Source of the DNA: a virus
IMG/VR virus record: IMGVR_UViG_3300048839_000906
Coordinates: 1-34,091 of that record
Strand: one strand, 5' to 3'
DNA length: 34,091 nt
Both the position numbers and the translations under genes were made by a program. Of this stretch, positions 1 to 34,091 are shown one piece after another. Numbering within the stretch: position 1 is the stretch's first letter; every line of letters begins with the position of its first letter. Below the pieces are notes generated by a model, which was given only the letters and a program-made list of their open reading frames with translations, had not been told where the DNA came from and did no database searches.

Positions 1-127
1 TCTGGTAGGTGTAGACGCCGATCACCTCGTTGGCGTTGCGCGAACGGATGAACGGCATCGCGCCCAGGAAGGTCGCCTGGGTCTGAATGGCGCTGAAGTT
101 GTCCGGGCGGCCATACGGGTACGAGAG
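1..127. repeat. Terminal overlap, copy 1 (contig closes to a circle)
   Basis: Bases 1-127 are identical to bases 33965-34091. Joining the two copies gives a 33,964-bp circle and restores one uninterrupted capsid reading frame, which supports a complete genome. A length of 127 is a common assembler k-mer size, so this is probably an assembly overlap from a circular or circularly permuted genome rather than a biological terminal repeat; that last point is inference. Confidence 0.95.
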
Positions 128-259
128 CACACCGTTGGGGCCGTAGGGGTTCGGGTACGCCGAGCCGGTGACGTCGTGCTTCTGACCCTGAGCCTTCTGG
201 GTCAGGTTGTGCAGGGCTTCGGCGAGTGCCAGATACTCGCGGGGGGTGGCAGAGGTCAT
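1..259 (-). CDS. Major capsid protein, N-terminal part (gene crosses the contig junction)
   Basis: The minus-strand frame starts at an ATG at 257-259 and leaves the window at base 1 after about 86 codons. A Shine-Dalgarno-like AGAAGGAA sits just upstream, which fixes this start. When the circle is closed the frame continues into the gene ending at 32811, giving 470 residues in all. The N-terminus begins MTSATPREYLALAEAL and is rich in Tyr, Pro and Gly around residues 34-50. The gene lies 40 bp downstream of the prohead protease/scaffold gene, the usual place for a capsid gene. An internal Met at residue 68 (base 34022) is not the real start. Confidence 0.9.
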   Translation of the reverse strand, partial: MTSATPREYLALAEALHNLTQKAQGQKHDVTGSAYPNPYGPNGVLSYPYGRPDNFSAIQTQATFLGAMPFIRSRNANEVIGVYTYQ

Positions 260-299
260 GATAGGGTTCCTTCTCAGTCGGTGGTGGGTGTGGGCGAAA

Positions 300-1826
300 C
301 TATTCGGTCAGGCCGGGGAACATGACCGAAACCATGTCCGGCGCGCCGGTCGTCCCGGCGGTTTTCTGCTTGATGACCTGCGCGGCCTTGGCGACCGGCT
401 CCGCCGTCACGTCCAGGAAGTTGGCCGGGCTGGGCTTTTCGGCAGAGGTCACCGGCAGTTCCAGCTTGAGGCGAAGTTCCTTGACCTGAGCGGCCAGCGC
501 ATTCAGCGCCTCAGCCGTCTGGAGGGCAATGCCCGTCACGGTCGCGTTGGTTTCGATCAGGTCTTGCAGCAGCTCGGCGCTCTCGGCAGACTTGTCGGCC
601 TGCTTGGTCGCGCTCTCGACGGGTTCGGTGGTCAGATCGGCGAAGTCCTTGAACTTGACGCCCGCATCCACCAGCGCCTTGCTGGTGGCCTCAACGGACT
701 CAAGCTGCGTCAGGATCGCGTCGGCCTGCTTGGGGAAGCTGGCGCGGATAAACGCGCGCTTTTCTTCAGTCAGCATTTGAAGCTCCTTGCTCACTCGGAA
801 ACTGGTGTACGGGTTCGCCTCTTTCCCAGCGGGAAGGGTCGAAATCTCAAACGTGTTGAGGGCGTGATAAGTCGCCACGCCCGCCTCATCATAGGTTCGC
901 GCCCATTCCGGGAAGTCGAACCCATGCGATAGCCTAATGGTATCCGCCTTCTGCGCCATGTAGAACGCTTCGGCCTCGCGCCCGGCGTCGGTATCGTCGA
1001 ACTTGCCGACCGCCGTCACCATCTTGTCGGTCTTGAAAATGGCCGTCGCCACACCGTGCCGCGTGCCGGGCAGATGCCACGACCACAGCTCGGGCATCGG
1101 CGTGAAGCCCTTCTCGACGCGCTCAATGTAGGCGTCCAGCGCCGACTCGCTGATGATCTCTTTGTCGCGATCCTCAAACGAGTTGGTGTAGGTTGCCACC
1201 CACACGCCGTCACCCAGCGCCTTGAAGTAAGAGCCGGTCGCACTGATTCCGGCCTTCACCTCGGCTTCACGAATGGCCGACGGGTCACCGTAGCGCCCAA
1301 TGGCCTTGCGCTGAGGCTGTGGCACATTCTGGATACCATCCCCCTGAGCGGAAGTGCTGGCCTTTTTGGGTTTCTCAGCGCCCATGAACTGGTCATAGGC
1401 GCGCTTGACCTCATCATCCGACCAGTCGCCCAGCGCCTTGCGTTCGTCGGCGGGCAACATCTTACGCAGGTATTCGCGCATGGCGCTGGCGTCCGGCGCA
1501 TCCTCATCGGCGGCCATTTGCCCCTGCTCAATCAGCGAGGCGATGACCTGGCGGCGTTCGTCGTCGCTCTCGCGCTGGGCGGTTTCAACTTCCACGGCTT
1601 CAATTTCGCCGGTGTCGTCGTCGGTCATTGGCGGCTCGTCGATCATCGGAACCTCGGCGGGCATCATGCGCGCCAGACGTTCGGCCTCGGCAGTCAGCGC
1701 CGTCCAGGTTGCGGCGGCCTGGCTGTACTGATCGGTCGGGAACATGACCACCTCGGTCTGACCGTTGGTTTCCATGATCGCAATGTAGTCGCTCAGGGTC
1801 ACAATCGCATAGTTGGGTTTCATCAT
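300..1826 (-). CDS. Prohead serine protease fused to scaffold-like domains
   Basis: This 508-residue protein processes the procapsid. Residues about 185-345 carry an S78/U35-type prohead protease. The likely catalytic His is H251 in WSWHLPGTRHG and the nucleophile is S300 in RLSHGF, matching the family's S-x-G-F. FEIST followed by an ANPYT segment (326-341) resembles the family's E-V-S...ANP motif. Residues 1-180 are an acidic, helix-rich extension not usual for the protease alone. Residues 350-460 look like coiled coil and probably act as an internal scaffold cleaved during maturation (inference). The start is ATG-ATG behind GAGGACTGA. It lies 7 bp after the portal gene and 40 bp before the capsid gene, and no separate scaffold gene is present. 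Confidence 0.88.
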   Translation of the reverse strand: MMKPNYAIVTLSDYIAIMETNGQTEVVMFPTDQYSQAAATWTALTAEAERLARMMPAEVPMIDEPPMTDDDTGEIEAVEVETAQRESDDERRQVIASLIEQGQMAADEDAPDASAMREYLRKMLPADERKALGDWSDDEVKRAYDQFMGAEKPKKASTSAQGDGIQNVPQPQRKAIGRYGDPSAIREAEVKAGISATGSYFKALGDGVWVATYTNSFEDRDKEIISESALDAYIERVEKGFTPMPELWSWHLPGTRHGVATAIFKTDKMVTAVGKFDDTDAGREAEAFYMAQKADTIRLSHGFDFPEWARTYDEAGVATYHALNTFEISTLPAGKEANPYTSFRVSKELQMLTEEKRAFIRASFPKQADAILTQLESVEATSKALVDAGVKFKDFADLTTEPVESATKQADKSAESAELLQDLIETNATVTGIALQTAEALNALAAQVKELRLKLELPVTSAEKPSPANFLDVTAEPVAKAAQVIKQKTAGTTGAPDMVSVMFPGLTE

Positions 1827-1833
1827 TCAGTCC

Positions 1834-3789
1834 TCAGTAGCGCCCGCGACGCGAGCCGGTAGTTTTGTCGAGCGCGCACAGGCACTCAAAGCCCTTGCAG
1901 TCCAGTTTTGACGCGCCGGGCATCCACCCAGACCGACGCCAGTCGCGCAGGCGGTGAATCTGGTTGTTGAGGCGCTGGCAGTCCGGGCAACTTTCTTCAG
2001 TCGGGCCGACCTTCCAGACGTACATGCCGTTACGGTCGGCGCTCTCCAGACCCAGCAGGTAGGCCTCGCGCAGACTCTTGTTAATCCACATATCCACGCG
2101 CTGCTCGACCTGCTTCTCAGTGAGCGCCTTGCCGTCAGTAATCAGCGATTTGGTCAGGTCAGTGACATAGCCGCTGGTCTGACGTTTCCACCCGGCGTAG
2201 CGCTGCATGTCATCGGCGTCGAGCGTCTCCACCCGCACGCCGCCAGCCGCCAGACCGTCGCGGTAGGCGCGCAGTCCCTCCGAGTCCAGCACCGAACGCA
2301 GCAGGATACCGGCGCGGCGGCGGTTGTCGATGCCACCGGCGTTAATCTCCGACAGAATCGGGGCAAAGCGGCGGGCAAAGCTGCTGGCGGTCGTGCCAAA
2401 GTCCTTGAATGCCTTCGCCGTCTCAGCCGTCACCGGCGCGTCGTTGGCGACAACCTGCGTCGCATCCGAGGCCAGTTGGGGCGCGGCAAGTTCGCCCTCC
2501 CCCTCCGGCGTGTCATCGTCGTGCGCGGTGAGCAGTTCGCCGTTTTCGTCCAGCAGCACATCAGCCAGCGCCGGGACTGTGGATGCGAGGTAGCGCGCCG
2601 CCGTGTCCGCCGGAATGCCGGGGACGCTGGACAGCTTGACCGCCACGTCCACCTGAGCATTGGCGACGGCGGCGTCGGCGATGCCCTGTTCGGCGTCACG
2701 CGGCTTGAATTTGAATTCGAGATTGTCGGGCAGCACGCGGGTATTGATCGCCCGCTCCAGTTCCTTGAACAGCCATGCCAGCATTTTGCCGCTGGCCTTG
2801 CGGTCAAGGACGCGGGCTTGCGTGTTGGTCCCGAACGACCCGCCACTGACCGGCTTCACGTCCTGCGGGTCAATGCCCAGCGCGCGGGCAATGCCCACGG
2901 CCTGAGAGTTTTCCATTGCTTCCGGGTTGAATCCCTCCGGGGCATTGGAGAAGCGCAGCATCTCGGCGCTGACATTGGCGTCGTTGCCGGGATTGATGTA
3001 CTGCGCGACGGGCATGTACTTTTGGTCGCGCCCGTTCTTCAGACCTTCCTCATACCGACGCCAAACGTCCTCCCATGTCTTGGGAACCGCGCCGTTGACC
3101 ATCAGGATGCCAGCGGGCGGCATGTTGTCCAGGCTTTCGGCCTGGTAGGTGTTCATGAGGATGTTCTGCATCACGTAGGTCGAGGCGCGGCTCATGGCGC
3201 ACAACCCACCGCCGCGCAACTCCGGGTCAGGCATGGGCTGATCGACGATGCGAATCACCCGTGACCAATGCAGGCTCGCCAGTTGGCCGGTGCGCGCATC
3301 CTGATACCAGACCGGGAACTCCGGGTCGCCCGTGAAGTAGCAGCGCGAACTATCCAGCACCGACAGGCCGACCACCAACTCGCGCGGTAGTTCGGTGTTG
3401 GTTTCGCCGCGCCCGATGATCTGCATCACCGCGCCGTCGTCGTTGGTCGTCAAATCCCAGATCAGGCGACTGACAAAATCCTGCCAGCCCGCGCCGAATT
3501 GGGCGTGCAGCAGCACCTCCTGGAAGAAGCGCACCCGGCGCTTGCCGCGCAGTTCCCACGGCGTGGACGTGATTTGCTTGGCGAGGGCTGCGACCGCCCC
3601 AGACCACATGCTGGCCTGAGGGTGCGTCGCCATTGCCCGCAGCACGGCCTGTCGGTAGGGGCTGTAGCGGTTGGGGAGCGTGCCCTGCGTGAAGCTTTGC
3701 AGGCGCATCAAAGCCGCCCCGTAGTATCCGTTGGGATAGGGCGACTGTACCGAGAGGGCTACGGCCTGCTGTAACTGCTGATTTTCCAC
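1834..3789 (-). CDS. Portal protein with C-terminal Mu gpF-like (MuF) segment
   Basis: This 651-residue protein is the dodecameric DNA gate of the head. Residues about 1-400 resemble siphovirus portals: a conserved stem/clip region (LHWSRVIRIVD, MSRASTYVMQNIL, GIARALGIDPQDVKP). After a variable acidic linker (about 420-450), residues about 460-640 resemble the minor head protein family of Mu gpF. That part ends in a Cys cluster, CPDCQRLN (C601, C604) then C631, C636 and C638, like the metal-binding end of MuF proteins. The fusion suggests the MuF-like part is carried into the head by the portal. The start is GTG at 3787-3789 with only a weak ribosome site (GGGG). A -10 box lies 33-38 bp upstream, so it is the first gene of the virion operon. 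Confidence 0.88.
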   Translation of the reverse strand: MENQQLQQAVALSVQSPYPNGYYGAALMRLQSFTQGTLPNRYSPYRQAVLRAMATHPQASMWSGAVAALAKQITSTPWELRGKRRVRFFQEVLLHAQFGAGWQDFVSRLIWDLTTNDDGAVMQIIGRGETNTELPRELVVGLSVLDSSRCYFTGDPEFPVWYQDARTGQLASLHWSRVIRIVDQPMPDPELRGGGLCAMSRASTYVMQNILMNTYQAESLDNMPPAGILMVNGAVPKTWEDVWRRYEEGLKNGRDQKYMPVAQYINPGNDANVSAEMLRFSNAPEGFNPEAMENSQAVGIARALGIDPQDVKPVSGGSFGTNTQARVLDRKASGKMLAWLFKELERAINTRVLPDNLEFKFKPRDAEQGIADAAVANAQVDVAVKLSSVPGIPADTAARYLASTVPALADVLLDENGELLTAHDDDTPEGEGELAAPQLASDATQVVANDAPVTAETAKAFKDFGTTASSFARRFAPILSEINAGGIDNRRRAGILLRSVLDSEGLRAYRDGLAAGGVRVETLDADDMQRYAGWKRQTSGYVTDLTKSLITDGKALTEKQVEQRVDMWINKSLREAYLLGLESADRNGMYVWKVGPTEESCPDCQRLNNQIHRLRDWRRSGWMPGASKLDCKGFECLCALDKTTGSRRGRY

Positions 3790-3821
3790 GCTGGTATGCC
3801 CCGTGCGGACTTGTTAAGCGG

Positions 3822-3827
3822 ATTATA
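3822..3827 (-). promoter_or_regulatory. -10 box TATAAT of the likely virion (portal) operon promoter
   Basis: A perfect TATAAT reads on the minus strand 33 bp before the portal GTG, directly after a terminator hairpin. No TTGACA-like -35 is present at 16-18 bp (the place holds GGGGGC), so activation by a phage or host factor is possible. This last point is inference. Confidence 0.55.
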
Positions 3828-3836
3828 GCACGGGGC

Positions 3837-3870
3837 AAAGAAACGCCCCCGGACGGTGGTCGCGGGGGCG
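3837..3870 (-). terminator. Rho-independent terminator ending the accessory operon
   Basis: On the minus strand an 8-bp stem CGCCCCCG/CGGGGGCG with an 11-base loop is followed by TTTCTTT. It lies 24 bp after the stop of the 252-residue gene and just before the portal -10 box, separating the accessory and virion operons. Confidence 0.85.
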
Positions 3871-3893
3871 GAATTGAGGGGAGTGCGGGGCGG

Positions 3894-4652
3894 CTAGATG
3901 TCGAGCGGGTCCCAGTCGGGCAGCTTGCCGCGCCCGCTGGCAATCCATGCCCAGAAGCGGACGGTCGGACTCATGGATGCGTTGAACGTGCGGCTGACGT
4001 GGGCGCGGGCTTCCGGGTGCATCAGGTTGACGTGATAGAGGTCAGCGGCGGTCGCATCTTCCTCGTCGGGGCCGGACTTGCCCGCGTCGATCAGCCAGCC
4101 GTGGAAGCGCCAGTAGTAGTAAAAACGCCCGTCGCCGTCGTCCGGTCGCTGCAGCGGCTCAAGGCCGGTCGTGTCTTTCATCAGTTCGGCCAGCGCGCGC
4201 CCGGCTTCGGCGGCTTCCTTGCGGTGGAAGTTCTGCTTCTCCTCGGCCATGCGCTGGGCGTCGCCCTCAAGCACCGACGCCAACTGCTGGGCATAGCCGC
4301 GCTGCTTGTCGGTCAGCGGCAGGCCGTCGTCAGCCACGCGCAGGAAGGTCAGCACGGCCTCGTCAGACAGGCGGACGGTCTCGCGCTCACCTTCCACCCG
4401 CACCTGCGCCCACCCTTCGAGGTACTGAGTACCTGGGCGCAGGCGCTCGACCGGATGCCAGAACCCGCGAAACTCGACATGGGCAGACCACTCGCCCTGG
4501 CGGTACTCGGCCTGCAATTCGGGCGAGCTGCGGTAGGTCTTGACCGTCACGCTGAATCCGTTGGTGGTTGCCAGCGCCGGGCCGACTTCCTCCAGCGGGA
4601 TCGGGTTCGTGCCGTCGGGCGGCTCAATGGGTGCGTTCTCACGGATGCTCAA
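3894..4652 (-). CDS. Hypothetical protein, 252 aa
   Basis: I do not recognise this protein. The middle (about 110-165) is predicted helical and charged; the C-terminal third is aromatic-rich (FYYYWRFHGWL; VRFWAWIASG). It lacks a signal peptide or membrane segment. The start is TTG, overlapping the previous gene's TGA, with a good AAGGAG eight bases upstream, so translation is probably coupled. It is the last gene of the accessory operon, ahead of a strong terminator. Confidence 0.75.
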   Translation of the reverse strand: MSIRENAPIEPPDGTNPIPLEEVGPALATTNGFSVTVKTYRSSPELQAEYRQGEWSAHVEFRGFWHPVERLRPGTQYLEGWAQVRVEGERETVRLSDEAVLTFLRVADDGLPLTDKQRGYAQQLASVLEGDAQRMAEEKQNFHRKEAAEAGRALAELMKDTTGLEPLQRPDDGDGRFYYYWRFHGWLIDAGKSGPDEEDATAADLYHVNLMHPEARAHVSRTFNASMSPTVRFWAWIASGRGKLPDWDPLDI

Positions 4653-4945
4653 GGCATGCGCTCCTTCAGGGCGTCGATCAGACGGATGTACTGCTCACAG
4701 ATGCCATCGGTTTCACTGCACGCGGTCAGCAGGCCGACGGCGTAACCCTTGAGGTACTGAAGTTCCTGCCGGACGATCTCGGCAGTGTCGTAATCCATCG
4801 GTTCGTCCTCGTAGCGGCGGTGGGTGGCGCGCAGGGCGAGGGTGGCACGGGCGATGGTGTTTCGGAGTTCGGTGCGCTTGAAGTTGCGGCGGCGCTCCCA
4901 GTTACGCATTGGGTAGCCCTGAGGGTAGGTCACGGTGTGCAGCAT
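4649..4945 (-). CDS. Hypothetical protein, 98 aa
   Basis: This is a small basic, mostly helical protein of unknown role. Its ribosome site AAAGGA lies just upstream of ATG within a GGACAAAGGAAAC stretch, similar to leaders of other genes here. Its stop overlaps the TTG start of the next gene by 3 bases. No domain is recognised. Confidence 0.7.
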   Translation of the reverse strand: MLHTVTYPQGYPMRNWERRRNFKRTELRNTIARATLALRATHRRYEDEPMDYDTAEIVRQELQYLKGYAVGLLTACSETDGICEQYIRLIDALKERMP

Positions 4946-4984
4946 GTCAGTTTCCTTTGTCCTGTCCGGTCGGTTTGGGGCTGG

Positions 4985-5149
4985 TTAGTCCAGCAGGGTG
5001 AGGTTCTGCCGGGTCTTGCCCAGCGCGGTCTTGATCGCCTTGCGCTCCGCACGGATGCGGAGGCGGCGGCGGTAGCCCGTGGCATTCGAGGCGGCGGTAC
5101 GCCCCGGTTTGGCGGCCAGCAGGTTCTGGATGATCTGATTGAGCTTCAT
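4985..5149 (-). CDS. Small basic protein, 54 aa
   Basis: The frame runs from ATG 5147-5149 to TAA 4985-4987 and encodes MKLNQIIQNLLAAKPG followed by a very Arg/Lys-rich middle (GYRRRLRIRAERKAIK). AGGAG lies ten bases upstream. It is the first gene after a strong promoter at 5185-5213. A long frame over the same bases (4947-5213) is low-complexity and is a shadow. Nucleic-acid binding is possible from charge only. Confidence 0.6.
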   Translation of the reverse strand: MKLNQIIQNLLAAKPGRTAASNATGYRRRLRIRAERKAIKTALGKTRQNLTLLD

Positions 5150-5184
5150 GGCGCGGTGACTCCTGTTGAGAGGTCGATAGACAG

Positions 5185-5213
5185 AGAATAGCGCGTCCTG
5201 CGCCAGTCGTCAA
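5185..5213 (-). promoter_or_regulatory. Sigma70-type early promoter, copy 3 of a shared family
   Basis: The minus strand reads TTGACG, a 17-bp spacer, then TATTCT. The -35 sits inside TACCTATTGAC (5209-5219), an 11-base block also found at 9351-9361 and 17685-17695. It lies 36 bp upstream of the 54-residue gene. Confidence 0.8.
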
Positions 5214-5227
5214 TAGGTAACTTGCGC

Positions 5228-5338
5228 TTACTTGCCGCCCCGCCCGCTAAGGACAATCCACATGCCGACCAGTGCCAGAATCAGCAGCACGGCGGAGGCG
5301 AAGATGTAGAAGGCGACGGCGGCTTGAACGTCGGTCAC
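5228..5338 (-). CDS. Small single-span membrane protein, 36 aa
   Basis: GTG 5336-5338 to TAA 5228-5230 encodes a 36-residue peptide. It has one hydrophobic span (about residues 8-31, AVAFYIFASAVLLILALVG) and a basic C-terminus, SGRGGK. The GTG overlaps the previous stop as GTGA, a strong sign of coupled translation. Its role is unknown; a small holin-like or membrane-regulatory peptide is possible but unproven. Confidence 0.6.
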   Translation of the reverse strand: MTDVQAAVAFYIFASAVLLILALVGMWIVLSGRGGK

Positions 5339-5694
5339 TTCGCCCCCGCCTTCAGCGTGTAGATGATCGACTGCATCAGCTTGCCGCTGGCCGGGTCAAG
5401 CGTCAGATCGCCCGACACCTCAAGGCTGGCCGCCTGCTCGATCAGCACGTACTTGACATAGACGCTCTCGACCGGGCGGCGCGTATCCATCCAGTGCCAG
5501 ATGTAGTGCCGGGTTTCGGTGGGCAGGCCGGCGGCGAAGATGTTCTGCTCGACCAGCGAGAAGCCCTCGCGCAGCCGCGCCACAATCTCATCAACCGCCA
5601 GGCGCTGCGCCCCAGGGCGGCCGGGCTTGCCGGTGGTGGCCGCGCCGGAGTCCATCAGGCGGCCTTGCTCATACTCGTGCGGTTCGTCGGTCAC
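5335..5694 (-). CDS. Hypothetical protein, 119 aa
   Basis: Unrecognised soluble protein with a helical middle (LAVDEIVARLREGFSLVEQNIF) and a C-terminal half that looks mixed alpha/beta. The GTG start overlaps the upstream TGA by four bases (GTGA), and its own stop overlaps the next GTG in the same way, so it is part of a tightly coupled gene string. Confidence 0.72.
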   Translation of the reverse strand: MTDEPHEYEQGRLMDSGAATTGKPGRPGAQRLAVDEIVARLREGFSLVEQNIFAAGLPTETRHYIWHWMDTRRPVESVYVKYVLIEQAASLEVSGDLTLDPASGKLMQSIIYTLKAGAK

Positions 5695-6044
5695 GATGCT
5701 TTTTCCTCACTGTTGCGGCGGCGGTAGGCTTTGGTAGCCCGGCGGCATTCGGCGGACTGGCGCAGCTTGCGCTGACGTTCCTCCGGCGTCATCTCGGCAT
5801 AGCGGGCGCGGTAGGCGGCGTTGATTTTGGCGCGGTTGGCGGCCTTCCAGCGGGCGGCGGTTTCGGCCACGCGTGCCATGCGCTCGCGGTCTGATCGGAT
5901 GCGGCGCTTCTGTTCAGCGCACGCCCCCTTTCGGCAAACGATGCACCACGGATGCAGGCCGCCCTTGCGCGCCCGGTCGCGGTGGAAGTTGTAGGCGTTG
6001 GCCGGGAACATCCGGCGGCACTTGGTGCAGGTTTTCATTCGCAT
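5691..6044 (-). CDS. Zinc-ribbon protein, 117 aa, HNH-like N-terminus without HNH core
   Basis: The N-terminus carries two Cys pairs, CTKCRRMFP and CIVC, about 30 residues apart. This layout matches the N-terminal zinc ribbons of the HNH protein at 31992-32717. The rest is a long Arg/Lys-rich helix with no HNH motif, so nuclease activity is not expected. DNA or RNA binding is inferred. GGAGGGT before the ATG is a good ribosome site. It may be the binding half of a decayed homing-endonuclease family. Confidence 0.75.
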   Translation of the reverse strand: MRMKTCTKCRRMFPANAYNFHRDRARKGGLHPWCIVCRKGACAEQKRRIRSDRERMARVAETAARWKAANRAKINAAYRARYAEMTPEERQRKLRQSAECRRATKAYRRRNSEEKAS

Positions 6045-6047
6045 GGG

Positions 6048-6527
6048 CTAACCCTCCACGTCCGCCCGGCGGATTGTTTCTTTCAGCGCCCCCAGCTCAC
6101 GCCACAGCGCCTGAAGCTGCTTACTGATCTCGCGCAAATCACCGCGCACGCCGGGGAGGTCGTCATCTTCGATGAACTGGCCTGCGCTGCCGCGGTCGCT
6201 AAAGGCATCGGATTCGACCCCTTTAGGCGCGCCGCTATCCCCCTCGAATTCGAGGGGTTTTGGCAAGTCCTCCATCGCCATCCCGATGACCTTCATCCGC
6301 AGTTCCACCGGCAACTGCATCAGGACGGTCGGCGGCTGGTATCCGGCGCGCCAGAAGGGGAAGAACCTGACCACGGCGTAGCGCATGGCGACCTCGCCCC
6401 GGAGTTCTTGCCAGACCCGCGCGTCGGTCTCGGTCTCGAATACTTCATCAGCGCCTGTCACGCTGAATGCCACCCACACGCCCTTTTCCGGGTCGTGCGA
6501 CTTGCGGGTATCGCCTTGCTCACTCAT
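6048..6527 (-). CDS. Hypothetical protein, 159 aa
   Basis: No family is recognised. The first 90 residues look compact and aromatic (VRFFPFWRAGY); then comes an acidic linker and a C-terminal helix (about 128-155) with coiled-coil spacing. Its ATG lies inside the end of the upstream gene (8-base overlap). It ends 3 bp before the zinc-ribbon gene. Confidence 0.72.
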   Translation of the reverse strand: MSEQGDTRKSHDPEKGVWVAFSVTGADEVFETETDARVWQELRGEVAMRYAVVRFFPFWRAGYQPPTVLMQLPVELRMKVIGMAMEDLPKPLEFEGDSGAPKGVESDAFSDRGSAGQFIEDDDLPGVRGDLREISKQLQALWRELGALKETIRRADVEG

Positions 6528-6744
6528 CTTTGCTTGCCTCCGTGGTCAGTCGGTCGATTTCGCGCAGCGCGGCCTTTACAAACACCGGCGCGATTCTCAG
6601 GAATTGCTCAACGCTGTGATCTGGGTTGATGCACAAGCGGAAGCCGTCGTTGTTGTCGGAGAAGTCCCACGGGCCGGGTGGGGGCGTGGCGGCGATGGCC
6701 CGCATCTGCGCGATCAGGTCGGCGTCGGTTGGTTGGTCACTCAT
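6520..6744 (-). CDS. Hypothetical protein, 74 aa
   Basis: A small acidic protein. A similar opening (D-L-I-A-Q-M-R-A...PPPGPW) occurs in short uncharacterised phage proteins. Its ATG overlaps the upstream stop by 8 bases and is preceded by a G-rich site, GGAGGGG. Its role is unknown. Confidence 0.7.
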   Translation of the reverse strand: MSDQPTDADLIAQMRAIAATPPPGPWDFSDNNDGFRLCINPDHSVEQFLRIAPVFVKAALREIDRLTTEASKDE

Positions 6745-7063
6745 CCCCCACCCCTCCCACCCACCGGCCCACCATCACCGGATGCCCGCACACCACGCCC
6801 CCGGCCTGCGCGTCGCACTCCAGGCGGTAGGCGTAGCCCTGAGCGTCGGTCAGCACGTAGGACACGCCCTCACGCACCGACTTGACCGCGCCCCGGAAGT
6901 CGAAGCCGTAGACCTCAGCCACCAGCCGGGCCTCGTCGCTGTGATCGTCGGCTTGCCAGACCAGTTCCTGGATGATCTGCGCGGCGCGCGTGCCGACGAT
7001 CAGCACCAGCGCCAGAATCAGAACCAGGCGGAGGAAGTCGCTGTAGATGCTGCGACCGTTCAT
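6737..7063 (-). CDS. Membrane-anchored or exported protein, 108 aa
   Basis: Residues about 9-30 (DFLRLVLILALVLIVG) form a hydrophobic N-terminal segment after a short charged stretch, fitting a signal anchor. The soluble part would lie outside the membrane and has two Cys (C82 and C91 or near) that might pair. ATG overlaps the TGA of a tiny upstream frame, so translation could be coupled. No known family is recognised. Confidence 0.7.
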   Translation of the reverse strand: MNGRSIYSDFLRLVLILALVLIVGTRAAQIIQELVWQADDHSDEARLVAEVYGFDFRGAVKSVREGVSYVLTDAQGYAYRLECDAQAGGVVCGHPVMVGRWVGGVGDE

Positions 7064-7101
7064 TGGTCACTCTTCCACAGGGTGAACTCAATCATTCGCA
7101 T
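7060..7101 (-). CDS. Possible 13-residue peptide between two coupled genes
   Basis: ATG 7099-7101 to TGA 7060-7062 would encode MRMIEFTLWKSDQ. It starts one base after the previous gene's TGA, behind the strong AAAGGA of the shared leader motif, and its TGA overlaps the next ATG (ATGA). It may be a real peptide or simply a coupling device that carries ribosomes to the membrane-protein gene. Confidence 0.4.
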   Translation of the reverse strand: MRMIEFTLWKSDQ

Positions 7102-7102
7102 G

Positions 7103-7363
7103 TCAGTTTGTCCTTTCGTTCAGTCGGTCAAGAATAGCCTTCAGCTTGCGCGCCTTGCGGCGGGGATACTCGGCGATGTTCTGGGCGCGCCAGTAGGTCT
7201 GTTTGCACCCGTGGCACACGTTGCGGGTGGTGGGCGTCCCGTCGGGGCGGATGCGCCCGGTCACGGTGAAGTATTCGGGCGTGGCGGGCATAACCACGCC
7301 ACAGACCCGGCAGGGCTTCTCGGCCTTGCGGCGGCGGGGTTGGTAGGTCACGGGGTTAATCAT
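7103..7363 (-). CDS. Zinc-ribbon protein, 86 aa
   Basis: Two Cys pairs, CRVC and CHGC, about 30 residues apart, in the same layout as the zinc ribbons of the proteins at 5691-6044 and 31992-32717. Flanks are basic (PRRRKAEK; ARKLKAIL). No HNH core is present. ATG overlaps the stop of the PP-loop gene (ATGA). The last codons (NERTN) are written by the same bases that form the AACGAAAGGACAAAC leader motif. Confidence 0.72.
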   Translation of the reverse strand: MINPVTYQPRRRKAEKPCRVCGVVMPATPEYFTVTGRIRPDGTPTTRNVCHGCKQTYWRAQNIAEYPRRKARKLKAILDRLNERTN

Positions 7364-8193
7364 ATTCCACAGTAGCCTGTTTCGCAGTCGGTGTCAGTGT
7401 CCTCAAACAGGTCGAACAGTGTGGCCTGTTCGCCTACGGCCTGATCCAACGGCAAACAATCGCGGTGAATGTAGACCGGCGTGCCTCCGAGTGCTATGCG
7501 CTTTTCGTTTATTGCCCGTTCCATATCAACGGCGGCCTGAAATTGCTCAGGGTCATTGCGGCGCATTTCGATCCACTCTGTGCGCTTTGTGAACGGACAG
7601 AACCAGCACGCGGATTTGGCCGGCACGGGTAAGCCAGTAGATTCGATATAGGCCATTGCGTGAATGCGCGACAACTGAGCTTCAATCAGCGGATAGACAT
7701 ACAGCCTTTCAAAACCCCCCGCATCATGCCAGTCTTTGGGCTTGCGTTCGACTCGGTACGCTTCTTCAGTAGAGAAGCCGATGCCGAGTTCGACCCGCGC
7801 ATGACCTTGCAACTTAATCCAGTTATTGATCGGTTCAATTTTGAAGTTGGCTGTACAGACCTTACGAAATGGCATTTTCCCTTTTTGGTACACAGGGAAC
7901 CGCACCATTTTAGACTCGACGCCCATAATGTTCTGATACAGCGTCTCACCCGGCCTGATGTGCGTCACTTTCCGCACAATTTCCAAGCGCACGCCCGCTG
8001 ATTGCGCCAGCGGCAGAGCGACCTCATACAGATGCTTCAAAGTCGCCGGGTTTTCGCTGTCGTCTCCGACATTCGCCATGACAAACGCGTCAAACGGGTT
8101 AGGCAGTTCACCACGGGCTTGCATCGCCAGCACCGCAAACGACTGCACACCGCCGCCGTAACTAAAAACCCGGAATGCGTTAGTAGTAGTCAC
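7360..8193 (-). CDS. PP-loop ATP pyrophosphatase-family protein (PAPS reductase-like), 277 aa
   Basis: The frame is open further upstream, but the start is best placed at GTG 8191-8193, which overlaps the previous stop as GTGA. FSYGGGVQS (residues 10-18) is the PP-loop of the phosphoadenosine-phosphosulfate reductase superfamily. Cys residues at about 113 (KVCTANFK) and at 196 and 199 (ACWFCPF) fit a metal or Fe-S site seen in some members. Related phage proteins are annotated as PAPS reductase or DNA-thiolation-like (DndC), but no dnd partners are here. Adenylation or sulfur chemistry on nucleic acid or a small molecule is possible. The substrate is unknown. Confidence 0.8.
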   Translation of the reverse strand: MTTTNAFRVFSYGGGVQSFAVLAMQARGELPNPFDAFVMANVGDDSENPATLKHLYEVALPLAQSAGVRLEIVRKVTHIRPGETLYQNIMGVESKMVRFPVYQKGKMPFRKVCTANFKIEPINNWIKLQGHARVELGIGFSTEEAYRVERKPKDWHDAGGFERLYVYPLIEAQLSRIHAMAYIESTGLPVPAKSACWFCPFTKRTEWIEMRRNDPEQFQAAVDMERAINEKRIALGGTPVYIHRDCLPLDQAVGEQATLFDLFEDTDTDCETGYCGI

Positions 8194-8714
8194 GGCGCGT
8201 ACTCCACCGGCCAGACGTTCCAGGGGGCGACGTAACGGTTCGGTCTGTCCTGATAGGCTGAGTAGTCCACCTCGACCGCCCACGCCGATTGCTGAACGCT
8301 GGGCGCGTCATTCGACACGTACCAGCTACCGTCCTGGTTGCCGAAGTCCAGGAACAGCTTGGTTCCGGCAAGCCACCGAAACGACTTGCTGACCGTCAGC
8401 CCGTTACAGCCGGTCACCACGCCGCCCTCTCTGATCTGCGCGCCCGGCGATACCAGATCGGTGCGGTGATGACCAATGGCGTCCATCACCATCGCCGATG
8501 CGACCAGCAGCGTGTCCAGCGCCGGGGCGGGCAGTCCCAGCACCGCGCCCTCAATCTCCAGAGCCATCAGATCGAATCCACCAACGACCGCCACATTGCT
8601 GCGGAACGTCGAGACTCGCGCCAGTTGGCCGCTGGTCGGCAGGGCAGCCATCTCCATGCGCGCCCCGGCCTTGCGGATGTTCAGCGGGTGACTTGTCAGG
8701 TTCACAAATTGCAT
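8190..8714 (-). CDS. Conserved phage protein of unknown function, 174 aa
   Basis: The start FVNLTSHPLNI and the later G-Q-L-A-R-V, G-L-P-A-P and T-D-L-V-S-P-G motifs match from memory a common uncharacterised phage/bacterial family of about 100 residues. Here a C-terminal extension (about residues 120-174) rich in aromatic residues is added. The exact shared leader AACGAAAGGACAAAC lies 3 bases before ATG. Its stop overlaps the PP-loop gene's GTG. No catalytic motif is seen. Confidence 0.75.
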   Translation of the reverse strand: MQFVNLTSHPLNIRKAGARMEMAALPTSGQLARVSTFRSNVAVVGGFDLMALEIEGAVLGLPAPALDTLLVASAMVMDAIGHHRTDLVSPGAQIREGGVVTGCNGLTVSKSFRWLAGTKLFLDFGNQDGSWYVSNDAPSVQQSAWAVEVDYSAYQDRPNRYVAPWNVWPVEYAP

Positions 8715-8892
8715 TCAGTTTGTCCTTTCGTTCGGTCTCGGATAGGGTGAGGAGGGCGGCATCCACAGCGGCCTCAAGGCGCACGATCTGCGCCGGGTCG
8801 TCGTCGATGCCCTTGACGTAACGCCACCAGCCGCCCCGGTAGGCATCCGAGGCGGCGCGGGCGGCTTGGCGGGCGGCGGGGAGGGTGGTCAT
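8551..8892 (-). CDS. Hypothetical protein, 113 aa, with a long overlap into the next gene
   Basis: ATG overlaps the upstream TGA (ATGA), and residues 1-58 look like an ordinary soluble helical protein (ARQAARAASDAYRGGWWRYV). After that, the frame runs 164 bases inside the next gene, where the residues look low-complexity. Either the overlap is real, or a stop has been lost by a recent frameshift or a base error. The first half is the credible part. Function unknown. Confidence 0.45.
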   Translation of the reverse strand: MTTLPAARQAARAASDAYRGGWWRYVKGIDDDPAQIVRLEAAVDAALLTLSETERKDKLNAICEPDKSPAEHPQGRGAHGDGCPADQRPTGASLDVPQQCGGRWWIRSDGSGD

Positions 8893-9293
8893 TCATCCGC
8901 CTCTCTGTGATGGCGATGCGACCGCGTGACCACACGCGACAGACCGCCGAAATTCGCCCGGCTCGGCTCACCGGCACTGAACTGGCGCGGCTGCATTGGC
9001 GCGTGGCTGGCGGCGTAAGCGCTCAGGCGGCGCGACAGGCCGCTGACTGCTGGGGGGCTGTCGCTGAAGGTCAGCATGACCGTGCCACCGAACCATGTCA
9101 TGGCCTCGGCCACCCACACGCCCGCGCCGATCAGCAGCGCCCGCACTTCGTCGGGCGTCGCATCAATGGCGACAATCGCCACCGGACGCCCGTTGCCATT
9201 CAGCCGGACGCGCACAGCGCTCCGACCGAGATTGAAGCCGCCCAGCGCGTCGCTGATACGGCCTCCCAACACCTGCACTTCGATTGCGTTCAT
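8889..9293 (-). CDS. Hypothetical protein, 134 aa
   Basis: The start is ATG 9291-9293, behind GTTTGTCCTTT read as AAAGGACAAAC; longer upstream starts run through the promoter and are rejected. Residues 1-85 show alternating beta-type hydrophobics (AVRVRLNG; PVAIVAIDATPDEVRALL), possibly a small alpha/beta fold. The C-terminus is basic (RSHRHHREAD). It is the first gene after promoter 9328-9355. Function unknown. Confidence 0.72.
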   Translation of the reverse strand: MNAIEVQVLGGRISDALGGFNLGRSAVRVRLNGNGRPVAIVAIDATPDEVRALLIGAGVWVAEAMTWFGGTVMLTFSDSPPAVSGLSRRLSAYAASHAPMQPRQFSAGEPSRANFGGLSRVVTRSHRHHREADE

Positions 9294-9327
9294 TTCCGTT
9301 TGTCCTTTGCGCCTCAGCGATACCCTG

Positions 9328-9355
9328 ATTATACGGGTTTCGCGCCTTAAGTCAA
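9328..9355 (-). promoter_or_regulatory. Sigma70-type early promoter, copy 2 of a shared family
   Basis: The minus strand reads TTGACT, a 16-bp spacer, then a perfect TATAAT. The -35 sits in the shared block TACCTATTGAC (9351-9361). It lies between the terminase large-subunit stop and the 134-residue gene. Confidence 0.85.
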
Positions 9356-9364
9356 TAGGTACAC

Positions 9365-10801
9365 TCATCGACGCGGCGTGCCATACCTCAGCGCGGCGTG
9401 CCAGGCCAGCGCCAGCGCCACGACCGTATCGCCGTGGCCGGTCTGATCGCGCGGGCTTTCGACCGTCCAGCCTTTCGAGGTCTGCTTGGCAGTGGCGGCG
9501 CGCAGCTCGTGGATCAGCACCGGGTCGTTCAGCAGGCGCAGGCCGTTCTCGTGAATTCCGGCGTACAGGTCGCTCATGACTGGCGGCTTGCTGGTGGGCG
9601 TCATGTCGAACGACCAAATGGCGGCCTTGACCTCTGCCGTGCCCGCCTCGTTCCTGAGCGCCTCAATCTCCGAACCGCCCATGCTGTTGCGCTCGGCGTA
9701 GACCAATTCGACGTTCCACTTGCGGAGGCGCGCCAGCACGCGCTGGCGAATTTCCTGCCAGGGCAGTTTGTTGACGCGCAGCAGATCGACCACCGCCCGC
9801 TCGGTCGCATCGGCGATTACCAACGCCGTGTAGTCCTGCTGCTGACCGAAGTCCAGCCCGCCGACGTAGCGGTGATCCTTGTTCGGTTCGGCGTTGGCCG
9901 GGGCGGTGATGGCGTGGCTGAACTCGCCAAAGTAACCCACGCCGGAATGCACGAAACAGGTCAGCGGGTCTTCCGGGTAAGCCTGCTTGAATTCGTGGCG
10001 CAGTTCGCGCTGCTTGCGCCGCCGGAACTTGATTTGCTCAGGCGTCAGGCCGTTGGCCTCGACCAGCGCCCGCTCCTCGTCATCGTAGGTCAGCACTTCG
10101 CCCGGCTCTAAGGCGTCGGCATACTCCGCCGCCCACCACCACGGGAAGAAGTGCAGCGTGTAATCGGCGTCGCCGTCGAGCGCCTGCATACATCGCTCAT
10201 ACCACCAGCCCGTCGCGCCGTTGGCCGTGGACTCCATCGGTTTCCAGTAAGCCGCCTCCGCCGCCTGCCCTGCGCCGTCGAGAATGCGCGTCGGGTCAGT
10301 CCAGTAAGCCACCTCGGAGGGATGCCACACGTCCCATGTGCCAGAGCGCCCGGTGTTGACGCTGCCCGCCGTGCCGATCACCCACCGGCTGCCATTGTCA
10401 AACCGGATGGTGGTCGCGTTGTCGATAATCCGCTTGGGCTTGAGGATGTGCCGACCGTCGGCAACGACCACCTCCGGCAGACTGTCGTACATGCGCTTCA
10501 CCATGTCGCGCACGTTCTCGGTGTTCTTGTGACTGTCAATCATCGTCAGGATGCGCGTGGGCTTGGTGAGCGCGATACGCAGGCTTTCAGCCACCAGTGC
10601 TGTCGTCATGCCCATCTGCCGGGCTTTCAGGATCAGGTCAGCCCCGCGCCGGGCTTTGCGCCGGTGGGCAAAGTAGGCCGCCTGCGCCTGGTTGTGCTTC
10701 AGCCTGACAAGCCGCCCCTGCTTGTCCATGATGGTCAGCAGTCGGGCAAACTGCCCTGGGTCGCTCAGCGCCGCCTGCAGGCGCGCCAACTCACTCGCCA
10801 T
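9365..10801 (-). CDS. terL: Terminase large subunit (ATPase/nuclease)
   Basis: This 478-residue DNA-packaging motor docks on the portal, pumps DNA and cuts it. The N-terminal ATPase has a variant Walker A, KARQMGMTT (59-67), and a Walker B-like stretch, WHPSEVAY with E163. The C-terminal RNase H-fold nuclease shows D317 (GGLDFG), E370 (VYAERN) and D458 (GHGDTVVALALA). All key acids are present and the length is ordinary. The start overlaps the small-subunit gene by 11 bases. It lies far from the portal, beyond a string of accessory genes, which is unusual but seen in some phages. Confidence 0.95.
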   Translation of the reverse strand: MASELARLQAALSDPGQFARLLTIMDKQGRLVRLKHNQAQAAYFAHRRKARRGADLILKARQMGMTTALVAESLRIALTKPTRILTMIDSHKNTENVRDMVKRMYDSLPEVVVADGRHILKPKRIIDNATTIRFDNGSRWVIGTAGSVNTGRSGTWDVWHPSEVAYWTDPTRILDGAGQAAEAAYWKPMESTANGATGWWYERCMQALDGDADYTLHFFPWWWAAEYADALEPGEVLTYDDEERALVEANGLTPEQIKFRRRKQRELRHEFKQAYPEDPLTCFVHSGVGYFGEFSHAITAPANAEPNKDHRYVGGLDFGQQQDYTALVIADATERAVVDLLRVNKLPWQEIRQRVLARLRKWNVELVYAERNSMGGSEIEALRNEAGTAEVKAAIWSFDMTPTSKPPVMSDLYAGIHENGLRLLNDPVLIHELRAATAKQTSKGWTVESPRDQTGHGDTVVALALAWHAALRYGTPRR

Positions 10802-11240
10802 CGCCGTCCACTTCGGCCAGCAGTTCGCTGAAGGTGGTCATCTTGACGGTGGCCTCGACCTGCGACTTAACGGGCGCGTCGAGGCCGAGCAGCTTGGCGC
10901 GGCGTTCGATGATGCGCGTGAGCTGCTGAGTCAGTCGGGCGATGCCCTCGGTGTTTTCGTCGTCGGCCTTCTCAAGTGCCTGATGCAGGCGCTGTTCCAG
11001 TTCGTCGAGCTTGTCCAGTTCTTGGGCGCGCAAGGTTTCAGCGCCGTCAAGCTTGAGCTTTGCCAGTTCGTTGAAAGCATCATAGACGTACTGGCGCGCC
11101 AATGGCTCAGACACGCCCAAGCGCTCGGCGATCACGCGGTGCGTCAAGCCCTGCCGACGCAGTTCCAGCGCCATAATTCGGCGCTTCTCCGCCTTGATCT
11201 TTGATGCGTCGTTGTGTGCTTTTGCCTTTTGGCGCGCCAC
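10791..11240 (-). CDS. terS: Terminase small subunit
   Basis: A 149-residue DNA-binding protein that selects phage DNA for packaging. The N-terminus is basic. Residues about 33-50 (THRVIAERLGVSEPLARQYV) look like a helix-turn-helix. The centre is a coiled coil, and the closing IIERRAKLLGLDAP is typical of small terminases. The start is GTG behind TAGGGGG. An extended -10-like TGATACAAT lies just upstream and could add transcription; that is weak evidence. Confidence 0.85.
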   Translation of the reverse strand: MARQKAKAHNDASKIKAEKRRIMALELRRQGLTHRVIAERLGVSEPLARQYVYDAFNELAKLKLDGAETLRAQELDKLDELEQRLHQALEKADDENTEGIARLTQQLTRIIERRAKLLGLDAPVKSQVEATVKMTTFSELLAEVDGDGE

Positions 11241-11282
11241 TGCGTCCCCCTATCATCAGAATTGCTTATACCTGAAATTGTA

Positions 11283-11504
11283 TCAGAGACCGCCGCGCCG
11301 CTCCGATTCAGCCCGCGCCAGGTCGAGAACCTCGCCATCCTCGCGGATACTGTCGGCAATCGACAAGGCGCGGCTCGATCCCGGCATGGCGTACTTCAGG
11401 CTGATTTGCAGGTTGGTCAGGCCGGTCTGAAGGCGCTCGATCAGCGCCCGCAGTTCGTCGTCGGTCATGGTCGGCAAGGTCATTGCCCAGAGCTGCCCGT
11501 TCAT
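11283..11504 (-). CDS. Hypothetical protein, 73 aa
   Basis: A small acidic helical protein (TDDELRALIERLQTGLTNLQ is helix-like). Its ATG overlaps the helicase TGA (ATGA), so it belongs to the replication operon. Function unknown; a later Met at residue 8 is an alternative start. Confidence 0.65.
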   Translation of the reverse strand: MNGQLWAMTLPTMTDDELRALIERLQTGLTNLQISLKYAMPGSSRALSIADSIREDGEVLDLARAESERRGGL

Positions 11505-12943
11505 CGGTCGGCCTCGGTGGGGCGGTCGCTGTAGTGCGGCGCGCTGTGGCCGTTGCGGTAAGGCTTGCGGGTCGTGCTGCTGGCCTGCGCCGGGCGGTTG
11601 TCGGAGGCCACGTCCACAAATAGCTTGTACATGCCGTGGAAGCCCACGCGTGCCGTGCCGGTCGGCCCGTGCCGGTTCTTCAGGACGATCATCTGCGTAT
11701 CAATCAGGCCGGGGTTCTGCTGCTGGCTGTCGTGGTCGTTGTGAATGGCGATCACCACGTCCGAGTCTTCCTCAATCGCGCCAGTGTCCTTGAGGGTTTC
11801 GAGCGTCGGCACGCTCGCGCCCTCGCGGTTGATCTGCGTCGCCATGAATATGACGGCGTTGGTTTCCACCGCAAGCTGCTTGGCCTCGGTCATGATGTGC
11901 GCCATGCGGAGGCGCGTGCCAGAGTCGCCACTGAATGCCTGACGGGTGCGAATGAGCTTCAGGTAGTCGAACATGATGAACTTGACGCCCTGCTCACGAT
12001 GCACCTTGAGGATTTTGTTGACCATATCCTCCCAGTACATGGTGCGGTCGTCGATGTCGATGTTCAGCTTTGCCATTTCGCCGTAGTGCCTGACGTAGCG
12101 CGCCATGACCTCCGGACTCATGCGCCCTTTCCGCAGATCGTCCAAGGGAATACGGCACTCCTGAGCCATCATCGCATCGACCACCTGAGGTACGGGCATC
12201 TCGCGGGTGAACAGCAGCAGCGGCGCGCCGGGGTCTTTCTTGGCATAGAAGCGGGCTGCGGCGTGCAGGATCGACGACTTGCCTTTGCCCGGTCGTCCGG
12301 CCCAGGTCACGACCGACTGGTCATAGATTTGACCCATGACGGCCTCCAGACCCACCAGCGGCAACTGATGCGAACCCTCCGAGATCGACAAGCCCTGACG
12401 CTGGCGCTCTGCCGCCGCTTCAATCCGGCTGAACTGGGCGTCAAGGTGCGCCTCGAACGGCACAGAGTCGGCACTGACCACACTGCGCGCCATGACGGTT
12501 TTGTACTGAGCGTCGATCTGCGGGAGGCTCTGCTCCAGGCCGACCGCTTCATTGAGCGCGGCGTCCCGGATGCTATCGGCCAGGCGTGCCATGTGGCGGC
12601 GCTTGGAGGCCACAGCGACCACCTGGGCATAGACCTGCGTGTGCATGGCCGTGCCCAGCGAGTTACCCAGTTGCACCAGGTAGGCCGGGCCACCCAGCGC
12701 GGCGAGCGTGCCTTTCTTTTCGAGGTAATCAGCCACCATGAGAATGTCGGTGGGTTGCCCGGCGTGGTGCAGATCCAAAATGGCGGCATAGAGCTGCTTG
12801 TGACGCAGCATGAACATATCGTCGGGCTGAATGATGGTCTTGACGATATCGATGTACGACGGGTCGATCATCAGACCGGCAAGCACGGCTTGTTCGGCCT
12901 CGTGACTGTAAGGCGGTTGGACGGGTGCGTTTTGGGCGTTCAC
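11501..12943 (-). CDS. dnaB: Replicative DNA helicase, DnaB family
   Basis: This 480-residue helicase unwinds the replication fork. The N-terminal DnaB domain is clear (HEAEQAVLAGLMIDP at 14-28; LYAAILDL). The C-terminal RecA-like motor has Walker A GRPGKGKS (216-223), the FTREM motif with a likely catalytic E248, and Walker B FIMFDYL with D326. It ends in a basic low-complexity tail. The start is GTG overlapping the initiator gene's stop (GTGA) behind GAGAGGA. No primase fusion and no DNA polymerase are visible, so host replication enzymes are presumably recruited. Confidence 0.93.
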   Translation of the reverse strand: MNAQNAPVQPPYSHEAEQAVLAGLMIDPSYIDIVKTIIQPDDMFMLRHKQLYAAILDLHHAGQPTDILMVADYLEKKGTLAALGGPAYLVQLGNSLGTAMHTQVYAQVVAVASKRRHMARLADSIRDAALNEAVGLEQSLPQIDAQYKTVMARSVVSADSVPFEAHLDAQFSRIEAAAERQRQGLSISEGSHQLPLVGLEAVMGQIYDQSVVTWAGRPGKGKSSILHAAARFYAKKDPGAPLLLFTREMPVPQVVDAMMAQECRIPLDDLRKGRMSPEVMARYVRHYGEMAKLNIDIDDRTMYWEDMVNKILKVHREQGVKFIMFDYLKLIRTRQAFSGDSGTRLRMAHIMTEAKQLAVETNAVIFMATQINREGASVPTLETLKDTGAIEEDSDVVIAIHNDHDSQQQNPGLIDTQMIVLKNRHGPTGTARVGFHGMYKLFVDVASDNRPAQASSTTRKPYRNGHSAPHYSDRPTEADR

Positions 12944-13881
12944 GAAAGTTCCTCTCGGAGTTGGTCAGGGTCAGCTTCACGGAGAGCGGGCTTGCCGGTC
13001 TTGCGAGGTTGCTGCTGGGCCAGCCATTCAGGCGCGAACTTCGCCAGAGCATTCACGCTGAATGTCCCCCAGCCCTGCCTGCGACACCATGCGTAGAGCG
13101 GTCGCACGTCCTCAGGATGGTACTGCGCGGCCTTGAGTTCGGCGGCAGCCATGCCGATCTGCTTGGCGAGGCGCTTGGTCAGTCGCTCCGGGTCATAGCC
13201 GAATGCCTCGACGATGGCATCGAACATCAGATTGCGCGGAGTCGGTTTCGGTTCAGGCTTGGGCTTTGGAGCGGTCTGCGCTTTGGACTTGGTTGCTGGT
13301 TTCGGCGCGGCTGCTTTGACGGGCTGTGCCGGTTTCTGCGGTGTGTGTACCGGCGCGTCAGCGGCGGTGAGCGGTAGAACGTACGCCTCAAAGTCGGTCA
13401 GCTCGTCGTCTGTCGGTAGATCGGTGCTTTTGGATTTCGCGCCGGTAATCTTTTCTTTTATCTCTCCTGTACCACTCTCGTATATGTATACGTGCGGCTT
13501 TTCCGTATCCGGCTTTTCCGTATCCGGCTTTTCAGGAAGTGGACTTTCAACGACGCGCTGCTCGTAAAAGACATACGTGCTGCTGACCACGCGCTTCTTT
13601 TCGTCCCGCTCGATCACAAGTTGAACATAACCGGCGGCGCGCAGCTCGCGCAGAATGCTATACACCTTGTCGCGCCCCGCACCCACTCGCTTGCGGAGGT
13701 CGGTCACATTGACCTCCCAGTTGTCGGGTCGTGAAAGAACCTCTGTCAACAGACCCAGCGCCTGGTAACTGATAAGCCGGTCTTGAGCAGTCTCGCGGCT
13801 GATTTGGACAAAACGGTAATCTGGCAGTCGGGGAGCGCGTCGGATACGCGCTTTGCTGCTCGATTCTGAGTTCGCGGTCAT
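12940..13881 (-). CDS. Replication initiator / helicase-loader-like protein, winged helix
   Basis: This 313-residue protein has an N-terminal winged-helix domain (about 15-105; QALGLLTEVLSRPDNWEVNV, GAGRDKVYSILRELRAAGY). A Pro/Lys-rich disordered linker (about 115-220) follows, then a C-terminal helical domain (about 220-290, FDAIVEAFGYDPERLTKRL) like those of DnaD/phage initiator proteins. It immediately precedes the DnaB gene and overlaps it, the usual arrangement for an origin-binding protein that loads the helicase. The linker contains a short in-frame repeat, EKPDT twice, whose DNA may be part of the origin. The start overlaps the upstream stop. Confidence 0.8.
   Translation of the reverse strand: MTANSESSSKARIRRAPRLPDYRFVQISRETAQDRLISYQALGLLTEVLSRPDNWEVNVTDLRKRVGAGRDKVYSILRELRAAGYVQLVIERDEKKRVVSSTYVFYEQRVVESPLPEKPDTEKPDTEKPHVYIYESGTGEIKEKITGAKSKSTDLPTDDELTDFEAYVLPLTAADAPVHTPQKPAQPVKAAAPKPATKSKAQTAPKPKPEPKPTPRNLMFDAIVEAFGYDPERLTKRLAKQIGMAAAELKAAQYHPEDVRPLYAWCRRQGWGTFSVNALAKFAPEWLAQQQPRKTGKPALREADPDQLREELS
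13447..13532. other. Candidate replication origin inside the initiator gene
   Basis: An AT-rich patch (13447-13492, for example CTTTTCTTTTATC and TATATGTATA) in a GC-rich genome adjoins 2.5 tandem copies of a 15-bp unit, CGGCTTTTCCGTATC (13495-13532). Repeats beside an AT-rich segment within the initiator gene recall the lambda O/ori arrangement. This is an inference; the same bases also encode the initiator's linker. Confidence 0.35.
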
Positions 13882-14177
13882 TCCTCACCGCCTTCGCCAA
13901 TGACCTTGATGTGCAGGGTGTCGCCCTTTTGACGCAGATACCCTGCGTCGATCAGTTCAGCAAAAGCCGGTTGCAGGTCGGCAGACGGCACGCCTAGCAG
14001 GTTCGCCAGATAGCTATGCTCGAATGAGAATTCGGTCATGTCCCCCAGCATGTACCACGCGAGGCGCACATAAATGCCCAGCGCCAGCGCGCTGACACTC
14101 TTGTCGGCGACCACTTCGGTGCTGAGGGTTAGGGAATACTTGCGCGACTTCTTCGATGTGTCGGGGCTACTCGTCAT
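13878..14177 (-). CDS. Small winged-helix protein, 99 aa, beside the initiator
   Basis: The best start is ATG 14175-14177 behind GAGAGGGGCGG; the frame is open upstream but that part is untranslated leader. Residues about 25-90 (ALALGIYVRLAWYMLGD, YLANLLGV, AFAELIDAGYLRQ) look like a winged-helix domain like that of the initiator N-terminus. It ends 4 bases into the initiator start (overlap). It may be a partner or regulator of initiation. Confidence 0.7.
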   Translation of the reverse strand: MTSSPDTSKKSRKYSLTLSTEVVADKSVSALALGIYVRLAWYMLGDMTEFSFEHSYLANLLGVPSADLQPAFAELIDAGYLRQKGDTLHIKVIGEGGEE

Positions 14178-14266
14178 GACCGCCCCTCTCTTTCTGCGCT
14201 GGGCGCACTGGGGCTTGTCATGGACGGACTGTGAGGGTATACTTCGGGGCATAAACGTGCGCGCAT
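14174..14266 (-). CDS. Possible 30-residue leader peptide
   Basis: ATG 14264-14266 follows a near-perfect GGAGGTGA, and its TGA overlaps the next ATG (ATGA), giving a 30-residue peptide (MRARLCPEVYPHSPSMTSPS...). The strong ribosome site argues for translation. It may set up translation of the replication genes. Confidence 0.45.
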   Translation of the reverse strand: MRARLCPEVYPHSPSMTSPSAPSAEREGRS

Positions 14267-14287
14267 GGTCACCTCCATCGCACATGG

Positions 14288-14326
14288 AGCCTGTTTGGGA
14301 AGCCACCCCCAGCAGGCTTTTTCTTT
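14288..14326 (+). terminator. Hairpin with T-run on the plus strand, upstream of the leader peptide
   Basis: A 6-bp stem AGCCTG/CAGGCT with a long loop is followed on the plus strand by TTTTTCTTT. It would stop rightward (antisense) transcription. On the minus strand it is preceded, not followed, by the A/T run. Confidence 0.4.
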
Positions 14327-14337
14327 CGATAGACTGC

Positions 14338-14366
14338 ATTGTAATCCAGACTAGCCCGGCATTCAA
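14338..14366 (-). promoter_or_regulatory. Sigma70-type promoter for the replication operon
   Basis: The minus strand reads TTGAAT, a 17-bp spacer and TACAAT. It sits after the HTH regulator gene and upstream of the small leader peptide and winged-helix gene. The leader between start site and ATG 14177 would be about 150 bases. Confidence 0.65.
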
Positions 14367-14377
14367 CCGCCGAACTT

Positions 14378-14411
14378 GCCCCGCGCCTCGATTGACGCGG
14401 GGCTTTTTGTT
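14378..14411 (+). terminator. Strong hairpin with T-run on the plus strand
   Basis: An 8-bp stem GCCCCGCG/CGCGGGGC with a 10-base loop is followed on the plus strand by TTTTTGTT. It lies just after the HTH regulator gene but its T-run faces away from that gene's transcription. It may still act as a weak minus-strand hairpin. Confidence 0.6.
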
Positions 14412-14413
14412 GG

Positions 14414-14734
14414 TCAGCGCGCCCGCTTCTCCGGGTGCAGAGTAAAATAAACTTTGTGACGCTTGATGCCCAGTTGCCGGGCAATCTCGCCGTTGCCCAT
14501 GCCCTGCGCGGCAAGCTGCCGGATGCGCTCGTTCAGTTCGGGATCGCCGTCAATGGACTTGCGCGGCGCGCCAGCACGAGCCAGGGCGTGGCTGATGTAG
14601 CTGGGAGAGACGCCGTAGTGCCGGGCCATCGCGCCCTGACTCGGATACGACTTGACGAAGGTCAGGACGAACTCCGGCAGGGTCATGCCCATGCGGTCGG
14701 CCTCCTGGCGCAGCGTGCGGGTGTTGTTGGACAT
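14414..14734 (-). CDS. HTH DNA-binding regulator, 106 aa
   Basis: Two helix-turn-helix-like segments are visible. The first is at about residues 33-53 (QGAMARHYGVSPSYISHAL); the second is at about 78-97 (NGEIARQLGIKRHKVYF). The start MSNNTRTLRQEADRMGM has AAGGAG upstream. It is a single gene flanked by hairpins on both sides, with a promoter right after it. A role as a transcription regulator of the phage is inferred; a second small-terminase-like role cannot be excluded. Confidence 0.75.
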   Translation of the reverse strand: MSNNTRTLRQEADRMGMTLPEFVLTFVKSYPSQGAMARHYGVSPSYISHALARAGAPRKSIDGDPELNERIRQLAAQGMGNGEIARQLGIKRHKVYFTLHPEKRAR

Positions 14735-14783
14735 TGATTGCTCCTTGATTCGGGTGTAAGATCGGGTTGTTGAGAGCCACCCG

Positions 14784-14821
14784 AAACAGCCGCCCCGACG
14801 CAGAGGCGGCTGTTTTCTTTT
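14784..14821 (+). terminator. Strong hairpin between exonuclease and regulator genes, T-run on the plus strand
   Basis: An 11-bp stem, AAACAGCCGCC/GGCGGCTGTTT, has a 10-base loop and is followed on the plus strand by TCTTTT. On the minus strand it directly follows the exonuclease stop, but the tail there is only TTTCGGG, so termination in that direction would be weak. Confidence 0.55.
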
Positions 14822-14824
14822 GGA

Positions 14825-15628
14825 CTAAGCCAACGCCTCCGCAAATTCACCACTCAACTTGACGCGCAGACTCAGCGGTTGCCTGAGCATATGCACGTAC
14901 CCGGCTTCCTTCTTGCCCAGTATGTTTAGCCACGCGGCGAGGTCAGTCTCGTGCGCCCGGTCGAAGTCGCGCCACTGGCGATTGAACACGTTCACCTCCA
15001 GCCCACCGGCACTGACCAGACGGGCATAGGCGTCGCCCTTGACGGTCACATGGCGGCTGATCTGCGTAAAGCTCAGTTCCGCCGGTTCCTGGCAGTTCTG
15101 GATCAGCCCAAGCTCCATCAAGCCCCAGAGCGCCGCCGTCATGGTGCAGTCGGCCACGGCGTCGTGCGCTTCCGTCAGCAGCTTGTCAGCCCCGCGCTGC
15201 ACCTCGTAAGCCGCGCCCAGCCACCACCACTTGAACTCGCCCGACGCCTTGCGCGCCCCGAATGCCGCCCCGTAGCGCAGCATGGCACAGTGCCAGTTAG
15301 CCCACGGCGCGGCCTGCCCGATGCTCTGATAGGCGTTCTGAATGATCCGCAGGTCGTAGGCCGCATTCCAGGCCACGACCATCTGCCCGTCAATCACCGT
15401 GCGGAGGGCGTCGGCGATGTCGGCAAAGCTGGGCGCGTCGGCCAGCAGATCGGCGCTCAGGCCGTGGGTTGCCACGGCCTCCGGGTCGATTTCCACCGTG
15501 GGGCGAACGTGACTGCGGAAAATCACGTCGCCCCCGGCGCTCAGAACCGCCACGCTGACCGGCTGGTCGAGCTTCATCCCGGCGTTCAGGCCGGTGGTTT
15601 CGGTGTCGAGAATCAGCGGGGCGGTCAC
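14825..15628 (-). CDS. DEDDh 3'-5' exonuclease (DnaQ-like), 267 aa
   Basis: The start is GTG 15626-15628, overlapping the upstream TGA as GTGA; longer starts are rejected. All three exonuclease motifs are present: LDTETTGL (D8, E10), WNAAYDLRII (D92) and HDAVADC (H155, D160). The C-terminal half (about 165-267) is unrecognised and may bind DNA. There is no polymerase in the genome, so it probably acts in recombination, repair or host DNA breakdown rather than as a fused proofreader. It ends 4 bp before a hairpin. Confidence 0.9.
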   Translation of the reverse strand: MTAPLILDTETTGLNAGMKLDQPVSVAVLSAGGDVIFRSHVRPTVEIDPEAVATHGLSADLLADAPSFADIADALRTVIDGQMVVAWNAAYDLRIIQNAYQSIGQAAPWANWHCAMLRYGAAFGARKASGEFKWWWLGAAYEVQRGADKLLTEAHDAVADCTMTAALWGLMELGLIQNCQEPAELSFTQISRHVTVKGDAYARLVSAGGLEVNVFNRQWRDFDRAHETDLAAWLNILGKKEAGYVHMLRQPLSLRVKLSGEFAEALA

Positions 15629-16740
15629 AGTCCCCCCTCCATGCGCGGATCCTCTGCCTCGAAGAAAAGCCCCTGATCGTCGCGCCAGACCGTGACCGGC
15701 TGAATCGGGTGCAAGCCAGCGGCCAGACCCTCCCACGCCTTGACGTGCGCCGCCCATGCCGGGCTGATGCCCTTGAGAGCATCGGTGCTGGACAGTTGAA
15801 CCGCCGCGCCGTTGTGGTCGATACGCAGGGCGTAGGCGCGCTTGTTGCCGCTGGCCTTGACGACCACCTGCGAAGCCACACCCACGCGGGATGGCTCAGA
15901 AACACTTGTGACGGCCTCTGGCGCGTCGATCACGTCCGGCGCGGGCGTCGGGTCGTTCGGACGGCCTGACGTGGCGCTGAGGGCGGCCTGTGCAGCGGGC
16001 GGGGCATCGTAGCCCTCATCCGGCGCGGGCAACGCCAGCATGTCACCGGCGGCCAGCGCCGCAGCTTGCGCGGCCTTCTCATCGGCCTCCAGGTAGACAA
16101 TCCACTTCTTGACCGGCGCGCCGCTGGGCGTCGTCAGTTGGGTTTCCTTGCGATACAGCACGAAGGCCATATTGCGGAGGCGTCCCAGCGACCCGCTCAT
16201 GAGTTCGAGCGTGCCGCGGATATTGTCCAGATCGGTCGTGCTGTGGGTGATGAGCATGACCAAGCCCAGCGCGCCGAGGTGGGCGCATAGTTCCGGCAAA
16301 AACAGCAGCAGCCGCCCGGTTTGCTTGCACACCGGGTTGTTGGTGGCCGCGCAGATGCACGGTTGCGGCTGGCGGTTCACACCGTCGGCCACGCGCTGAA
16401 GGTAGCAGGTCAGACCGTCACAGCGGCGGTTGATGACCGGCGTGCCTTTGGCCGAGCGCGCCCAATCTTCCATGTGTTCGTCGAACACCTGATGCAGGGC
16501 GTCCGACGCAAACTGCACATTCCTGATGACGGTCGGCTCGTTGCCGTAGAGGTCGCGCCATGCCGCGCTCAGGCGGTCGGCAGTCAGAACCGGGTGGGCT
16601 TCCGGCTCGAATCGGAAGTGCGGGCGTTCCTGGCCGGGGCGCTTTGCGTCGGTCTTTGGGTCACCCTTGTACAGGCGACCCAAGACCGGCAAGCCCTGAC
16701 CTGACCGCGTGGGGCGGTTGTGGTAGGACTGAATTGGCAT
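15625..16740 (-). CDS. Putative gp3-like zinc protein (recombination directionality factor-like), 371 aa
   Basis: The start LPVLGRLYKGDPKTD...RPHFRFEP, the Y-G-x-E-P-T stretch near residue 65, and a Cys cluster (C107, C112, C128, C130, C138) resemble a phage family often annotated as gp3-like / recombination directionality factor or metal-binding. I rely on memory of that family. The C-terminal third is Pro/Ala-rich and then a small folded end. There is no integrase here, so an RDF role is doubtful; DNA binding in replication or recombination is more likely, given the neighbouring exonuclease. It overlaps the upstream gene by one base (TGATG). Confidence 0.55.
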   Translation of the reverse strand: MPIQSYHNRPTRSGQGLPVLGRLYKGDPKTDAKRPGQERPHFRFEPEAHPVLTADRLSAAWRDLYGNEPTVIRNVQFASDALHQVFDEHMEDWARSAKGTPVINRRCDGLTCYLQRVADGVNRQPQPCICAATNNPVCKQTGRLLLFLPELCAHLGALGLVMLITHSTTDLDNIRGTLELMSGSLGRLRNMAFVLYRKETQLTTPSGAPVKKWIVYLEADEKAAQAAALAAGDMLALPAPDEGYDAPPAAQAALSATSGRPNDPTPAPDVIDAPEAVTSVSEPSRVGVASQVVVKASGNKRAYALRIDHNGAAVQLSSTDALKGISPAWAAHVKAWEGLAAGLHPIQPVTVWRDDQGLFFEAEDPRMEGGL

Positions 16741-17300
16741 CAGAACGGCATCCCTTCCGCCGATTCCTCGGCATCGTCCGCGCCTGCATCGTCAGGCACA
16801 ACGTCGAACTTGTCAGCCAGCGCCGGGCCGAACTGGAGGTCTTTGGCCTTGACCGCCACGATCACGGCCTCGTCGATACCGCCCACCGGCAGCCCGACGT
16901 GGGAGCCGGTGCGGACGGCGGCTTGCGCCCCGGCCATGTTCACCTCGAAAATGGCGCGCAGGCGGTCGTCCTGCATGGCCGCGCTGATGACCATGCCGAC
17001 CGAGTCCTGACGGACTTTCAGCAGCGGGGCGGCGTGGGCGAAGTTCTCAGGTTTGAGGGCAAACTCAAGCACGGCCTGTTCGTCCAGCCGGGGCGTGGTG
17101 CGGTGCTGGAAACTGATGCCCGGAATGACCTTGTTACGCAGGTCGTCAGGGATGCTCAGGGTCTCGACAACCGAGACGATGGCCGCGCGGTTACTGGCCT
17201 TTCGGTCGGCGAGGGTGCGCTCTTGCAGGTCAATGTCGGCGGCGTCTTTGAGCGCCGCGTCCAGGGCCTTGAGTTCACTTTCGGTGATGGTGGGCTTCAC
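16740..17300 (-). CDS. Hypothetical protein, 186 aa, with SSB-like acidic tail
   Basis: I do not recognise a domain. The body is helical at the N-terminus, then mixed. The last residues are acidic and end DAEESAEGMPF, recalling the acidic tip ending in P-F of bacterial SSB proteins, which recruits replication enzymes. That resemblance is only a short motif. The start is GTG behind GGAG at nine bases. It is grouped with exonuclease and zinc-protein genes, fitting a role in DNA transactions. Confidence 0.65.
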   Translation of the reverse strand: MKPTITESELKALDAALKDAADIDLQERTLADRKASNRAAIVSVVETLSIPDDLRNKVIPGISFQHRTTPRLDEQAVLEFALKPENFAHAAPLLKVRQDSVGMVISAAMQDDRLRAIFEVNMAGAQAAVRTGSHVGLPVGGIDEAVIVAVKAKDLQFGPALADKFDVVPDDAGADDAEESAEGMPF

Positions 17301-17305
17301 TGCTG

Positions 17306-17368
17306 TTACTCCGTAGCTTGAAGGTCGAAGGTGGGGCGCTTATCGGCGCGCCCCGTGCCGTCTTTCAC
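17306..17368 (-). other. Intergenic hairpin and possible 20-codon frame
   Basis: Between the zinc-finger and acidic-tail genes is a 7-bp stem GGGGCGC/GCGCCCC (17333-17354) with no T-run. A GTG-started 20-codon frame covers it (ending at 17306), but it has no good ribosome site. The hairpin may affect mRNA stability; no strong function can be claimed. Confidence 0.3.
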
Positions 17369-17369
17369 T

Positions 17370-17612
17370 TTACCAGCGGTCAGTCGAGTCGGTCGGAACC
17401 AGATACCCGCCCCGGCAACGCTGTGCAGGGCATTCGATCTTGCCCTCGCCAGCTTCACAGGCCGGGCAGTCCCAGACCTCGCCGTCGGGCTGGACTTCCT
17501 GCCCACTGCCAAAACAGGTCTGGCAAGTCAGCCGACCCTCGCCGTCGCAGTTGTCGCAGGTTTCCCATTCTTCCGGTTCAAACTGCGACCAACCGTAAGC
17601 CGACGTACTCAT
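17370..17612 (-). CDS. DnaJ-type zinc-finger protein, 80 aa
   Basis: Four Cys pairs (C19/C22, C30/C33, C49/C52, C61/C66) in C-x-x-C-x-G-x-G-like units (CDNCDGEG, CQTCFGSG) match the DnaJ central zinc-finger module, but no J domain is present. It is the first gene of the early region, directly after promoter 17661-17689, with the exact leader AACGAAAGGACAAAC before ATG. First-expressed small zinc proteins often act on host machinery; that role is inference. Confidence 0.82.
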   Translation of the reverse strand: MSTSAYGWSQFEPEEWETCDNCDGEGRLTCQTCFGSGQEVQPDGEVWDCPACEAGEGKIECPAQRCRGGYLVPTDSTDRW

Positions 17613-17660
17613 GAGTTTGTCCTTTCGTTGTCAGGCGTCCCGTTTGCGCCTGATGAGTAC

Positions 17661-17689
17661 ATTATCGGTCATTCGGCGGTCATTGTCAA
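17661..17689 (-). promoter_or_regulatory. Strong early promoter, copy 1 of a shared family
   Basis: The minus strand reads a perfect TTGACA, a 17-bp spacer and GATAAT. The -35 lies in the shared block TACCTATTGAC (17685-17695). It is directly downstream of the late-operon terminator and is the likely first promoter used after infection. Confidence 0.9.
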
Positions 17690-17714
17690 TAGGTAACCTT
17701 ACCAATTTCTGGGG

Positions 17715-17751
17715 GCAAAACAAAGACCCTTGCGGTCAGGTCGCAAGGGTC
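17715..17751 (-). terminator. Rho-independent terminator ending the virion/late operon
   Basis: On the minus strand a 10-bp stem GACCCTTGCG/CGCAAGGGTC with a 7-base loop is followed by TTTGTTTTG. It lies 43 bp after the last late gene (stop at 17794) and just before the early promoter. Confidence 0.92.
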
Positions 17752-17793
17752 TAAGTGAGGAGAGAGGGCGTCAATTGCCCCGACTTCAGTGTA

Positions 17794-18366
17794 TCACGGA
17801 CTCGGCGGCGCGGGCGGTTTCGGTTCGTCAGGCGGCTCGTCGCTCTCGGCTTCAATCAGGCCGATCAGTTCTCCGGTAGCGGCGTCACGCACCACAGCCA
17901 ATCCCAGCTTGTCCAGCAGTCCAGCAATCAAACGGTCGTCAGTCTTGCCCGGCGTTCGGTCGGCAAACCACGTCGCCACTTCCAACGTAGATCGTACCGG
18001 CAGAAGGTTTCGCACAGAAATTCCAAGAAAAGCCGCCAGCCCGCCGAGCAACGCCAGGATCACTGTCAGTCGGTCAAGCATGGACGTATAAGCCCGCTCC
18101 AAAGCGCCCACCGGCTCGCCACCTGCCCCGCTGTTGCTCGTATCGGGGACTTCAGGGGCGGATACCACCACGGGCGCGTCAACGGGCGTCTGCGTGGCTT
18201 GTGGCGCGTCGGCTTCAGGTGAGGCCGACGTTATCGCTTGGGTGGTCGGCGGGAGGCTTGTCAGCGGGTCGGGCGTCGATACCTGCGCCGTCGCCGGGCT
18301 GAGGATCAGCATCAGCAGCGCCAACGTCAGCAGCGCCAACGTCATCAGAGACTTCAATCTCATCAT
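17794..18366 (-). CDS. Exported membrane protein, 190 aa (possible lysis or holin-like role)
   Basis: The best start is ATG 18364-18366, with AAAGGAA upstream. Residues 1-27 are a hydrophobic signal (MMRLKSLMTLALLTLALLML) with a likely cleavage site after PATA. A Pro/Thr/Ala-rich stretch follows (about 28-85), then a second span at about residues 97-117 (LTVILALLGGLAAFLGISV), and a charged cytosolic tail ending PPAPPSP. It has no lipobox Cys. It overlaps the previous membrane gene by 152 bases in another frame and is the last late gene. Position suggests lysis, but no family is recognised. Confidence 0.65.
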   Translation of the reverse strand: MMRLKSLMTLALLTLALLMLILSPATAQVSTPDPLTSLPPTTQAITSASPEADAPQATQTPVDAPVVVSAPEVPDTSNSGAGGEPVGALERAYTSMLDRLTVILALLGGLAAFLGISVRNLLPVRSTLEVATWFADRTPGKTDDRLIAGLLDKLGLAVVRDAATGELIGLIEAESDEPPDEPKPPAPPSP

Positions 18367-19006
18367 GGCTGAGTTTCCTTTCGATGTTCGAGAGGCGGTC
18401 AAGAATGGCGTGGTGCAGACTGGTGGCCTGCTGAAGTACCAGCGTGCTGGCTTCGAGAGCTTGGGCGCGCGGCGCAATCTGTTCGATCTGCTGCACGACC
18501 TTGACGATTTGGCGGAAGGTGCGGACGGCGGTCTGCTGTAACACGCGGAATCTTTCGCGGCTGGTACTGCCTTCCTCGGCCACCGAACGGACGTGGGTCA
18601 TGTCCTGAAGGATGGCGTCGATACCCTTCCGCAGCTCGATGTACTCCGAATCGTGACGCAGCCCGGCCTCGGTGACAGTATCGGTCAGACTCTTGAGCGC
18701 CTGAGTTGTGCCGCGCTGGGTTTCGGTGTGTTCCCCGGCCATGCGAACCGACTCTCGCAGCAGGGCGGATTGTTCGGAGGTCAGGCGGTTGGTGTCCTGT
18801 TGCAGGGTGATGAAGCGCTCAGTGACCCGCTCGACAGTGGCGTCACGCCGTTCGATGACAGCGATGAACTGCTGCTGGGCGGACTTGAAGCGTTCGTCAT
18901 TCTGCGCGTCGCGGCGGCGCTGTGCCCAGAGCATGATGACGATGATCCCGATCAGCAGAAAGTCGCGCGGGAGGTTTTCGAGGTTCGATAGCAGTACAGC
19001 TTCCAT
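18215..19006 (-). CDS. Membrane-anchored coiled-coil protein, 263 aa (spanin-like layout)
   Basis: One N-terminal span (about 14-28, DFLLIGIIVIMLWAQ) is followed by a long predicted coiled coil (about 35-220) and an acidic/Pro-rich tail. That layout resembles an inner-membrane spanin, and the next gene is nested out of frame in its 3' end, as Rz1 is in Rz. The partner lacks a lipoprotein Cys, so a spanin pair is not proven. It may also be a tail or membrane-attachment protein. AGGTGG precedes ATG. Confidence 0.65.
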   Translation of the reverse strand: MEAVLLSNLENLPRDFLLIGIIVIMLWAQRRRDAQNDERFKSAQQQFIAVIERRDATVERVTERFITLQQDTNRLTSEQSALLRESVRMAGEHTETQRGTTQALKSLTDTVTEAGLRHDSEYIELRKGIDAILQDMTHVRSVAEEGSTSRERFRVLQQTAVRTFRQIVKVVQQIEQIAPRAQALEASTLVLQQATSLHHAILDRLSNIERKLSHDEIEVSDDVGAADVGAADADPQPGDGAGIDARPADKPPADHPSDNVGLT

Positions 19007-19008
19007 GT

Positions 19009-20271
19009 TCAGACCACCTGACGGACGATTGCGCCAAAGTCACGACCCTGACGACGGAAGTAGCGGTCATTCTGAAAGACCCCCTCCATCGTAATATTGT
19101 CGCCTGATTGCCATTGTACCGTACCTGCTTCGGCGTCGTATTCGATGCGCCGGATGTAGCTGATGCGCGGGTCGTCACCGATCAGCGACGCGCCGATGGG
19201 GTAGTCCTGGATGCGGACGCCCGCGTCGGGTCGCACGTCCCAGGGCTTGACGAACCGCCCGTAGATGTCGCGCAGACGCCCGCTGCCACGGTAAAGGCTG
19301 GTTTGGTAGCGCACGGCGGTGGAGGCCACGCGGTAATAGATCAAGCGGGTCAACTGCGGATGCCAGCCGGTGATGCCCCACGTCCATTGCTGCGTGCCGT
19401 CCCCGGCTTCAACTGCCGACAGGATAAATTGCAGGTAGGTCGAACCGCCCTGATTCTGACGGCGGATGTTGAAGCTGAGATTGGTCTGAGTCAGCGACTC
19501 ATGCAGGCCGCCAGTGACGCCCGTTCGGTAGACGTAGGGCGCATTGGGCGGCGCGTCAAGGTTGTTGCGCGTGCAGAGGCGGTGGATGATGGTGGTGGCC
19601 GGGACAGTGCCGATTGCCGTACTCTGGTAGTTGTTGTTGGCAAAGACCCAGTGATAGAAGCCCTCGCACTCAATGGTGACGGTGAAGGCCGACGTGCTGG
19701 GGCTGATGCTGTTCTGCGGGTAGCTCCAGATCGAGCGGATGGTATCGCGCAGGATGGTCTTGTGCGTCAGGTCTGCCGGGTTGTAATGGACGCCCGCGTC
19801 AAACGTGCCTTCACGGATACCATAGAGCGCCTGCGAACCGGCCACGTCTACCGATGCGTTGACGGTGGTCTTGATGGCCGCCGCGCTGCCCTGATCGAAA
19901 AAGACCACATTGACGCGGTTGCTCATGTTGTCGGTGGAACGACTGATACTGAGCGCCCCGGTTTCGATGGTGACGCGGCTGATCACACCGTCCCAGATCG
20001 GCGCGCTGGGATTGTCCACGTAGAAGCGGACTTCATTGCCCACGAGGTTCTCAAGGATGTATAGCGCCTCGTTCAGCGACGCCTTGACCGCGCAGCTGGC
20101 AGTGTCGCAGCCGCCATTGGCCGCGATGACGTGCTTGTACTGGAAGGCCTGATAGCGCCGAATCTGCGGGCGTGTGAGTGCCGGGGCGGTATCAGCCCCC
20201 AGCGCGCCGCCAAAAGCCACCGTGCGCGGTTTTGGGTAGACGTGCATATAGTGAGGAACGCGCAGGGTCAT
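19009..20271 (-). CDS. Tail protein, 420 aa (distal tail/hub candidate)
   Basis: Located second after the tape measure. The N-terminal half contains beta-rich, tube-like segments (FYVDNPSAPIWDGVISRVTIE); the C-terminal end (RIQDYPIGASLIGDDPRISYIRRIEYDAEAG) resembles hub or baseplate proteins of siphoviruses that follow the distal tail protein. Its ATG overlaps the previous gene's TGA (ATGA). No peptidase or lysozyme motif was seen, so a cell-wall-cutting role is not supported. Confidence 0.7.
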   Translation of the reverse strand: MTLRVPHYMHVYPKPRTVAFGGALGADTAPALTRPQIRRYQAFQYKHVIAANGGCDTASCAVKASLNEALYILENLVGNEVRFYVDNPSAPIWDGVISRVTIETGALSISRSTDNMSNRVNVVFFDQGSAAAIKTTVNASVDVAGSQALYGIREGTFDAGVHYNPADLTHKTILRDTIRSIWSYPQNSISPSTSAFTVTIECEGFYHWVFANNNYQSTAIGTVPATTIIHRLCTRNNLDAPPNAPYVYRTGVTGGLHESLTQTNLSFNIRRQNQGGSTYLQFILSAVEAGDGTQQWTWGITGWHPQLTRLIYYRVASTAVRYQTSLYRGSGRLRDIYGRFVKPWDVRPDAGVRIQDYPIGASLIGDDPRISYIRRIEYDAEAGTVQWQSGDNITMEGVFQNDRYFRRQGRDFGAIVRQVV

Positions 20272-21947
20272 GGGCGCGCCCCAGACCAGCGGGGGACGAT
20301 GTTCACTCCCACCGTGAATGCGGTGTCGGCATAGGAGAGCGTCGGGCTTGCGTTGCTGGAATACTGCCCGACGATGTACAGACGATTGGTGACGCCGGGC
20401 ACGAGGGTGATGCCGTTGCCGGTCAAGCCCAGCACCTGCACGGTCGGAGACGGGAAGTTGAAAGCTCCGACCGCGGTTTCTTCTCTGGACAAATACCCGG
20501 TATTGTCGAACATGGTCAGCGATATAGCCGCTGCCGCCGCCGATGCATTTGCGTCAATAATGACCGCCTGCTCATCAAGGGGCACGAGCAGCACGTCGTA
20601 AATTTCGATGGTGGGAGTCGTAGCTCCCAGCTTTGTGGTGCGGATGCGGAATGTGATCAGCGAATCTGTCGAGTACTTAAGCTGCGGAATCTCAAGCTGC
20701 CCCAAGTACGCGTCGGTAAAAGGGGACGAAATGGCGAGAGTCACGGTCGGCAGTTCGATTGTGCCGGTTCCGTTGGGCAAAGACACCTCGCACTGAAACT
20801 GCATGGCGTTGGCTGTACCAGCGGTCACGCGATAGCGCATGTAGACGGCGTATCTTTTGCCGAATTGAAGGATTCGTTTCGCCATGGTCATGATCGTCTG
20901 ATCGGTGACTACGCCCGCTGCAAAGACTGCCCGAACCACGCTGCGATTGACAATCGAACCATTGCCCAACAGCCCGTACGCGACAGTGGGCTTGGTTACC
21001 GTCGGGTTGCCGGAGGTGATTGTCCAGTCGTTGGCCGAGTAGCTCATGCGGCGACGGGAATTGTTGGCGGCAGTGTTCTGAGAAGGCCACAAGTCGCTTT
21101 GGGTGACGCGCGCCAGATACAGCTTGACCTCATTCAGGTTGGCCGTGGCGTTGTACTGCAAAAATATTTGAACCAGCGCCTCCGCATCGCCCGGAATTTG
21201 ATCGGGCGTGAATTCAATATAGTTGGGACGGGTGACGCCCACCTCATCGAACGGGTACAGCGTGGCGCTATAAGCGAAGTCAGCGGCGGCGGCGGGGGCG
21301 GCATAGAGCGCCACGTCCGTGTAGTTGTACTGATCTGCCGTCGGGCTGGCGCTGACAGTCGGCGTGCGCCCCCGCGACTGAAATGCGTAGATGCGCGGGT
21401 TGTCGGTCGGAGCCACCGCCCGCCATGCCGGTTCCCGCTCGACGGTGATCGTCACAATCGCCTGTTCGTCGGGGTGGTTGAGCGGGTCTTGCTCGGCGCT
21501 GATTTCGAGGTTGTAGACCCAAGCGAACTGCGAATAGGTCGCACCCACGGCGCGCCATTCCAGATAGACCGGGGCGTCGCTGGATTCTTCCCAGTAATCG
21601 CGGGCGGCGCGGCCAAAGCGCGCCAGTGCCGAGAGCGCCGCACTGCGCGCCGATGCGTCCCCGGCGCTGCTATACAGTGTGATGGTTTCGATGACGTTGC
21701 CGTCCGGACCAAGCATCAACTGACGCCCCTCCGACGCGCTGCTGCTCGACCACACGCCGCCGTCTTTGATGTTGGCAAAGGCCGGTGACCAGGCGTTACT
21801 GCCCGCCGCGCCCTGGACACTGAACGTCCCTTCAGCGAGGTTAATCACCTCCGGGACGGGGATGGGCAGAGGTTCGGTGTTGGGCGCGCCCAGAGAGAGC
21901 GGCGACGGCGAACCGAGATAGAGCTTCAGAGTGGTTGAACTGCTCAT
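20268..21947 (-). CDS. Distal tail protein-like, 559 aa
   Basis: A large beta-rich protein directly downstream of the tape measure (but for the TnpB insertion), the place of the distal tail (Dit) gene. I chose ATG 21945-21947 because it overlaps the stop of a short upstream frame (ATGA); a GTG at 21971 extends it by eight codons. Residues about 130-170 (YSQFAWVYNLEISAEQDPLN...IVTITVERE) fit tail-tube-like ring folds, and the C-terminal half is rich in short beta repeats, possibly carbohydrate-binding. Upstream ribosome binding is weak, perhaps because of the insertion. Confidence 0.7.
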   Translation of the reverse strand: MSSSTTLKLYLGSPSPLSLGAPNTEPLPIPVPEVINLAEGTFSVQGAAGSNAWSPAFANIKDGGVWSSSSASEGRQLMLGPDGNVIETITLYSSAGDASARSAALSALARFGRAARDYWEESSDAPVYLEWRAVGATYSQFAWVYNLEISAEQDPLNHPDEQAIVTITVEREPAWRAVAPTDNPRIYAFQSRGRTPTVSASPTADQYNYTDVALYAAPAAAADFAYSATLYPFDEVGVTRPNYIEFTPDQIPGDAEALVQIFLQYNATANLNEVKLYLARVTQSDLWPSQNTAANNSRRRMSYSANDWTITSGNPTVTKPTVAYGLLGNGSIVNRSVVRAVFAAGVVTDQTIMTMAKRILQFGKRYAVYMRYRVTAGTANAMQFQCEVSLPNGTGTIELPTVTLAISSPFTDAYLGQLEIPQLKYSTDSLITFRIRTTKLGATTPTIEIYDVLLVPLDEQAVIIDANASAAAAAISLTMFDNTGYLSREETAVGAFNFPSPTVQVLGLTGNGITLVPGVTNRLYIVGQYSSNASPTLSYADTAFTVGVNIVPRWSGARP

Positions 21948-21976
21948 CGAATTTCTTGGGCTGGATCCCACGCCAT
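21944..21976 (-). pseudogene. Short frame end before the distal tail gene (possible remnant split by TnpB)
   Basis: The minus strand encodes MAWDPAQEIR then TGA, and that TGA overlaps the distal tail ATG as ATGA. Together with an ATG at 23189-23191 that overlaps the tape-measure stop, this may be the two ends of a small gene cut by the TnpB element. The 415-codon frame that joins them runs antisense to tnpB and is not itself a real gene. Confidence 0.3.
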
Positions 21977-22054
21977 TTCAATGACGGTGGAGTAAAGCCC
22001 AATTCCCCCTTTCAAAGGATTGAAGTTCTGAACAATATACACTAAACTTGTAGT

Positions 22055-23170
22055 ATGAAACTGACCGCTAAAATCAAACTTTTTCCCACAGCCGAACAGC
22101 GTCAATTTCTCTTGCAAACGCTTGAGGTGGCGAATGCTGCTTGTAATTGGATGAGCGAGCGCGCGTGGGAAACGAAAATTTTTGGCGCTTTCACACTTCA
22201 TAAGATTGTATACGCTGAAGCGCGGGGTAGATTTGATCTGGCCGCGCAGATGGTTGTTCGGTTGATTGCCAAGGTTGGCGATGCGTACAAACTGGACAAG
22301 AAAACGCAGCGTACGTTCAAGCCTCGCGGCGCAATTTCTTACGACAATCGCATCTTGACTTGGCGTACCCAGATGCGCCGCGTCAGCATTTGGACTGTGG
22401 CAGGTCGGATGGAAATTCCCTATGCCGCAGGCCAACGTCAGATTGAATTGCTTAAATGCCAGCGAGGTGAAAGCGACCTGTGTTATATCGGCGGCGTGTT
22501 TTACTTGTTTGCCACCTGCGAGATCGAAGAGCCTACGCCAATTGACGTTGAAGGTGTTGTTGGCGTCGATCTTGGAGTGGTAAATATTGCGGTCACATCG
22601 GACGGCGACACGTATAGCAACGAAACAATTGAGCGCAATCGCAAGCGTCAAGAGCGACTTCGCGCGCAATTGCAGCGCAAGGGCACTCGTTCTGCCAAGC
22701 GCCACCTTAAAAAGCTTAGTGGGCGCCAATCTCGTTTTCAAGCTAACACCAATCACGTTATCAGCAAGCGTATTGTCAGGTGTGCCGAACGCACAAAGCG
22801 CGCCATTGCCGTTGAGGAATTGACGGGCATTGGTGTGCGGACGAGGGTTAAGGGCAAAGACAACCGCGCCAAACGAAGCAATTGGGCGTTCGCTCAGTTG
22901 CGCCAGTTTCTGACCTATAAGGCTTGTCTGGCAGGCGTGCTGTTGGTCACGGTCGATCCTGCTTACACAAGCCAGCGTTGTTCCGAGTGCGGGCACACTG
23001 AGCGAGCCAATCGCCGCAATCAAGCGGAGTTTTGCTGCATCTCGTGTGGATTCAGTGCTAATGCTGACCATAACGCCTCTCTGAACATTGCTTTGGCCGC
23101 TATCATTCGGCCAATCGTGACGAGTGAATTGGGATCGTCCCCGCCTCAGTTGCAAGCCACGCCGCTTTAG
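22055..23170 (+). CDS. tnpB: TnpB RNA-guided endonuclease
   Basis: This 371-residue protein is a TnpB/Fanzor-type nuclease, the family ancestral to Cas12. The RuvC-like triad is intact: D172 in VDLG, E254 in AVEELTGI and D338 in NADHNAS. The zinc finger is complete (C309, C312, C328, C331). The N-terminal domain (LFPTAEQRQFLLQTL) is also intact. Cleavage guided by an omega-RNA read from the element's right end is expected from the family. Gene composition is lower in GC than neighbours, showing transfer. It lies antisense to the late operon, without a tnpA partner. Confidence 0.95.
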   Translation: MKLTAKIKLFPTAEQRQFLLQTLEVANAACNWMSERAWETKIFGAFTLHKIVYAEARGRFDLAAQMVVRLIAKVGDAYKLDKKTQRTFKPRGAISYDNRILTWRTQMRRVSIWTVAGRMEIPYAAGQRQIELLKCQRGESDLCYIGGVFYLFATCEIEEPTPIDVEGVVGVDLGVVNIAVTSDGDTYSNETIERNRKRQERLRAQLQRKGTRSAKRHLKKLSGRQSRFQANTNHVISKRIVRCAERTKRAIAVEELTGIGVRTRVKGKDNRAKRSNWAFAQLRQFLTYKACLAGVLLVTVDPAYTSQRCSECGHTERANRRNQAEFCCISCGFSANADHNASLNIALAAIIRPIVTSELGSSPPQLQATPL

Positions 23171-23180
23171 CGGTTGCGGC
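23050..23180 (+). ncRNA. Predicted omega-RNA region of tnpB (approximate)
   Basis: In this family the guide RNA overlaps the 3' end of tnpB and continues past its stop to the right end of the element. The segment holds the CCGC-TTTA-GCGG hairpin and fits that place. The guide would be the bases just beyond the right end, here in the tape-measure 3' end. This is inference from family rules. Confidence 0.4.
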
Positions 23181-25841
23181 CTATGATGCATACCCTCGCA
23201 GTTGTCGGCTGAATTGACCAGCAGCGCCCGCCGCTTGCGCGTTGCCGGACGTGTATAGATTCATGCTCACATTATACACGTTGCCGCCGCCGCCCATGCC
23301 CGCGCCCATGTTCAGCCCGGCCAGACCGCTCAGGATCGCCTCGGTCGTGCGGTTGTTCAGCACGGCCAGCGCGGTATTGGTCGAAACCAGTTCGCGCCCG
23401 CGCTCGCCGACAATGGCCTGACCGGGGGACATGACGCCGCCGCTCGCGTAGCCGTCAAAGCCCGAACCCATAGCGCGGGGCGGTACGGTCGCAACGTTCG
23501 GAATGATGCCGCCCGACGCCTGAATCGCGTCAAACGCGGTCTGCTTCCATTCCTCCCACCACGCCAGCGCGGGCGGGAATGTCGCATCATGCGCCGCCAG
23601 CATCCGCGCCATGCTGTCCTCAGTGGCAGTCGCGGCAATATCCATCGCCACGCCCACGTCAGAGCCGGTCAAGGTGGCCTCGTTGCGGACGGCGGTAAAG
23701 CCTTCCGTGATCGGAGTCAGCCCGGCCTTCACATCCGCCGCTTCAGTGATGATCTCGGAGGCCGCGCCGGTGAATGTGGTCAGTACGCCGCTGATAGCCT
23801 CGTCGATGGTGATTCCGGCGGTGGCTTGGTCGAGCATGGTCTGAAGCGCGCCGTCAAGGATGGTCTGCGCGCCGCTGGTATCCACGGTCTGAATGTCGGT
23901 GGCCGTGGCAAGGTCAAGGTTAAGCGGGCCAAATCCCAGCCCGGTCGTGGTGGTGCTGGTCAGAGTCACGCCGCTCACAGCGTCCACAATGGCCTGCGCC
24001 TGCGCTACCGCCCCGCCCTCAATGGACTCAGCCACCGCCGCCGCTACGCTGGTGCTCAGCGCCTTGTCGGTCACGCCGCGCCGAATGGCGTCCATAACCG
24101 CCGTAGTGATTTGCTCAGGGTCAGAAGCAAACACAAGGTCATAGGTAAGCTGTTCAGCCGCCGCCCCCGCCGCGCTCTGGCGCAAGGCCGTGCCCGCCTC
24201 CGCGTTGCCGAAAAATTCCGCAACGCTGGCCAGCGCGAGCTGCAGCTCAATGATGAAGCCGCCAATCGCGCCCTCAAAGTCGCGGATGCGGTCGCTCAGG
24301 CCGGGTGCTTGGAGCGCAATTTCGAGCGCCTCCGGTAAGCCCGTGCCCGACCGCAGTTCCGCGCCCAGCGTCTGGATTTTCTCGCGCGCGCCGCTGATCC
24401 ACTCATCAAGCCCGCCGGTGACCGCGCCCAGCGACGCCAGGAATTCCACTTCAAACGTGCGTGCCAGCGAGGTCAGGTCACCGCCCAGCGTGTCGAAAAT
24501 GGCCGACGTGGCCTCAGCCGCAGACCCGGCCTCAACTTCGATACTGTCGAAGGTCGCGCCCAAAATGGCCTGTACGGTGGCATCCTCAGCGGGCGTGCCA
24601 AAGATTTCAAACAGGTCGAAGTCGGTGCCCTGACCGCTGGCCAGCGCCTTTTGCACGGCGGCGAAATATTCCTGCCCGGTAATGTCCCCAACACGGGCGG
24701 CCTCCAGCAGCAGCCCGGCCTCATCAGCGCCCAGCACACGGGTCAGGGCTTGCGCCGGAATGCTCTCCGGGTCGGCCACGGCTTCGGTCAGCTTGATTCC
24801 GGCCTCTTTCAGCGTGTCGGCCAGCTTGTCGGCGTTCAGCGCGCCCGCGTCAAGGCCGGTAGTCAGGAAGCTGATGAACTGACCCGCATCCGCGCCCATC
24901 GTCGCAAACTGCCCGGAATACTCGCGGATGGTATCGAGGAAGTCCTCCGCCCGATCAGCGCCGTTCTGAAAGCCGGTGGTCAGCACGTCGGCGGCGCTGG
25001 CGAAGTCGGGCGAAAGTCCCGATGATACGAGGTTGGTCATGGCCGTAAACACGCCGTTGGCATCCTGCCCTTGCGCGGCGGCAATTCCCAACACCGCCTC
25101 AATGTCCGCCCCCAGCGTCTCGGTGTTGCCGGTCACGCCCAGGATTTGCGCGGCCAGCGTCGCCAGTTCCGCACGGCTCGAACCGAAGTTGTTGGCATAG
25201 GCGGCATTGACCGCCTGAAGCGCCGCCGCGCTCTCTTGCCCACGGGCGGCGAGGATGTTGCTGGCTTCCTGCATGTCCTGGACTGACCCGATAATCGGCA
25301 GTTCCTTAATGGCCGCCGCGCCCGCAATACCGCCCTGCGCCAGATTCAGCACGAGGTCGATGGTGGCAAGGTTTTTCACGGCGCGCAGGTCGGACTTCAG
25401 GGCGTCCAGATCGGAGGCGTCCACTTTCACGCTGACTTCGGGCGTCTGCCCGTCAATGGCGCGCACGTCGCTCTCTGCCCGGTCAATCTGCGAGGTATCG
25501 GCGGTGACGGTCACGTCGGGCGTTGCGCCGTCCAGCATCCGCACGTCGCTGGCGGCCTTGTCCAGCGAACCGGCGTCAGTAGTCACCGTGACTTTGGGCG
25601 TCGCGCCGTCGAGCGCCCGAATGTCGCTCTCGGCCTGATCGACCTGCGACGTGTCCACCTGAAGGTCAACCGTGACGTTGCCGCGCAGGGCGTTCAGGGC
25701 GCGCTCGGCCTTGTTTGCCGTGCCCACCAGCGCCGCCAATGCCCCGTCCACGCGCACAGCAGCGCGCTGGGCGGCGGTCATGCCCTGAATGTACTTGCGG
25801 AACTCAACGTTCAACTCAGCGGCAATCTGCTGGTCACCCAT
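23181..25841 (-). CDS. Tail tape measure protein, 886 aa
   Basis: The longest gene; it sets tail length and would predict a tail of about 130 nm at 0.15 nm per residue. Residues about 37-157 hold 4-5 repeats of 26 residues (D-x-S-x-[VIL]-D-x-A-x-S-D-[IV]-R-x-[LI]-D-G-x-T-P-x-V-x-V). The middle is long helix/Ala-rich. The C-terminus has YASGGVMSPGQAIVGERGREL, typical of siphovirus tape measures. It starts at ATG behind AGAGGTAGGG, 3 bp after the chaperone gene. Its stop is 10 bp from the TnpB element end. Confidence 0.93.
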   Translation of the reverse strand: MGDQQIAAELNVEFRKYIQGMTAAQRAAVRVDGALAALVGTANKAERALNALRGNVTVDLQVDTSQVDQAESDIRALDGATPKVTVTTDAGSLDKAASDVRMLDGATPDVTVTADTSQIDRAESDVRAIDGQTPEVSVKVDASDLDALKSDLRAVKNLATIDLVLNLAQGGIAGAAAIKELPIIGSVQDMQEASNILAARGQESAAALQAVNAAYANNFGSSRAELATLAAQILGVTGNTETLGADIEAVLGIAAAQGQDANGVFTAMTNLVSSGLSPDFASAADVLTTGFQNGADRAEDFLDTIREYSGQFATMGADAGQFISFLTTGLDAGALNADKLADTLKEAGIKLTEAVADPESIPAQALTRVLGADEAGLLLEAARVGDITGQEYFAAVQKALASGQGTDFDLFEIFGTPAEDATVQAILGATFDSIEVEAGSAAEATSAIFDTLGGDLTSLARTFEVEFLASLGAVTGGLDEWISGAREKIQTLGAELRSGTGLPEALEIALQAPGLSDRIRDFEGAIGGFIIELQLALASVAEFFGNAEAGTALRQSAAGAAAEQLTYDLVFASDPEQITTAVMDAIRRGVTDKALSTSVAAAVAESIEGGAVAQAQAIVDAVSGVTLTSTTTTGLGFGPLNLDLATATDIQTVDTSGAQTILDGALQTMLDQATAGITIDEAISGVLTTFTGAASEIITEAADVKAGLTPITEGFTAVRNEATLTGSDVGVAMDIAATATEDSMARMLAAHDATFPPALAWWEEWKQTAFDAIQASGGIIPNVATVPPRAMGSGFDGYASGGVMSPGQAIVGERGRELVSTNTALAVLNNRTTEAILSGLAGLNMGAGMGGGGNVYNVSMNLYTSGNAQAAGAAGQFSRQLRGYAS
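25371..25733 (-). repeat. Tandem 26-residue (78-bp) repeats in the tape measure gene
   Basis: Units begin at about residues 63, 89, 115 and 141, exactly 26 residues apart, with a weaker unit before them. They share the pattern D-x-S-x-x-D-x-A-x-S-D-V-R, then D-G-A-T-P. Such repeats can change tail length by unit gain or loss. Confidence 0.85.
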
Positions 25842-25844
25842 GCC

Positions 25845-26135
25845 CTACCTCTTACGTTTGCTCTCGGCTTCTTTACGTGCCTTCTCAGCGGCGTCATGCT
25901 CAATAATAGCACGCTCAAGCCCGTCAAGGCTGACGTAGGCGGTGAGGGCGGCGCGGGTCTTGCGCGGCACTTCAAACCACCCGCCGGGCTGATGGTCAAC
26001 GTAGGGCGTGTATCCGAAGCGTTCAGCCGCCCGGAACTCGTCCATGAGGCCGTTGTGCTGAACGTGGGTGATCTTATTCAGCAGCGGGTGTTTGCGCCCG
26101 GAAATGAGTTCGTGCGCGGACATATTTTTGTACAT
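25845..26135 (-). CDS. Second tail assembly chaperone frame (likely made by frameshift), up to 96 aa
   Basis: This frame overlaps the end of the first chaperone gene by 62 bases and lies directly before the tape measure, the place of the G/GT pair of lambda. ATG 26133-26135 or 26121-26123 could start it, but neither has a ribosome site, while a CAAAAAT slip site lies in between. The product ends in a Lys/Arg/Glu-rich helix (AEKARKEAESKRKR). A fusion product by frameshift is the better explanation. Confidence 0.65.
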   Translation of the reverse strand: MYKNMSAHELISGRKHPLLNKITHVQHNGLMDEFRAAERFGYTPYVDHQPGGWFEVPRKTRAALTAYVSLDGLERAIIEHDAAEKARKEAESKRKR

Positions 26136-26643
26136 CCACCCGAAAGTACGCGTAGCCGTCGGCCACCTCCCCAGCCGACAGGGGGAGCTGCGCCTGAAGC
26201 GCCTCGTAAATGATCGCAAGGTCAGTGTCAGAGGCCAGCGTGCCATGAATGAGCGTAGCCCACGGCGTGGCACGCACCGCGCCCGGCGTCACGGCCTCCA
26301 GGCGGGCCAGCATCGGCGCGTGCAAAGTCAGCAGCGCCTCGCGGTCGGGACTGTCCACAGCCACCTCTACCGACAGGTCGGTGACGTAGGCGGCGCGCCG
26401 AATCTGAACGTCTTGCAGGGCGGCGCGGTAGCCGTCGGTGTCGGTGGGGTCAGACGCGGCAATTGGGTCGAATGCGTCAGGATCGGGCGCAACAACGAAC
26501 GGGGCCGGGTCTGGGTCAGGGTACTTCTCAGCGGCCTGACGGTAAAGCGCCTGACGGATAGATAAGCCCAGCGGGGCAACCGTGACAGTCACCCCGCTGG
26601 AGAGTGCAAAGCGCACCAGGCCGGAGGATACCGGCTCAGGCAT
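26074..26643 (-). CDS. First tail assembly chaperone (gpG-like), 189 aa
   Basis: It follows the tail-tube-position gene and precedes the tape measure, as tail chaperones do. The body is helical with acidic patches (DPDPAPFVVAPDPDAFDP). The last helix (AGEVADGYAYFRVDVQKYV) leads into the CAAAAAT site at 26124-26130. ATG overlaps the upstream stop by one base (TAATG). Role assigned from place and the overlapping second frame. Confidence 0.65.
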   Translation of the reverse strand: MPEPVSSGLVRFALSSGVTVTVAPLGLSIRQALYRQAAEKYPDPDPAPFVVAPDPDAFDPIAASDPTDTDGYRAALQDVQIRRAAYVTDLSVEVAVDSPDREALLTLHAPMLARLEAVTPGAVRATPWATLIHGTLASDTDLAIIYEALQAQLPLSAGEVADGYAYFRVDVQKYVRARTHFRAQTPAAE

Positions 26644-28124
26644 TAGCGCGAAACCTTGCCGATGAAGCTGCTGGTTGCGGCAGTCCCACCGACGGCCACG
26701 GCGGTGTTGGCGTCGCTGGCGGCAATCGACACGATGCGGTCGCCCGGCACAGTGAAGGTGTTGACCACCACAGCCGATTGCGCGAACGCCCCACCGCTGA
26801 AGTCGCGCAGGATGCGCCCGGCAGTGCCGCCCGCGTTCTGCTGAGCAACCCAGATGATGTGCGAGTTCGTGCCGCTGGAAGTGATCTTCTGAATCGAGCC
26901 GACGCCCGACTGATCGAACGACTGCTGCACGTAGGTCACGCCGCCGTCGGTCGAGTGCCAGATGTCGCCGCCGGAGTCGCCGACGAACAACTCCAGACCG
27001 CGCCCCGCGCCCGCAGGCACATGGATGACGGCAGTGGCGTTGCTGAAGGTCGTGCCGTCGTCAAGCTGCGACAGGCTGGTGAGGTTGCGAAGCAGGACGA
27101 TCTCGCCCACGTCCGACGAGATGTAGATGCGGTTCTCGTCGCGGGCGTGCACCTGATAGACCAGGCCGGTGATCAGAGTGCCGCCGGAGTCGATCAGTTC
27201 GTAGCTGTAGCCACCATCGCGGCTCAGGTAGATCGCGCCGGTGTTCAGGCCGCCGACCACGATGTCACGGCTGACGGCGAACAGACCGCGAGCGCCAGAG
27301 CCGGTGTAGCCATTGGCTTTGGTGAATACCGCCGTACCAGCACGAATGCCGGAGAGCGGGATGTACCCGAAACCGCCGTCCGTACCGCCCAGCGACACGA
27401 TCAGGTTTTCGCCCGCGATGCTCAGGCTGTGCGGATTGGCGTTGGAGGTGGTCGCGCCGGTGATGGCGATGCTGGTCCAGGTCAGGCCGCCGTCGTCGCT
27501 GTAGAACAGCACGGGGGCGGTTGCCGGGGCGGTCGCTTCACGGATGGCGATGAATTCCTGATTGCCGTCGTTGTCGGGGCCGCAGTAGCCGGGGCACTGG
27601 GCCTGACTGACCGCGATCACGTCCTCAACCACCTGCGTACCACTGATGGCGCGGTCCAGCAGGCTGACCGGGAAGAGTTCCTCGCGGATGGCCGAGGTGA
27701 AGCTGGCAGTATCCATCAGTTTCGGGTCGAAGTTCTCCGTACCCTGGACCTGATTCTGATCCTGCCCGTAGCTGGTCACGCCGGAGTCGATGTAGACCAG
27801 ACCGAAGTCGAAGTTCGAAAAGTTGGTGTTGTGGCCTTCGCAGCCCCAGAGCGCGTACAGATTGCTCAGGCAGTTGCGAACGGTCAGATCACGAAAGCGG
27901 CTGAGTGCGGTGGCGCGGCTCATCATGTCGCCCGACCAGCGCTCCGGGTTGGAGGTCTGGCGCGTGCCGACGTAATCGCCGCCGCCGGTGAAATCGCTCT
28001 CGAAAGAACGACCGCCGCCCGACTGCCCGGCGAACGTGGTTTCTTTGGGCATCACCTTAGGGGTGTAGCCCGGCCCGCCCGGCTGAATATACGCGGCGGC
28101 CTTGCTGCTGTCGATCAGGGTCAT
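26643..28124 (-). CDS. Tail protein with Asp-box beta-propeller, at the major tail protein position, 493 aa
   Basis: The gene lies between the tail-completion gene and the tail chaperones, exactly where the major tail (tube) protein normally is. Residues about 1-160 have no recognised enzyme fold and may form the tube part. From about 165 onward three clear Asp-boxes (YSDDGGLTW at 208-216, LSRDGGYSY at 300-308, HSTDGGVTY at 390-398) and a weaker one at 336-341 show a sialidase/BNR-type propeller. Catalytic sialidase residues are not evident, so sugar binding is more likely than cleavage. GAGGAC precedes ATG. Confidence 0.75.
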   Translation of the reverse strand: MTLIDSSKAAAYIQPGGPGYTPKVMPKETTFAGQSGGGRSFESDFTGGGDYVGTRQTSNPERWSGDMMSRATALSRFRDLTVRNCLSNLYALWGCEGHNTNFSNFDFGLVYIDSGVTSYGQDQNQVQGTENFDPKLMDTASFTSAIREELFPVSLLDRAISGTQVVEDVIAVSQAQCPGYCGPDNDGNQEFIAIREATAPATAPVLFYSDDGGLTWTSIAITGATTSNANPHSLSIAGENLIVSLGGTDGGFGYIPLSGIRAGTAVFTKANGYTGSGARGLFAVSRDIVVGGLNTGAIYLSRDGGYSYELIDSGGTLITGLVYQVHARDENRIYISSDVGEIVLLRNLTSLSQLDDGTTFSNATAVIHVPAGAGRGLELFVGDSGGDIWHSTDGGVTYVQQSFDQSGVGSIQKITSSGTNSHIIWVAQQNAGGTAGRILRDFSGGAFAQSAVVVNTFTVPGDRIVSIAASDANTAVAVGGTAATSSFIGKVSR

Positions 28125-28137
28125 TGTCTAGTCCTCG

Positions 28138-28644
28138 CTATGCGTTCAGCTTGCGGATGTTGTCTCGCCAGTCCTTGACGATCTCAGGCCATACCTGCCG
28201 GAGATACTCGGCGCTGAATTCGCGCGCCTCAGTGCCCGGATGGTTGACCTCCTGGGCAAATACGCGCGGGCCGGTCGATTGCCCCGTACCCACGTTGAAC
28301 TGCGCCACGGGTCGCGTAACTGCATTATATCCCACACTAAAAGCCAGCGCGGAGGCGTTGCGCGGGCGGATGATGTGGGGCTTTGTGCCCTCGTCTGTCC
28401 AGAGGAAGTGCTTGCGGGCGTCGGGCGTGCCCTTCACCTCCACAAAAGCGCGCAGGGTCGTGCGGCTCAGTGACGACTTGCCGACGAACGACGGCTTATC
28501 CGACCACCGGCGCACCACCTCCGTAAGCTGAAGCGCGATAACCTCCACGCCCGCCTGCATACTATCGCGGGCTGCTTTGCGGATACCGGCGTCGGTCTTG
28601 GCGAGCCATCGGGCATTGGCGTTCCTCACTACTCGGCTGGGCAT
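28138..28644 (-). CDS. HK97 gp10-like tail completion protein, 168 aa
   Basis: The motif EVNHPGTEAREFSAEY near the C-terminus and a helical N-terminus (AGVEVIALQLTEVV) match the HK97 gp10-like family, which caps or completes the tail at the neck. It sits between the head-tail connector and the propeller tail protein. Start is at ATG 28642-28644. Confidence 0.8.
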   Translation of the reverse strand: MPSRVVRNANARWLAKTDAGIRKAARDSMQAGVEVIALQLTEVVRRWSDKPSFVGKSSLSRTTLRAFVEVKGTPDARKHFLWTDEGTKPHIIRPRNASALAFSVGYNAVTRPVAQFNVGTGQSTGPRVFAQEVNHPGTEAREFSAEYLRQVWPEIVKDWRDNIRKLNA

Positions 28645-29784
28645 TTATGCACCTCGCAGCACACCGCCGCGTGGGACGTAGTAGGGCGGTCGGCTGATCG
28701 TGCGCCAGGCGGCCACCTCGCCACGGCGATAACCGAACGGCGTCTCGCGCTCCAGCGCGCGCCCGTTGGTTCCGGCCAGCGTATCGACCATCGTATCCTC
28801 CTGCCACACCTGCGTGCGGGCGTCGGACAGATTGCCGGCATACTGCGGGATTCGGCAGTTGCCCAAGCGGACATAGGCCGTTTCCAGCGCATTGTCGGGC
28901 AGACCGGTCACTGAGTCGAGCGGATAGCCAGCCAGATAGCGAATGCGAATGCGGTTGAACCAGCGCCAGTTACAGCCGTAGCTGCTGGGGCGAACCACCA
29001 GCGCACCCTGACGTCCATCGGCGATCAAAGCCACGCCGTCAAACTCGCTGTAGGTGCTGCTGGATGCGTTGCCGACCCAGATCGGGTCAGTGAAGAAGGT
29101 CACGGCGTCGGTCGCATCGGCGTACTCGCGGTACACGTCCACCGTGACGACATAGGAGGTCACGTCATTGGAGTCGCCAACGTTCTTGGACGTGGCATTG
29201 TAGTTGGGGCCGACGTAGGGCGCAGCCCACAGCGACGGCTCGGCAAACAGCGCCGCATGGCCGGTCAGCGTGACGTTGCCGCCCGATGCCACCGCCCTGA
29301 GCGGCTCAATCTCCCACAGCGGATTAGCCGCGCTGTCAGCGCCGTCGGCCACGCGGAAGTACACGCGCACCTCAGAGGCCGCCACGGTGGTCGCCACGGT
29401 CACCGTAGCCGTGCCTGCCGCCAGATTGTAGGTCACGGTCGCCCCTGCCTCGATCAGCGTCGTGGCGCGGCTCCCAATGGCCTGCACATGATTCCACTGC
29501 GTAAACAGGTTGCGGTCTGGCCGCCAGTTGCGTGGCACTTCGACCACTTCCTCGACGAACGTCGGGCGGTGGTAGGTTCCGAGGTAGGCGCTGATCTCAG
29601 CGTTGGCTTGCGCCAGCGCCTCGGCGATGTAGTCGCGGTCGGGCTGGACATACACCCACTCCCCCGGATCGGTCAGAGGCGCGTAGGCGTTCGTCCCGGC
29701 CAGTTGGTTGAAATGGAAGGGATTTGCCATGCGCCGCTGCCAGGCATTGAGCAGCCGGTTGTTGGGAATGCGCGATACCGCCAC
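28645..29784 (-). CDS. Head-tail connector protein with large insertion, 379 aa
   Basis: The N-terminus (residues about 50-72, RDYIAEALAQANAEISAYLG) and the C-terminal stretch (RIRYLAGYP ... LPDNALETAYVRLGNC) are the two ends of a gp6-like adaptor that sits on the portal. About 200 residues are inserted between them, rich in Thr/Val/Ala beta-type sequence (ATVTYNLAAGTATVTV), possibly a surface domain. Normal adaptors are about 100-200 residues. The gene touches its downstream neighbour with no gap. Confidence 0.65.
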   Translation of the reverse strand: MAVSRIPNNRLLNAWQRRMANPFHFNQLAGTNAYAPLTDPGEWVYVQPDRDYIAEALAQANAEISAYLGTYHRPTFVEEVVEVPRNWRPDRNLFTQWNHVQAIGSRATTLIEAGATVTYNLAAGTATVTVATTVAASEVRVYFRVADGADSAANPLWEIEPLRAVASGGNVTLTGHAALFAEPSLWAAPYVGPNYNATSKNVGDSNDVTSYVVTVDVYREYADATDAVTFFTDPIWVGNASSSTYSEFDGVALIADGRQGALVVRPSSYGCNWRWFNRIRIRYLAGYPLDSVTGLPDNALETAYVRLGNCRIPQYAGNLSDARTQVWQEDTMVDTLAGTNGRALERETPFGYRRGEVAAWRTISRPPYYVPRGGVLRGA

Positions 29785-29794
29785 AACGCACCGC

Positions 29795-30097
29795 CTATTC
29801 GCTGGCTTCGGTAGGGTCGGCCACGGTTTCGACCACCTGCGCCTCCCCTTCCGTCGGGGTGGGGGAGGGGTCTTTGACCTTGCTGGACTTGCCGCGCGGC
29901 TTCAGATCGGCGTCGGCCACCACTTCGGAGGCGATGGTCGGCGCGTCGAACAGATCGCCGTAGTTGTCCAGCAGACTGCCCACGGCGGCGTCAGGTACTT
30001 CGACCTGCGCGGCGCGGGCAGGGATGATAAAGCGCTCAGAGCGGTACAGCACGCTGCGCGCCTGCCCGGAGGTTTTACGGAGTTTCAGAATCGCCAT
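29795..30097 (-). CDS. Hypothetical virion-region protein, 100 aa
   Basis: The first 55 residues (SGQARSVLYRSERFIIPARAAQVEVP) look like a small beta fold; the last 45 are Pro/Glu/Thr-rich and disordered. The N-terminal end overlaps the upstream DUF1360 gene. AAAGGA lies 11 bases before ATG. Function unknown; a head or neck accessory is possible. Confidence 0.6.
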   Translation of the reverse strand: MAILKLRKTSGQARSVLYRSERFIIPARAAQVEVPDAAVGSLLDNYGDLFDAPTIASEVVADADLKPRGKSSKVKDPSPTPTEGEAQVVETVADPTEASE

Positions 30098-30389
30098 GAT
30101 TTTTCAATCCTTTCAGCAACATATCCCAACTTATCGCAAGGGCGCTTTGGGATAAAACCAGTGTAACCCAGAAGGTGACGCCCGGCGCAGTCGCATAGAG
30201 CAAAGCGACCGCCCCCGACACCCACACCGACATGCACCAGATGCACGAGAACACGCCGTCTGCGCCCAGCTTCAGCACCGCAAAACCGCGCAACCGCCCG
30301 AACATATCGAACGGGCCGGACTCATTGACCAACAGGCTGCTGATTCGCCATGTCGCCAGCGCGCACAGCAGCAGCGTCAGGGCGTCCAT
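30075..30389 (-). CDS. DUF1360-family membrane protein, 104 aa
   Basis: ATWRISSLLVNESGPFDMFGRLRG followed by CIWCMSVW matches, from memory, the DUF1360 family of small phage and bacterial membrane proteins. Two or three hydrophobic spans lie at about 3-20, 55-70 and 72-92. ATG overlaps the glycosyltransferase stop (TAATG). Function unknown; it sits in the head gene cluster, and a lysis or entry-related membrane role is only a guess. Confidence 0.75.
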   Translation of the reverse strand: MDALTLLLCALATWRISSLLVNESGPFDMFGRLRGFAVLKLGADGVFSCIWCMSVWVSGAVALLYATAPGVTFWVTLVLSQSALAISWDMLLKGLKNHGDSETP

Positions 30390-31879
30390 TACAGTTCCAG
30401 CCAGCCAATGCCCATGTTGACGTAGAACGGGCGCATGGCCTCGCGGTAGCCCTTGCGGAGCGTCCCGGCTTTGGTCTTGCTGATCTCATTCCAGAAGATG
30501 GCTGAACCGTTGTAGTCGGTCAGTTCGTCCGGGCGTCCGTCGAGGTGAATGTCGTGCATGGCAACGACTTTCTCAGCCACGGCGCTGAACTTCAGCCAGT
30601 CGCGGCGCGCCGGTTCGGTTTCGTGATCGCCGTCGATGAATACGAGGTCGTACTTGGCATTCGGCGTGTACTCGGCATGGTCGGCCTGCACGAACGTGTA
30701 GCGCTCGGCGGGCTTGTAGCTCGGTTCGTTGATATCCACGGCGGTGACCGTCCAGCCCATCACCTCGACCATGAACCGCGCCAGACCACCCGACGAACCC
30801 GTGCCAATCTCCAGCACGGTCTGGATGCCCAGCGATTCCATGCGCGCCAGAAACAGCGCCAGTTCCTGCGGGTTCTGCTGAATGTCCATGCCGGAAGTTC
30901 TGAGCGGATGCCACGAGGCGCGCACCCCGGCCTTGCGGATAGCCTTCTCAAGTTCGCGGACGCGCGGCGTGCGCTCGTTTTCGGGCATCTCGACCAGTTC
31001 GAGCTGCGCGTCCGAGAAGGCGAATTCGAGTTCTTCTTTGGTCGGCAGCAGCGCCTTGTTGTCGCGCACCAGCTTGAAGCGCCGCGCATCGGCGGCGTGG
31101 TCGCGCTTGTCGAGCCAGACGTTGGTATGGCTCCCGATGTTGCCGTACTTGTGCCCGGTGGCCTTGCCGACGTAGCTCAGGCGGCTCGACCAGGTGGGTT
31201 GCACCAGGATCGCCTCGTCGGACTGCTCACCTACGACCGCCTGCTTGTTGGCCGCAGCCTGTCCACAGCATCCCATGTCCAAATCCTTTCGATATTTGAG
31301 GAACATTTCGCGCAGGAATTGATTCCAGCGCGGATCAGCGCCCGCCTCTTTGGAGCGAAACCCGTCGGGCGTGTAGTGAAAGAGCGGCTCGCGCAGCACT
31401 GCCGACGTAAAGCCGCTGGCGTTGGCCTTGAGGAAGAAGTCGGTATCCTCGCCGCCCCACAGCGTCGGGTCGTAGCCGCCAATGGCGTGATAGATTTTGG
31501 TCGGCATGAGCGCCGGAGGGAGGTGAAAAGCCTTCTCGCCGGGCTTGCCGTGGAAGCCATAGCACGACGCCGCCTTGACGTGGCGGCCATGCTCGTACCA
31601 GTCCGAGTACACATAGGCAGTGCGCTTCTGAAGCCAGAACGCATAAAGCCGCTCCACAAAGTGCGGCTCTACGTAGTCGTCGGCGTCCAAAGTCACGAGG
31701 AACGGCGTCTTTACCTGGGCGGCTAGATGGTTGCGGCCATATCCCGGCCCGCGCCGTTCCTCGTCGATGTACGCCAGCCATTCCGATTTGACGGTCTGGG
31801 CTTCGATGGAGCGCACCGCCCGCGTGAGCAACGGGCGGTGACGTGGACCAACTGGAATGATGAACGTGACCAGGCTCAC
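30389..31879 (-). CDS. Three-part glycosyltransferase / linker-domain / methyltransferase fusion, 496 aa
   Basis: Residues 1-200 are a GT-A (GT2) glycosyltransferase: FIIPVGPRHRP start, D65-A-D67 metal motif in TLDADDYVEP, and GGYDPTLWGGEDTDF with E144. Residues about 203-275 form a small domain (CCG; SRLSYVGKATGHKYG) that resembles a short phage protein often coded near the capsid. Residues about 325-496 are a class I SAM methyltransferase of the CmcI/Methyltransf_24 type (VLEIGTGSSGG 355-365, VDINEP, FIDGDHE 414-420). It may sugar-coat then methylate a virion protein or the host surface (inference). GTG start with GGAG upstream. Confidence 0.88.
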   Translation of the reverse strand: MSLVTFIIPVGPRHRPLLTRAVRSIEAQTVKSEWLAYIDEERRGPGYGRNHLAAQVKTPFLVTLDADDYVEPHFVERLYAFWLQKRTAYVYSDWYEHGRHVKAASCYGFHGKPGEKAFHLPPALMPTKIYHAIGGYDPTLWGGEDTDFFLKANASGFTSAVLREPLFHYTPDGFRSKEAGADPRWNQFLREMFLKYRKDLDMGCCGQAAANKQAVVGEQSDEAILVQPTWSSRLSYVGKATGHKYGNIGSHTNVWLDKRDHAADARRFKLVRDNKALLPTKEELEFAFSDAQLELVEMPENERTPRVRELEKAIRKAGVRASWHPLRTSGMDIQQNPQELALFLARMESLGIQTVLEIGTGSSGGLARFMVEVMGWTVTAVDINEPSYKPAERYTFVQADHAEYTPNAKYDLVFIDGDHETEPARRDWLKFSAVAEKVVAMHDIHLDGRPDELTDYNGSAIFWNEISKTKAGTLRKGYREAMRPFYVNMGIGWLEL

Positions 31880-31897
31880 TGGTTGACTCCGGTGCGG

Positions 31898-31926
31898 CTA
31901 CAGGCCGCTGTCGAACTCGCTGACGC
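31898..31926 (-). repeat. 29-bp capsid 3'-end repeat, copy B
   Basis: It matches copy A at 32811-32839 with two mismatches (in the GAATAC/GAGTTC codons). Direct orientation; flanks the HNH cassette. Confidence 0.9.
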
Positions 31927-31993
31927 GATAGCGCGTGGCAATAGGGGGATATGAGATGGGCCGCACGGAATCACGATTGCCGCAATAGGCATT
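31898..31993 (-). pseudogene. Capsid-gene C-terminal remnant (native 3' end) left by the HNH cassette
   Basis: The minus strand keeps an open frame that ends VSEFDSGL and TAG, 18 bp before the GT/MTase start. The last 29 bases match the present capsid gene end (32811-32839) at 27 positions. Since this copy sits next to the downstream gene and its ribosome site, it is probably the original capsid 3' end. Confidence 0.6.
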
Positions 31994-32717
31994 AGAAAAG
32001 ACGACCTTTCCATTGGGTGGGTGTTTTTGCACCCTTCGACCTATTGCAGTTATAGCAGGCGCAACAAATGTTGTTTGGTTCGTTGCTACCGCCTTTGGCT
32101 ATCGGGAAGATATGGTCAATCTCATAACTCCCGTTCAATTGGCAATCACACCAGTAGCATAGACCTTTTTGGCTTTTGTATTGTGCCTCCACGTCTTGCC
32201 TTGTGAACTTGCCGGATACCTGCGCTAGTCTTGCGCGTCGTTTTGCCGCTTGCGCCCTAGCAGCAAGGATTGCCTTTGGGTTAACCTTCCGGTTGGCGTT
32301 GTAAACAGCCTTGTTTTTCGCATACCTGATGCTGCTTTGCACACGTTCTTTTGCAAGCCTTATTGCACGGGCTGGCGTGTCCTTCTTTCGTGCTACCCGC
32401 TTGTATGCGTTCTCGCATGTTCTGCAAGTAGACCGATGAAGGCCTTTCGAGTTTAGACGAAAGTTTTCAAGCGTTTCAGGCATTGAGACATCACACTTTG
32501 TGCATATCCGATTACCGTCTACTCTCAATTGCCGCTTGGGTTTGTAGCCAAGAACTTTTCGATTGTAAGCGGTATTATTTTCAGCCATGCACTTCTTGCA
32601 TCTCGATTGCCACCCTTTCCGGTTGTTTGAGTGATAAAACCACTCGATGGTTGCCGGAAAACCTTGTTTGCACTGAGTGCAAACCCGCAGTTCTGTGATA
32701 CAATCTACTGTGTCCAT
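31992..32717 (-). CDS. HNH homing-type endonuclease, 241 aa
   Basis: The C-terminal HNH core is intact: C187/C190 (LCYWC), EIDHIFPI with H202, N215-N216, and CYNCNRSKG with N225. The N-terminus carries two zinc ribbons (C13/C16/C40/C43 and C72/C75/C98/C101). It lies after the capsid gene in a lower-GC stretch, flanked by a 29-bp repeat of the capsid 3' end. It has its own -10 box and a strong AGGAGG site six bases before ATG. It likely cuts related phages' capsid genes and spreads by repair; that is a family inference. Confidence 0.9.
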   Translation of the reverse strand: MDTVDCITELRVCTQCKQGFPATIEWFYHSNNRKGWQSRCKKCMAENNTAYNRKVLGYKPKRQLRVDGNRICTKCDVSMPETLENFRLNSKGLHRSTCRTCENAYKRVARKKDTPARAIRLAKERVQSSIRYAKNKAVYNANRKVNPKAILAARAQAAKRRARLAQVSGKFTRQDVEAQYKSQKGLCYWCDCQLNGSYEIDHIFPIAKGGSNEPNNICCACYNCNRSKGAKTPTQWKGRLF

Positions 32718-32752
32718 TCTAGTCCTCCTATGACTATTTTGGATTTTTCTAG

Positions 32753-32786
32753 GGCGGGATGTTCATGCATCCCGCCTTTTATTATA
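32753..32786 (+). terminator. Plus-strand terminator hairpin, also 5' leader hairpin of the HNH mRNA
   Basis: A perfect 9-bp stem GGCGGGATG/CATCCCGCC with a 6-base loop is followed on the plus strand by TTTTATTATA. On the minus strand it would be the first structure of the HNH transcript, starting next to the -10 box at 32781. Confidence 0.7.
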
Positions 32787-32789
32787 CCA
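32781..32789 (-). promoter_or_regulatory. Extended -10 promoter of the HNH gene
   Basis: The minus strand reads TGGTATAAT (TG-N-TATAAT), 64 bp before the HNH ATG. No clear -35 is seen, which an extended -10 can do without. Confidence 0.65.
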
Positions 32790-32810
32790 CGCGACCGTCA
32801 GTTACTGACC

Positions 32811-32839
32811 CTACAGGCCGCTGTCGTATTCGCTGACGC
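32811..32839 (-). repeat. 29-bp capsid 3'-end repeat, copy A
   Basis: The last codons and stop of the intact capsid gene. Partner of 31898-31926. Homology stops at the TAG on one side and at GCGTC on the other. Confidence 0.9.
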
Positions 32840-34091
32840 CGCCAGTAATGAAGCTGCTCAGACCCTGAACCACGTCGCGGTAGCCGACGTAGCCAGCGTA
32901 CTCGATGCCGTCGATCTTGAAGCCGAGGAACGGCGCGCGGCACATCAGGCGCATCTTCGAGGCGACCAGCAGTTCATCGCAGAAGCCGCTGCTGCGGGTG
33001 GCGAACATGTACAGGCCGCCGTTGGTGGCCATGCGCGCCGTGGTGTTTGCCATGGCGTTCCACTCGCGGATGTCGGGGTTGTTGAGGTCGAAGTACTGCA
33101 CGAAGGTCAGCGGCTCACCGCGCCACGACAGGGGCACGCAGAACAGCGAACTGGTCAGCGTCCCGGCGTCGTTGGTGACTTCCGCGCCGCTGGTGAACAG
33201 CACCGGCACGCGGCGGCCTTCGATCAGCAGGAACTGCCCCTGCATCATCTCCAGCGAGCGGGCTTCGATGGTGGCCACGTCGCGCACCAGCGGCGTCCCG
33301 GCGTCCGGCGTGAAGCCGCAGCGGGCGTAGGCGTAGGCGCAGCTGAACAGGAACACCAGTTCGCGGAACAGGCGGCTGTCCATCACCAGCGCCCACTCAA
33401 CGCCGTCCATGCCGACCTTGCGGGCCAGTTCCTGACGGCTGAAGTAGATGTCGTGGATCAGTTCGGGCAGGGTGCGACCGTTGACCGTGGCGGTCACGGC
33501 GGCGTCGCCCCAGTCGATGACTTCCGAGTCGGCAGCCGGGCACGCTTCACCCGACACGTCCACGATGCCATCGGTGATGATGCGCTGAAGGCCGTCGAAC
33601 TCCTTGATCCAGCCCGAAGCCGTCGAGGCCGGGACGGTGGCCGAGTTGCCGGTGACTTCGATACGCATGATGGCTTCCTGCACGCCATTGCCCAGGCGGA
33701 ACAGACGCCAGGCGTTTTCGTTCAGCGGATTGAGCGACGGGGCGCGCAGCGGCTCCGGCACGAGCGGGCTGCTCTGGCGGGCGTAGTTGAGGATGGTCTG
33801 CGGCTGAGTGCCGTAGCTGTCATACTCGCCCACATCGGGGATGACGTCCGCGCCGGTCTTCATGTACAGGCGGCTGAACTCGCGGTTGAAGCGGCAGATG
33901 TACACGTCGCCGGGGTTGGCCGGGTCGCCGCAGTAGTCCGCCGGGTTCTCGCCAGAGTTGGCGCTCTGGTAGGTGTAGACGCCGATCACCTCGTTGGCGT
34001 TGCGCGAACGGATGAACGGCATCGCGCCCAGGAAGGTCGCCTGGGTCTGAATGGCGCTGAAGTTGTCCGGGCGGCCATACGGGTACGAGAG
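32811..34091 (-). CDS. Major capsid protein (residues about 45-470; 5' end at 259 after circularisation)
   Basis: This is the bulk of the putative HK97-fold major capsid protein. It is called mainly from position (portal, then protease/scaffold, then this gene) and from size, 470 residues for the joined gene. Residue patterns such as GWIKEFDGLQRIITDG followed by MDGVEWALVMDS fit the spine helix and following core region of this family, though I cannot confirm a profile match. The protein ends VSEYDSGL. These last codons are repeated, with two mismatches, at 31898-31926 on the far side of the HNH endonuclease gene, so the natural 3' end of this gene has been disturbed by an insertion. The frame is open to the end of the window and joins bases 259-1. 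Confidence 0.88.
   Translation of the reverse strand, partial: LSYPYGRPDNFSAIQTQATFLGAMPFIRSRNANEVIGVYTYQSANSGENPADYCGDPANPGDVYICRFNREFSRLYMKTGADVIPDVGEYDSYGTQPQTILNYARQSSPLVPEPLRAPSLNPLNENAWRLFRLGNGVQEAIMRIEVTGNSATVPASTASGWIKEFDGLQRIITDGIVDVSGEACPAADSEVIDWGDAAVTATVNGRTLPELIHDIYFSRQELARKVGMDGVEWALVMDSRLFRELVFLFSCAYAYARCGFTPDAGTPLVRDVATIEARSLEMMQGQFLLIEGRRVPVLFTSGAEVTNDAGTLTSSLFCVPLSWRGEPLTFVQYFDLNNPDIREWNAMANTTARMATNGGLYMFATRSSGFCDELLVASKMRLMCRAPFLGFKIDGIEYAGYVGYRDVVQGLSSFITGGVSEYDSGL
33965..34091. repeat. Terminal overlap, copy 2
   Basis: This is the exact second copy of bases 1-127 and lies inside the major capsid protein gene. It should be counted once in the circular genome. Confidence 0.95.

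Follow-up and report, generated by a model that had tools for sequence, protein, structure and literature searches.

An HNH endonuclease gene between two copies of a phage capsid gene end, probably left by a one-sided transfer

In a viral record of 34,091 nucleotides (IMG/VR IMGVR_UViG_3300048839_000906), analysed over its whole length and called the window here, the end of the capsid gene stands on both sides of an HNH endonuclease gene, raising the question of how the endonuclease gene entered and where the second capsid end came from. Read along the minus strand, the order is the capsid gene with its near end, a leader, the HNH gene, a glycosyltransferase gene fragment of 24 codons (GT′), a junction, a remnant of the capsid tail and the native glycosyltransferase (GT) gene. 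The features, all on the minus strand, are as follows.

32811–34091, minus strand: 3′ part of the capsid gene, which crosses the record ends (start ATG at 259), has homologues in relatives and gives a weak capsid-like model
32811–32839, minus strand: near copy of the capsid gene end (GVSEYDSGL-TAG), closing the working capsid gene
32718–32810, minus strand: HNH leader, with TGGTATAAT (from 32789), a GC-rich hairpin (about 32751–32778) and an AGGAGG ribosome site
31992–32717, minus strand: HNH endonuclease gene, 241 aa, with two N-terminal CxxC zinc-finger-like pairs and a C-terminal HNH domain
31921–31992, minus strand: GT′, codons 1–24 of another, divergent glycosyltransferase gene, by its match to the GT N-terminus
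31921–31926, minus strand: junction GCGTCA, where GT′ ends and the far capsid copy starts, belonging to both
31898–31926, minus strand: far copy of the capsid gene end (VSEFDSGL-TAG), a remnant in native position before GT
30389–31879, minus strand: native GT gene, a family 2 glycosyltransferase fused to a methyltransferase-like domain

The two capsid ends are direct repeats of 29 nt that are identical at 27 positions and both end exactly at the TAG of the minus strand. In dinucleotide shuffles of the 112-nt gap between HNH and GT, the best of 5000 reached 20/29, and the next-best site in a scan of the whole 34-kb window reached 19/29; chance is therefore excluded for the repeat. The sequence-only reading, which had seen the last 29 bases of the capsid gene twice around a low-GC HNH insert of about 880 bp, was correct in both respects: 884 bp lie between the repeats, and GC content is 0.475 in the HNH ORF, 0.66 in the capsid gene and 0.62 in GT.

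That reading had also called for a comparison with relatives lacking the HNH gene, and these show the capsid gene running straight to GT. In the three HNH-less relatives at this boundary (L001, L002 and L008), the capsid stop is followed by a homologous GT gene after 3, 116 and 8 nt, respectively. In the window, 18 nt separate the far-copy stop from the native GT start and 931 nt separate the near-copy stop from it. Since the 18-nt spacing compares with those of the HNH-less relatives, the far copy holds the ancestral position, beside the native downstream gene as had been proposed. In a further relative, L020, the order is capsid-HNH-GT, with homologues of the HNH (29% identity), capsid (31%) and GT (31%) proteins, so that the presence of the HNH gene in L020 and its absence from three relatives support its insertion at the capsid/GT boundary. 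The HNH and GT genes of L019 overlap at stop and start, respectively, the same layout as at GT′ in the window. L020 and L019 came from a search based solely on the HNH protein family, which was not biased by position. In L019, the HNH gene is cut short at its 5′ end by an adjoining fragment of an IS1595-type transposase (L019 2639–3085), which breaks the upstream side of that locus. Elsewhere, an HNH homologue lies within the head gene cluster of an unrelated phage (L017), and L008, despite having no HNH gene at its capsid/GT boundary, has a homologue near terminase; the latter (L008 1–453, 50% identical over the C-terminal 74 residues) stands at the contig start, upstream of the terminase gene. 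Close relatives were sought in phages, viral contigs and genome contigs; none exceeded 45% identity, the best reaching 42–45%.

The capsid gene adjoins portal and head protease genes, and its product is 43%, 34%, 29% and 31% identical to the homologues in L001, L002, L008 and L020, respectively. Its AlphaFold model is too weak to rely on (pLDDT 41), and the best PDB matches of the model are phage capsids. As had been claimed, the near copy closes a working gene: it gives a C-terminus of family-normal length, GG plus 8 residues, like that of L008, while the capsid tail is otherwise variable across the family. An exact 127-bp terminal repeat of the record (1–127 and 33965–34091), across which the capsid gene spans the ends, probably arose when the assembly of a circular or permuted genome overlapped itself.

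A mobile intron in the capsid gene, whose splicing would join the near side to the VSEFDSGL exon, was considered, as introns can carry HNH genes and can interrupt capsid genes (PMC3706429). The capsid gene is already complete, however, and fewer than 160 nt of non-coding DNA are available, part of which is GT′. In addition, no equivalent position of the repeat has a U on the near side and a G on the far side, as a protein-keeping group I splice needs, and no Rfam match to the conserved catalytic RNA core of a group I or II intron was obtained up to E 5. The intron was rejected on these grounds and is extremely improbable, in agreement with the earlier doubt about a group I intron.

The HNH gene thus lies outside any intron or intein, with its own start, stop and leader and a negative Rfam result. 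Its product carries an intact nuclease domain of the HNH (beta-beta-alpha metal) type: the Pfam families HNH_5 (E 1.6e-9), HNH_4 and HNH all scored above cutoffs, and the DH, the N and the zinc cysteines are conserved among homologues. The best PHROG match is PHROG 1035 (T4-type endonuclease VII / HNH phage genes; E 6.9e-27), a likeness that appears to be a family resemblance of the protein. The AlphaFold model (pLDDT 64) is too weak to rely on. The promoter of its own that had been ascribed to the gene comes down to the extended −10-like TGGTATAAT at 32789 on the minus strand; a good −35 is lacking. TGNTATAAT followed by a stable hairpin occurs in the leaders of the window, L020 and L017, in each case before the HNH homologue, and a stable hairpin preceding a free-standing endonuclease gene is known for seg43(25) (PMC2988022). 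On the plus strand, opposite to the genes, 32751–32778 forms a strong terminator-like hairpin with a T-rich tail; in a comparable L020 hairpin, the T run lies on the coding strand. The sole other TGNTATAAT in the window, at 3830 (minus strand), is upstream of the portal-like gene and is possibly a head operon promoter.

The stretch from the HNH stop to the far copy, judged by its match to GT genes, is not spacer but the 5′ end of GT′. Its ATG overlaps the HNH stop (TAATG), and its peptide, MPIAAIVIPCGPSHIPLLPRAIAS, aligns without gaps to the native GT start with 12/24 identical residues and a score of 62, compared with a shuffle maximum of 38 (n=3000). Scores against the other GT starts were 54 for L020, 46 for L008 and 41 for L019. 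As an independent check, tblastn of the GT′ peptide against the window returned the native GT start as the best non-self match (E 4e-5). Nucleotide identity is 34/72 between GT′ and the native GT start and 93% between the two capsid tails. With the GT′ match extending to 31921 and the capsid copy starting at 31926, the two overlap at the junction by a microhomology of at least 6 nt (GCGTCA). From GT′, a chimeric ORF continues out of frame to 31876, and its TGA overlaps the native GT start (GTGA). The 31 open codons that had been assigned to the far copy do end in VSEFDSGL-TAG, but the upstream codons are not capsid codons and the meaningful frame there is that of GT′. GT and the methyltransferase-like domain, one fused ORF in the window, are two separate genes in L008 (10046–10987 and 12061–14493).

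We consider that the locus probably arose by a one-sided transfer, in which a free-standing HNH homing-type gene came from a relative with the order capsid-HNH-GT and the right side was misjoined at a microhomology. The recipient would have had the order capsid-GT, and the donor a layout of the type capsid-TAG-GGTCAG-HNH-TAATG followed by an intact GT beginning MPIAAIVIPCGP. On the left side, recipient and donor would have been joined at the capsid gene, which would leave that gene complete. On the right side, copying would have continued past HNH as far as codon 24 of the donor GT, and illegitimate joining at 6–10 nt of microhomology (GCGTCA...) would then have linked the copy to the broken end of the recipient in the last capsid codons, so that the recipient capsid tail and the whole GT would stay downstream. 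The GT neighbours in relatives, the GT′ match, the gene order in L020 and L019 and the low GC content of the insert count for this origin. Both the role of the HNH protein in making the break and the parental source of each capsid end are inferred here. Two points speak against a one-sided transfer: the parents would be alike in the capsid tail yet not in GT, though the tail is otherwise variable in the family, and the similarity stops exactly at the stop codon, whereas a simple homologous left junction predicts otherwise. Near-identical tails with unlike GT starts could reflect a mosaic donor or a duplication of the tail of one parent.

The latter possibility is the core of a different explanation, in which foreign leader-HNH-GT′ DNA went into the capsid end at a staggered cut or at offset nicks and fill-in duplicated 29 bp of the capsid end of one parent. 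This would account for two nearly identical capsid tails beside a foreign GT′ and for the abrupt loss of similarity on either side of the 29 bp. However, a nuclease stagger of 29 bp would be very long, and one edge exactly on the stop codon with the other within GT-like sequence would be two coincidences, and we regard this course of events as improbable. Ordinary illegitimate recombination between co-infecting capsid-HNH-GT and capsid-GT phages, with HNH as a passenger that cuts nothing, is a more credible but still unlikely alternative. A single illegitimate crossover at a microhomology such as that observed would yield the order of all parts, but it would have fallen exactly at the boundary where the HNH family resides in other phages, which a passenger role leaves unexplained.

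The sequence-only reading had proposed a selfish cassette that had acquired, in its evolution, a replacement capsid end and would thereby leave intact whichever capsid gene it entered. The HNH insertion, by comparison with relatives, and the intact capsid frame stand; a purpose-built cassette looks unlikely, given GT′ and the microhomology join. The net effect would be the same, and there is precedent in atp6, atp9, cox2 and nad3 of Allomyces and Glomus (PMC3630166), but GT′ shows the insert to be a piece of a donor locus and not self-contained. Moreover, L020 has no clear second capsid end, a candidate RNQAVYPR before GT being not significant (p 0.08), and a survey of other HNH loci turned up no flanking repeat of similar strength (score 23 in the window, 12 or less elsewhere; 15 loci, 13 non-redundant, with the upstream side left out for L008 and L016, where HNH lies at the contig end). 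We therefore judge such a cassette very improbable. The findings favour an imprecise transfer leaving scraps of both neighbours, and under the one-sided transfer the misjoin would have re-supplied the capsid end incidentally.

For T4 introns, one-sided homing in which the junctions lie at microhomologies is documented (PMC2988022), and the T4 td case shares with the window an endonuclease gene acquired with homology at one edge and a microhomology junction at the opposite edge. It was seen in laboratory crosses with an intron, whereas the window holds a natural free-standing HNH gene and a break that is presumed. The free-standing HNH genes of Cluster J mycobacteriophages are likewise inserted at gene boundaries (PMC3706429). 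In Omega, insertion of gene 51 gave lysin A a new 3′ end, an event ascribed to repair errors or a distant donor (PMC3706429); there 35 bp were lost, whereas here the capsid end was duplicated and a GT start from another phage was kept. Mobile ORFs of fungal mitochondria (Allomyces and Glomus; PMC3630166) similarly bring a second host-gene end and leave a remnant of the native end beyond the endonuclease gene. Those ORFs are of the LAGLIDADG/GIY-YIG type with long foreign C-termini; the window has an HNH gene, 9 codons and a downstream-gene fragment. Two capsid ends are present in the window, but the insert also carries GT′.

The locus clearly adds a new case to a known kind of event and is an unusually readable natural example of a homing-type gene entering a genome with only one side matching. 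The second capsid end, together with the scrap of donor GT, places the junction to within a few bases, and the locus indicates the likely target boundary, capsid end/GT start, and the case shows phage mosaics arising without breaking an essential gene. It is conceivable, if rather doubtful, that the HNH lineage is specialised for this boundary, spreads with its gene-end context and regularly swaps capsid tails and GT starts. If so, the variable capsid tails of the family would be its footprints.

Two further ORFs on the minus strand of the window, 21944–23191 and 7360–8283, are of low GC (0.52 and 0.55) in a genome of 62–65% GC, and neither gave a Pfam match. A 23-bp repeat, TCAGTTTGTCCTTTCGTTCRGTC, occurs on the plus strand at 7103–7125, 8715–8737 and 17612–17634 (96% and 74%) and is possibly a regulatory site.
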